A model generated the notes under the pieces. It ran no database searches. It was not told where the DNA came from and was given only the letters and a program-made list of their open reading frames with translations. A DNA stretch of 64,000 nucleotides from Zygaena filipendulae (taxonomy: Eukaryota; Arthropoda; Insecta; Lepidoptera; Zygaenidae), in contig OU015677.1 of NCBI GenBank assembly GCA_907165275.2, positions 3,906,001-3,970,000 on the forward strand. Reading direction: 5' to 3'. The translations under genes were made by a program, and so were the position numbers. Below, one piece after another: positions 1-64,000 of the stretch (position 1 is its first letter; the number at the start of each line of letters is the position of its first letter).

Positions 1-80
1 TAACGTATATGCAAAGTTTCATGATGATCGGTTGAGCCGTCTAGGCGTGAAAGCTACATGTCCATAGCAAAAGTAATCCT
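1..80 (-). repeat. Helitron-like fragment (5' part)
   Basis: The stretch reads like the middle of the window's common Helitron-like element in reverse orientation: a 'catgatgatcggttgagccgt' type segment followed by 'gcgtgaaagc'. It is cut by the window edge. Confidence 0.6.
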
Positions 81-90
81 AGGTAACAAT

Positions 91-406
91 AGGCATGTTA
101 ACTAATTTTTATTTTTTAGTCCGTCTTGTAGATTATTAAAAAATATTGGACACGTATTTTTTCTTTTTTTACGTAAACAAAAAATAAGGGCGATGTATTG
201 AGTTGAAATTTGGCGTGATGTCACTATTCTGACAGTTTGTATGGCGGTTTTAGCGGTTAGTGACGTCACGACCCCCTCACTTTAATGCGCTTTATCTCTG
301 TATATTTTAATTTATTTGAAAAAGCAAAAAATACGTGTCTATTGTTTTTTTATTTTCTAACTGACGGACTAATTAGAATTTTGATTTTCAAAAGTAGTCC
401 ACATCC
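91..406 (+). mobile_element. MITE family B copy (about 315 bp)
   Basis: The ends are imperfect inverted repeats. The left side has ACTAATTTTT then TAGTCCGTCTTGTAG; the right side has GACGGACTAATTAG and ends AGTCCACATCC. Inside are paired TGACGTCA-like sites and a GACACGTATTTTTT motif near each end. Other copies lie at 12495, 18424, 18992, 37722 and 43560. No coding capacity. Confidence 0.75.
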
Positions 407-1196
407 TCATTCTTTCATTCATGGCCGCTATTTTATAACTAAAATCTATATACATAAATTAAATATACATATTTTGCTAAAATCGATACGACATTAATTT
501 ATCCCATGGTGTAAATACTCGGATCATGGGAACCACCAGCCGAGGCTGCCAGCCGTCCCCATACGACGACGGGGCCCATGTATTATGCAGTCGTCTCGCT
601 CTTTGCTACCGTCATTACCTGGCAACACTCTAAATAGAGGTAATAATACTCTAATAATACTTTATCTATAATATAACATTACCTATAGTACATTTGAAGT
701 CAAAATTGAAAGAGGCTATGTCGAAAAATCATTGAGCGTATTAAAATTAAGTGAAAATTTATTATAATTTACAGAAGAACGAGAATTATAGTATATAAAA
801 AGGCAAAGTATGTAAGTTTGTATGTCAGGGCTAAACTGTAAAATCGGTCCAGCCGTTCCAGAGATTAGCCGGAACAAAAAGACAAACAGAGAGAAAAATA
901 AAAAAAACATGGATTTTTTTAATGTAAGCAAGATGCCTACCGTATACTTTCATGTTATGCATTTAGTGAAAAGCTGTTAATTTGAAATTACAAACAGACA
1001 CTGCAATTTTATATCATATATGTATGTACCTATAGATGTATATATACGAAAGGAGGGCGCTGGTGGACAACTTACTACTCTATACATATACGATTAAAAT
1101 AACACACATTTATAGCTGTCGTATTACCTGTAATTATAACTGAGGATCGTTTGTTATTTAAAGAACAAAACTCAAATATCATATTTTATTCTACTA
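407..1196. other. Intergenic, no gene seen
   Basis: AT-rich sequence with a short GC-richer patch around 525-600. A Helitron-internal scrap lies near 827-893 (aatcggtccagccgttcc). No ORF here has protein-like composition. Confidence 0.5.
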
Positions 1197-1422
1197 CTAC
1201 CTGTGCCCCGCGGTTTCACCCGCGGTAATTTCGGAGTTCCCGCGGGAATTCCAGGATAAAAATTATGTCCCTGTGTCCTTCTCTGTACCCCTGACAACGT
1301 GCATGCCAAATTTCATCCAAATCCGTTCAGCCGTTTTTGCGTGATTGAGTAACAAACATCCAAACATCCAAATATCTAAACATCCAAACATCCACACTTT
1401 AGCATTTATAATATTAGTAGGA
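1197..1422 (-). mobile_element. Helitron-like element, non-autonomous
   Basis: Read on the minus strand it starts TCCTACTAATATTATAAATG and ends with the CCGCGGGTGAAACCGCGG hairpin next to its 3' end. A short AAACATCC tandem lies inside. This is the most typical copy type in the window. No coding capacity. Confidence 0.75.
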
Positions 1423-1504
1423 TTAATAGACCACAGTGGGCTCCAATCTGTGTATACTATGGTTGCCTCCCGTACTATATTAGTATCGTACTTTATTTCA
1501 GCCA

Positions 1505-1766
1505 ATCTAATATATATAAATCACGTGTCACGTTGTTTGTCCGCGATGGACTCCGAAACTACTGAACGGATTTTGATAAAATTTTGTAACCATTCATAAA
1601 ATGGTCCAACTTAAAAGATAGGATAGTTTTTATCCCGGAATTCCCGCGGGAACTCCGGAATTATTGCGGCAACAGCTAATCACTGTAAACTACTGGCAGG
1701 GGTACAAAGAAGAACATAGAGCACTTTTTGAAACTAACGCGGGTGAAACCGCGGGGCACAGATAGT
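1505..1766 (+). mobile_element. Helitron-like element, CACGTGTCACG subfamily
   Basis: The 5' part differs from the common type (tataaatcacgtgtcacg, then tccgcgatggactccgaaac). The 3' part carries the shared CCCGCGGGAACTCC segment and the GTGAAACCGCGGGGCACAG end. Close relatives lie at 5533-5963. Confidence 0.7.
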
Positions 1767-2230
1767 AGTAAATAAATTAAATAAAAGCAGATACATACAT
1801 AATATACCAAATACATACACACCGATACCTCTTCGGTCCGATTGAATTCTCACCGTGTAGGTAGTTGTTTCCCGCGGTAATGCCCGCGAGAATTTCAGAA
1901 CTCTCGTCCACGGGAACTCTAAAACATGTACAAAATTTCATTGAAATCGGTTTGGTCATTGGTTGCGGCGCGGAAAAATATCGTTATAGGTAACACGAGA
2001 ATTTTATACCATACTAGCGGTCCCGCGCGGTTTCACCCGCGGTAATTTCGAAGGCCCGCAGAATTGTTCCATACAAACTTTGCCCCCTGCTTCACTCCCT
2101 TAGGGGTGGAATTTCGGAAAATCCTTTCTTGTCCGATGCCTACGTCATACGAAGAACACACCCTCCAAGTTTCAGGCAGCTGGCTACACTGCAAGCGATG
2201 CCCATAGGAGCCTAGCTAGTTAATAGTGAG
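1767..2230 (-). repeat. Helitron-derived fragments
   Basis: Two degraded pieces. Around 1870-1970 is a damaged internal module. From 2013 a minus-oriented 3' end begins ACTAGCGGTCCCGCGCGG and then fades after about 150 bases. Confidence 0.5.
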
Positions 2231-2625
2231 GCCAGCTGCGATAACACGCAATGTCTGTTCACTGAGATTAGTCACTCGGCGAGTAGCTTGGAACTTGGCA
2301 ATAAGCGAAGCTCTTTGTGCTGTGGCTTTAACCTAAAGTACCTATATTTTCGTACGTTCAAAACAAAAGTATTGCAAAACTTAATACGTAGTTACTTCGA
2401 TATGGCAAAGTATTTTCATTTTCATGTTACAAATGTACTTATATGTAGGAATGTATGTAATTTTCTTCATGCAGTAAGTATTGGCACCTGTGTTTGCTTC
2501 GATATCGCTTCTCAACTTGTGTGATTTATTCCTAAGTACATACATACAATATGCAGAAAATATATGATAATATCCATAACACAGAAATAGTCACATTTGT
2601 CATATACAGTATGTTAATAAATATG
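2231..2625. other. Intergenic, no gene seen
   Basis: A 78-codon open frame at 2288-2524 has no recognisable motif, no splice context and no family resemblance. I treat it as chance. Confidence 0.4.
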
Positions 2626-2973
2626 CAACGTGTTAATGAATTAACTGAAAACCTGATACACCCCATTTAAAAAAATAAACAATAATATGATTAAAATTTA
2701 TTTTATGTCGAAAAAATATATACTTTAAAAGTTATTCAACATTAGTTTGGAGGTGACCTATCTACGAAATTCCAAGCGCTACGCCCGCGCCTACCGGTTT
2801 GAATTTTTTCGCTGCGGGCGGCGTACGCGCCAAATATTGTATTATAAATAATTTAGACATGGGCTAATAAAAATGAAAAAATATAACCTATATTAAATCA
2901 TAGTGCGATCGATTCGCTAGTTGATTCTGAGCAAACTACTTTCTAGTTTTCAGTTAATTCATTAACACGTTGT
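2626..2973 (+). mobile_element. MITE family D copy (about 350 bp)
   Basis: Terminal inverted repeats: CAACGTGTTAATGAATTAAC at the left, and its complement GTTAATTCATTAACACGTTG at the right. The interior has a conserved TCGATTCGCTAG stretch. A second copy at 54603-54917 is in the opposite orientation, and half a copy lies at 57127-57212. Confidence 0.8.
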
Positions 2974-3429
2974 ATAATATAAATACATATATAAATAAAT
3001 TAAGCTTTTGAACATTATCACATTGTGCAATATATTAAAGAAGGAGGTTGTTCAATAACCAAACCAAAATAAAGGAGAATGGGCGCTTCCGTCCCAAGTG
3101 TTGTAACAGTTCATGACATATTAAGCACACACACATGAAGCCATCTCACTTCTACGGTCGCCACTGGAAATCAGCGTCGTGGAACTTAGTGCCACGGCAT
3201 AATGCTGAGTGGTAGCCATTTTGGTACCACTATTCTAGTTTAAGACTCACGGTTGTACTTATTTTATCTTTATGGTATCAAATAAACTTTTTTCTATTCC
3301 ATTCTATTATGTAAAGAACTTTTTTTTTTATTACAGCAAGACTAAATCTCGTTATTGGGCATAGAAAAAAATATCTTTACCATTGTTCGTCGAGACAGGT
3401 ACCTATGTGATTTAATAAAACCATCATAT
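2974..3429. other. Intergenic, no gene seen
   Basis: AT-rich; no coding or structural signal recognised. Confidence 0.4.
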
Positions 3430-4073
3430 TTTGACTTGCTCTGTTTATTTAAACTGACATCTTAATCATCTCATCCGCGGGAATACCTGAACAAAAAGTA
3501 CCTTATGTCCTTCAGGATCACTGCAGCTTCCAATAAGTGAAATAATTTTCAAAATCGGTTCAGTCGTAGATCCAGCGATCACCCCCTAAAACCCCACAGA
3601 CTCACAATCTCCGGAGTTCCCGCGGGAATTCTGGGATAAAATTTCCTTACGTCACTCAGGGTCATTGAAACTTCCTATAAGTGAAAGAATTTTTAAAATC
3701 GGTTCAGTAGGTGATGAGATAGCTGTTCCCCCGTGGTTTTAATTCCCGCGGGAACTCCGAATTTCCCACGGGAATTCCGAAATAAAAGTACCCTTTGACA
3801 CTCAGGATCACTGTAGCTTACTATAAGTGAAAGATTTTTTTAAATCGGTTCAGTAGATCCAGAGATGGCTGTTCCCTCGTGGTTTTACCTGCGGGAAATT
3901 CGGAGTTCCCGCGGGAATTCCGGAATTAAAAATTACCATATGACACTCAAGATTATTGTAGCTTCCTATAAGTGAAAGAATTTTCAAAATCGGTTCAACA
4001 GATCCAGAGATTACCCCCTACAACGTCACAAACTCACAAACTTTTGCTCTTTATAATATTAGTCTATATAATA
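3430..4073 (-). repeat. Tandem array of a Helitron internal module
   Basis: About four copies of a unit near 125-150 bases. Each has a CCCGCGGGAATTCCGG-like segment, a 'cactcaggatcactg' segment, then 'aaaatcggttcagtagatcc'. The array ends with the usual TTTATAATATTAGT 5' end near 4050. Confidence 0.65.
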
Positions 4074-4297
4074 TTAACTATATGTAGTTTAATTGGTCCA
4101 TGATATTAGTATAGAAGAAATCAGCATCACCCTGTATACGGAGCGTTTAGCATAATAAATTACAGACGTTGCCAGCGCGCGATGAATTTAACGCGACTTC
4201 CACAAACTCAATTTCCTGAAGGAAAGGTAACGCAGCCTCATTGCTCGTTCACCACAGACGTGGAAGCAAAGACAGACACCGTTATATGTATTTGTAA

Positions 4298-4380
4298 AAT
4301 GGGCATGTTGACAATTTTTTTTTTAGTCCGCCTTGTAGATTGATAAAAAATATTGGACACACACAAAATTTTCTTATCTT
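4298..4380 (+). repeat. MITE family B fragment (left end only)
   Basis: It keeps GGGCATGTTGACAATTTT and TAGTCCGCCTTGTAG, then AATATTGGACAC, after which similarity stops. 4074-4297 and 4381-4727 hold nothing I recognise. Confidence 0.6.
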
Positions 4381-4727
4381 TCCATTTCTAGATGTATTTG
4401 TATACGGCAACACTCGCCGAATCACTGCACTATTTCAAAATGGTAACTTTTATATCAGTATCTCTTAGATTTATACAAAAATCGGACAAGACTAACAAAT
4501 AACATCAATTCGACCTAAGTCTAGACTGTTGAAAGCACTATTTCTAGTCCGACGATAAAAGTAAGCCGTGATATATTTTTCTGGAACACCTAAGATATCA
4601 AACGACCGGGGATTCTATAGAGTTATAGCATTGATTTCAAGTAAATTCTCTATCTATGGTTGGGGTAAATTATTATAGGTCTGGGGTAGGATGTATTTTT
4701 AAAAAGGAATTTAATTTTTACCAATTG

Positions 4728-4946
4728 GTTAAGATAAGCAATAGTGTGTTAACTCACATTGGAGTCAGTGGATCGTGCTTAAAAATTATGACGCCATTTT
4801 GTACCAACATTTTTTTATGTTCAACATTTTGTTGGGAAGTATTGAAACGATTTAATGAGGTAAAAACATAATAAAAACACATTCTATAAAGCGTTCTTTA
4901 TTAATAAAATTGAGTGGGTTAACACTTTATTGCTAATCGGCGTTCA
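4728..4946 (+). mobile_element. MITE family A copy, degraded
   Basis: Left end GATAAGCAATAGTGTGTTAA and right end GTTAACACTTTATTGCTAAT match family A (see 8777-9021), but the outermost GGAC/GTCC bases are lost or changed. Confidence 0.7.
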
Positions 4947-5306
4947 ATTATAATTTTACGTCGATAATAGGTGTATAATTATTATAATGAGAAAATATTT
5001 TATTTTTTTCTATATTTATTTGTTCATACGTAATGAATGAACTCAAAAGCTACTTGACCGGATTCCCGCGGGAACTCCTGACTAACATAATATCACAGGA
5101 CAGCCCAAACCGCTAACTCTCGAACCTTAAAATGTGCCGCAAGGGTTTCTTATAGCGTCGGCATTCACTAAGAAAAGGTTTCCCAAAAATCATCCCCTAA
5201 AAGCAAGCAAAAGGGTAAAATGGATACTTTCACGTGGTCTTAATATGGTTAGGTTTCAAGTTGAATTCATAGAAATCACTTCGACGTTTGTTTTCATACA
5301 AATACT

Positions 5307-5512
5307 AGCAGTTCCCCGCGGTTTCACCTGCGTTAATTTCGGAGATTCCGTGGTTATTCCGGGATAGAAAGTATACCCTATGTCCTTCCTTGTATCCCTG
5401 ACAACGCGTACCTATATGTGAAATTTCATGATGATCCGTTGAGCCGTTGAGGCGTGAATGCGTAACAAACAAACAAACTCACTTATGCATATTATAATAA
5501 TAAGTAAGGATT
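5307..5512 (-). mobile_element. Helitron-like element
   Basis: Minus-oriented copy running from a 3' hairpin end (GTTCCCCGCGGTTTCACC on the plus strand) to a 5' end near 'attataataataagtaagga'. Confidence 0.7.
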
Positions 5513-5532
5513 TGAAATTCTTTTAGTTCTAC

Positions 5533-5963
5533 ATATCTCTTAATATATTATATAAATCACGTGTCACGTTGTTTGTCCGCGATGGACTCCGAAACTACTG
5601 AACAGATTTTGATAAAATTTTGTAACCATTTATAATATGGTCCAACTTAAAAGATGGGATAGTTTTTATCCCAGAATTCCCGCGGGAACTCCGAAATTAC
5701 CGCGGATGAAATCGCGGGGGACAGCTAGTCTAATATATATAAATCACGTGTCACGTTGTTTGTCCGCGATGGACTCCGAAACTACTGAACGGATTTTGAT
5801 AAAATTTTGCAACCATTTAGGTATAATATGGTTCAACTTAAAAGATAGGATAGTTTTTATCCCGAAATTCCCTCGGGAACTGAAGGACATAGAGTACTTT
5901 TTTCCCGCAACCTCCGCGGGAACTCCGAAATTACCGCGGATGAAATCGCGGGGGACAGCTAGT
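5533..5963 (+). mobile_element. Two head-to-tail Helitron-like elements
   Basis: Two copies of the CACGTGTCACG subfamily lie directly adjacent: 5533-5731 and 5732-5963. Each ends in GCGGGGGACAGCTAG. The second carries a small internal expansion. Confidence 0.75.
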
Positions 5964-6865
5964 TTATTTATAAAATTTACCAGCAGTAAATACATGAGTA
6001 CTATCTACCTACCAGCTTCCTATTATAAATAGCACTTAAGCTACGTGACAACTAATTACAGGCTAAAAACATGCTTAAAATTATGCTGAATATAGAGCGC
6101 AAAATTCTATTGTCAGTTCTTTTAAAATATTTTTTTTAAGTACTAAGCCTTCAAAACATGATACCGACGACTAATGAGGAGGTATACTTAGAAAATAGAC
6201 TAGCATACTGTTAGCAGCCCGGTGAAACTCCATACAAATGAACTAATTCATGTACTAGCCCACAAGTGAAGACGGCCGGCTTGTACGTAGCACGTACGTG
6301 CACGTGTTGTGCGTGTGTGTGCATCGTAGGGTTGACAGCGAGCTGACAGTTGACAAACAGCTGTCAGAGCTGTCAGTGACAATTATCAGATAGATTCTAC
6401 ATGTGTCAAACTTTCCTCGATCGTAACTTAGGTAGCATTCGCGGTGGGAGGCGAAGAGTGTCGCTTCTTTATATTATCTCTATTCTTTGCTGTTAGCCTA
6501 TTTTTCTAGTTTCCTAAACTGGAAAGTTGAGCTGGCAACCCCAGCACCACCCTGCCCTTCCCCCACCACTCAGCAAAGTAAACGGTGTGGTTAGGTCAGA
6601 TTATTTATAAATCTACATCGATCGTCGACCGGACCCAGTTCGCCGGTTCTAACAAATCATTTATTCCGTTAGTTAGTCAAGTCAAGTGAGCGGATGAACG
6701 TGCGCTTCGATCGCTCAAAATCCCATGGGCCTTGATCAGAGGATCGTCTGTTTTGGGCGGTCTAAACTCCAAAGCAAAATAAATACTGCTAACTCTGCTA
6801 ACTCAGCTCTCCATTTTCGTCTAACGCTGTTTCAACTTAGGATCGTAACTTAGGGGTTTAGTAAG
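5964..6865. other. Intergenic, locally GC-rich, no gene seen
   Basis: 6270-6400 contains a palindromic run around gcacgtacgtgcacgtg and several CTGTCAG/TGACAG words. It could be regulatory, but no core promoter or exon can be defined. Confidence 0.3.
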
Positions 6866-7425
6866 TCACACTAATTTCATGATTTTTTGACCCCTCCCCC
6901 CTCCTTTTCACAGTTGGTCACATTTGTGAGACCCCCCCCCCCCCCCTCCTTAGTGTGACGTCACACATTTTGCAATTTTTACATTTATAAGCCCCGTGGT
7001 TTCATCCGCGGCAATTTCGGAGTTCCCGCGGGAATTCCGGGATAAAAAGTACCCTATGTTCTTTTCTGTACCCCTGACAACGTGCATGCCAAATTTCATC
7101 CGAATCCGTTTAGCCATTTTTACGTGATTGAGTAACAAACAGCAAACATCCAAACATCTACACTTTCGCATTTATAATATTAGTAGGATTAAATTAAAAA
7201 CATCAGTTCCGACAAAACAATTAAAACCTTAGTTTGCCAACAATAGACAGATAAGAGTTGGAAATATTATTAAGTTTTTCGTTAATATTTCAAAAGCATT
7301 TAGCACTTAGGTGTACAAGATTTTAACATGTGACGTCACGAAACTCAGGACCCCTCCCACCCCCTGTCACACTATGTCACATTTCGTCGACCCCCTCCCT
7401 CCCCGTTAACGTGTGACGTAGGTAC
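6866..7425. repeat. TGACGTCA / poly-C repeat split by a Helitron
   Basis: Two related blocks, 6866-6968 and 7321-7425. Each has a run of C-rich CCCCTCCC sequence next to TGTGACGTCAC or GTGACGTCACG, and GTCACATTT words. They flank a minus-oriented Helitron-like element at about 6985-7192. The C homopolymer near 6931-6947 may be length-variable. Confidence 0.5.
6985..7192 (-). mobile_element. Helitron-like element
   Basis: Minus-oriented, with ATAATATTAGTAGGATT at its 5' end and GCCCCGTGGTTTCATCCGCGG at its 3' end (plus-strand view). Confidence 0.7.
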
Positions 7426-7529
7426 TTTATGGATGGTCTCTTACAAGCTATGCAAAGGTCCTTGGTCACTGTCAATTTGGGGCCCCTTTATGAAGGAAAA
7501 AATGTGAATTTATATGTGAAATTACAAAT

Positions 7530-7705
7530 CACAAGCGGTTCCCTGCGTCAATTTCGGTGTGTCGCGGGAATCCCGAGATAAAAAGTACCCTACGTTCTTT
7601 TCCGTACCCCTGACAATGTGTATGTAAAATTTCATAATGATCGGTCGAGTAGTAAAGGCATGAAAGCGTAACAAACAAATAAACTCACATTCACATTCAT
7701 GTAAG
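7530..7705 (-). repeat. Helitron-like fragment
   Basis: Degraded minus-oriented copy from GGTTCCCTGCGTCAATTTCGG to the 'gcgtaacaaacaaataaact' segment. The 5' terminus is lost. Confidence 0.6.
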
Positions 7706-8776
7706 GACAGTATTTTTTTTAATTTACGATTTAATTAATTAGATTAAGGAGTTAGTTTAGGAGTTTATTAAGGTAGGATAATATACTTTTAACTTTTTGA
7801 TTTTATTTTATTTTTATTTTATTTTCGTTTATTCAGGACAACAACAGCTACAAAAACATATAATAGATTTAGATTACAAGATTACACTAAGAGCCAATAA
7901 TAGTTACCCTTATATAAAGTTTAGAATTTCGCAGTACGTACACAAAACTATAACAATTTAGAAACTAGAACTTAAAAGTAAAAATAAAAGTAACAAAGTA
8001 AGGCTTTATGATCGGAAATCGGAACGGAATATATAAGTATATAGGTAAAAAGAAATACACATACATACACACACGAATACAAACATATACATATAATCAT
8101 ACAAATAAACATTAATATAAATACATACATAACTACATACATACATACATACTAATATATACATACATAACTACATACATACATTATAGACCATGTGTGA
8201 CGACACTCGGACCACGCATTTAACTTACTATACCTATAATTATGTTTAATATTTAATTATTTAATTTAATATTTAATTCAATTTATTTTATTATTATTTT
8301 ATCATCATTGTATGGGTATTTTGCCTGAAATAAATGAATTATTATCATTTTTATAACATTATAATATTACAATTTATAAATTTTAATAGCTATTCTTGTT
8401 CTAATTACACTAAAAAAATAGTCACAATTTTTTGTCTTCATTTTAGGGGCCCCGTCAAAGGCCCTGAATTTCATTCATGAGAACCGATTACATATACTTT
8501 ATTAAAGACAGTTATCAACAGTAACTCAAAGCAAACTCCACAGCATGCTCGTGATAATCTAAAATCTACGGTAAACATTAATCCACTTGTGATGAAAGTT
8601 GGTAATCAGGAAATATTTGTTGTAGTAATATTTTATGGTAGCGTTGGCACTTTTACCCCATACCTTCCACTCGAGGTTCAATTCCAAATGTGGTTAGTTA
8701 GCAAATAACTTCCCAATTTTACATAACCTATGCCTAAGAGTTTTCGATTAAGTTCTAATTCTATGTAGGCATGTAT
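7706..8776. other. AT-rich intergenic with CATA microsatellite and LINE-like tail
   Basis: 8040-8190 is rich in ACATACATAC repeats. 8290-8345 ends TTTTGCCTGAAATAAATG, which resembles the 3' tail of lepidopteran LINEs. No ORF supported. Confidence 0.4.
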
Positions 8777-9021
8777 GGACAAAGATAAGCATTAGTGTGT
8801 TAACCCACACTGGAGAAATTTTGAAAAATTTAAAGAAATTAAAGTTTTAAAATTATAGCGCCATTTTGTGTCAACATTTTTTATGGGCAATATTTAGTTG
8901 CATATTTAAACAATGTAATGAGGTAAATACATAATTAAAAAACGTTCCCTGCCTCTCAATAAATCGTTCTTAATCAATAACTTCATTTTGTGGGTTAACA
9001 TGTTAATGCTTATCTGCGTCC
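8777..9021 (+). mobile_element. MITE family A copy with GTAT target duplication
   Basis: Terminal inverted repeats begin GGAC..AGATAAGC and end GCTTATCTGCGTCC, and both continue through TTAACCCACA / TGTGGGTTAA. GTAT lies directly on both sides, consistent with a 4-base target duplication. About 245 bp, no ORF. Confidence 0.8.
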
Positions 9022-9110
9022 GTATGTTTATTTATGTATTGTTTTTGTCATGAATAAAATAGAGGCGTGTGAACCAAATGTTAAAATAATTAAGCAATTA
9101 TTATTTTAAT

Positions 9111-9323
9111 CCCTACTAATATTATAAATGCGAAAGTTACTCTGTCTGTCGGTCTGTCTGTCTGTCTGTTACGTTTTTAAGCCTTGACGGCTCAACCGAT
9201 CATCATGAAATTTTGCATACACACTGTCAGGGGTACAGAGAAGGACACAGCGCAGTTTTTGTCCCGGAATTCCCGCGGGAACTCCGAAATTAACACGGGT
9301 AAAACCGCCGGGAACAGCTAGTA
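9111..9323 (+). mobile_element. Helitron-like element
   Basis: Plus-oriented: 5' end TCCCTACTAATATTATAAAT, a CTGT tandem, the 'caaccgatcatcatgaaat' core, then an imperfect hairpin and GGAACAGCTAG. Confidence 0.8.
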
Positions 9324-9521
9324 GTAACTATAATAATAATAGTAATTATAATAATAAATATATACATATAGACTGATTATATGCCCGATTCATCAATGCA
9401 GCTTCAAGATAGTACAGGTTCTAGTAGGTAAATCCAGTCGGTGAAGGAAAAAACTTAAAACTCTTGTAATCCAACGCAAAAATCAAAGAAAAAAAAACCC
9501 GAGTTTTAACTGGACATAGAT

Positions 9522-9747
9522 GGACATAGATAAGCAATAGTGTGTTAACCCACATTGGAGAAATTTTGAGTAAATCGTGTTTTAAAAGTGGGAGCGCCAT
9601 TTTTATCAACATTTTTTATGTTCAATATTTAGTTACATATTTAAGCAATGTAATAAGGTAAACATACACTTTCCCTAACTCTCAATGAATCGTTCTGAAT
9701 CACTAACTTAATTTTGTGGGTTAACATGTTATTGTTTATCTGCGTCC
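9522..9747 (+). mobile_element. MITE family A copy
   Basis: Starts GGACATAGATAAGCAATAG and ends TTTATCTGCGTCC, with the conserved internal 'aatgtaataaggtaaa' segment. No clear 4-base duplication, so the flanks may have changed. Confidence 0.75.
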
Positions 9748-10525
9748 AACTGTGCGTATCGTTCGACGTAGCTACGCAATGAAAACTTTATTATGATTTT
9801 GTCTTTTTAAGTTTTTTCGAGTCAAAATGGCGTGGGTATGTTGGTATGTTTTTTGTATTTTTATTCATTCTTTGGTTAACATCAGCGGTTTAAATACTAA
9901 AGAAGAAAAAATGCTTTTTTTTAAATTTATTTAAAGGGCTTTGTCGCTAAGAAAAAATGCTTCGTGCGGAATCGCGCCCTTACTAGGTCGTTGACATCAT
10001 ATAGGGGTTGATTAGGAAGGTTGAATGAGTGCAGTCACACATTGCCTACGCAGGCTACGAATGCACGAAGAGCTAGTATTTTCATCTACGTAGGTAGAAC
10101 CTACTCCCTGTGGCTGATTTCATTACCTATTTTTTTTCGCTTCGTGTTTCAATCTTGACAAATATATTTTTTTTTTTAAACGGCCTATGTTACGGAAGGT
10201 GTTTTGAATTTGGAACGTTATTTTAAAAATTAAGCCTTTTGTTTAGTTTTGACGTGTTGTTCTTGAATAAAATATCTCCAACTAGCTGCATTGAATTTCT
10301 TTAAGGTACCAAAACTTAACCCCTTAATTATACACAGTTTTATAGTTTTTAACATCTGGCGACCGTGAAAATAGAATGGGGACGTAAATTGAAGAGCGTT
10401 CGGTGCAGTGGAAGCTGTCTTCAATGGAAGCAAATAAGTTGGAAGAATTCATCAACCGGAAACCTCCTTTATATCTTTATATCTTTCTCTTTACACTTAT
10501 ACCACTCGCACGTTATATCCTACTG
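9748..10525. other. Intergenic, no gene seen
   Basis: Short open frames at 10230-10585 overlap on both strands and have no recognisable product. Nothing else stands out. Confidence 0.4.
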
Positions 10526-10744
10526 GCTGTGCCTCGCGGTTTCACCCGCGTTAGTTTCAGAGTTCCCGCGGGAATTCCGGGATAAAAAGTACCCTATGTG
10601 TTAATCTGATGTATAAGCTATTTTATTGTAAAGTTTCATTTAAATTCATCCAGTAGTTTTTGCGTGAAAGAGTAACAAACATCCATCCATCCATCCATCC
10701 ATCCATACATCTTATAAACTTTCGCGTTTATAATATTAGTAGGA
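10526..10744 (-). mobile_element. Helitron-like element with CATC tandem
   Basis: Minus-oriented copy. A CATC microsatellite of about six units sits where other copies have AAACATCC repeats, near the 5' end. Confidence 0.75.
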
Positions 10745-11059
10745 TAGATGTATGTAGTTGTCTATTTTTCGTTTGATCGATTTTCAATTCACGACGATGC
10801 TAAAGAAGTTTTCACATAAGAAAAAAAAAAAGAACAAATTTATATTGTGCCAGCTTTACTCGTCTCAATGGACCGTCCACTTTTGGTGTCGGAATCCCAC
10901 ACCTACCGAGCTACGTGCGCCACGAGACGCCGTTTCCAGCTGGGTGCGCACTGCGCACTCCCCGGCAGCCCGGCCCTGCCTTGGCATCCATCCGGCTGCA
11001 CAACTGACGCGGAGGCGAGCGCGGCGCAAGGGACACGCGGTAGCGGGATCCAATCCTCA
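10745..11059. other. GC-rich island, function unknown
   Basis: 10890-11050 is unusually GC-rich for the window, with words such as GCGCACTGCGCAC and GGCGAGCGCGGCGC. Open frames on both strands here follow from the composition. It could be a promoter-type CpG patch or transposon-derived. Confidence 0.3.
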
Positions 11060-11236
11060 TATTTTTATGTAAATGCGAATGTCATTTTGTTTGTTACGCT
11101 TTCACGCCTTAGCGGTTCAAGCGATCATCATAAAATTTTGCATGCACGGTGTCAGGGGTACAGAGATAATATGATACTTTATATTTCGGAGTTCTCGCGG
11201 GAATTACATGAGTAAAACCTCAGCGATCAGCTAGTC
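11060..11236 (+). mobile_element. Helitron-like element, degraded
   Basis: Plus-oriented, with the 'tacgctttcacgcc' and 'aaattttgcatgcac' core, and a damaged hairpin before GATCAGCTAG. Confidence 0.65.
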
Positions 11237-11708
11237 TACATAATATATTAATAGAAGGATATAGAATAAGAAAAGTTTAGATCTTTTGTACACGAATGTT
11301 TTTTTTTTCTTTGATTATAAAATTTACTAACTACTTAACCGATTTTTAATATTCTTTCCCTTTTAGGAAGTGACATAGGATACTTTTATCCCAGAATTCC
11401 GGGATAAAAACAGCTTAATGAATGTAATTCGTTTAGTGTAATAAAGTAAATAAACAAAAATTTCCAATTACGTAGTTTTTAAGTTTGCCGCCTCCGCCTG
11501 TCATCTCGCTACCGCTTATGACTTCCGACACGAAGTCGTTTGCCGGTGTGGTGTAAATGATTTTCTATTTCACTTGACATCACGACGGCTGACTGGAGTA
11601 ACTAGCTACTATTTAACAGCTGAATTGAGATAGCGCTAATCTATCTGACGGATAATTATTTTATAGCTACACTACAGGAGGACTGGTCCATCTTTAATAT
11701 ATTTATTT

Positions 11709-11918
11709 ACTAGCCGTTCCCTGCGGTTTCACCTGCATTAATTTCGGTTTTTCCGCGGGAAATCCGGGATAAGAGTACCGTAAGTATCTCCTCCGCCGTA
11801 CCCCTGACAACGTGTATGCAAAATTTCATAATAATCGGTCGAGCCGTTAAGAGGTGAAAGCGTCACAGACAGACAGATGGAGTTACTTTCGCATTTATCA
11901 TATTAATAGGGATAATAG
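11709..11918 (-). mobile_element. Helitron-like element
   Basis: Minus-oriented copy beginning CTAGCCGTTCCCTGCGG on the plus strand and ending near CATATTAATAGGGAT. Confidence 0.7.
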
Positions 11919-11931
11919 TAGGGATAGGGAC

Positions 11932-12300
11932 AAGCTGTTCCCCGCGGTTTCACTCGCGTTAATTTCTCTGTTATAGCGAGAAATCCAGCGGGGTTAGCCA
12001 AGTTGACATTCTACAATCGTTAACGCATAGAAAACATAAGTAACGAATCGTCATGTCACTTGGTCAGCCAATCAAAACTCTAGTTTTCAAGTGGTCACGT
12101 CAAGCTAGAGTTTTGATTGGCTGACCAAAGTTTTGATTGGCTGACCAAAGTTTTGATTGGCTGACCAAAGTTTTGATTGGCTGACCAAAGTTTTGATTGG
12201 CTGACCAAAGTTTTCTATTCTTGTTTTCTATGCGTTAACGATTGTAGAATGTCAACTTGACTAACCCCGCAGGATAAAAAGTGCAACAGAAATTATTATC
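11932..12300 (-). mobile_element. Helitron-like element split by a foldback element
   Basis: 11932-11989 is a Helitron 3' end (CTGTTCCCCGCGGTTTCAC). Its sequence resumes at 12269 with GCAGGATAAAAAGTGCAA. The interruption is the foldback element at 11990-12268. Confidence 0.65.
11990..12268. mobile_element. Foldback element with 20-bp tandem array
   Basis: Inverted ends of about 48 bases: GGGGTTAGCCAAGTTGACAT at the left, mirrored by ATGTCAACTTGACTAACCCC at the right, extending inward through TTAACGCATAGAAAACA. Between them, near 12105-12212, a 20-base unit AAAGTTTTGATTGGCTGACC is repeated about five times. An inverted part-unit lies at 12058-12080. Confidence 0.8.
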
Positions 12301-12494
12301 ATTTGTAGATATAGAAAAAAAGTCCGTAAAAGTCGGGTTTGTATCGGATTTAAACCCAGGCATCGGGTTGATCCGGGCCCATCTATATTTTTTGTATATA
12401 ATTATAATAATACACGCCAATAATTAAAGAAGAAGTCACAAGACTGTCGCGGTTTCGATCAGGCTTTCTGAATAGGCTAAATTGACAAAATTTT

Positions 12495-13010
12495 ACTTTT
12501 AGTTTTTAGTCCATCATTTAGTTTAATTAAATAGGTACCAATATTGGACACGTATTTTTTACTTTTTTACAAAAGCATAAAAATATTGGGAAATTATATC
12601 AAGTATAAATTTTGCGTGACGTCACTATCCGGTACAGTTTACATGGGGTTTATACCTGTTTATGACGTCACGAACCCCCCAGTCTTAAACGTAATTTGAA
12701 AAAGCAAAAAATACATGGACGTAGATAAGCAATAGTGTGTTAACCCACACTGGAGAAATTTTGAGTAAATCGTGTTTTAAAAGTAGGAGCGCCATTTGTG
12801 TCAACACTTTTTATGTTCAATATTTAGTTACATATTTAAGCAATGTAATAAGGTAAACACATAATTAAAAAACGTTCCCTAACTCTAGATAAATTGTTCT
12901 GAATCAATAACTTAATTTTGTGGGTTAACATGTTATTGCTTATCTGCGTCCACATGTCAATCAATTTTTACTAACTGACGGACTGAATAAAATTATAATT
13001 TTCATAGGTA
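12495..13010 (+). mobile_element. MITE family B copy hosting a family A MITE
   Basis: Family B sequence runs 12495-12716 and resumes at 12952 with ACATGTCAATCAATTTTTAC and CTGACGGACTGAA. The inner element lies between ACAT duplications. Confidence 0.75.
12717..12951 (+). mobile_element. MITE family A copy nested in family B
   Basis: GGACGTAGATAAGCAATAG at the start and TGCTTATCTGCGTCC at the end, with ACAT on each side. About 235 bp. Confidence 0.85.
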
Positions 13011-13639
13011 CGGACAAAGAGTATAACCACTAGGTAAGTAGGTACCTTGCCATCATGCCTGTATGCATTGTAAAAAAAAATCTTGTCTATATTCAGCTTA
13101 ATACTAACTAACTAGATACTTACCATAAAATTTACCATCATTTTCATAAAGTGCACCGAAAAATTCGAAGCTCCCACCAGCCTGGTGAAATCACAAGACC
13201 TCGGAATGGAGTGTTTTGTGTGTCATAATGAGATTTTTCCCGGGGAGAGAAATTGTTGTGGAATTCAGGTCAATTGAGCGTTTTGGGCGTCGGCGTAATA
13301 AATATGGGTAAAATGCCGCTAGAGGGCGGTGCTGTGCCATAATGAAGCAGCCACAGACCATAAAGAAACGCGATGTAGGCTGATTACTCTTGAGTCTGTG
13401 GAAATAGAACTGCCAAATGTAAAAATAAAAATAATTATGTACATAATATTCATACACTTATTTCGTTTTATGCACCTACGTAGGTAGGTATATAATAAAG
13501 TATGAAAAGGAACTGAAAGAAATTGCAAACAAAACTTTGAATTTATATCTAGTGTAATTTTTTATGTTAAAATCGAATTACTTTTGTGAATTACTATTTA
13601 CTAATACAAAAATGATTTTTAAATTTTTTTTTTAAACTC
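13011..13639. other. Intergenic, no gene seen
   Basis: Two overlapping open frames on the minus strand at 13191-13528 lack recognisable motifs. AT-rich elsewhere. Confidence 0.4.
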
Positions 13640-13835
13640 TGCGCCCACGCCGGTGACGTCACACGCGGCTCCAGCGGAAGACCAGCGTCGGGCCCCTAAT
13701 GGTACCCGGCTTATGCTGAGCTGGTGGCCCTTTTGTTGCGACACGCTATTTAGGCTACTTTTTGTTTATTCATATTATTTAATTGTGGTCGTAACGAATA
13801 AACTATATTTCATTTCATTTCATTTAATTTCAATA
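13640..13835 (+). repeat. Probable LINE 3' end
   Basis: A GC-rich block (GCGGAAGACCAGCGTCGGG, GGTACCCGGCTTATGCTGAG) leads to AACGAATAAACTATATTTCA and a CATTT tail. That is the shape of a truncated non-LTR element 3' end. Family not identified. Confidence 0.45.
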
Positions 13836-14700
13836 TTTCTTTATACTTTTATAGGAAAATAATTATTTAAAAACAATAGTTACCTAATTAAATTAATATT
13901 TATTTTCATTTATTCATTTATGCAGCCAACAGAAATACACCAGCTTACAAATTACAACGTATAAATCTATGGAAAGCATTGTTTGGGTATTTCCTACAAT
14001 AGGCTAAAACAACATGCAAAAGGTGATGTAGGTATGTAGGTGCCATAGTTACCTACAAGTTAAATTAAATTAACAAACATTAGTAGGCTATTGATTGACC
14101 ATTTATCATGTGCTCCTAGACTTATACAGAATAGATTTGAACTATGACGTTTCTGCAAGAGCACCGAAGCAGAACGATAGCAGCGATGCTTAATTATTAG
14201 ATATAAATTTAATTTTACATGAAACTGGCTAAATTAATTAGGTACGAGTATAGGCGAAACAATATATTAAAAAAAAAACGTTTTAAAACTGTTTTTATCT
14301 TATTCGATGGCGTCTTTAAAACGCCTATCGCCAGCCAGTGTGCGGTCGAAAATGCACGTGCATAAATACAAAGTTATCACGCGATACATACACGTAAGAA
14401 AATCATAGAAGCGGATGCGAATGGTGGCTTCAGAGAAAAAAAGGCTGTCCCCAGAAGCGCGAAGCACCACACGCGGACCGCTGTCGGTCCGAATTTCACA
14501 CTCGACTTGTTGACGAAACAATCGCGTGGCGAGCGAGATGTGCGTGACTTGGCAGCGAGATCGAATTACTGTGGTAACACTACACTTTGTAACTACGTTT
14601 TTTTTAAACTGCACGAGCTTTGCCAGCGGTTTCACTCGCATTTACTTCAATGTTCCAGCGAAAATTACCGGATAAAAAGCCTATGTCCTTTTATCCTTAC
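13836..14700. other. Intergenic; Helitron scrap at the end
   Basis: 14300-14660 is mixed-composition sequence open on the minus strand for 113 codons without motifs. 14615-14695 is a degraded Helitron 3' part (gcggtttcactcgcattta). Confidence 0.4.
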
Positions 14701-15386
14701 TTCCTTACCAATATTATAAATGCAAAAATGAGTTTTTTTGTTACGCTTTCACGTATAAACCGCTCTACCGATCATCATAAAAATTTGCATACACGTTGTC
14801 AGAGGTACAGAAAAGGACATAGGGTACTTTTATTCGGAAACTCCAAAATTACCGCGCGTCAACGTCACAGAAAGGATATAGGTAGGGGACTTTTATCCTG
14901 GAACTCCCGCGGGATCTCGGGGGTGCAGCTAGTTTATAATAAGTAGGTATAAGGATGAAATATTTATATGAAAATATGTGTTTTTATAGTGAATGGCTAT
15001 GGCGCGGGCGCTATCTAGTATCACAAACAAAACTCTAAAGAAGTGGTGTCGTGATTGCAATATAATCCTACTAATATTATAAATGAGAAAGTGTGGATGT
15101 TAGATGTTTGGATGTTCGGATGTTTGGATGTTTGTTGACTCAATCACGCAAAAACGGCTGAACGGATTTGGATGAAATATGGCATACACATTGTCAGGGG
15201 TACAGGAAGAACATACTTTTTATCCCAAAATTCCCGCGGGAACTCCGATATTACCGCAGGTGAAACCGCGGGGCACAGCTAGTAATAAGTATAAGGATGA
15301 AATATTTATATGAAAACATGTTTTTAGTAGCGGACACATCACGAACAAAAACCTAAAGGAGTGTTATTGTGATTGCAATATAATTA
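14701..15386 (+). repeat. Tandem duplication of Helitron plus flank
   Basis: Two successive units. Each is a plus-oriented Helitron-like element (14701-14934, 15066-15284) followed by the same flank (14935-15065, 15285-15386). Both flanks contain 'aaggatgaaatatttatatg' and end 'gtgattgcaatataa'. The flank similarity shows the unit was duplicated rather than the elements inserted twice. Confidence 0.7.
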
Positions 15387-15595
15387 TAAATAATCGTACC
15401 AACACAATAAAATTAGTCACGAGCAATGCCCGATTTAATTACAAGACCACAATGTCTAGTTATTGCTACGGGCGCATTGTTCCACTGTCGCTCGCCGGCC
15501 GGGTGTCGCAAGCGGCTTAGTTTTGCGATAATCGAAAGCTACAGCTGACGGTCAAATCGTGACGTCGGTATTCGTTAAGGCCACGTACGTAAGCT

Positions 15596-15877
15596 CTCAG
15601 ACGAAATAAAAAGTTTTTATTTTTTGTTATATATTTTTTTTTTTAATCATTTATTTAGTGAGGCTTTTTACGCTCATGCGCCAAGCCAGCCTCGTAATGT
15701 GTAAACATATTGCAATATAAAACTACTAATAGAAATAAACAAAAATAAACTAAAAATAAACCTTCCTAACACTTCGGCGGAATGCAGCGCCCCCAACAAC
15801 TCAACGCCACCGCTATAAGAAGCAGTCCGCAATAACATACATTTTATATTTTTATAAAACTTTTTATTTCGTCTGAG
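15596..15877. mobile_element. Short inverted-repeat element
   Basis: Inverted ends of about 25 bases: CTCAGACGAAATAAAAAGTT at the left and AACTTTTTATTTCGTCTGAG at the right. No ORF inside. A partial match occurs at about 57105-57122. Confidence 0.6.
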
Positions 15878-17520
15878 CGTAAGCTATGCCTTTTGCCTAC
15901 CCTGACAGAAAAAACTTGTTTGGTGATGGGTGCGACCAGAGAGAAGGTAATCACTACGGTGCGACCGAAAGTCTCCCACCGACGATCGGTTACCAGTATT
16001 TCTGCTACCGATGCCGATGTTCGGATGGGCTGTATATTCCGTCAGTAACCACTCTTGTCGTTTGCACTTGTGTTTACTGGTCGCTGATATTGTGTCGTCA
16101 ACACATCTTTCGAGCAACGATTTGGTTTCGGTCATCTTCCAACCCTCTTCAGTATGATCGACATGACAATGTTTATGCATACACCCTTTCTGTTGGGAAA
16201 TGCAGACATATACCTATATACGTATACGTATACGTATATACGTAGTGATTGTAATATAATTCCACTTAAAACTTGCTTTATTATCATTACGTATATTTAT
16301 TATATACGAAAGTCCATAAGAAGAGAAAGAAGCCATGCTAAATTCCTTGCTCAGGGCAAACAAAATGGCTGCTGAATGGCGGTTGAAATAACGAACACTG
16401 CGCATGAAACTTGCATCCGATAACAACCGACATAAACACTTTTCCGCAAGTGTACCGAAATGCTGACGGAAAGATCAAAATGTACGTTAGAAATTACATT
16501 GACTGGCGCAAATTTTAGTGTATCAGCGCCAACCTACCCCTTAACGCAAAGATCAATGCAATAATCAAGTTTACAATATTGTAGGATTGTCCGCCAGTGA
16601 GATAAGTCGGGTGATACTGTGACCACTGACTGTTGGGACTCAAGACGAAAGAAGCGTTTATTTATGGTTTTTCTATTTGCTTTTTTTTTAGCAGAAGGCC
16701 GATGGTGCTTTTTCATAAGGAGACTATCAAAACAAAATCGCAGGAAGTCAATTTTTTTTTTATTATTTGGTCCTAATGCTCGTTTTAATTCGTCAAAGGT
16801 TAAACAATATTATTTTCTAAGTAAGAGTTTAATCGACATCTTTAAAATAACCAGCGCGATATGAAATGACGTTTTATGGTTTGGTTCTGATATTGTCGTT
16901 TTATAAGAGCGCGATTGGTCTCCAATTAATATCCCGTGATTCTCAATTGTTTTTTTAAATAAACTTCTTTTGACACGAGTTTAGTAAGCAACGGAAGTGA
17001 CGTCCATGAAGTTAATTGCAAAACATATTGTCCAACAGCGTAAAAAACAAAATCAATTTTTAACTATTTTTAACTACCTATACAAAAGTAAATGACGGAA
17101 CAATACACACCTTTTATTCCCTCTAAAAAATCGACTTCCAAATTCAAATATAATATGTATTATAAAATAGTTTTTTATTTTTTTATCGAAACACTTTTCT
17201 AGCTTTTCGCCCGTTACTGCTCTTGCAATTTTCAACCGCTCAATGATGTAGGTAGGTACCTACTTTATTAAATGTTCTTCCCAACTTCGAACACAGAGCA
17301 GTCTTACGTAATAAAATTGTAACAATGCTACGACATCGTCGGTCTATCCATGTTCTTTGCAACCATAGATAAGTATAATATTATGTCTATGGTTGCAACA
17401 TAGATTTATAACAACATTGCAGTTCGCTTACAACGCCGTGCAATCTGTCTGTGCGTCATTATAAGACGTCATTTTTGCGCTAATTCAGATTTTATTTGAT
17501 CAGACTTGACCTTTGTCTTA
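15878..17520. other. Intergenic, no gene seen
   Basis: An open frame at 15886-16245 is overlapped by one on the other strand, and I recognise neither. A TATACG tandem lies near 16207-16243. A small hairpin (CAACCATAGA/TCTATGGTTG) lies near 17360-17396. Confidence 0.4.
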
Positions 17521-17757
17521 CGGCCGCACTCAGAGTCGACTTTAATGATTACTTAGTTAAGTATAGATTTTTAAAACAAAACCGCCGCAATCAGGCAAGT
17601 TGAATAAATTAATGTTAATTGGCATTTAACTAATTAAGTTAAATCTCATTAAATGCCAATTAACACTAATTTACTGAACGTCTCTGATTGCGGTAGTTTT
17701 GTTTTAAAAATCTATACTTAACTAAGTAATCATAAAAGTCGACTCTGAGTGCGGCGG
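17521..17757. mobile_element. Palindromic MITE family C, TTA target duplication
   Basis: Almost the whole element is one palindrome. The left arm starts CGGCCGCACTCAGAGTCGAC and the right arm ends GTCGACTCTGAGTGCGGCGG, each about 110 bases, meeting near 17640. TTA flanks both sides, as for PIF/Harbinger-type insertions. Other copies: 21068-22606 (split) and 49969-50208. Confidence 0.85.
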
Positions 17758-17891
17758 TTATACTTATAACGAAATTATTTCAAAAACTCACCTATACACA
17801 GTTCCATAAGGTAACCTTCGCGAGGTAATAGAGGATTTCCATACCCGTCGATTGAACTTTGTACAGGCTACGTTCAACGAATATTTTTAAC

Positions 17892-18070
17892 TAGCTGTTG
17901 TAGCTGTTCGTGTGGTTTTTTTTCGCGTCAATCTCGGAGTTCCCGCGGTGATTCCGATATAAATGCACCCTATGTCGTTTTCTGTATCCCTGACAGCGCG
18001 TATGCAAAATTTCATTGCTGTTTAGTTTAGCTGTGTAGTTAAGACGTGAAGGCGTCACAAACAAACACAT
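17892..18070 (-). repeat. Helitron-like element, degraded
   Basis: Minus-oriented. The 3' end CTAGCTGTTGTAGCTGTTCG is altered; the internal CGGAGTTCCCGCGGTGATTC and the 'aaaatttcattgctg' core remain. Confidence 0.6.
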
Positions 18071-18108
18071 TTCCAGTTAAAATATGTAGGTATTATATGG
18101 ACGCAGAT

Positions 18109-18332
18109 AAGCAATAACATGTTAACCCACAAAATTAAGTTACCTATTCAGAACGATTTATTGAGAGTTAGCGAACGTTTTTCGATAAGGTATTTACCTT
18201 ATTACATTGTTTAACTATGCAAATAAATGTTGAACATAAAAAATGTTGACAGAAAATGGTGTTATAGTTTTAAAACACGATTTACTGAAATTTCTCCAGT
18301 GTGGGTTAACACACTATTGCTTATCTATGTCC
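18109..18332 (-). mobile_element. MITE family A copy with ATAT duplication
   Basis: GGACGCAGATAAGCAATAAC to CTATTGCTTATCTATGTCC, flanked on both sides by ATAT. The orientation is opposite to the 8777 copy. Confidence 0.85.
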
Positions 18333-18423
18333 ATATGTTAGGATATATTTATTTTAATAGACTATAATAATTGATAGAACCCCACTGTTAGTCTACAGTA
18401 CAGTACAGTCTACAGGATAAAAT

Positions 18424-18748
18424 GGGCATGTGGACTAATTTTTATTTTTTAGTCCGTCTTGTAGATTATTAAAAAATATTGGACACGTATTTTTTCTTTT
18501 TTTACGTAATCAAAAAATAACGGCGATATATTATTGAGTTGAAATTTCGCGTGACGTCCCTATTCTGACAGTTTGTATGGCGGTTTTGCGGTTAGTGACG
18601 TCACGACCTCCTCATCCTAAACTTTAATACGCTTTATCTCTGTATATTTTAATTTATTTAAAAAAGCAAAAAATACGTGTCTATTGTTTTTTTATTTTCT
18701 AACTGACGGACTAATTAGAATTTTATTTTCAAAAGTAGTCCACATCCC
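18424..18748 (+). mobile_element. MITE family B copy (best preserved)
   Basis: Starts GGGCATGTGGACTAATTTTT and ends AGTAGTCCACATCC. Contains both TAGTCCGTC and GACGGACTAATTAG subterminal motifs and the CGTGACGTC / GTGACGTCACG pair. Confidence 0.8.
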
Positions 18749-18991
18749 TACTGTGGCGCAGAAATTGCGCACGACTCGTGATTTTCGATTATTTAACTTC
18801 GTCAAAAATCGAAGTGCAAAAAGGTTTTTGATCAAACCTTGAATTACACTTATAAAAACCATCTATCGTTTCTTTTATAATCAGTATAATGTCCCCATGG
18901 CTGGAGCAACAGGCCTACCCTATCGTTAAGGGTGTAGGCGAAAGGCCTCAAACCGATCGCATAATATAGAAGCTAGTAATAATATAGAATA

Positions 18992-19306
18992 GGGATGTTG
19001 ACAACTTTTGAAAATCAAATCCGATCTGATTAGTCCGTTAGAAAATTAAAAATCATTAGACACGTATTTTTTTATTTTTGAAATAAATGAAAATACACTG
19101 AGATAAAGCGCATCAAAGTTTAGGGTGGGGGCTCGTGACGTCACTGACCGCTACAAGCCGCCATGCAAACTGCACTGGTCAGTAACGTCACGCGAAATTT
19201 CAACTCAATGTTGCCGTTATTTTTTGATTATGTAAAAAAAGAAAAAATACGTGTCCAATATTTTTTATTAATCTATAAGACGGGCTAAAAAGAAATTATT
19301 CAAATA
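18992..19306 (-). mobile_element. MITE family B copy, inverted
   Basis: Starts GGGATGTTGACAACTTTTG and carries the family motifs in reverse order. It faces the copy at 18424-18748 across about 240 bases. Confidence 0.75.
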
Positions 19307-19379
19307 GCTTATTAAGGATTTACAAGTTACAATCGTTGTTTCAACTATGGACGTATAATTTGTAGACATAAGTAGTATA

Positions 19380-19570
19380 ATGTGTAACATCAGTATTGAA
19401 AATAAAGCACAACGCCCACACGCCGTCTGCGTACGTAACGGCCGCGCCGAGTATTTAGGCGGGGCTCAGACGGGGCAGCGCGCCGGAATGCCCGACGCTG
19501 TGACGTCACGTCTGCTCCGCGCGTAGTACGATACGTGGCGGCGTGCCAGCCGCTCGCGCGAGCAACGTAG
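19380..19570. promoter_or_regulatory. GC/CpG-rich patch with a CRE-like site (candidate regulatory)
   Basis: A dense CpG block with a full TGACGTCA near 19500 in non-repeat sequence. No TATA box, transcript start or exon can be assigned. Because TGACGTCA also occurs inside the window's MITEs, the site alone is weak evidence. Confidence 0.2.
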
Positions 19571-20873
19571 GGTTGTCACTCGTATTACATTTTACCAATT
19601 GATAGTATCGTAAAAAAAATAATGTGTGGTGTCGTAGGAAACCAGATAGGAACGAAGTGGATCACTATTATGCAAAATCCACGACTTTCACATAATAATA
19701 TAATCACGATAAACTAATTTGTATATCAAAGAAATAAAACTGACGTCCGTCACTACTAAAATCCTTTTTCTCTCTTTTCTTTCTCTCATACATAGGCTAT
19801 ACAAAAAAAATCTTACGCTTTTTTTTAACGTTACGGACGTTTTTTGCCGGCTACCCCTCCGCAAAGCCGCATAAGGAACTTCGTTCCAAAAAATAACTTT
19901 GGTCAAGTAGGTACAATAACCATAACTTTAAAAATACCTCGAGATGACAAGTTTTCTATATTCTTCTTCATTAATGTCGAATTCTATTGCAAATTTGACG
20001 TACCTACTGCATTGGCTACTGCGCCTAAAAGAATGAGAATACCAAATTTTATCTTCGTCAGACCTGTGGAAAATACTCACATTCATTCATCAACTAGAGA
20101 AGAGCTGATAATAATGTTCAATCGGCTGAACAGGATTTCTAATTTAACATACTTGTAGCAATAAAACTATAAGTAACGTGGTAACGCCAAATAAGCCGAA
20201 TTTTTATACTGTATTCTTCATACCTGGACAAAATGGCGGCTGACAGGTGGCTGTAGCCATATCACGTGCGTACGTCGAGTCATGACGGCTTCCACCCGCC
20301 AACGTGCAACGTCCCGAAAACTGTTCGTTGACAGCCCTATCTTACAACCGCCCGTAAGCGCCGAGCCGCACGCGCATAATCTAGTACAGACTGGCAATAA
20401 GACGACTCGGCCGTCACTTACCTTCGCACTTTTTGCTCCGTCGACTAATTATTCGGTATCGGATGCCAACTATTGCTGACGCGCCAACATTTTGTCTGGC
20501 CTACGCTTAAATTAACACGTTGGCATTTGATCGGTTCTCGTGACAACAGAACGCGTGTGTTGTTAATTTGCAAGCGACTGCCATAATTGAATTGGACAGT
20601 GACATTTTAACGATTCGTTCAGAAAAAAAAAGAAATCAAAAACTATTTTAAATCATAACCACAAAATCTTAGACTTTGAATAAAGAAATAATTTGAAAAA
20701 TCTGTTCTCAACTGTGCACTTCTTCTTACATGGGTAGTAAAAATGTTTTTGCTTGTTTGCAAATGTTCACAAAATGTCGCAGAGAACTTCCTCTCGCATG
20801 CAATCATTTAGGTAATAGGCTATAACTGTCTTTTCAACTCTTAATTTGTTTCTACATTTTTCCTTTATAGATA
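19571..20873. other. Intergenic, no gene seen
   Basis: Open frames at 19844-20158 and 20282-20479 have ordinary-looking composition, but no motif, splice support or recognisable family. Confidence 0.4.
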
Positions 20874-21308
20874 ACTGGCTGTGCCCCGAGGTTTCACCCG
20901 CGGTAATTTCGAAGTTTCCGCGGGAGTTCTGGGATAAAAAGTACCCTATGTCCTTCTCTATACCCCTGACAACTTGCATGCCAAATTTCATCCAAATCTG
21001 TTCAGCCGTTTTTGCGTGATTGAGTAACAAACATCCAAATATCCAAACATCCACACTTTCACATTTACGGCCGCACTCAGAGTCGAGTGTAATGATTACT
21101 TAGTTAAGTATAGAAAAATTTTAAAACAAAACTGCCGCAATCAGCGACGTTCAGTAAATAAATGTTAATTGACATTAATAATAATAATAATAATAATAAA
21201 TCTTTTTATTCCAGGCATAAAAAACCCAATATAAACTAAAACAAATAATAAACAATAAACAAACATTATTGTCGATTTAGTCATAGTCAAATAAACAATC
21301 AATTATAT

Positions 21309-21825
21309 ACACACCGGCAGAATTAGCGGAACATAAAAAGGCAGAGTATAGAAATAATTACGTATATATATTAAAACAAATTATTATCAGGCATGAAGTA
21401 ATAAACTAATATACATCTTTTAACATCGACTTTAAGAAATTTTTAGTTAATTTTTATTAAAAATTATCAAAATAAAAAAAAATAAAAAAAATCTGTAGTT
21501 TGTGAGAACACAGACAATGTTGCAAATAAAAGTTAAATCACGAAGGGGAAACACACGTTATTAATCGTTCATTTATTTAGTGTTAAAATCATAGTAATCT
21601 TTAATTTGCAACATTATTTGTGTGCCCACAAATTAGAGAAAAAGTGTTTTTTTAATTATTATTTTAAATAAAATTTAATAATTTTATTACAAACTTTTAA
21701 AGTGTTAAAAGATGTATATTAATTTATTACTTCACGTCTAATTATTATTTGTTTTAATATATATACGTAATTATTTCTATACTCTGCCTTTTTATGTTCC
21801 GCTAATTCTGCCGGTGTGTATATTA
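21309..21825. repeat. Large inverted repeat in the LINE 3' part
   Basis: Arms of about 115 bases, 21309-21425 and 21705-21825. They share CACACCGGCAGAATTAGCGG / CCGCTAATTCTGCCGGTGTG and continue through the 'aaaaggcagagtatagaaat' segment. About 280 bases separate them. Confidence 0.8.
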
Positions 21826-21843
21826 GAGCGGATGACACCCCGT

Positions 21844-22470
21844 CTATTTTCGGTTTGCGTCACGATGAACACAGAGCCAGTGCTTAAACACAGGACTTGA
21901 GATATAACTACAGACAGTGTTGAGTATGCAGTTGCCAGACCTACGTAGACCATCCCAAAATGAAGATATACGAGCCCTGAGCACAGCAAAGAAATCTGGT
22001 ACTCTCGCTTCGGCGAACATGCTTGATGCGCTACAGTAGGGTGGAAGCTTCATAAGGATGCGGAATGCATCATTGTACTGCACCCTTATGGTGCTCATTG
22101 ACGCTCTTGTGAAATTAACCCACAGCTGGCAAGTGTAAAAACATTGGCAATACGCCTTAAAGAGAGTGACTTTTACGTCCTTACTGCACTTTGCGAAACG
22201 TCTGGCAAGCATGTTACACCGTATTGAGAGCGTCCTTCTCTCTCTTTCAATGTCGCAGTTATCTCTCAAGTCCTCCGTGAGCACATGACCAAGGTACTTG
22301 AACCTGTCCACAACCCGAACTGCTGATCCATCAAGCCAGACCTCCGGTACTCTCTCCGGACCCCGACCCGCTCTAAATATCATCATCTCAGTCTTATTGA
22401 CATTATACTTCAGTCCGTGAACATTTGCATAATGTTCGCAGACTGAAAGTAGCTTTCTTAGACCGTTGAT
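21844..22470 (-). pseudogene. LINE reverse transcriptase, C-terminal fragment
   Basis: The open frame from 22386 encodes 180 residues. The same frame extends back to about 22470, reading INGLRKLLSVCEHYANVHGL before TEMMIF. It contains the usual KYLGHVL motif of the region after the RT catalytic core, then a helical stretch with DAFRILMKLP typical of LINE ORF2 C-termini. The polymerase active-site motifs lie upstream and are missing, so it is an inactive remnant. The exact clade (Jockey, CR1 or other) is not assigned. Confidence 0.75.
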
Positions 22471-22663
22471 CGATTAAATCAGATGTAACTTAATTTGTTA
22501 AAGGCCAATTAACATTGATTTATTTAAATTGTCTAATTGCTGCAGTTTTGTTTTAAAAATCTATACTTAACTAAGTAATCATTAAAGTCGACTCTGAGTG
22601 CGGCGGTTATAATATTAGTAGGATAGTAGGATTTCATTAAAATATAATTTCATTTTTAATGTG

Positions 22664-22685
22664 TTTATTAAAAACATTTTTTATT
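22664..22685 (-). terminator. Two poly(A) signals after terminal exon C
   Basis: AATAAA at 22685-22680 and again at 22669-22664, about 100 bases beyond the exon C stop. Confidence 0.6.
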
Positions 22686-22780
22686 GCCAGATATTACAAA
22701 TTGTTAAGAAAAATCAACAATCAACGAGATTTTTATGAAATATTTAAGGAAAACTTGGATACGGGACTTGTTTGAGAGAT

Positions 22781-25106
22781 TCACCACCTAAAGTAATCGT
22801 TATATTCGTACATCGATTTGCAGTTCCTAACAGGCTTTTTCGATTTCCGTCTATTCAGATAGGAATCAGAATTGCAACAGCACGCGTCACCTCGTATCCT
22901 TATACGCGGTATACTGCTCGACCTCCTTCTACTTGCTACTGGTCTAACATCATATCTGTCTGATCTCTTCGTACATGTGGAAGCATCAACTTTCTCACAG
23001 CACGACGTGGACATAGAACGCTGGGACTCTGCAGAACAAACCGATTTAGGACAAGAACTCTTCGACTCTTTCATGCTGGGACAGCTGGACTTGGATTGTT
23101 TCTTGACTGAACAGCACACTGACTTAGATAAAGAAACGTTTCCATATGAGTAACAGGTTTTAGCGCTTTTGATTGATTCTCTGGAAGGTCGTCTTTTCGG
23201 TGACGGTGGACAGCTGAGACTACCCGAACCGACTGCTGTACTCCTGCAAGACGTGCAAGATTCAGTCTTCGATACACCAGAACAGCTCACATTGTCTTTC
23301 TGACTCGTAATCGCAGCTTGACACATCTTGCACACTGACTTATTCGAAGAACAAGTGCTTGTATCCTTTCTGCTATCGCCTTCCAGATCCTTTTCGCACA
23401 TCTTGCAAATTTGCTCTGACTTTTGAGTTTGCGAAGACATAAAACTGCTCAATTTTGATGTACAACTCCTGCAAATTGGGTTGTTTTGCTCAGTGTTTAT
23501 AGAAGGTTGCGACATGCAGTTATCATTCGATGTTTTGCTCGGTGGCAATAATATCTTTCTGAGGGCGTCAAACAGACTGCCCCGTAAACATATATTCGGA
23601 GGTTCCTCGGATTCAGCCTCATCGCATAGTGGACATACTTTAGCTGCTTTAGCAACGATTTTGATGTTACAACAACTGTTGGACTTGTTCATTTTAGTCT
23701 CACCTCCCGCACTAGGTGTATAACTTGATCTTTCCGATCTTTTTCTACTAGGGGCTTTGCTTGGTACATAATCTAAGTCAGTAGTTGAGGTACAAACATC
23801 TCTCCACAATGCATCTGTTGACGTGGAGCAGGCTAGTTGTTCTTTGCACACTTCTTTATCACACGAAGTCATACATTGGACTGATTTACTACTACATGGC
23901 ATTTTCTTCGGTGGTTCTTGGAAGCAAGACTGGGCGGATGCTGACCTAGAAACAATTTTACAACATAATGGTTCTGTTTCATCGTTCACCACCGAACCCG
24001 TCAAACTGCTGCAAACAGAACCAGTGTATTTATCACCACAAATACATGAATCTACTGATGACGCTTTTGACACCTTCTGCGGCAATGTCACCCTGGAATT
24101 TTTTTTAGACACTTTCTCACCGGTCTGACATGTTGATAAATCTTTGTTACCACCAGATAAACATGAACGTAGATGTAGGTCGCGCGATCTTTGATTGGAC
24201 GCTTCAGATTTTATTCCTCTGGTTCTAAAATTTGTGTCTGACTCGCCTCCTCCTGGCATGAAGCTCCCTCCGCCTCCACCTCTACCTCCACCACCATAAC
24301 CGTCATCATCGTCGTTCCCATAACAAGAACCTATGAACTTTTCATCACTCTCCCCATCTTGGATACCTGATCGTGGATTTTTTCGCTCGGTCTTTACAGT
24401 TATAATTTGCTTCTCTTCACGAATCGTACCATCGGGATTCTGAAATCTGGTCACTTTGACTATCTCTTCGTATTTCTTTTCAAAATAACCAAACTCTTGT
24501 ATTTCGTTTATATCTATATGGCTGCCAGGTGGTGGTTCTTCTTTTGGTCTATCCGTTTTTTCGTAGCACGGCCGCAAGCAAGTTAGAGGTTGAAGAGGTT
24601 CAGCAAACGATTTAATAGACGATGTTTTTTCAACTATTTTCATAGAACTTCCTCGATTAGAAAATATTATTTCATCCTTAGCTTTTACGCATGATCGGAT
24701 GAAATTATCTATTTCGGGGGGAACTATTCCTTCTAGCTTGTAACGCTCAGACATTTTTATTACTTCGTCAATGTGTGTTTTGAGCTGATTAATGCGTTCG
24801 TCGTTTCTATCTTCTTTGTCAAAGACTGTTCTACTAGGAGCTGGTTTTGAGGGTAAACTTTTGGCTGCTTTGGAGCATAAAGGACAAATTGTTTCTTCAA
24901 GATATATATCATCGTCTTGATCAAACAAAGCTTTACAACAGCAACACACGTGTTCGCTTTTAACTTGATTCTTCTTCGCTTTATTCTGTTTCACCCTTTT
25001 TAATCGAAAAAACTCCTCCCTGGAAATTTCTTCCAATTCTGCTATTATGTATTGTATTGTCATATGTATTTTTGGTATAATTACTCTGGCTAAAACATTT
25101 TTTTTC
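22781..25106 (-). CDS. Vha36-like: V-ATPase subunit D-like, terminal exon C
   Basis: Acceptor TTTATAG at 25107. Coding starts before the first Met (25063) with KKNVLARVIIPKIH, then IIAELEEISREEFFRLKR. Numbered from that Met: CCCC 40-43, CPLC 60-63, helical module 93-134, FGYFE..DGTIREEK segment 190-229, an acidic and Gly-rich hinge at 238-274, then a very Ser/Cys-rich tail with CPLC, CRSC, two CKMC and CTSC pairs. It ends in an Arg/Lys-rich stretch. 760 residues from the Met, about 950 in the full protein. Two AATAAA signals follow (22685-22680, 22669-22664). Confidence 0.8.
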
Positions 25107-25198
25107 CTATAAATAAAAATCTTAAGTTTATCTTTAAGTTCAAATGTCAGAACATTATAATTAAAGGCGAATCATTAAAATGATTTACTCACCCTTCC

Positions 25199-25204
25199 TT
25201 TATT
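25199..25204 (-). terminator. Poly(A) signal after terminal exon B
   Basis: AATAAA on the minus strand 20 bases past the exon B stop, followed by GGGTGAGT, a G/T-rich stretch. It supports exon B acting as a genuine last exon. Confidence 0.6.
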
Positions 25205-25223
25205 AAAATTTCAAATGATATCA

Positions 25224-27204
25224 TTAAACAGTATTCGTATTACCTGTTTGATGACTAGATAAATGTGGTTCTGTTACATTAGAGTCTACTTGTTCAGCTG
25301 CTGCTGCTGTTTCTACTGAATCAGTTGGAAATACTACTCTTATCAATTCTTCTCTAGTAGGCAAACTAGCTTCTGCACTAACACACTGTCTTAAAATTGG
25401 TCCAGCAATTTGAATGCGCCTTGTAGTTTCGGATTTAGCTCTTATCCTCATAAATCCACGTTGATTCTGTTCTGGATCTGTTAAATGAGCTATTCGTTTT
25501 TCATTGTTTTTATCCGCTATTTCGCGATTTTTTTCGTCGAGTTCATCGTCAGTTAAAGGTCCATTATTGTCAGGCTCACGTTTCTCAGATTTAATTGTTA
25601 TTGTTTCTTTTTCTTCACTTATAGTTCCATCTTCATTTCTTGATCGTTTAACTCTAATGATTTTACGAATTTTTCTTTCATAATAACCTAACCTATATCC
25701 TTCGTTATTATCATCAACTTCATTATTTTTGTCATATTCTGGTGTATTAACTTCTTTGAACAACATGGAATCGGTGCGGTGTTTTGAATCATGTGGTGAT
25801 TTAACGTTAAAATTATGAAGATTTGGTGGATTAGAACAAGTTTCACAAAGTTCTTCTTTCGTCTCCTCTCTGCAGAAACTACAAGGTGGAGGAGGTAACT
25901 CTGAGTGAATAGGCTCATATGTCTCCTCCATAATATACTTTAGACATCCATCACATAACTCCATTAACGATGATTCATTACACGCACAAGATTCGTTACA
26001 AACAAATTTCTGTTCAAATTTTAAGTCAGAGCCAAACCTTTTGCATATGTTACATGATTTCAAAAATTCATCAAAAGTTTTAGAAACAAGGCCAAGGGAA
26101 TTGTATTTAGCAATTAGTTCTATAACATCATCGGCTTTAGTGACATTGTTTACTGCTTTTATGAATTGTGATTCTTGAGATAGTATTTCTGGTATCTCAT
26201 TCCGTAAAATTTCTTCCTTAACTTCCTTACACTGTTCTATAAATTCGTCAACATCGGAAATTAGGTTGGCTTTTTTTGCTTCTTCACTTAGTTTCATAGC
26301 TTCGTCTAGTTGTGTGACCAATTGATCGATATCACGTTCTTCACTCAATTTAACTTCATTGGATACCTCTTTACCTTTCAGACAAGATTTTTTTTTAATT
26401 TCATCTTCTTTTAAATCTTCTGGATTTTCAAAATTACAGAAATCTTTTTTAGTATCATTTGAATTTGCTTTATACGAATCTACGACACTTTTCATACAGG
26501 TGTCCATTTTAATTTTAATACGCTTGCACGATTTAAGAAGTTCCTCTAGACCTGGCACTACAAAACCAGTACCTTTAAAATTTTCACCCACTTTAGCAAC
26601 TCGATCTATATAGCTTTTTAAATGCTCAAGATTAGTTTTGGCTTCCACCGTAATAGGATTGCTTGTTTCACTTATTTCTCTTTCAAAGTTGTTTTTTATA
26701 TCAGTGACTTCGAACTTTTCATCAATGGCATCCGAGCCAAAATCAGAATCTCTGAAGCCTGGCATTTTAATTTCATCGGATTTTGCATCTTCGAAATCTT
26801 TAATGCAACAAACTGGTATATAAACTTCTCTTAATGATACTGTTTCGAATTTGTCATCATATGTTTCGCGTTCAAGAATAGGAGAACACGTCGAACAAAT
26901 AGGATTAAACTCATCTATGATTTTCTCCTCTGTTCGACTCATAATTTCTGGTTCTAGCACTAGTTCTGGCGAACATATCGAGCAAATACCATCATGAGAT
27001 TTCATTTCTTCTGATTCCTTGATGTGACTGGCACTGTGTGGCGTCGTTTGACCTTCTTTTTTCTTTTTGTCTCTCTGTTTTTTTTGTACAACTTTCTTAA
27101 GTCTAGCAAAATCTTCTCTAGCCCGTTCTTCTAACTCCAACAATATATATCTTATAGTGCTTTGTATGCGCGGTACTATCATTTTGCTCAATACATTCAT
27201 TTTC
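25224..27204 (-). CDS. Vha36-like: V-ATPase subunit D-like, terminal exon B
   Basis: Acceptor TTAACAG, then KMNVLSKMIVPR and LELEERAREDFARLKK, the subunit D C-terminal helix, followed by a lysine run. Numbered from the first Met: CSIC 73-76, CSTC 102-105, three related helical modules at about 191-233, 291-333 and 348-390, a Cys-rich stretch at 401-455 (CNESCAC, CDGC, CSFC, CETC), then the LGYYE..DGTISEEK segment at 504-541. 658 residues. AATAAA follows 20 bases after the stop (25204-25199). The full protein would be about 835 residues. The gap to exon A is 145 bases, too small for a separate gene head. Confidence 0.8.
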
Positions 27205-27349
27205 CTGTTAAAAAATTATATCCTGTACTGTATGCTAGAGTCATAGCTACCGTGATTCACCCTTTTGTCTTCAACTAAGGACCTCTTGATATAATTTATG
27301 ACTTTCAAAATTACTTGCCTTAATTGTTACGTTTATGGGTAAATTTGAA

Positions 27350-28733
27350 TCACCTATCTTTGTTTTTGTTACTACAAGAGGGCTCGATGATATCACTATT
27401 ACAAATTAAATTACTGCTGTCTATTCGTTTAATAACATCAAGTGACGCTTCTTGTTCAATATTTTCCTTAAATTTTACAATATCAAGTTGCAATTGATCT
27501 GTAATTCTGCGTTCTTTAGAAGAACTTATCGAGAGAGATAATAAATGTTTCTCCATATACTTGAAGAAGCTTGGGGTATCAAATTCGTTTCTTGTCGACG
27601 TTGAAGGTATGTTATAATCGTACACGTCCAAGTCAAACATACGCAATATTTCAACATCCCTTCGAGAGATCAAGAAGTTTTTAAAGTCAATATCTAAGGA
27701 GCGAATATCTACGTTAGAATTATCACTTTTGCTTGTGATTAAATTGGTTATACTTAAATCATTAACTTCTCTGTCAACTTTTTGAGGCAAAGTGGGATCA
27801 GAAACACAATGTTTTTCCATGGGATTAGGCGTTGGACTCGATTCCATATTGCTTTTAATATTAACAGTGTTTTTAAGTGTAACTACTCCGATTGTTTTAG
27901 AATTATTGTAAGGATAAGATTTTAAAGAAAGGTCGGAATCTTTGTATAGCAGCTGTTCTTCTTCTATTTCATTGTTTCGTGTTGATGTTGAAACTTCTTT
28001 GTAAATTTCATTTGCGTTATGAACTTCTCTTTTAACTGTTGTAACTCTCTTCTCTTCACCAATTGTTCCGTCTTTATTTTTAAATCTTACTACTTTTGTT
28101 GTAATTTCAATTTCTGTTTCAAATACTCCGAGCTCTTCATCGACATCTGTCAGCGTTTTCACTGATTTAACAGTAATTTCGTCCATTGACAATTTCTCGC
28201 TGATGCCTTCTTCTACAGTAGATTCGTCCTCAAGATCTTCATAATTAAATTGCATTTTGATCTTCTGTGTCTTACAAGAGCTACATAAGTCATCCACCTG
28301 TCGAGTTTTATGGTCTATTTCCAGTTTGTTTTTTAATTCTTCAGCTTTTTGTAAAAATTCTTGAACACTCACAGATACTAAACAATTCTTCTCTATATCT
28401 TTTGCCATATTTATTATGTCATCTACATGTATCTTGAAATCTTCAACTTTATGTTCATCCATTAGGTTTTTATTAACTCTCTGTTCGGGCCGTTTTATCT
28501 CTAATGGTTCGCCACAAGCAATGCACTTTGGTCGATCTTTGTCCGATATTGCTTTACAAATTTGACATGTGTTAGCCATCACTTTATGCTCACATAATAT
28601 TTTTCCTTTGACTTGCATTATCTTTTTCATCCTAAAGAATTCCTCTCTCGCCATTTCTTCTAATTCAACGATTATGTATTTGATTGTAACATTCGTTCTT
28701 GGTATGATGATACTAGCGAGTACATTCATTTTC
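27350..28733 (-). CDS. Vha36-like: V-ATPase subunit D-like, terminal exon A
   Basis: After acceptor CTACAG the exon reads KMNVLASIIIPR, then a helix with VELEEMAREEFFRMKK, the C-terminal helix of subunit D. Numbered from its first Met, a cysteine cluster follows (CEH at 46-48, CQIC 55-58, CIAC 69-72), suggesting a zinc ribbon. Next come a helical module at 95-138, a CSSC at 149-152, and a beta-like segment at 199-236 with LGVFE, KVVRF and DGTIGEEK. The remaining 220 residues are Ser/Asn-rich and probably disordered. 459 residues to a stop at 27350. No AATAAA lies before the next exon's acceptor; two CATAAA variants do. The resulting protein would be about 635 residues. Confidence 0.8.
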
Positions 28734-29567
28734 CTGTAGAATATGTATCTTATTGTTTCTTACAATTCATCTTCATATTTTATACTACCAACGACTCATT
28801 CTTCCGTTACGTAAGGACTAAACATGTCAGTACAAATGATATATTTAACTTTAATAATGATAATTAAGTCTTCTCTTTTATCATCACTTCTTTAATCATC
28901 TTTAGAATTAGTCTCTTCGCTGTAAAGCCTCACTGACGATGAACTCTATTCTTCAAATCCGTCAGATATTCCGGTTTTACAAGAAAATATAACTACACAG
29001 AGGTATTCATTTAATCTTAATCTCACCTATTTGACAATATTCACCTTAGTTTCTGATCCAACATAATTTGCAAAATAAAATGTTACACATTGTCACTACA
29101 CAGTCATTACACATGTCGTCATTATCATTGATGTAACTAAACATAGTTTCAACCCTAATAATTTGGATTAAAAAAATATCTTTTCATTATTATTCTAGTT
29201 CCAATTTTAAGAAATACAGTTGTCCATAGATTTGATTTTATTTAAGTCATATTAATTTGTCGTAACAGTCCAGTCCTTAGATAGACGGAAGGGTGAGTTC
29301 ATCGGCAGCGCGACCCCAGAGATAGGGCTTATTTCAAATAAAACATCATTTACATCATGGCCTTTATTAATTTTGCTATGACCGATCACATTTTAATACA
29401 ATATATCGGGTACTAGTTACTACATTATGTTTAGTTCGAAAACTTTTTGTTGCGTTTAGACTGCACTTGCATGATACTAAATGTTTTGATCGTCATCATA
29501 AATCGACGATCAGATTAAATTAATAAAGACCATTCTCCCTAGCTCTATTAGAGTGTTAATATCTTAC
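28734..29567 (-). other. Intron between common exon 4 and terminal exon A
   Basis: 834 bases of AT-rich sequence without repeats I recognise. GTAAGA donor at 29567; CTACAG acceptor at 28734. Confidence 0.6.
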
Positions 29568-29728
29568 TTGGTAGCAGCTCTATTAGCAGAATCCAGCATT
29601 GTGAACTCAATACGGAGTTGCAACATGAGTAGTAATCTCTTCAGCAGTGCCAACCAAACTGCTTTCGCTTCGCTTATGGCCTGACCTCCTTTTTCTATTC
29701 CCAAGTGAGCATAGGCATCTTCACCACT
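29568..29728 (-). CDS. Vha36-like: V-ATPase subunit D-like, exon 4 (common donor)
   Basis: The acceptor TTTTTTTTAG precedes 29728, giving 53 codons plus two bases, then donor GTAAGA. The translation SGEDAYAHLGIEKGGQ matches GSDTYELAGLARGGQ, and the helix that follows reaches FTMLDSANRAAT, in register with FVTLDEVIKITN. The frame ends on AA, so the next exon must start with a base that completes Lys or Asn. All three downstream acceptors start with G (Lys). This is the last exon that all isoforms could share. Confidence 0.85.
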
Positions 29729-30373
29729 CTAAAAAAAATATCATCAAAATTACAACATATACCTACGATATTAGAAACTAATGTGACTGCGATGCAATCC
29801 CCATGTTTGTTTCATGTGAATCATGTGACTAAAGTCACAAATAATAAAAAAAACTACTCAAAACTAGAAATAAGGAACCTAGACATTGTAATAGAAATTT
29901 GAAGTCCACAAGTCACAACCTCGCTAAATGAAGATAGATCCACGACATAAATGAGTAACAACGTGGTTTGCAGTTGTAGGCGATCCACATATATTTTGCT
30001 ACCACCTCTAATTGCTGGCCGCCTGGTAGTTGCAAAGCTCATCGTTACTACCAAATATCCTAGCACGTAACCGCTAGACAGCGTGGTTGCTCTACAATAT
30101 ACATAAGTGTTACTCTTACTGTTTCATGTGAACAACCCACAATCATTCAATGATTAAAGGCTTCATAGAGACACCACCCCTTTAGCCAAGTCGATAATAT
30201 TTAATCGTGATCACTATCGAGGTACCCATCTTCATGTCACACGGTCACTAAAAATAGTAGTCCATTTTTTGTGACCTCGTGACATAACTGTCACCTTGGC
30301 TGAGAGGGGAGGGCTTACAAAGATACAAACGGTCTCGAGAGCAGAGGACGTCGTTGACTAAAATATAACTAAC
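29729..30373 (-). other. Intron between exons 3 and 4
   Basis: Starts GTTAGT at 30373 and ends with an eight-T run and AG at 29729. Short open frames inside (29705-30066) are read as chance. Confidence 0.6.
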
Positions 30374-30445
30374 CTCAACAACTTCGAACTGCAGTACCCT
30401 CACACCTGACACGCTTTTGACGTTGCAGTCGACGGTGACAGTTGC
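30374..30445 (-). CDS. Vha36-like: V-ATPase subunit D-like, exon 3
   Basis: Exactly 24 codons between acceptor TTCGCAG and donor GTTAGT, phase 0 at both ends. They read ATVTVDC..SVSGVRVLQFE, which aligns with the AQIKIRT..NVAGVTLPVFE beta segment of subunit D. Alternating hydrophobic residues fit a short beta hairpin between the two long helices. Confidence 0.75.
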
Positions 30446-31000
30446 CTGCGAACACACAAACACACAATCAGAAAGTCAAGTCAAGACAGCGTGCGGCGTC
30501 GAGTCGAGTCGATAGTCGAGCCATGGCATTATCCCGGTTGATTGACGACAATACTTTCCTTAACATTATATAAAAATATCGCTGCTTATAAAGCTAAATT
30601 TAACAACGTGAAAAAATTGCAGTGAAGTCGAGGCTGAGTTCCACTGTGCCTCTTCGCCACGGACTCGACTCTCTTTACTATGAGGTAAGAGGTAGGAAAA
30701 TGTACTAAATTTGTACAGCCATAAACTTGTTCAGCTAACGCAAATCCCAAAGATATCCACGTCTCTTCAGTTAAATTTAAACACCAAAACGTGTGATTAG
30801 AATGAATTGAAATTCCACTCAGATTTATGACCCATAGATTAGGATGAAATTTCGATTCAACTTTTGTGTGTATAAGGAATGCTTACTTATTCGGTACGTG
30901 GAATTTATATAAATAATCTTACGGTAACGTTGCAGAATTATTTTGGTGGATTACTAACTACGAACTGCACCCTGGTTGGTCCAATTATTGAAGCACTAAC

Positions 31001-31112
31001 CACTTGTGGAGGGTTTTCAATAACCATTTTGTTCAGGTTCGGATAGAAATATCTGGCGCGGGCTAGCAGCATATAAGCATTTTTCATATCATCACGAAAA
31101 TTATCGTAAACA
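31001..31112 (-). CDS. Vha36-like: V-ATPase subunit D-like, exon 2
   Basis: The acceptor TTTTCCACAG precedes 31112. The 37 codons include VYDNFRDDMKNAYMLLARAR and NLNKMVIENPP, matching the MGDVMKEAAFSLAEAKF and INQVVLQN region of subunit D in the long first helix. The donor is GTTAGT after 31001, or GTGGTT after 31004, which would drop one Val and align without a gap. The frame stays open past this donor to 30938 and upstream past the acceptor to an ATG at 31213, but those extensions do not resemble the family and are read as intron. Confidence 0.75.
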
Positions 31113-31851
31113 CTGTGGAAAAGAATCCAAACATAAAAATTATTTATACGCTCTAGAATTTTTGAAAGCGACATTTCGATTGTTACAAGTGGATTTTTGA
31201 TATCAATTTCCATTTATGACTGTCGCAAAACTTCATTATCCAAAACTATCACATTTTTTTATGTCATAGAGGGCAAACGGGCAAGTGGTACACCTGATGG
31301 TAAGTGATTACCGCCGCCCTTAGACATCTGCAACACCGGAAGGCATGCAGGTGCGTTGCCGACCTGGAATGGGGATACGAACTGGCTTTCAAAAATCACA
31401 TTTTAAATACTTAGTGAAGTTTTGCAGCGGCAATGTCTTTTACGTACATACAACGTACATACGTACATAGGTACAGTACAATAATAGTACATGATACGAG
31501 TGAACTAAGTTTGTCATTAAAATCGTGGTTGGATAGCGACCTGAACAAGCATGGGCTTGATTAATAGAATCGAGAGCATGCGCATGCGTTTTTTAACACA
31601 TTTGCCGGAAAGAAAAATCAACAAAGCATTTTTTTTTTACTGAGATTAAAGAAAACTAGTTCAGTGATTAAAATTTACTGCACTAGTTCTGTAATGTTAA
31701 CTAAAAAGCATATGTGTTTAAGCTGAATTACTAAGTCATCTATAAAGGCAGTGAATTATGCGCCACTTTACGAGCATTGTGTGTTGAAAAATAATATTTT
31801 ATGATTATTGAGTCAGTTTAGCTGTCAGGAAAAACACATTTTGCTGCTTAC
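31113..31851 (-). other. Intron between N-terminal exon and exon 2
   Basis: GTAAGC donor at 31851 and TTCCACAG acceptor at 31113. It contains a retroelement fragment at about 31253-31400. Confidence 0.55.
31253..31400 (+). repeat. Poly-T-headed retroelement fragment (GGGCAAGTGGTACACC family)
   Basis: Begins with a T run, then 'atgtcatagagggcaaacgg', 'gcaagtggtacacctgatgg' and 'tgcgttgccgacctggaat'. Near-identical pieces lie at 37286-37540 and 52931-53072. Probably a SINE or LINE-derived short element; class not certain. Confidence 0.65.
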
Positions 31852-32029
31852 TTGTATAGGTCGCTGGCAACCTTTCTTTCCTCTCTTCCGGTGGCCATGG
31901 CAGTCCACTTCATGAGCTTCCGCCCAAGGTGTGCCAAGTGGAGGCGGTTCCGCATCTGCTGGAGAGCGACCAGGGACGGCATACACGGGTACCTGCTGAC
32001 CCCGATGCTGATATTCTTGTCTTCTTCAG
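31852..32029 (-). CDS. Vha36-like: V-ATPase subunit D-like, N-terminal exon
   Basis: Reading from 32029 down gives GAA GAA GAC AAG and a segment with ISIGVSRYPCMPSL, which aligns with the conserved IFPSR..QMLM start of subunit D. A basic helix follows (GRKLMKW) and the exon ends DLY plus two bases. Donor GTAAGC at 31851. The acceptor TGTACAG at 32030 follows a CTAAC branch-like site. Upstream in frame there is a stop (TAA at about 32052) and no ATG, so the initiator must lie in an earlier exon or be the internal Met of CMPSL. Residues are less conserved here than in the later exons. Confidence 0.65.
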
Positions 32030-33054
32030 CTGTACACTCGGAAATTATAGGTTAGAAAAGCAGTAACCTAAATATTCAATATAGAAAATTATAGAAACAA
32101 AAAGAAAATATTTTAACCATAATTTTTTAATTAAAGTAAATTGTAAATATATCGTCACCGAATAGTTCCTGCGACAATCGAAGAGTCCTAACATTATAAA
32201 TGGGAATGTGAGTTTGTTTGCTTGTTTATTACGCTTTCACACCTGAACTAACCAACCGATCACCGTGGCATTTCGCATACACGTTGTCAGAGGTACAAAA
32301 ACTGGAGCTAAGCCGCGAGCAAGAAGTTATTAAACACTAGCTGTCCCACCTGTTTCACCCAGCTGTTTCACCCGCCATAATTTCGGAGTTCTCGCGGGAA
32401 TTCCGGATTAGGGATAATGTAGCTTTCTAATGATGTAAGAATTTTTGAAATCGGCCCAGTAGTTTTTGAGTTAAATTGTAGCAAACAAACAAACAAAAAT
32501 CAAATCTTTCGAATAATATTAGCACTTATAGATATAGAAAACTAAAAGCATGACGAACCATCATCATCTCCTTTCATTGTTCGAGTTTTTACAATCGATC
32601 AAAATAACAAAGTGATTCCAATCAAAATTCAGTAGTTTACAGATTTCATGACTGATTAATTATTTTCTATAACGAAAAAAAACATATTTTTTTATCAATT
32701 TTTATAAATTTTCTTTAAAGAATCGTAATTTAAGTATTGTGCTATTTGTTTTTTATTTGATTTTTCACATTTTGTTACGTTTTCATTTTTATTTTTCACG
32801 CAGTTTTAATCTTTTACAATTTAACAAAATGACTTGTTACAATTTTTTTCATTTTTAAAAGAATTTAATGGTTAATAATTTTCTGTTTTGAGAAACATGT
32901 CGCTTCCGAAAAGACAAATAGAACTTTTGAAAACCATAAATAAAAAAAATTGATGTTGTATACAACCTTATTTTTAATATTTTTTGTTTCATCTGCCAGA
33001 AATTGTACCCTACATTATATAATATTATAAAGCTAGATTACCACTCACTCATTG
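32030..33054. repeat. Upstream flank of the V-ATPase D-like gene with Helitron pieces
   Basis: 32195-32335 is a degraded plus-oriented Helitron and 32336-32540 a minus-oriented one (CACTAGCTGTCCCACCTG start). 32541-33054 is very AT-rich. The gene's first exon could lie in this stretch, but I could not place it. Confidence 0.5.
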
Positions 33055-34066
33055 ACATAATTGTTCTCCCAGAAGGAGCATCTCTAGGTTGATATAATGT
33101 ATGGAACATGTAGAGGGCACGTTTCGGTGATTATGGGAAAACCTCGACATCTTCGATTCCTGCTTCTCATCAGGTAGTGAGTCGACTGCCCGCCGAAACT
33201 ATCCATCGAAAGTGAAAACGTTTCTAACTAAATTTCATTCACACCTTGGGCAAATTTCAATAGTGTCACTTTTTTTTCAAAATGGCGGAAAAAAACATGG
33301 CCGCCGAACAAAATTCAAACTCGATTATCTCCGAAACTAAAAGAGTCAGGTAGGGGGTGCTCAAACAAATGTCATAGAGGTCAATGGGGGGCAACCGCCT
33401 GGCGTGGTCAAAATCCAAAATGGCGGATTCAAAATGGCGGCCGAAAAAAAAGTTGATCCGATCCGGGTGAGGTTCGGCATCCGGGGGTTTTTGGGGTCGC
33501 TGATGCCGAATATCGAATCAGTTTTTCGATTGCGTAATTTTTCAAGATGGCCGCCGAACATTAGTTGTTTGTATGGGGAAATTGTTTCGGCCCTGGCTCG
33601 GAAACTATCGGCCGTGAGTATTGAAAAAAAATTTGTACAGTTGGTGGTGCACTATCTTCTTCTATCGGGATATAAATAATTCCAAGATGGCGGACGGATT
33701 CGAAATGGCTGGCGAAAAAAGTTAAGCATAATTGTTCTCCCAGAAGGAGCATCTCTAGGTCGATATAATATATTTAAGATGTGGAAAGGAGGTTTCTGTG
33801 ATTGTGGGAAAACCTTGACGTCTTCGATTCCTGCTCCTCATCAGGTAGTGAGTTGACTGCCCGCCGAAACTATCCATCAAAAGTAAAACTGTTACTTACA
33901 AAGTTTGATCCACACCTTGGGAAAATTTAAATAGTGAAACTTTTTTTTTCAAAATGGCGGAAAAAATCATGGCCGCCGAACAAAATTCAAACTCGATTAT
34001 CTCCAAAACTAAAAGAGTCAGGTGGGGGGTGCTCGAACAAATAGAGGTCAATGGGGGGCAACCGGG
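33055..34066. repeat. Direct duplication of a unit of about 670 bp
   Basis: The block starting TTGTTCTCCCAGAAGGAGCA at about 33060 recurs at 33730. Both copies run through GACTGCCCGCCGAAACTATC and 'aaaatggcggaaaaaa' to 'gaggtcaatggggggcaacc'. AAAATGGCGG / AAGATGGC words also occur between them. The second copy stops near 34066. Confidence 0.75.
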
Positions 34067-35059
34067 CACAGGGCGACCAAGCCTCGCGAGCTGCTCGCAG
34101 CTCGCGCACAGGGCGAATCTAGTTATATGTATATACATTTTTCAACAAATAAACGCAAAGAGAACTTAAAGACATTACTCAGTATGTATATGGATTAAAA
34201 TTATTTATTTACAATAAATCTCTAGAAGTACATATTCTGTCCATGGTTCTGCCTGTATTATTGAGATAACTGTCTCGTATTAACCTCAGAAAGCATTTCC
34301 TACTATTAAAACATAGGTAAATACCCTTTTTAAATTACACTTTTCTGCCTGTCCAGTCCATCTGTGTCTAGAAACGTATCTTTTATTTATTTCCGCCTAT
34401 CTATTAGTTGTGATAAAAGGACTTTTTATTTTCACCTATAATAGCTCGCTGTCCCCCAAGATTTCACCCGCGTTATTCTTGTATAAAACGTAGTGATTAC
34501 CTTCTCTCTGGTAGTTCCTGCTTAAAAACTATTATCTGCTTTTCCATACCCCTGACGACGTGTATCCAAAATTTCACGATGATCGGTTGAATTGTTAAGG
34601 TGTAAAAGCATAGCAAACAACTTAATCGGGTGTATGTAAATATATGTAAGGGCATCCCACATGCACGCAACGCTCGAGTGAGAACTAGTGAAATATAACA
34701 CTGAACGAACGAGCAAGGGAAGCCACAGTGGCGCGTCTAGTTAGACGCAATCAGGGTGTGGGCGAGATAGTCTAAAATCTAGATCCTAGAGCATAGATTC
34801 CCAAACCGGTATAGTTTACTGACATTTGCAACAGCTGTTCTTAGTATCGAAATATCACCGTCAATCTGTATATTCCGGTATTCTATAGAATTTTTAAGCA
34901 TTCCGTACTTTGGTTAGACGTTCTATAGAAATTACTAGGCGACTGAGTATAATAACTTCCTGTGGAGACATCCTAGCTAATAAAAATAAATTGTTGTTCG
35001 TTTGTCTCGCTAAAACTCGAGAACGGTTTGAAATACTTGTGAAAGTTCAGGGAAGATTT
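34067..35059. other. Intergenic with one degraded Helitron
   Basis: 34441-34640 is a minus-oriented Helitron-like element carrying a GTAGTGATTACCTTCTCTCT insertion; the same words occur near 57540. A small GC hairpin (AGCTGCTCGCAGCT) lies at 34089-34103. No gene seen. Confidence 0.45.
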
Positions 35060-35320
35060 ACACAGTGAGTTTCGGAGTTCCTGCAGGAATTCCGATACTC
35101 ACGCAGCTGAAACCGCGGGGCACAGCTAGTATTACATATAAATGTGAATGTGAGTTCGTGTGTTAGTTACGCTTTCACGCCATAACTATTCAACCGATCG
35201 TCATGAAATTTTGCATACACGTTACCAGGGGTACAGAGAAGCACATAGGGTTTTAACCAGAAATTCTCGCGGAAGCTCCGAAATTACCGCAGGTGAAACC
35301 TCAGGGAGCAGTTAGTTTAT
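35060..35320 (+). mobile_element. Two plus-oriented Helitron-like copies
   Basis: A 3' piece ends at about 35128 (CCGCGGGGCACAGCTAG). A nearly full copy follows at 35130-35316, ending GGGAGCAGTTAG. Confidence 0.7.
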
Positions 35321-35394
35321 TCGATAAAGAGCAAGCTGAAGGTCTCCTATATGGGCCTATACTTCCAATTTATGAATCTAAATCGGATACAATT

Positions 35395-35525
35395 TAGATT
35401 CAGTGAGTGAGAGAGAGAGCGAGTGATCACACTATACTAAATTGTACCCTAAATCGACTGCTCTAGGGTACATTTCAATGTATGTGATCACTCGCTCTCT
35501 CTCTCGCTCACTGATCCTAAATCGG
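35395..35525. repeat. GAGA-type foldback hairpin
   Basis: Arms around 35398-35435 and 35487-35520 pair GAGAGAGAGAGCGAGTGATC with GATCACTCGCTCTCTCTCTC. The loop contains a smaller inverted pair (TAGGGTACA / TGTACCCTA). Confidence 0.75.
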
Positions 35526-35591
35526 AACCAACTGTTCTAACTTCGATTACACCTTCCGATTTCCTAAATTGGTGTCTGACAAATTGTAAAT

Positions 35592-35828
35592 GGATGCAGA
35601 TAAGCAATAACATGTTAACCCACAAAATTAAGTTATTGATTCAGAACGATTTATTGAGAGTTAGGGAACGTTTTTTAATTATGTGTTTACCTTATTACAT
35701 TGCTTAAATATGTAACTAAATATTGAACAAAAAAAAATATTGATACAAAATGGCGCTCCTACTTTTAAAACATGATTTGCTGAAAATTTCTCCAGTGTGG
35801 GTTAACACACTATTGCTTATCTATGTCC
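35592..35828 (-). mobile_element. MITE family A copy with AAAT duplication
   Basis: GGATGCAGATAAGCAATAAC to TTGCTTATCTATGTCC, with AAAT on both sides. Confidence 0.85.
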
Positions 35829-36447
35829 AAATTATAAAAAGCGTTATACCTGACAGGGTGGAATGTGACAAGATTCCAAAAATCTATTAATCCTGGAAGT
35901 TTGGGAGCTTGAGTCTGGATACATGGATGCTTTTATCCACTTAGGGCTCCACTGCCGCACCGTCGGGCGCGATTAGAGAGGCTACGCGCTGAGAAGTTGC
36001 CGGCAATCGGAAAATTAATTGTATTATACCTACTGTTCTCCTTACTCAAGACGGTATTTAGGTACTGCAACAATAGTTGAAGATGCAGTTTTTGAGCAAT
36101 TAGCGGCTTGGTGAAATTCGCTGAACTTAGTACTTAGAGCAGTGGTTCTTAACCTTTTAGTCCTGCCGAGCTAGGATGCGTAATACGATAAAATTTTATC
36201 GATTTCGATTCGATTCTCGTCGACATATTATATCGTTTTGTCTACCAGTGGTAAAAAATGTTTAACCGAATCTAGTCTCAATACCCCACTACTACAATTT
36301 TTTGCTTGGAAGCTCAAGAATATTTGTCGTGTCGACAATTTTATCTTTCGTTCGATAAACATATCGTGGCGTGCATCTTAGCTATGCAGGGGGACCATTT
36401 GACAAAATATCCGTTAAGCCGTGGACCACCACCAGTCTGTTTATTGA
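35829..36447. other. Intergenic, no gene seen
   Basis: No repeats of the families above and no convincing exon. Confidence 0.4.
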
Positions 36448-36930
36448 TTTGGAGGCTCAGACCAAATAAAAACTAAAGACGGAACGTCTCGAACAACGAA
36501 GTGAAGCCGGTTGCGTATGCGTGTGGTATGTTCCGAAATGCACTGATAGCACTGGCCCAGTGCTCCCAGCCCAGTGCCCTGATATTCGTTCCGAATAACT
36601 TTCAGTATACCTACTGCCGCAGTATCCGCAGTAGGCAATATAACTTCATAATTATTACTGTGACCCTTGGCGCTTTCGAGGTAAGGTGGTAAGAGGTTGG
36701 ATCACGTGATCAACCTCGGATCAATGATTGGTCAACCGCGTCGGCCGGTACATAAGTGGTCGACAGCGTGACATGACAATGACATTGATGACAGTATACT
36801 GGACTTCGTTCCGTTTTAAACAGTAACCAGTATTTCTCAGTATAACTAACTTTATAGAAACGGCTTCGCAGTATACTGCAGTGACGTCATATACCTTGCA
36901 GTGCTCTCAGTGTTTACGGAACATACCCCA
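36448..36930. mobile_element. Two MITE-like elements, one possibly inside the other
   Basis: 36455-36500 matches the left end of the 58478-58757 element (CAAATAAAAACTAA, GACGGAACGTCTCGAAC). 36526-36927 has its own inverted ends: GTATGTTCCG and CACTGATAGCACTG at the left, CAGTGCTCTCAGTG and CGGAACATAC at the right. Confidence 0.6.
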
Positions 36931-37285
36931 AGTTCCTCTGTTCAATTCCATTCACAACTGCTATAATAAAATATGAATACAACAAAAACCAATAACCTCA
37001 GACCCATCGCAGTCATTCGACACCAAATAATTGTATGTACACTGTACAGCAAAGATATATGAATGTGGGATCAGGGTTCTTTTAAATTCAGTCGTTTCAC
37101 TGTCTAACACGACGTTCAGCACAATGACTATGTAATATGAGCACAAAAAGGTTCGGAACCCGCTTTCACACCTCAATACCATTCATTGCGACTATGGTTT
37201 TGTATTTGGTGCGGTGTGAAATTTATTAATAAAATTTTCTTGATATTTTTTTTATTTGTACGCATTTTGTAGGTATTTGTCTTTT
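36931..37285. other. Intergenic, no gene seen
   Basis: A 73-codon minus-strand frame (36961-37182) has no recognisable feature. Confidence 0.4.
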
Positions 37286-37540
37286 TTTTAATGTCGTATG
37301 GAGCAAACTGGCAAGTGGTACACCTGATGGTAAGGGATTACCGCCGCCCATAGACATCTGCAACACCAGAAGGCATGCAGGTGCGTTGCCGACCTGGAAT
37401 GGGGATGGAAACCGGCTATCAAGTGGAGCTGCCGGAACACACCGTTAGGTGCTTGACGACAGATTTACAAATTGAAGGTGGTAGCTAGCCAACCGGGCAT
37501 TAGGAAGTGCCCTACCACCATGCTATGGTTTGTCACAGAG
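37286..37540 (+). repeat. Poly-T-headed retroelement fragment, longest copy
   Basis: Same family as 31253-31400. It extends further, with GCTGCCGGAACACACCG and 'accaccatgctatgg' before similarity is lost. Confidence 0.65.
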
Positions 37541-37721
37541 AAGATAATATATAGGTAACGTAGGCTGGTCAGCTTACCTACTTTCTCAAAACTTCCTTTG
37601 CTAGTATCCCAAGTATATTATCAAATATATCTCGGAGCTCGGAATGAGAATAAAACAGTATAAAAACAACTTAAAAACGGTGTCATGCACTTATCAGACT
37701 TTTAATAAGAATAGGCTAGCT

Positions 37722-38112
37722 GACAGAATTTTTTTTAGTCCGTCTTGTAGATTAATAAAAAATATTGGACGCGTATTTTTTCTTTTATTACGTAGTCAAA
37801 AAATGACGACGATACATTGAGCTTGAGTTGAAATTTCGCGTGACGTCACTATCCAGTGCAGTTTGTACGGGGCTTATACCGGTTAACGACGTCACGAGTG
37901 CCCCACCCTAAACTTTAATAATAATAATAATCTTTATTTCAGAAGTCCATAGTTCCATTGATTACATTTAACAATATTAATCAATTAATTATTTATTTGT
38001 TTCATTATGCGCTTTATCTATGTATATCTTCATTAATTTTAAAAAGCAACAAATACGTGTCTATTATTTTTTTATCTTCTTTTAACTGATGGACTAATCA
38101 GAATTTTGATTG
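37722..38112 (+). mobile_element. MITE family B copy with a small LINE-tail insertion
   Basis: Family B motifs from TTTTTTTAGTCCGTCTTGTAG to CTGATGGACTAATCAG. About 85 bases at 37919-38003, beginning AATAATAATAATAATC, interrupt the usual 'actttaatgcgctttatc'. Confidence 0.65.
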
Positions 38113-38269
38113 TCTTGGTTACGTCACTCTTAAAATTTAAAAATGTAAAAACTGCTACTCGTACCTAGTTGTTCTCTTCGTTCACTAGTCTAGAGGTCAA
38201 CAATAGCAAAATCTTTAGACGAAATAGTTTGATGGCTCATTCGTACTTCTTTGCTATAAGAAAAGCAGT

Positions 38270-39300
38270 GAGTTTGGTTATTTTTTAGGTTTCACGCCAT
38301 AAATACCTGCTCGTACTCAACCGATCTTTAAGAAACTTTTCATACACGTTGTCGGGGATTAGACACAAGACATAGGGTAGGTACTTTTATCTCAGAATTC
38401 CGGTGGGAACTCGGAAATTAATGCGGGTGAAAAAAAATTTAACGTTTTCACCCGTGTTAATTTCGGAATTCCCGCTTGAATTCCATGACACCCTATGTCT
38501 TTTTTTGTACTCCTGATAACGTTTATACAAATTTTATGATTATCGGTTGAGTAGTAAGGCGTGAAAAGGTAACACAAACAGACAGACAGAGCTCCTAATT
38601 TTATAATATTAACTTACCTTCGGTAATATGATTCAAGCCTATTCAACTAATTCGCTCAACACTTCTTTCACACGTTTAATATTGTTTTAAACAATTAAAA
38701 TGCCACACGAGAACCGTGGGATTGCAGTTGGATCCATGTGATATTTACACGTTTGATTGTGATATTGTGTTGTGATATTGTGTGATATTTTAATATCTAC
38801 TACCTGTGTCGCTCGGTTTCACCTGCGTGAGTTTCTGGATTCTTGGGGAGTATTTCAAAAAATCTTGCATACAAACCTTTTCCTCACAATCACATCCTTA
38901 TACCTACTATAATACCTTATTATATTTGCGAAAGTATGAGTGTCTACGCTTCCATGCCGTAACGGCTCAATCGATCAGCATGAAATCAGGCATGTATGTT
39001 GTCATGGGTACAGAGAAGGACATGGGGTACTTTTTATATCGGAATTCCCGCAGGAATTCCGAAATTACCACGGGTGAAACCATGGGGGACAACTAGAAAT
39101 ATTATAAATTGGAAAGATTTGACTTTTTGTTTGTTTGTTTGTTACGATTTAACTCAAAAACTGCTGGACCGATTCCAAAAATTCTTTCATCATTAAAATG
39201 CTCCTAATGTCCCTGAGTAACATAGAATGTATTGAAACCCGGAATTCTCGCGAGAACTCCGAAATTATAGCGGGTGAAACCACGTGGAACAGCTGGTTTA
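38270..39300. repeat. Cluster of Helitron-like pieces in both orientations
   Basis: Plus at about 38270-38440, minus at 38445-38600, a minus 3' end at 38800-38890, plus at 38905-39095 (ends GGGGGACAACTAG) and plus at 39100-39295. All are degraded. Confidence 0.6.
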
Positions 39301-40029
39301 TAAAATGAAGGAAAATATTGACAGTATCATAGATTTAGTTGTTAATGAACGATACTACGTGGATATTTTTCTAGTCTTTAAAATCAGCGAACTATTTATT
39401 ACCTATCAGAATTGTACAATAACTTTCATCATTTAACGTAAACAAAATAAATTGGAAACTCGTCCGCCATTTCCTGCATTACGGCGAATAAAACCAGCCA
39501 TATTTCCGCTTACCAGCTGACGTCAAACGCACTCTACATAAAAGGCCAATCGGCGAAAAATTTTCCATTAAAATAAAACATTAAAACCTCTGTGCCCGCG
39601 CGATGCCATAAATTTTCCAACTACACAGCACAGTGCCGACCAGACTCAGTTGTGTGCTTATCCTTTTAACACAGTGTCACACAGAACGGGTCGTGTCCGG
39701 GAAATTTAAAAGGCCATTAGTTTCCATTGCCAGTGAATAATTTAGGAAAAAAAAAGTTCATAGAGATTTGGCTTCCCGCCTTTTTAATGACAGCGAACAG
39801 TCGCGTTCCAATTTATGCAATTTGAATAGAGAATTGAAATTTCAAAGAGATTTTTTGTTATTTTTCAGTTTCAATTTACTGTAGCTATCAAAATTAAATA
39901 TATAACCACAATAGTATAATATAGTTAGGTACTTTTGATGACTGTTGCATAATTTAGAGGTTGCAGTACGTCCTTTAATTTATACCTAATACGTAGTTTA
40001 TCAAAATTTGATCGTTATTAAATCATTTC
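39301..40029. other. Non-repeat intergenic, possible regulatory DNA
   Basis: 39470-39740 is lower in repeats than its surroundings and contains TGACGTCA-like and TCAGTTGTG words. No exon or promoter can be defined with confidence. Confidence 0.25.
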
Positions 40030-40880
40030 ACTTGCCCCGCGCTTTCGTACGCGTGAGTTTCAGAATTACCGCAGGAACTCCAATGTAGCATGTGTCAGTA
40101 AATTAGGCTACTTTGGAATGAAAGTCCCGTAAAAATCGGTCAACCATTTCGAAGACTCACTCGCGTCGTGAGTTTCAGATTTCCTGCAGGAACTCCAAAC
40201 TTCTTTCATAAGAACCTCCTTACAATAACAAACGCAACGAAAAAGAATAAGCGAAATTGTTGCAGCCGTTCACGCGTGAAGCCGTGACCAAAGGTAATAG
40301 GGATTCTTTTTTAAATATTATATACTAGCTGTTCCCCGCGGTTTCACCCGCGTTGTATTCGGAGTTCCCGCGGTAATTCCGGAACAAAAAGTACCCTATG
40401 TCCCTCTCTGTACCCCTGACAACGTGTTGTAAGCAAAAGAAGATTAGGTACGCCGTAATTTATATGAACTCCATCCCAAAACTTTATATGGATAATTTCT
40501 TTTAAGGTTATCTAGGTTTAACTAGCTCTTCCCGCGGTTTCACCCTCGGCATAATACCTATAGCCTCAGGGATAATGTAGCTATGAGCAGTAGGGCGATT
40601 ATGTAACTTTTGTTTCTATCATTTTTCGATTTCAATCGGAAAAATAGCGGTTTTGTGATTACAATATGCACTTTTTGACACCTACAATATCTAGCAATCA
40701 ACCAAAATAAACATATTTCAAAACTTGAAGCTGTCTAAACATAACCAATTAATCACAATACCGCTATTTTTCCGATTGAAATCGAAAAATGATAGAAACA
40801 AAAGTTACATAATCGCCCTACTGGTGTAAGAATTTTTGAAATCGGTCCAATAGTTTTTGAGTGTTAAAAAAAATGTATGT
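40030..40880 (-). repeat. Helitron-like pieces; one split by an inverted-repeat element
   Basis: Degraded pieces at 40030-40200, a minus-oriented end at 40325-40440 (CTAGCTGTTCCCCGCGG), and another from 40520. The last breaks after GATAATGTAGCTATGAG and resumes with GTGTAAGAATTTTTGAAATC at about 40826. Confidence 0.65.
40590..40826. mobile_element. MITE-like element with long inverted ends (Helitron-nested)
   Basis: Left end CAGTAGGGCGATTATGTAAC and right end GTTACATAATCGCCCTACTG are perfect complements. They extend inward through ATTTTTCGATTTCAATCGG for about 65 bases. The interior, near 40660-40750, is unique. Confidence 0.85.
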
Positions 40881-42229
40881 GATCTTAATCATTAATTATT
40901 GAAATAAATAATTTGACATAGACAATTAGACATAGACATATACCTACTTTATTTGGCTTGAACATCAAATCATAATTCTGATTTTTTTCTTTTATTTTTA
41001 TATTGCACGCTTATAAAAAACAATTGTAAATACTCAATCGAATGCTAAAAATTTTAGTTGATTCAAAAATAGAAAACTGTGGAGACAACTCTATGACTAG
41101 AGAGATTAAAAACTGAAGTAGACGCTCTTTTGAAGAAACACAAACGCGAAATAATGTCATGTCTCCAAGCGAAAATACTTTTAATATAATATAAAATAAA
41201 CTTAGGTTAAGTAAGTTACCTATATTCAGCATATAAATGGGCAAAGTTCATGAACAAGTTAAGCCTTATTCGACTTTATCTCGAAGAAGTGCGTATGGAA
41301 AATGAAAACGCTGCCAAGTCTTATTTCTTATAACTTTGAATTACTCGTGTGACCTCAATCTTTGGTATTTTTTTACACCTCTTCTATTAATAGATATTCC
41401 AATCTAATACTTATAATCAGAGGCTACATTGTATTTTAATAAAATGGCAGCTGATTGACTCATTTCAATACGTAATTGTTAATATTTTATTGTTTTTATT
41501 TCCTTAAAGTCTAGTAAAGGAGTTTATGTGGGAAGGACGTGCAAAACAAAATTCTACATTTAGAGACAGGGCCCGAAATAGAGAGGAACTCGGAGAAGCT
41601 TGTTATTGCTCTGAGGAGAGGAAGATTAGATACCCACTCACTTATATAAAATTTCTGATTCGTTCGTTTAAATTAATAATTGATCAGTTTAATAAATTAC
41701 TTGTCATATTACCTGTAGTTTGTTTTTTTATTTCATTTTTCTTTTGATAGCTGACTAGTAGGTAGGTATTATTATCATCGACAAAACAAAACGAAAAATA
41801 TATATGAATAAAAAAATTACAGAATATAAATAAAAAATATCAAACGTTTTTACCTTTCGCTTAAAAGTTTTTTCTATCTTAATATAGGCAGATGAAAAAT
41901 AAAATTTATTTATAATATTGCTATTAAACATATACCATATAATATTATTATAATTTTATTTTCATAATGACGCCAACATTTTCAATGTGGGTGTGTTAGA
42001 ATAAGCTAACGGCTTTTTGAAATGCAAATATTATTTTCCATTATAGCGCGACGGCGCGGCGTGTGTGAGAAATATTATTCAACAAAATCCCTCTTCACAT
42101 AGCCTAGCCTAGGTCCCGATACATAGCCTAGGTATTACCTAGGTTTCATCTAGGCGAGGGGGACCAACCCCTATGTAAAGAAACCTTTGCTTTGATGTAC
42201 CTACTATGTAACTGAATAGAAATATGTCA
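40881..42229. other. AT-rich intergenic, no gene seen
   Basis: Short open frames (41011-41244, 41526-41747) show no motifs. A CCTAGGT-rich palindromic patch lies near 42100-42155. Confidence 0.4.
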
Positions 42230-42330
42230 AGTGTGGTACGCACGTACGCCATCTTGATTCTTGTCTATGGTTCGTGCGTAGGGGCGGGAAATATGGGCAT
42301 GGAGGTGAGTGCGTGAGTAATTACTGTTAT
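42230..42330 (+). other. Candidate first exon (very tentative)
   Basis: Non-repeat sequence reads GGGCGGGAAATATGGGCATG, then GAG followed by a perfect GTGAGT donor. That would be a start exon of only four codons. No downstream exon was identified, so this may be coincidence. Confidence 0.15.
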
Positions 42331-43349
42331 TTATTTATTTAGATTTTTTCACATATTCGTTATTAAAAAGCTTTGATGATGCCACTAAAAGCATTGTCAG
42401 AGCTATTTGTACCCACACAATATAGATTTGTAACTGTTTTTCAACAACTTCGTAAAAGGATAACAAAAAATTTCATTGGAATAATTGTACCTACTTATAT
42501 TCATATAAGTATATTTATTTAATTTTATATAAAAGCAAAATAGCACTTATTTATTCACCCCCTATAAAAATCATACCTATTAAGATATTTCATTTAAAAA
42601 CAAATCTGTAGGAGCAGAATATTTTTTCATGAAAATTCTGCGGTATTGAAACATACGGCCAAAATTGTCCGGTTTGGCTTGTCTTGTTTTGTTCAAAGTT
42701 TGCGGTTTGTCTTGTTCAAAGTTTTTAATATTAGATTTAAATGCTGCAGAATTATTATCAAAATTATATTATGTATAATAGTATTGACAGTATTATATGC
42801 CTTCCATAGCGTATTTTATGGTTTCACTCATTATGTCTTATTATATCTTTAATTCCTTGTTGGAAACGGTAAGTAGCTAATTAGGGATTTTGTCAGTCCA
42901 ATCGAGAATATTCATGTTGGAGATATCTATTATTTTAAAACAAAGAATCCAAGAATGAATGAATACTTATATACCTCGTCGTAATTGAGAAGATATTTTT
43001 GAGTTCAGTGAAATCACAGTAAATGGCTGGCAAAAAAAAACTAGAGCATACGACGTTCTTTTTTGAATAAATCTCCGCTTTGCCGGCGAATTTTTAGGAC
43101 ATCAGAAGTGGGATAGCCTAGATAGTGGCGCGCATTATGCGAGAAGGCGCTCTGCTAAACACCTATTACTGGCGCACGCAGGCCCTTAGCAGGACGAAGA
43201 CCTCGCGCCGCAGGGCGAAGCCCTACACTCCATTAGACAGAACTGTAAAAATAAGACGTATACCTAACAATATTCTCCTTATTATTTTGATATTATGTCC
43301 GTGGTTTCTCAAGCTAACGTCATAAGTAGTAATCTTAAGTAATATTATT
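42331..43349. other. AT-rich intergenic, no gene seen
   Basis: A 68-codon hydrophobic frame at 42646-42852 is Ile/Leu/Phe-rich because of AT composition. No support for a gene. Confidence 0.4.
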
Positions 43350-43540
43350 ATTAATATATTTTTTTTGGCTGTTTGTTTATTTATTACACTTTCGCGCTTC
43401 AACAATGTAGGTACCCATTAATCATGAAATTTTGCATATACTTGTCAGGGTACAGAAAAGGACATCCTGGTTTTTCATCTGGGAATTCCAGCGGGGACTC
43501 CGAAATTAACGTAGGTGAAAGAGGGGGGAAAACAGCTAGT
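43350..43540 (+). mobile_element. Helitron-like element
   Basis: Plus-oriented, ending GGGGGGAAAACAGCTAG, with the usual AATTCCAGCGGGGACTCC segment. The 5' end is degraded. Confidence 0.6.
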
Positions 43541-43559
43541 AAAAATATAAATATAAGTA

Positions 43560-43826
43560 ATAAATAAATATTGGACACGCATTTTTTCTTTTTTTACGTA
43601 ATCAAATAATAACAGCGATATATTGAGTTGAAATTTCGCGTGACGTCACTATCCGGTGCAGTTTGTATGGCGGCTTATAGCAGTGACGTCACGAACCCCC
43701 ACCCTAACTGTCTATGGATATTTTCATTACTTTAAAAAATCAAAGAATACGTGTCCATTATTTTTTTATATTCTAACTAACGGACTAATAAGAATTTTGA
43801 TTTTCAAAAGCCATTAACATCCCTGT
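43560..43826 (+). mobile_element. MITE family B copy, left end missing
   Basis: Begins inside the element at AATATTGGACACGC and ends TTAACATCCC. Both TGACGTCA-type sites are kept. Confidence 0.7.
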
Positions 43827-44137
43827 AAGTCCGCAGTCAGTTATTAATTACGTGAAGGGAGGCGATCGAGTCGAATCTCACCCAACCTCATGTAGGGGAG
43901 AGCGTGATGTCTTGGCAAATAACACATAATTCTTTGTTTTCGCAAGAAACAGTGTAAAATTGCAAGAAACTTTGCTAAATTACCTAAGTTAATCATGTTT
44001 GTCCACTAAAATATAGCTAAATACCAAACAATAATATTTATCCCGACTACGTGAAAAATTCTAAATATGCATTTTTTTCTTCTTTTTTTTATAAATCCGA
44101 CGCATTCAAGCCTGTATTATCATTAAAAATACATACT

Positions 44138-44254
44138 TATGTAGCGGAGGTATTACGAGCAGGTATAGGTATTGAACTCACATTTGCTGTAGAAATGGAA
44201 TTTTGGAAGTGAATGTAAGTTCAATACCTACCTGCTCGTAATACCTCCGCTACA
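44138..44254. repeat. 117-bp palindrome ending TG...CA
   Basis: Arms TGTAGCGGAGGTATTACGAG and CTCGTAATACCTCCGCTACA pair over about 38 bases with a short central loop. It abuts the gypsy-type protease remnant and supplies that frame's last 12 or so residues. Confidence 0.8.
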
Positions 44255-44874
44255 GTGGTGACCCCGACGTGATGTACGACGTCATGTTTGGCTGGCTGCT
44301 TAAGAGACATGGGTCGGAGAACGCCAGGAAAATGCTTCAAGATATCGTGATATTGTTGGTCGGAGCTCACGATGCGAATGGACTCGGCGGTTGTTGATAC
44401 TTCAGTGGCGTCGACGGTAAGCTTGGTTTCGTCGTCGATTAATTTTTTTCTGTGAAGATCCACAAGGAGCTTGTAGTGACGTAAGAAGTCTGCACCCAAT
44501 ATGGAAGTCTTCACGTCTGCGACAATAAATGTCCAGGTGAAACTGCGCCGTAGTCCCAGGTTGAGCTTGATTGTTTTCTCGCCGTAGGTATTTATCGGTG
44601 TGTTGTTTGCCGCGTAAAGTTTGTAGGTATGTGCGGCCTTTTTCTTAGTTTTCGATGTTGCAGCCCAAACAGATATATCTGCGCCAGTGTCCACGAGGAA
44701 ACGTTCGTGTGAGTCGCGATCATGAACACAAAGGCGGTCTGACCGCGTCGTTTCGAACGAAAACGTGTGTACACTTAGATGCTCATTTTGAAAAATCTCC
44801 TGTGATTTTGGGGGGGGGAATAGGGTAGAACAAATCTTACGATATCTTAAGATGAAGATCATGAAGATCGCCAA
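44221..44874 (-). pseudogene. Gypsy-type (Ty3) retrotransposon protease remnant
   Basis: A 217-codon frame with the retropepsin active site FLVDTGADISV at about residues 59-69 and the second conserved motif ILGADFLRHY near 125-134. After it comes KHDVVHH, the usual linker to the reverse transcriptase. RT, RNase H and integrase are absent. The frame runs into the palindrome at 44138-44254, so the pol gene is broken here. Aspartic proteases of this kind cut the Gag-Pol polyprotein of LTR retrotransposons. No LTR was identified. Confidence 0.8.
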
Positions 44875-46449
44875 ATTCGACTAACGTAATTCATGAACGC
44901 CCCTTTAGGTTACAACAATATGGCCCTTTTTGTTTAGAAGTGACATATTTTTGCTCATTAACTATACTTTTTGTTATATTAAGTATTTTGTATAATCATT
45001 CTCATGTAATTAAGCGATTATATATTAATCTAATGAGGAGAAGAAAGATTCTTCAACCACATATTTGTAGTTACACTTATTAGACAGGTCTGAATGTTCA
45101 AAGCTCTGTGATCCCCTTTGATCGTGCTGGGGCCGGGGTGAGTACACACTTTTGTAGTTAAATTAGACCACACGGATGCATTAATGCGATATGCGATGCG
45201 GTGTGCGCCCGCCTTTATGTCTCGCATCGCATCCCTTTGGCTGTGGAGTTGGCAGGAAACATGCGTATCTAGCCTTTACCACATGTTTATTTTAAAAAAG
45301 ACTTGTGACTAGCAATTCGTTACATACCTAGACCTAGGTACACAAGATTATATTATTACGCGTAGAGCCGCATTCAGCGCATTTATAGAGTCATAGAATT
45401 TGAAGTGTAGTGAAAACAGTTTACTACAAGTCGGTAGGTACGTCTCGGTGCGAACGTGTCTCACGCAAACCTTATGTTCTTTTGAAGAACTGCTTGCAGT
45501 ATTATCAAAACCGGTATTTAAAAAGTAATGAATAAAAAAATATTGAAAATTAAGTATATTACGTCATTAATCATTAATATCTGGGTGACCGGCTTCGCTC
45601 GGAGCGCCATCTGTTGTTAAGTAGTAAACCTACCAAACACTCAATTTTCATTGCCTGAAAACACGGGTAAAACGACGTTTTCTAAAAATGAAACCTAGCT
45701 TGCTAGATCGATTAATCGCCCTCGAAACCTCCTGCATACTAAATTTAAAGAAAATCATTAGAGCCGTTTCCGAATTTTTTTTTTCTTACCTATACGTAGT
45801 CTTGAAAAGTCTACACTACGTTAGAATTGCCTGAAACGCGTAAGCTTTTATTTACATTGCAATACACCGACTAACCAATAAAAGAAAGGAATGATAAAAT
45901 AAAAGATAAAGAAACGAGCAAAATGATTCTATGCAAGCTTGGCGAGGCAAAGGCAACTACAACGTTCTGCCTCCCCACCACTCGTCATAAACCATGTAAA
46001 AATAATAAGGAAAAAAAAAAGGTGCTTCAAAGTGAAGAGCTCTTGCAATATAAAGTCATTGAAAGCAAACTGGAAGAAAAAATCTCCCGTGTGCCGCGTA
46101 GGATTGCGTAGAAAGCATTTCCCGCCAACTCTGTAATTGCTATTTTATAAATAGAATAAGAAATTTTTGCTACATACGTTTTCCTCTTGCTCGCCAGTTA
46201 CAAAACATTCAAGTTCTTTTTTTCCTTTTTCTTTTTAATTTCACGATTTACCACATTTTTATCAGCCTAAATTCAATTCAGCTAGCAATTCTTTATCATG
46301 TGAATAGTATTTGAATTTTTAGAACGAAGTTCTTTAACGTACGGTACGGATAGGAGTAAAAATTCAGAAGCTACACGGTCGCTAAAATACCCACCAACGA
46401 CACTTAACTCTTAAGATGATAATCATAATAATGACAATCTATTCAAACA
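44875..46449. other. Intergenic; one repeat of another family
   Basis: 45590-45790 starts GTGACCGGCTTCGCTCGG and contains CGATTAATCGCCCTCGAAAC, reminiscent of a second Helitron or SINE family with one copy here. No gene seen elsewhere. Confidence 0.4.
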
Positions 46450-47043
46450 CTAGCTGTGCTCCGCGGTTTCACCCGCGATAATTTTGGAGTTCCGCGGGAA
46501 TTCCATGATAAAAAGTACCCTACGTCCTTCTCTGTACCCCTGACAACGTGCGTGCCAAATTTCATCCAAATCCGTTCAGCCGTTTTTGCGTGATTGAATA
46601 ACAAACATTCACACTTTCACATTTATAATATTATAGTAGGATATACCTACGACAAGAATTTCCTGAAAGAACCTGGAATTCAAGCGGGTGAAGCCGCCGA
46701 AAACAGCCATTACCAATAACCTGATTTATTAAAAACTAATTACATTCCATACTAGCTGCGCCCCGCGGTTTCACCCGCGGTAATTTTGAAGTTCCCGGTA
46801 ATTTTGAACTTCCCGTTGGAATCCCGGGATAAAAAGTACCCTATGTCCTTCTCTGTACCCCTGACAACGTGCATGCCAAATTACATCCAAATCCGTTCAG
46901 CCTTTTTTGCGTGATTGAGTAACAAACATCCAAACATCTAAACATCTAAACATCCAAACATCCAAACATCTAAACATCTAAACATCTAAACATCTAAACA
47001 TCCAAACATCCACACTTTCACATTTATAATATTAGTAGGATTC
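46450..47043 (-). mobile_element. Two minus-oriented Helitron-like elements
   Basis: 46450-46643 is a standard copy. 46752-47043 has an expanded run of about ten AAACATCY units near its 5' end and a small internal duplication of TAATTTTGAA. Confidence 0.75.
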
Positions 47044-47719
47044 ACAATAAGGTTAACAAACAAACTAGTTTAAACGTTAAAGATTAAATGCCAATTAAGT
47101 GCAGTGGTTATACGCATTCGAAAGTAGTATTTGTTTAAACAATGTACTATTATAATTCAGACCCCCTATATTCATTCCATGTAATGTTTCCCAATGGTCA
47201 AGCTTTACAAAGAATAAAACATAACCCAGTGTTTGCTTAGCGACAACTTTAACTTTGTCACTCAGGGTCGTAGAGTTAAGCAAATTGAAACATTGATGCC
47301 TACGTAATACAGTCGCCAGTCAGTTTTGTAGAAAGAAAAATAGATTTTGTTCAGGGAAAATAGGTCTAAGCGCTGGCCACCCCATGCAATTGAGCATAGA
47401 CAATGAATTTACTCTTCTACCCTGACCTGGCCAGCGACGCATGAATAGTGATTCTATGATTATGTTCTTCGGTTTGAATATTTAGGACCGTTGCATTCAA
47501 AGAGCCAGTTTCTAAAACGTAGTGGTTATATAGGATACCTACCTACTTATTCTTTGCAGTTTTTTGAGTGTAGTTTTCAGGTGTTGGGCAGAAATTTATA
47601 GCTACTCGCTAAAGTATTGAATTAACTGTCAACTGAAACACCTAGAACGGATAATTTGTTTCAATACTCTAACTTCAGTACTATTCTAATCTTATTCATG
47701 AAAGATAGGTACGTAATAA
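47044..47719. other. Intergenic, no gene seen
   Basis: No repeats of the main families and no convincing exon. Confidence 0.4.
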
Positions 47720-48195
47720 AATTATAAATGTGGCAGAACTTCACGCCTTAACTGCTCAACCGATCACTATGAGATTTTGCATACGCTTCGTCAGGACTTA
47801 GGAGTATCGTATTGAAAAGGACGTAGGGTAGACGGTACTTTTCATCAGGGATGTAACACGAGTAAAACCGTGCGAACCAGCTATAGTACTATTATATTTA
47901 TAATAGATATGAGACAGAAAGAGATGTATGAGTAATAAAGAAAGAGAAAAAAAACTCTACCTAACATTTCAGAGAGAATAATAATTATTTATAGCAACTA
48001 GCTGTTCCTCACGGTTTCCCGCATTAATTTCGGAGTTCCCGTGGGAATTCCGGGACAAAAAGTACCCTATATGCTTCTCTGTACCTCTGACAATGTGTAT
48101 TCAAAATTTCATGACGATCGGTTTAGCCATTAAGACGTGAAGGCGTAACAGACAGATAGACAGAGTTACTTTCGCATTCATAGATGATGAGGGAC
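47720..48195. repeat. Two Helitron-like copies, opposite orientations
   Basis: Plus-oriented degraded copy at 47720-47885; minus-oriented copy at 47998-48192 beginning CTAGCTGTTCCTCACGG. Confidence 0.65.
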
Positions 48196-49299
48196 TATGA
48201 TGTGCTTGACATCAATGACATTCTATGTATTAAACATATCATTGGCTTGACGGAGGTTGACGAGTGAAAGCCGTACCGAAAACACGCGTGTCACGTTTGT
48301 CTTCGTTATTTCAGTTACTTTTCAGCATCTATTTTGGACCCTGAGCAGGAAACTGGCTATCAAGAGAGCCATGTTTTAACTTAGGGAAAAATCTAACAAT
48401 GTCATTGGCGTTTCGCCATAATTGAAGAAGTAGATGAAGAGATTTTTATTATTATGAAACATAATTATAGACGCCATTATTAAAGAAGAAGAAGAAGATT
48501 GGCTTGACATATTAATTTTTTTTGACAAGTCTCCTCTAGGGCAAAGACTTAGCTAACATTCAGCCAGCGTTTCATTTTTTTTTTTATTGGAATCTTTGAG
48601 CGGCCGGCCGGACCACAAACAATCGTGCTCTGGGGGTAAACAAATTAATTATTAAAACAGCCATTCACTTGACTAGCGTCGATGCTTGGGCGAGGGCTCT
48701 TTATGTAATACGCTTTGTATTTTTAACTGGACGCAGCTGCTTTACTTTGTTTATTAAAATATAATTAAATTTCAGTAGAAAAATATTAATCTTTATTCCA
48801 ATGAATACTTATATTAAAATGGTATGGTATAAACGAGTTGGGATAGTTCGACTTTTGTCAATTGCAGTAACACTGAGAATTCAAGAGATAAGTGGAAATG
48901 CAAGCTGGAACTTTGAGTAGGTCTCAGAAGAATAACTAAAGCAGTAGGTAATTGGTTTTAACAGATCTATAGCTGTCACCTTCTCTCAAACCTCCCCGAA
49001 TAGTGTGAGAGAGATAGGTTCAGTTTGGATTTTAACTCAGAAGAATAACTTTTACTCAGAAGAATATGCTTTAGTTATTCTTCTGAGGATTTTAATCACG
49101 TTAGTCGAAACATGTCGAAATTACATTTTAGACATAGACATAGACATAACTTTATTTGGCATCAAAAAATTTCTTAAAAGTAATACATGCATTTTCGTTT
49201 TCTCCTCCAAAACTGGACCAATTTATTGATTTATTTTAATAAATAATATATTGTCTGCCAGCGGCGATAGTTGGATGTTCATAAATCATAATATCCGAG
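48196..49299. other. Intergenic, no gene seen
   Basis: A 20-base inverted pair (CTCAGAAGAATAACTAAAGC at 48923, complement at 49068) is the only structure noted. A LINE-tail-like 'agacatagacataac' lies near 49133. Confidence 0.4.
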
Positions 49300-49712
49300 T
49301 AGTCGATCCCCATGGTTTCACTCGCGTTTATTTCGGAGTTCCCGCGGGAATTCCGGGATAAAGTACTCTATGTGAATGTCACTCAGGAACACTACAGCTG
49401 CGAAAGATTTTTGAAAAAGGTTCAGTATTAGAATTTTACTATGGAAATGCCTGTAATTTCCATAGTACCTAATATTCTAAACAGTGTTATTAAAGACGGG
49501 CTCTAAAATATGCACATACGTCATAGTTTAGAAAGGAAAATTTCACCGTGTAGGTTTTGAGTTTATCCATTACTAGCTGTCCCGCGTGGTTTCACCCGCG
49601 ATAATATCAGAGTTCCCCGTTCCCGCGGGAATTCCGGATGACGATCAGATATCTGCCAGTGAAAGTTCCGTTAAAATCGGTCCAGCCGTTTCCGAGATTA
49701 CCCGGATTAAAG
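49300..49712 (-). repeat. Two degraded Helitron-like copies
   Basis: 49305-49440 and 49572-49712. The second begins ACTAGCTGTCCCGCGTGG. Confidence 0.6.
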
Positions 49713-49714
49713 AG

Positions 49715-49922
49715 GAAAATACGTTTATTTATTCGTTTGTGTAACTACTGACCCAAAATATATTGAAAAGTCTTTCACTGATAGAAAGACTGCGGAGTAT
49801 TTAAAAGAGGATAATATAACTATAAACACAAAAATTCATCACGGAAATGTCCAGCCTGGGATCGAACCCGCGACACCTAGCGTGGCAGTCGGGTTCGTTA
49901 ACCACTAGACTTAACAGTGCTG
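49715..49922 (-). repeat. tRNA-derived SINE-like element
   Basis: On the minus strand, CTAGTGGTTAACGAACCC resembles a pol III A box and GCGGGTTCGATCCCAGG contains a B box (GGTTCGATCC). An unrelated AT-rich body follows. It does not fold as an intact tRNA gene from what I can see. Confidence 0.5.
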
Positions 49923-49968
49923 TTACATTCTACCTGTTGATTATGGGAGACTTTGGAAAAAGGACTAA

Positions 49969-50208
49969 CCGCCGCACTCCGAGTCGACTTTAATGATTTC
50001 TTAGTTAAGTATAGATTTTTAAAACAAAACTGCCGCAATCAGACAAGTTTAATAAATTTATATTAATTGACATTTAACTAATTAAGTTAAATCTCGTTAA
50101 ATGCCAATTAACATTAATTTATTAACTTGTCTGATTGCGGCAGTTTTGTTTTAAAAATCTAAGTATACTTAACTAAGTAATCATTAAAGTCGACTCTGAA
50201 TGCGGCGG
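49969..50208. mobile_element. Palindromic MITE family C copy
   Basis: CCGCCGCACTCCGAGTCGAC to GTCGACTCTGAATGCGGCGG. The arms meet near 50090. The TTA/TAA duplication is not clear on the right side. Confidence 0.85.
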
Positions 50209-50929
50209 AAGTCCATATAAAATTTAAATACCACAGTAAATGTAATGAACTTACTTATTGTATTAAAAATAATTGTATCTAAAGACAATGGTTTCTAAGC
50301 AATCCTACGTCGACGTCTATAAAAATATTTTTTAGATTTCATTCTATTGAAGCTCACATCAAAAATAGAATTTCAATAGCACTCAACAGAAAAAAAAAAT
50401 GTTCAAAAAAAATATAATTGTACCAGCACTTTCCATCGGGTCTAGAATTAGAACAATTGGTGTGAAGCAATAAAGGCATAGACAATGGTATTAGTCTATG
50501 GTTCGACGCCTCTACCATAGAGAATGGAGCCCCTATGGGTGTTAAAGTTTATGTACGTACCTATCGTATGTACTAGCACGCTTCCTATGTATTGATGGAG
50601 GTCAACAAACCCTCCGTCGAGGGTTGTGACGGTTAGAACTTCATGTAGAAGATCGAGTTACAATTTCGCATTACACGTAGATGGATTACTTGAAAGTAGA
50701 GTAGGGTGAAATGGACATGGGGGTGAAATTAAAATCATTGGCATCCTTTCAACTACAGTAGTTAGGTATACAATGTAATAGTAATAGAACCTTAAATTCC
50801 GATCTCCCACAAAAAAATCTATCTACACTTTTACTGGAGTAAAATTCGTGATTCTATACATTTAATATTATTTACCAAAAATTGAGCGGGGGCGATAAAA
50901 GAAGAGTTTATAAAATTCTTTTCTGTCTG
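50209..50929. other. Intergenic, no gene seen
   Basis: No repeats or exons recognised. Confidence 0.4.
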
Positions 50930-52205
50930 TTTCGTGATGTGAGTTTGTGACGTTGTAGGGGGTACTCTCTGGATTTAACGGATTTTGAAAATTCCTGAGT
51001 GACATAAGGTATTTTTTATCCCAAAATTCCCACGGAAACTCCGAAATTACCGCGGATGAAACCGCGGGGGACAGCTAGTATTTCAGTTGGTATTAAGTTG
51101 ATTTTCACACAAAAATCTGTAGTTTCCATTTGATTTTATAACATAATTTCAAAGATGTGGGATCCCGCGTGATCCCGCGCGGGCTTGAGTAATCCCGCAT
51201 ATCAATCCCGCGGGATTGAATGGGCTGCGCGATTGCAATCCCTAGTGCCAGTCGAATTTAATTATTTTCTTTTTTTAAATAGATATATGTATGTATGACA
51301 CGGGAGTTCAACCCGTAACACATAGCATTTCGCTAACCACTGCACCAACGCTGTTCAATCCTTACTCTTGTAAATCAACGTCAAAGTGAGTTGGTTTGTT
51401 ACGCTTTCACGCCTTAACGGCTCAACCGATCGTCATGAAATTTTGCATACACATTTTCATGGATACAGAGAAGGCCATAGGTTAGTTAATATCTCAGAAT
51501 TACCCCGGGAACTCCGAAATTAACGCTAGTGAAACTGCATTACATTTTGCATACTACACGTTTTCAGGGATACAGAGAAGGATACAGGGTACTTTTTACC
51601 CCGGAATTCCCGCGGGAACTCCGAGATTAACGATAGTGAAACCGCGGGTAACAGCTTGTATGAAAATAAAAAACCCCACCCATCCTTACAGCCCTCATCT
51701 TTCTAAGTATTTAGGGTGTTAAGATGGAAGGCCCTTGACTTGACCTTTATGAGTAGGTGCTTCTGGAATACTAGCTTTCGCCCGCCACTTCACTCGGGTG
51801 AAATTCGACATTCTCTCGGAAACTTCAAAAAAATATAAAGCAACAAATGAGATTTATCCTTACTATTTATTTTATTATCAGTTTGTTTGTTTTTTTTTTG
51901 TTTGTTTGTTTGTTGAAAGTGTTTTCACGCCTCAACGGCTCAACCGATCATGACGTTTTGCACATAGGTACGTTGTCAGGTGTACAGAAGAGGACATAGG
52001 GTACTTTTTGTCCCGGAATTCCCGCGAGAACTCTGAAATTACCGCGGGTGAAACCGCGAGGAACAGCTAGTCTGTTTATAAAATCCTTACTATTAGGTAT
52101 AAATGCGAAAGTGAGTTTGTTTGCTATGATCATGTGCATACACGTTGTCACGTTAGAACTGTGAAATTTTAGAGTGTGAAACCGCGGGTAACAACTAGTA
52201 CCTAT
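50930..52205 (+). repeat. Run of plus-oriented Helitron-like pieces and a tRNA-like head
   Basis: Helitron pieces at about 50930-51080, 51375-51540, 51540-51658, 51905-52071 and 52085-52200; most end in GGGGACAGCTAG or GGTAACAGCTTG type sequence. 51293-51360 (minus) has AGTGGTTAGCGAAATGC and a B-box-like GGGTTGAACTCCC, as in tRNA-derived SINEs. Confidence 0.6.
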
Positions 52206-52249
52206 AGTATAGACTGAACCTGACATAGCTGAATGTTATATTTTTATTT

Positions 52250-52484
52250 GGACGCAGATAAGCAATAACATGTTAACCCACAAAACAAAGTTATTGATTC
52301 AGAACGATTTATTGAGAGTTAGAGAACGTTTTTTAATTATGTGTTTACCTTATTACATTGTTTGAATATGTAACTAAATATTGAACATAAAAATTTTTAA
52401 ACAAAGTGGCGCTATAATTTTAAAACTTCAATTTACTCAAAATTTCTCCAGTGTGGGTTAACACACTATTGCTTATCTATGTCC
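52250..52484 (-). mobile_element. MITE family A copy with ATTT duplication
   Basis: GGACGCAGATAAGC to GCTTATCTATGTCC, flanked on each side by ATTT. Confidence 0.85.
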
Positions 52485-52639
52485 ATTTATGGTCTCAAAG
52501 ATCGGAATTTAAGGCTCTATCTATTAAAAATGAATCCCTATTCCCCTTGGTCACGGCATCACACATGAACGGCTGGATCGATCTCGCTAATTCTTTTTTT
52601 GTTGTGTTTATCAGTGTAAGGAGAAGAAGAATAAATCAA

Positions 52640-52855
52640 GTTTGGAGTTCCTGCGGGAATTCCGAAACTCACGCGAGTTAACCTCCGAAACGGTTGGACC
52701 GATTTTGACGGGACTTTCGCTGCTAATTATCTGATATTATAAGAAGTAAATTGGGCCACTTTGTAGTTCTTGCGGGAATTCCGAGACTCATGCGAGTTAA
52801 TCTCCGAAACGGTTGGACCGATTTTGACGGGACTTTCACTGCTAATGGACCGACG
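52640..52855. repeat. Short direct repeat derived from Helitron sequence
   Basis: Two copies about 120 bases apart of a segment with TTCCTGCGGGAATTCCGA and 'cggttggaccgattttgacg'. Confidence 0.6.
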
Positions 52856-52880
52856 AGCACAGCTGTAGTCACCTATATTT

Positions 52881-53262
52881 GGACATAGATAAGCAATAGT
52901 GTGTTAACCCACACTGGAGAAATTTTGAGTTTTTTTTTTATGTCATAGGGGGCAAACGGGCAAGTGGTACACCTGATGGTAAGTGATTACCGCCGCCCAT
53001 AGACATCTGCAACACCAGAAGGCATGCAGGTGCGTTGCCGACCTGGTATGGGGATGGGAACTGGCTTTCAAGTGAGTAAATCGTGTTTTAAAATTATATG
53101 CGCCATTTTGTGTAAAAAAATTTTATACGCAATATTTAGTTACATATTTAAACAATGTAATAAGGTAAACTCATAGTAAAAAACGTTCTCTGCCTCTCAA
53201 TTAATCGTTCTGAATCAATAAATTCATTTTGTGGGTTAACATGTTATTGCTTATCTGTGTCT
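52881..53262 (+). mobile_element. MITE family A copy interrupted by a retroelement
   Basis: GGACATAGATAAGCAATAG to TTGCTTATCTGTGTCT, with ATTT on both sides of the whole. Sequence breaks after AATTTTGAGT and resumes GAGTAAATCGTG. Confidence 0.85.
52931..53072 (+). mobile_element. Poly-T-headed retroelement nested in MITE A, TGAGT duplication
   Basis: A complete small insertion: T run, GGGCAAACGGGCAAGTGG, and 'gcgttgccgacctgg' to CTGGCTTTCAAG. TGAGT occurs at 52926-52930 and 53073-53077. This defines the insertion unit of the family at about 142 bp. Confidence 0.8.
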
Positions 53263-53392
53263 ATTTATGACCTACAGTAAGTAGCGACGTGTCGTTTACT
53301 GTACGCTAATGAGTCGACGGCATGGTGCTGACTGATGACTGGCGAGGCACTCGTCCCTTCGCCTCTAGCTGTCGCACATTGCTCTTCTAATT

Positions 53393-53628
53393 GGACGCAG
53401 ATAAGCAATAACATGTTAACCCACAAACTTAAGTTATTGATTCAGAACGATTTATTGATAATAAGGGAACGTTTTTTTAATTATGTGTTTACCTTATTAC
53501 ATTGCTTAAATATGTAACTAAATATTTAACATAAAAAATGTTGACACAAAATGGCGCTATACTTTTAAAACACGATTTACTCAAAATTTTTCCAGTGTGG
53601 GTTAACACACTATTGCTTATCTATGTCC
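53393..53628 (-). mobile_element. MITE family A copy with AATT duplication
   Basis: GGACGCAGATAAGC to GCTTATCTATGTCC, with AATT at both flanks. Confidence 0.85.
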
Positions 53629-53992
53629 AATTATTATACTAGCTGCTAGCACAACTTAAGCACTGGGTTTAGATATTCCACGATGCATATTCGATTTAAA
53701 ATATTCAACCACAGAGTACAATGAATCATCATGTACACAACCCTCACTCACACTAACACAAGGTTCTTTTCAAATCTTAACTTTTAACGAATTTTAACTT
53801 TTTAATTTTTCAACTACGCTCATGCTGAACAACTGTAGTTACTGTAGTTACTGATAATATGCAGGAGGGGGCCTGGTGATCTGTATCACAGGAAATGTTC
53901 CTACGACAGACACCAGTCTCTCACAATAAAGGTCGTACCCTTAAGTTTGTACCTACTTAGTAATGACTGTGTTGTGTTGAGACTAATAAAGA

Positions 53993-54025
<33 letters not shown>

Positions 54026-54602
54026 TTACCTGTATTGGGGCGGGCGTGCAACACAATAAGACCAAAAGGTTAGGTTAGCCAAAAGGTTGACTGGTAGAGA
54101 ATGCCTTAAGCATTAAGTCCGCCTTTTGTACATAAATGTGCAATAAAGTTCCTTAAATAAATAAATAAATAAGACCAAATGCCGACGAAACAACAACAGT
54201 TAAACATATTCTCTTTGGGAGAGTTTGGGAATATGTTTCCAAGTAACTGAAGAACGTTTTATACATAGATCTAATACAGCAAAGTTTTCCCCGCTGCCCC
54301 ATGCTATAACTATATAGGATGTCTTTAGAATATGAATTTTTTTTTCTTGCATTTTACAATTTTAAAATTTACAAAGGGGCTTATGCTTGTATAATAATAT
54401 TATTTTTGACGTAATTCTTGTATATTACTATAGCTGTGCTCTCCAGTTTAACGCGCGTGAGTTTCGGAATTCCCGCAAGAACTCCAAAGTAGCTTTAAAC
54501 CTTCCCTGAACTTCCATAAATATGTCAAGATCAAAATTAGTCAAATCGGTCCATTCGGTCGATTCTCGAGTTTTAGCGAGACAAACGAGTTGCAATTCAT
54601 TT
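53629..54602. other. Intergenic with a TTA microsatellite and a small LINE insertion
   Basis: A TTA/ATT run lies at about 53993-54024. A truncated LINE tail is listed separately. 54430-54600 is a degraded Helitron-like piece (GTTTAACGCGCGTGAG). Confidence 0.5.
54067..54167 (+). mobile_element. Truncated LINE 3' tail with 12-base target duplication
   Basis: About 100 bases ending CAATAAAGTTCCTTAAATAA and an AAAT repeat. AATAAGACCAAA occurs at 54055-54066 and again at 54168-54179. A short 5'-truncated retroposition. Confidence 0.75.
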
Positions 54603-54917
54603 TTAACTGAATTAACTGAAAAGTAGAAAGTAGTTTGCTCAAAATCGACTAGCGAATCGATCGCACTATGTTTTAATATAGGTATTTATAATACAATTTT
54701 GGCGCGAACGCAGCTCGTAGCAGAAAAATCGAATCGGGCATTGACACGTAGGCGCGGGCGTAGCTATTGAAATTTCGTAGATAGGTCACCTACAAACTAA
54801 TGTTGAATAACTTTTAAAGTAATGATTTTTTCGACCTAAAATATATTTTAATCATATAATTTTTTTTTTTAATGGGTGTATGAAGTTTTCAGTTAATTCA
54901 TCAACTGAACACGTTGT
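54603..54917 (-). mobile_element. MITE family D copy, inverted
   Basis: Starts TTAACTGAATTAACTGAAAA and ends GAACACGTTGTA. The internal GCGAATCGATCGCACTATG and 'gttgaataacttttaaagta' match the 2626 copy in reverse. Confidence 0.8.
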
Positions 54918-56282
54918 ATATAAAGAAGAAGAATATAGATTTATAAATCTATAGCATCGTTTAAGTGTCATGAAATTGTAATAATTATGTCTGAATAAAT
55001 AATAATAATAACAGAAGCTACGATTTATGAAACTTCGAAAGTTCACGCGTGCCTACATATGTGCCTAACCTTATCCTATGTATGTGCACACACTCTTTTC
55101 CCATCTCACTGTCAACGGAATTATATTTCTTACCTCTATGTCATTGCCTATGGATGTGACGTGACCGTGTATTTCCGTTATCGTGACACGGTGGAGCTGC
55201 GCTTTGACAGACCCCAGGGTTGGAAGCCACGGCTCGCAGGGGTGGCAAAGTTGGCTGACGTTGCACGTTGATCAATCATTATCGGGAAATTTTTCACCTA
55301 ATTCCGATATTACAGAGCAGGCAACGGACGTGACGTGTTCATACACTAGGCTCACATCACGTGCGTCAAGTTAGTTTCAAGAAGAGTGTGTAATGCATGC
55401 TTTCAAACAAAAGGTGTCGCTATTTTAAAGATTCCTAAATAACAAAATAGATGGCACTAATTTCATACGTTAACTTTGCTAATTTTATTTTTATTAGGTT
55501 TACGAACGTAGGTACATACTTATGTAGGTACACACTGCACGCTTTCACAACATTCCAAATTCCCATCAGCCTTTTAAAACCAAATTGCAAACAGAGCACC
55601 CAAAATTCAAACACTCCCGTGTTATTCACCACAAAAATATCTACTAATTTGTATACTTACCTGTATTCCTACTATTTCTTGATGAGTAGCGACAAAGTGG
55701 TAACCCTAACGCTAGATCCCTCACAAACTAGGGTTGTACAACAATAGCTCAGTGGGGTTGTAATTAAAAAAATCGTGAAAACCCCTCGCTATAGGGTGTG
55801 AATTTTCACGCGTTACGCTCAATACATTGAAATATACCTATAGCTAGGTGTTCTCTTATCTATGTTTGCGTATATCTAAGTACTTTTGTATCTAGAAATC
55901 TAAACTAACCTGTAAAATAAATTGGAGTGTCCCCCCTTTATAAAGCGAGGGTGATATGTTTTTTAGTGTGTTTTTGTGTTTTTACTCGTAATATACCTAC
56001 GAGTACAGCCATAACCTTAAAGGCCGTGCCTTTTAACGTAGTGGTTTATACACTTTGCCTATTAATTAATTTTGGTTGTTTTTTTTTCATGTCTATCCGT
56101 GGACCGTAAGATAATGAAGTTCTGAATGCTCATAGTTTCTTTCGAATCCGACCAGAAAATACCTACCAGTAGAAGAACCAGACCAATATTTTTTATCTGA
56201 ATACGGACACAACCCACAAAGTGACCTAAAAATGTAATAATGATAATAAAAAAAAAAAATAAATAAATAAATAAATATGTAT
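54918..56282. other. Intergenic, no gene seen
   Basis: 55180-55265 is GC-richer and open on the plus strand (a segment with VELRFDRPQG), but no family is recognised. Confidence 0.4.
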
Positions 56283-57126
56283 TACTAGCTGTTCCCCGCG
56301 GTCTCGCGTTAATTTCGGATTTCCGGCGGGAATTCCGGATTGCAATATAGTCTATGTTACTCAGGGATAATGTACGTTAGCTTTCTAATGGTGAAAGAAT
56401 TTTTGAAATCGGTCCAGCTGATTTGAGTTAAATCGTAGCAAACAAACAAACAAAAAATCAATTAATCTTTCCTCTTTACAGGTATAATATTAGTATAGAT
56501 AGAAGTGACTGTTGGTAGTTTATTTTTGATCATGTTGTTTTTTCGTTAGTAAGACGACTTCGACGAATAAAGAATAAAATATGACTAAGTAGGTACAAAA
56601 ATGGAAAATGTTTAATCTAAAGTGGCAGACTCTTTCAATGATATTTTATTTATTTTATTTTATTTTGAAGGAAAACCTTACGGCTAATGTAACAAAATTA
56701 AATATGTATATAAAATGGCTGACAACAGCCATTCACGGAATTCACAATTAGAAAATATAAAATGTATAAAGAGTTGAGGACAAAAGTAATTTTTTTTTTT
56801 AAGATATAGATATCATTATAAGATAGGTAATAAAAAAATATTGATTTATGCCTCGCAGTTTCACGGGTTTCGGCACGCGGTTTCGAAATTCCCGCAGGAA
56901 CTCCAAAGTAGCCTACTTAATTTACTATGAGAATTATTATGACACCAGCTAATTAGCAGTAAAGTCCCGTCAAAATCGATCCAACTGTTTCGGAGATTAT
57001 TGTTCCAAACAAAGCAACCCCTTTTCACCCCCCTAGGGGTTGAATTTCGGAAATCCATTATTATCGAATACCTCCGTCATAGCTGTTTACAACCTCAGAA
57101 GAAATAAAAAGTTTCGTCTGAGTTTA
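56283..57126 (-). repeat. Helitron-like element and degraded pieces
   Basis: 56286-56500 is minus-oriented, starting CTAGCTGTTCCCCGCGG. 56855-57010 is a degraded relative with GAAATTCCCGCAGGAACTCC. Confidence 0.6.
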
Positions 57127-57212
57127 CAACGTGTTAATGAATTAACTGAAAACTAGAAAGTAGTTTGCTCAGAATCCACTAGCGAATCGATAGCACTATG
57201 TTTTAATATAAG
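57127..57212 (+). repeat. MITE family D, half copy
   Basis: CAACGTGTTAATGAATTAAC through GCGAATCGATAGCACTATG, then similarity ends. Confidence 0.7.
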
Positions 57213-57250
57213 TTATCAGATTCTTACTCGGAAGTTTGCAACACTTCAGA

Positions 57251-57545
57251 ATGTCTTCTTTGGAAGATCGTAGGAAATTTTTGGATTTAGTTTTTCTAAT
57301 GAAATTAGTTAACGGCACTTTTGACTGTCCTAAATTGTTATCAAAAATAGGTTATTTATGTGCCGCCTAGAGTTCCAAGAGCTTGCAATTTAAAATTGTT
57401 TAATTCACCGAAGTGTCGCACCAACCTCAGCTCTCACTGTTTTCTTTCTAAGATGTACAATATATATAAAGACCATCAAAATGACGTTGACTTGGCTACT
57501 ACATCTATTCCAAAATTAAGGAGGCTACTGCTTGCGAGCACGTAG
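57251..57545 (+). pseudogene. LINE ORF2 C-terminal remnant (Jockey/CR1-like)
   Basis: The first frame reads SLEDRRKFLDLVFLMKLVNG and DCPKLLSKI, a pattern common in the C-terminal part of Jockey/CR1-type reverse transcriptase proteins. It stops at TAG near 57368. The sense continues in the next frame from 57360 with VPRACNLKLF, SKMYNIYKDH and a Leu-rich end. The frame break marks it as dead. No RT catalytic motifs are present. Confidence 0.65.
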
Positions 57546-58477
57546 TGATTACCTTCTCTCTGCTTGCGAGGAGTAATGCGACCAGAGAGCACACAGTGTT
57601 GTACTCACAGTGAATTTGGTTTGGCCGCCTGTACTTTCTGATTTGGCGCTATTTATTATTATTTATAATTTTTTTGGTATTATTTTACTTAGGGGGATTT
57701 AGGGGTTTTTGACGTAACCTTTAGGGGTAAATATTTTCGAGAGTTGGTAGCACTGAATGGTCTTTTGTTTTAGGACATGTATCTATGGCCATTGACGTTC
57801 AATAAATTAAAAAAAAATTGTGCCTGCTGAGTGCTGTGCTGACTGCTGTCAACTGTCAAGTGTCAAGATTCTCAAGAACGCAAGAAAGAAATACTTAAAA
57901 TTGTGAGAAAAACTTAATTGTACGTAAAATTCAATAGAATCTCATTCTCATTTGTACTAAATTTCTAATATTTACCTCGTCTAAGTTGCTGTCTCAAATT
58001 ACAAGTCGTAAGTATACATTTTTAATTAAGTATTGCATTAAAACCAATAAATCTATCTGTGAGGTTATGCCAAGTTTACCTATAATATTAGCACAAATTC
58101 AGAGCGGCGTGTGTTCTGAGTAAAATTACGCCGTTTAAAGCGTTGTGCGATATCAATGTACGAATATCACCACATATTTTATTGTTTGCAACAATATTAT
58201 GTAAAGTAACCGATGATATTCCAACATACTTATCATTTATCAGGATTATGTTTTGTTAGTTAGATCAAACAATAACACCACGATCTTAGGGTGGTAATAC
58301 ACTTATCGAGGATCTTTGTCCAGTGTACAGTGTAGGTATCAAATAAATTGGACGACTTCGTCAAATGTACTGTGAATACCGAAATTTGACCAAATACGTA
58401 TAATGACAACTGTACATTGGATAAAAATCTTTGATAGATATAATTGATAAATGTAATTCACCCTTATTTATATCTAA
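57546..58477. other. Upstream region of TMA7
   Basis: A non-coding first exon of TMA7 is expected here, because an acceptor (CTTCCATTAG) abuts the start codon. A candidate is the non-repeat 57835-57985, but no donor can be chosen. Confidence 0.3.
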
Positions 58478-58757
58478 TGCTTAGATCAAATAAAAACTAA
58501 GGACGGAACGTCTCGAACAATGAAGTTTGTTTTTTATTTTTTGACCGTTGACAACACAATATGGCAATTTTTCTAACTTAATTGTTGTGTCACCTCTATT
58601 AGCGGCAGAAGCTCAAACTGAAACTAAAAATGGAATAGTGTCTTTTCTTGTAAGTGTGTGCGTGCTTCTGTGTATGTGCACGGTGTGGTGTCTTTTTCTG
58701 GGCTTCACTTGTTTGTTCTATGTGTTCCGTCTTTACTTTTTATTTGGTCTGAGTACC
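58478..58757. mobile_element. MITE-like element, family H
   Basis: Inverted ends: AGATCAAATAAAAACTAAGG with GGAACGTCTCGAAC at the left, and GTTCCGTCTTTACTTTTT with TTTGGTCTGAG at the right. The left end also occurs at 36455-36500. Confidence 0.65.
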
Positions 58758-58966
58758 TAACATAGAAGTTACAAAAGTTAAAAGTTTCACACTGAGGTTA
58801 TTTTTTTGTGAAAAGATAAGTTTTGTTATATTACTATGTAAAGTTCTTGCTTGTGAAATCAGGAAAAAATCCTCAATCAAAAATTTCTAGTCTTTGTAGA
58901 ACAATGCTGCTATAATTCTATACTTTTGTTAAAAAAGTACATACATGTATTTTATACTTCCATTAG

Positions 58967-60120
<1,154 letters not shown>

Positions 60121-60192
60121 GAAGCAAAAGCCAAAGCAACACAAAAAGGTCCTATAGTACAAGGTGGTATAAAAAAATCGGGCAAGAAGTGA
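60121..60192 (+). CDS. TMA7: Translation machinery-associated protein 7, exon 2
   Basis: Follows a pyrimidine-rich TTTTTTATTTTCAG acceptor. 23 codons, EAKAKATQKGP then GGIKKSGKK, then TGA. This is the invariant C-terminus of the family. Joined with exon 1 the protein is 64 residues, the length I recall for the human protein. The junction keeps the frame (phase 0). Confidence 0.95.
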   Translation, partial: EAKAKATQKGPIVQGGIKKSGKK

Positions 60193-60250
60193 CACAATAT
60201 CTCCAATGAAACTGTATTTTTTAGGTTATAAAATTAAAATGTAAGAAAAA

Positions 60251-60256
60251 AATAAA
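60251..60256 (+). terminator. TMA7: TMA7 poly(A) signal
   Basis: AATAAA about 58 bases after the stop, followed by GTGTTTC. Confidence 0.7.
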
Positions 60257-61015
60257 TGTGTTTCAAAATTTCACTCTAGCCATTGCATGTTAAGAGGTCT
60301 TGGCCATCCATTGCCTACTATGTATTATATTTTACTTCCAATTGTAATAAAAAAATGTTTTCATCCAATTCTGAAAATGCTGCAAAATTTTTTTGTAACT
60401 GGGTAGGTAGGTATTTTAACCTTTGTGAAAGCTTATTATATCTTAATTTTCTAATGATAACTATATCAATATTTGCATTTATTTTTAATTATAATATTAA
60501 ATAACTTAACACAATAAAAGTTATCTATTACTAAAAAAAAGTTTTTTTTTTAATTCTCTTGGCTGTTTCCAATAGTTACTTTTGCTCCAAGTTTATTTTT
60601 TTATTTAAAAGTGGAATTTTATATTTTGCCGCGCTTTGTCATTCGTGAATGGTTACGATTTACGAATAGTTATTTCAAAGTAAAATTGGTTTATATCTAG
60701 TAGATATAGTATTTTTATTAATTAATGTACTCTCTAAATGAACTTTCTCTAATATCTAACTGCTCTAAGTATTTATATGTATATCCTAAACCTATCGCAT
60801 TTTGGTGATTTTTTTCTGGTTAGTTACATTACAATTTATTTGTTGGAATTAAATATTTTCTTTAAGTATACCTACATGATTAATTTAAGTCAAGTTTCTC
60901 AAATCGTCTATGAATGCTACAATCATTCAAAATTAATTATATGCGTAGATACATAGACGTTTATGTTCATTACCTTTGAGGATGATGTACATAACGTACT
61001 ATAGCTGCTAGGTAC
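60257..61015. other. Intergenic, no gene seen
   Basis: AT-rich. A 73-codon frame at 60283-60504 is without motifs. Confidence 0.4.
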
Positions 61016-61335
61016 ATAGGCCGTCTGCGCCGGGGTGCGGGGTGGTCACTTGTCAGCCTGCGCCCCCACTCTTGCCAACCAAAAAAACGCAATGAAATTT
61101 TAATGTTTTATTTATTTATTTCTTAAAATTCTGTTTGCTTCAAGTGCGGCGGCTATGACAAAGGGCGCACCGCTCTTTTGACTGGTGATGTTGCCATGGG
61201 AGTGTTGAATAAATTGAAATTATTAGTTGGTTGCAATGACCTTGGTATTAACTAGCGCTCGACTTGCGTGCGCCCCCTATGACTCTGCGCCCGGGTGCAG
61301 CCGCACCCCTTGAACCCCCGGGTAAAGACGGCCCT
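61016..61335. repeat. GC-rich repeat with loosely matching ends
   Basis: Left AGGCCGTCTGCGCCGGGGTGC and right GGGTAAAGACGGCCCTG are roughly complementary at AGG(G)CCGTC. Probably an old DNA transposon remnant. Confidence 0.35.
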
Positions 61336-61474
61336 GAATGCTTTGTCCTGAATGACTGACGGATCAACGCACAGACTAAACCGCTGATCGTAGAGACCTG
61401 AAACTTGGAGGGTGTGTTCTTTGTATGACATAGGCATCCGATAAGAAGGTTTTTTGAAAAGGGGTCGCAAGTTT

Positions 61475-61545
61475 AGGTAGGTATATGGAACAATTCCGCG
61501 GAAACTCCGAAATTATCGCGAGTGAAACCGCAGGACAGCTAGTAG
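61475..61545 (+). repeat. Helitron 3' end
   Basis: A short piece ending GAGTGAAACCGCAGGACAGCTAG, about 270 bases before the next coding exon. Confidence 0.6.
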
Positions 61546-61818
61546 TCAATAAAATTAAATAATTTTAAGAACCTTCTACCTAAGTCTTATCTAAACAAAT
61601 GAACTAACAAGATTTTTAGTAAATCAACAGCGATTAATTTTTATTGTTTTTTCCTTGATCCCCAACAAAGCGGTTCATTAATTCATATTAGGTATTTTAC
61701 ACTTGAACCCTAGCTGAGTCGACAAAAAGTCTTTATTTTTTGCAAAGTAGAGAAACTTTACTTTTTTCAGTTTATAGGTAACTACTAAAGCGTACCTAAG
61801 TACTTATCTAAGTTTAAG

Positions 61819-63270
61819 ATGAACTTCATAAAAAAAATATTTTGGAACCAACTTCAGGATAACCAAAAGAAAATGCTTGATGAAGACAACAATTTGTCAA
61901 ACGGAGACTTTATCGAACACCCTGAAAGTAGTTTTGTGGCTCGTGAAACCGCACACGCAAAGGTTGATTTAGAAAAATTGGATGAATTTGCCTCTGGTAA
62001 AACTGAGGTGCATCAAGCCAATTATACCAATACTGGAAATAATATCTTAACAGCTTCTGGTCTTCCTCGCGTTGTTGATAACAAAGATATATTACCAATT
62101 CGTATTGAATTAACCAGTAATGATATGCTTTGTTCACATGAAAATAAAACTTGGGATATAGATTGCAAGAAATCAGCTGTTGAAATCAATAAATATGAAC
62201 CAAGCTATAATGCATCAGTTGAGGGTTTGGATTCGAATACTAACATAGATTTAGACATTGTAGATGACAATGTTGAAATGGTTGAAGAAGTAAAAGATGT
62301 TGAATTTTTTAATCCTGAAGCATCGTCTAAAAGTAGTTTAACAGGAGAGATTTGTGTTTCATGTAATAATAATAATGAAGATAATAACGATACAAATAAT
62401 AATATTTTCAAGGAAGCCGCAAATTCACCTAAATATACCACGTTGACGAATGTTGTAATAACTACTGTGGCGGTAGAACATGAGTTTACAACTTACAACT
62501 ATAATTTTAAAACCGAAAACATCGCTTGTGAAACCAAAGAACATATTATCAATAGCTGTAAAGAAACAAATGATTCTAATTTAACAGACAATGAAATGAT
62601 TAAATTTGAAATCTTTGATGAAAGTAAGATTTCAAATTTTAAAATAATAAAACCAAATAATACAGTAGTTACTGCACATTGTGAAAGTTTAAATGGAGAA
62701 GCAAATGCAAATAATTTCATTGAAACGATTAGTATTAGCTCTACTGATGATAACTCTGAAAATTCAATATTTAGTATAAGCTCCAACGATAGTAGAATCG
62801 AAGATGGAGAGGATTCAGACTACTGCAGCGGATATAATTCGTCCGATTTCGAATTTATCACAGAGACTGAAGCTAAAAAAGCCGGTATTGCCTTCAAAGA
62901 TAACAAAGCTACTTTGAAACTCGTAGAAATCATGAAAGATTTAGATTCGGACAGCGATAAATTAGAAAAACTTAAAGATATACCTCCAGGACCTAAGGAT
63001 AGACATATTTCTAGAGCACCGAGTCGAAATTTCATAGATATCAATGACAATTATAGAGAAAGTCACCGGATACCGGAGGGTGATGCATTTTTGAATCTGT
63101 TTCAAGGGATATATGCACCCGCGATGCCAAGATCAATGTATTATATGGAGAACAAATCCACCCAGACAAGTCAACCAACGAACGCACGTCTCGATGGATT
63201 AGGCTTTGACGTTCAAATGCTGTGTCGGAGACATGACGTGGAAATTGAAACAAACGAGGAGCGTAAGTAA
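61819..63270 (+). CDS. Unrecognised acidic Asn/Ser-rich protein (exon, probably incomplete)
   Basis: 483 codons from the first ATG, with steady codon use and no stop, far beyond chance in such AT-rich DNA. The N-terminus (MNFIKKIFWNQLQDNQKKML) is a basic amphipathic stretch without a signal peptide or membrane segment. The middle is low-complexity acidic sequence with an Asn run near residues 190-200 and several Ser/Asp clusters. The C-terminal 130 residues look more ordered: EAKKAGIAFKD, DIPPGPKDRH, AFLNLFQGIYAP, STQTS, GFDVQMLCRRHDVE. A strong donor, GTAAGT at 63263, lies just before the in-frame TAA, so the true exon likely ends at 63262 and coding continues downstream, possibly outside the window. 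I do not recognise the family. Confidence 0.7.
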   Translation: MNFIKKIFWNQLQDNQKKMLDEDNNLSNGDFIEHPESSFVARETAHAKVDLEKLDEFASGKTEVHQANYTNTGNNILTASGLPRVVDNKDILPIRIELTSNDMLCSHENKTWDIDCKKSAVEINKYEPSYNASVEGLDSNTNIDLDIVDDNVEMVEEVKDVEFFNPEASSKSSLTGEICVSCNNNNEDNNDTNNNIFKEAANSPKYTTLTNVVITTVAVEHEFTTYNYNFKTENIACETKEHIINSCKETNDSNLTDNEMIKFEIFDESKISNFKIIKPNNTVVTAHCESLNGEANANNFIETISISSTDDNSENSIFSISSNDSRIEDGEDSDYCSGYNSSDFEFITETEAKKAGIAFKDNKATLKLVEIMKDLDSDSDKLEKLKDIPPGPKDRHISRAPSRNFIDINDNYRESHRIPEGDAFLNLFQGIYAPAMPRSMYYMENKSTQTSQPTNARLDGLGFDVQMLCRRHDVEIETNEERK

Positions 63271-64000
63271 TGAAACATTTGTATGTAATTTTTAACCGAC
63301 TTCCAAAAAGGCTGATATCACTATTTACGAAAGACGTGCTCCTGGCGCCAGACACGTAATATTCCGTTACTAAAAAATCACTGCACTTTTATCTACAAAA
63401 TATTTTATAAATGTACTTATAGATTAAAGTACACAACTCAGATTACTTACAGTACACACACACACACACACTGACAGTCCTTGAAGTTTTATATTTATCA
63501 GACCTAATGATCTATTTAAGCATTCCTAACACTAGAAGATATCATGCTTAAAGCGTGTGGCGCTGGAGGTAAGATAAGGCTACCAAAACATGGCGGTGAA
63601 AAGCTTAAGAATTTCATTTGTATGGAGCACAAAGCAAATAAATTAACTAGAGAGGACGTCATGTAGGCGGGGCAGGCGCGCCACCGTTGCAAAAGAAGTT
63701 AGGGCAGATGCTCTAACTTGCCCAAAACTTATTAGTATAGTATTTACCACAATATTCCCAAAACTGTGGATTTTGAAAACAGTGACTAAGCAAAAACATA
63801 ACCATAAAGCGTTTAATCATTTCCTTACGTTAGTGAATGTTTTGGTGCGTGATGAATAGTTTTGTGTACGAAAATCACCTGGCGACACTGGTTTTCATCT
63901 ATTTTCACACTAAATTAAGTTGATATCCATTCTATCTGTTATTTTCTGTTCTGTAGTATGAAGTGTCTCCGGGCTAATGTCCACTTAATTTTCATACTGA
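63271..64000. other. 3' flank or intron of the unknown gene
   Basis: Contains a CA microsatellite near 63456-63473. No second exon could be identified. Confidence 0.4.

Follow-up and report, generated by a model that had tools for sequence, protein, structure and literature searches.

A subunit D-like gene with a probable choice of endings

Can a single gene related to V-ATPase subunit D be completed by any one of three large terminal exons, and would its products still serve as rotor subunits? This question is raised by a locus on the minus strand of a 64,000-nucleotide stretch of the Zygaena filipendulae genome (the window), in which our reading of the sequence finds a gene body made of a probable start exon and four further exons, with the last helix of subunit D absent. 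Re-reading agreed with a preliminary description of four body exons running up to ...SANRAAT, except that a probable start exon had been missed; exon 2 most likely ends at 31004 rather than at 30962.

The probable start exon (exon 0, 32577-32559, 19 bases) has an ATG, encodes MKGDDD and ends in a weak phase-1 donor (G|GTTCGT). A pattern search of the 31,971 bases upstream of exon 1 gave this candidate and no other, and the encoded start resembles the MRGDDD of Manduca; homologues start with MRGDDD, MKDDD or MFKDDD. Exon 1 (31852..32029) encodes the N-terminal helix (...RYPCMPSLVALQQMRNRL...) and matches Pfam PF01813, exon 3 (30374..30445) encodes the middle domain (ATVTVDCNVKSVSGVRVLQFEVVE), and exon 4 (29568..29728) encodes the start of the C-terminal helix, ending in AA| at phase 2. 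The junction after exon 4 is the point where homologous isoforms diverge. For exon 2 (31004..31112) the donor CAA|GTGGTT at 31004 is favoured over an in-frame alternative at 30962 that would add 14 codons, a choice that leaves the reading frame unaffected. An end at 31004 aligns gap-free to the genome's ordinary subunit D across 196 residues and outscores 30962 against all five homologues tried. The joined proteins used in profile and homologue searches carry the longer exon 2, to 30962.

Relationship to canonical subunit D

Taken alone, the body matches PF01813 only as far as position 153 of 196. When the helix of terminal exon A (below) is added, the match becomes full length, covering positions 2-194 of 196 at 121.5 bits (cut-off 25.7), which by sequence places the gene in the V-ATPase subunit D superfamily. 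The NCBIfam model TIGR00309 scored the window protein, with its longer exon 2, at 71.2, just below the cut-off of 72.25, and Manduca relatives at 80.7, 83.3 and 87.7.

Fold was compared on an A-type Manduca relative (X4) standing in for the window protein, and on a B-type relative (X2). Confidence in these two models was low (mean pLDDT 49.8 and 51.9, with 371/643 and 443/930 residues below 50). The AlphaFold2 model of X4 has long helices at 25-86 and 137-226 with a middle domain, like solved subunit D, and the first 36 Foldseek ranks, with TM by target of 0.58-0.79, were all chains from V- or V/A-type ATPases; those among them that also appear in a second listing are named subunit D. For X2, all 10 matches at E <=0.001 were V-ATPase chains and subunit D was found first, with poor superposition (TM by target 0.39-0.49 over the first 17 ranks). 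The subunit D fold implied by the earlier description is supported by a body and helix that together span the whole profile and by the resemblance of the X4 model to solved structures.

An ordinary subunit D, which scores about 320 bits against its mammalian counterpart, is present elsewhere in the same genome, on another contig (C15), indicating that the window gene is a divergent paralogue. The two proteins are identical at 60/196 positions (about 31%). The preliminary assignment to a V-ATPase subunit D-like gene stands as to family, with the amendment that the genome also has an ordinary one; the conserved housekeeping role (Vha36-1 type) belongs to the gene on the other contig. The significant sequence and fold matches are to V/A-type subunit D, which sets the gene apart from the family of Knon, a paralogue of ATP synthase subunit d.

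Three phase-matched terminal exons

Downstream of the body lie terminal exons A (28733-27350; 460 codons and a stop), B (27204-25224; 659 codons and a stop) and C (25106-22781; 774 codons and a stop). A encodes a shaft helix, a CxxC, one helical hairpin and a beta module; B has the same elements with three hairpins; C has a shaft helix, a CxxC and one hairpin and continues past its beta module into a Cys-rich tail (7.3% Cys in tail C) with an RYDVR motif. Each opens with an AG acceptor in a common phase, carries its own copy of the C-terminal helix of subunit D and ends in its own stop, and the first base of each is the G that completes a Lys codon begun by the final AA of exon 4. The gaps are 145 bases between A and B and 117 bases between B and C. 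The large open frames, acceptors, common phase and gaps were re-checked and are as first described. By its anatomy the locus fits a gene with alternative terminal exons, since the last exons are homologous, share an acceptor phase and each close with a stop.

A chance origin of the three frames is excluded by two observations. When the region was shuffled base by base 200 times and read in three minus-strand frames, the longest open frame averaged 91 aa and reached at most 184, and the tail starts each match Pfam ATP-synt_D from profile position 157/158 to 194/196 (E 5.3e-10 for A, 7.3e-10 for B and 2.6e-9 for C). Between the shaft-helix copies silent sites are saturated (pS 0.84-0.90) and the protein differs little (dN 0.23-0.36), a purifying pattern indicating constraint on the helix of every tail. 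The window holds exactly three helix copies and exactly three beta modules, the latter located by profiles. Separate full genes for A, B and C, already dismissed in the preliminary description, are ruled out, because the gaps are too short and the window contains no helix copy beyond these three.

Past the shaft helix the tails run on for about 415-735 residues, and in that part of the three window tails no known domain scored above the Pfam cut-off. Scans of the window with Rfam (gathering scores) and ARAGORN returned nothing. An AATAAA at 25199..25204 lies directly past the B stop and may serve as its own poly(A) signal, two more lie beyond the C stop (22664..22685), and the A-B gap has only CATAAA variants as poly(A)-like signals.

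The array in other Lepidoptera

The preliminary description suggested searching other Lepidoptera for the same array, and matching annotated isoforms were found. Three protein searches gave 40 relatives, and every one of the 35 with an organism name is lepidopteran. In Manduca sexta the counterpart gene LOC115440292 (NCBI, uncharacterized) has isoforms X4, X2 and X1 with identical 179-residue bodies and tails corresponding to A, B and C, respectively; the window body plus helix is identical to X4 at 139/229 positions (61%). Ostrinia, Leptidea and Chilo likewise have isoforms or records whose bodies are identical up to this junction and which differ after it. The isoforms of other species are automated annotations. 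Manduca differs in having a fourth tail (O3G_MSEX003803, P0015); its portion beyond the helix finds no match anywhere in the Z. filipendulae genome, which speaks against a fourth tail there.

Some models depart from this pattern. The shaft helix is absent from 4 of the 40 homologue models (P0024, P0026, P0038, P0039), one of which is one of two Plodia models that have a body in common. Judged on the 40-residue helix by itself, tails B and C each have a better match than their Manduca counterpart. In a Pfam scan of seven relatives the single other match above cut-off was to Ago_PAZ_arc; it lies in repeats of Chilo P0035, and we take it to be spurious.

In a tree based on 78 columns, tails cluster by type and not by species (support 98/97 for A, 95/87 for B and 89/81 for C), which argues that the tail array is old. 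The one misfit is Leptidea X10, assigned to B and placed among C; Plutella was assigned to A although it has no BLAST match to any tail, and one row consists solely of the second Leptosia module. From 43 sequences (the 40 relatives and three window tails) 11 were left out, eight with helix or module missing (P0015, P0020, P0024, P0026, P0035, P0038, P0039, P0040) and three as close copies (P0023, P0028, P0030). The array appears to have been kept across many Lepidoptera, and conservation of the shaft helix extends to each copy.

A probable single shaft with three endings

We consider it probable that this locus is a lepidopteran divergent subunit D paralogue in which three interchangeable tandem terminal exons complete one shaft. 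The common body would stop inside the C-terminal helix, and the transcript would then take one of the three homologous exons, which supplies the missing shaft end (about yeast Vma8 residues 169-214) and continues past it as a tail leaving at the top of V1. The exons probably descend from a single ancestor (helix, CxxC, hairpin, beta module) that was duplicated in tandem and whose copies then diverged, B amplifying its hairpins and C turning Cys-rich. The single gene with tandem, phase-matched endings recognised earlier gains strong outside support from the Manduca isoforms with identical bodies, and cis alternative splicing in Z. filipendulae is a supported prediction.

Other arrangements of the same exons fit less well. 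A donor-like TAG|GTGATT matching the phase of B lies across the A stop, and no other in-phase site of A passes a simple donor filter. Through it A might be spliced to B in frame to give one protein with two shaft helices, and models from Pararge (P0003) and Leptosia (P0033) do join an A tail to B-type sequence. We judge this improbable, because B follows directly on the body in Manduca X2, Ostrinia X1 and Plodia X2, and a second shaft helix could presumably not pair. B has no in-phase site that passes the filter, and C passes at a similar GTG|GTGAAT overlapping its stop with no known next exon, which suggests that such sites may be chance. Slightly less probable again is transcription of each tail from a promoter of its own, followed by trans-splicing to the body. 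Drosophila mod(mdg4), in which excerpts of PMC12692577 describe constitutive exons joined to alternative 3' exons from independent promoters, is a precedent; here gaps of this size leave little promoter room, and a compact array all on one strand suits ordinary cis splicing. That B and C are dying duplicates, never used, is scarcely credible given their long intact frames, the purifying pattern in the shaft helix and the counterparts retained in other Lepidoptera.

A much stronger contender accepts the same gene and splicing and holds that the protein has left the V-ATPase to become a structural scaffold, for example in sperm, with the coiled coil kept only as a fold. The divergence from the genome's own canonical subunit D, itself so close to the mammalian protein, points this way, as do the very long tails and the Cys-rich C. 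Drosophila Knon (knotted onions; PMC5364652) also speaks for it: this testis protein, paralogous to an ATP synthase subunit, has a giant tail (734 aa, 532 of them extra) and a role in mitochondrial shaping. Against a scaffold stand the retained full-length subunit D profile and the constraint on the shaft helix in A, B and C, and Knon expressed in flight muscle changed the dimer/monomer ratio of the complex, so a tailed paralogue need not leave it. We give the scaffold about the same credence, somewhat short of even, as the proposal that the three-ended paralogue builds specialised rotors, perhaps in the male germline, with tails that are free, docking or braking elements. A tail anchored to a fixed partner would oppose free rotation.

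Comparison with known systems

The window gene shares with V-ATPase subunit D (ATP6V1D, Vma8, insect Vha36) the full-length PF01813 match and, judged from the Manduca relative, two long helices; it differs in its low identity to the canonical protein, its long tails and its three alternative last exons. In mammals a variant named ATP6V1Dv2 is listed (PMC2835735), and the passages on it do not describe such a tail array. Knon is alike in having a giant C-terminal extension on a rotary-ATPase subunit paralogue and unlike in being an F-type peripheral-stalk subunit d rather than a V-type rotor D, in having one tail and in having been studied experimentally. In human Cap-beta and in Drosophila mod(mdg4) and lola, shared 5' exons are connected to a last exon chosen from several (PMC3228551 and PMC12692577), but here the choice would complete a rotary-motor shaft helix and add a giant tail.

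In yeast, Vma8(1-216)-GFP works and Vma8(1-209)-GFP fails (PMC3155378), and the conserved part of the window gene extends to about Vma8 210-214. The functional fusion likewise carries a large adduct after residue 216, at the end of subunit D, and shows that subunit D tolerates GFP at this point; unlike the tails, it is artificial and single.

Among the papers listed by the literature searches none dealt with this gene, the main texts searched contained none of six locus names, and the main text of a Galleria paper (PMC11288676) contains neither "V-type" nor "ATPase". For the papers listed, the earlier statement that no subunit D with this layout has been described holds; it does not extend to automated annotations, which already carry such isoforms.

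Implications for V-ATPase in Lepidoptera

To our knowledge, variants of rotary ATPase subunits mostly alter stator or membrane parts, unlike this gene, in which the rotor shaft itself appears to carry exchangeable giant tails. Whether a natural rotor can bear an effector domain could be tested directly on this gene. It is also a lead for the V-ATPase enrichment that excerpts of PMC5712127 and PMC13060016 report in lepidopteran sperm. A fuller version, which we regard as speculative and rather unlikely, is that Lepidoptera have a gene dedicated to the rotor and vary by splicing what hangs from the V-ATPase shaft. Pumps built with different D isoforms would then bear different domains for cargo, docking or braking atop V1, and sperm (perhaps eupyrene versus apyrene) would get different pumps from one gene.

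Structure of the gene and its terminal exons

The gene runs on the minus strand from 32577 to 22781, opening with a probable 19-base exon 0 (from 32577) followed by four exons at 32029-31852, 31112-31004, 30445-30374 and 29728-29568 that encode the body of a vacuolar ATPase subunit D. The Pfam match of this body alone ends at profile position 153 of 196. Three large exons follow, A (28733-27350), B (27204-25224) and C (25106-22781), each with an AG acceptor in a common phase, a copy of the last subunit D helix and its own stop, and they are separated by gaps of 145 and 117 bases. Pfam detected the last helix in all three tails, and a six-frame profile search of the whole window found the helix three times and a downstream beta module three times, with no further copies; none of 200 shuffles gave an open frame longer than 184 aa. 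The exon layout and gap sizes given in the preliminary description are present as claimed, and its reading of one gene with alternative terminal exons is well supported.

The window also holds other features. Directly downstream, 21844-22473 (minus strand) is a retrotransposon-type frame with a weak reverse transcriptase match below the cut-off, and another such frame, with an aspartyl protease match, occupies 44221-44880 (minus). Upstream, a nearly identical short stretch reading MDSFGGQSTHYLMRSRNRR occurs twice (33150-33206 and 33821-33877, minus) and is probably an interspersed repeat. An open frame at 61819-63270 (plus), 483 residues from its first ATG, had no Pfam match.

Conservation in Lepidoptera

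Three protein searches, two of which scored only candidates with the most shared words under length and word limits, recovered at least 40 different relatives. An organism name accompanies 35 of the 40, every genus being one that we take to be lepidopteran; the other five are tail-only frames without a name. The helix is present in 36 of the 40 and was not found in protein models P0024, P0026, P0038 and P0039. Outside the helix, annotated isoforms X4, X2 and X1 of Manduca sexta LOC115440292 best match A, B and C, respectively (110, 164 and 243 bits, against 54, 59 and 67 for the runner-up), and a further Manduca record carries a fourth tail. Same-species records from Manduca (179 or 180 identical N-terminal residues), Ostrinia (178), Leptidea (179) and Chilo (178) split at the tail junction after an identical body, and two Plodia models, one without the helix, have 177 residues in common.

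Tails cluster by type across species in a 78-column tree of 33 tail pieces (11 of 43 available sequences are absent from its rows), with support of 98/97 for A, 95/87 for B and 89/81 for C. Leptidea X10, preassigned to B, falls inside C, and Plutella falls in A, to which it had been preassigned without a BLAST match. With the 40-residue helix by itself, B, C and their counterparts are not mutual best matches. Judged by sequence, the tail array is conserved in Lepidoptera. The exon array first noticed in this window was correctly observed and is more widespread than could be known from the window.

Origin and divergence of the tails

Besides the helix, tails A, B and C have in common CxxC stretches, helical hairpins (three in B, a single one in each of the others) and a GxFExxxxEIxKVxRxxNxDGTxxEEK module, and these shared elements make tandem duplication of one tail exon their most likely origin. 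Compared pairwise, the helix copies show saturation at silent sites (pS 0.84-0.90) and a dN of 0.23-0.36, which indicates that all three copies are old and constrained. Tail C is Cys-rich (7.3%, versus 2.6% in A and 3.7% in B). By eye, the C-type tail of Chilo P0035 has many tandem repeats of ~50 residues each and that of Plodia P0039 many Cys-rich tandem repeats of ~30 residues each, which suggests that internal repetition has lengthened the C-type tail in some lineages.

Splice choice and transcript ends

Pyrimidine content at -25 to -5 of the acceptors rises from A (43%) through B (48%) to C (57%), only a hint, at three sites, that the proximal acceptors are weaker. AATAAA follows B and C and is missing after A; transcripts that use A may therefore extend into B or C. 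Fused A-B transcripts are a possible though unlikely alternative to separate terminal exons: a donor-like TAG/GTGATT overlapping the A stop (27350-27356) is in phase to splice into B, and two gene models, from Pararge and Leptosia, join A to B-type sequence. However, a similar donor-like GTG/GTGAAT overlaps the C stop (22781-22787), where no later exon is known.

Other subunit D genes

Contig C28 of the 366 Mb genome carries the window, and PF01813 matches elsewhere fall on C15 and C18. Joined exons at C15:8549800-8553600 score ~320 bits against mammalian subunit D, and this locus is the ordinary subunit D gene. A gap-free alignment of 196 residues between it and the window gene gives 30.6% identity, and by its sequence the window gene is not the housekeeping subunit D. 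In the C15 gene an intron interrupts VIIPR within its Val codon; the window gene has its tail junction eight codons (23 coding bases, as read from the flanks) upstream of that position, and the phases differ. A third, short subunit D relative (C18:8446000-8452500) is split into three or more open stretches (848-1129, 1660-1902 and 2424-2645).

Possible function of shaft and tail

As background on tissue, V-ATPase terms are enriched among eupyrene-biased sperm proteins of Pieris rapae (PMC13060016), the V-type ATPase complex is enriched in a Lepidoptera sperm proteome study (PMC5712127), and, of 17 Drosophila V-ATPase paralogues without a regulatory motif, 11 show testis expression (PMC10452791). 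Drosophila Knon, a testis paralogue of an F-type subunit, likewise has a giant tail (PMC5364652). The accessible portions of these four papers do not name the window gene.

The AlphaFold2 model of Manduca X4 contains two long helices, with a mean pLDDT of only 49.8 and shaft helices mostly at 60-85. Its best 36 Foldseek matches all come from V- or V/A-type ATPase entries, and those chains also matched in a second listing are subunit D. For Manduca X2, subunit D is the top match with poor superposition (TM by target 0.39-0.49).

Since the intron splits the C-terminal shaft helix, every terminal exon would have to complete the shaft as well as supply a tail. Conservation with yeast Vma8 runs to about residue 210-214. 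As far as the available text reports, Vma8 1-216 fused to GFP gives a working pump and 1-209 fused to GFP a non-working one (PMC3155378), from which we infer that the shaft could physically accommodate a bulky addition at the tail start. Anchoring of a tail to a static partner would impede rotation; binding of mEAK7 to subunit D is reported presumably to stop torque, although the same paper gives in vitro activity as unaffected (PMC9174246). Free, docking or braking tails would each be possible, and the putative function of the gene in making rotor variants, as proposed in the preliminary description, is plausible.
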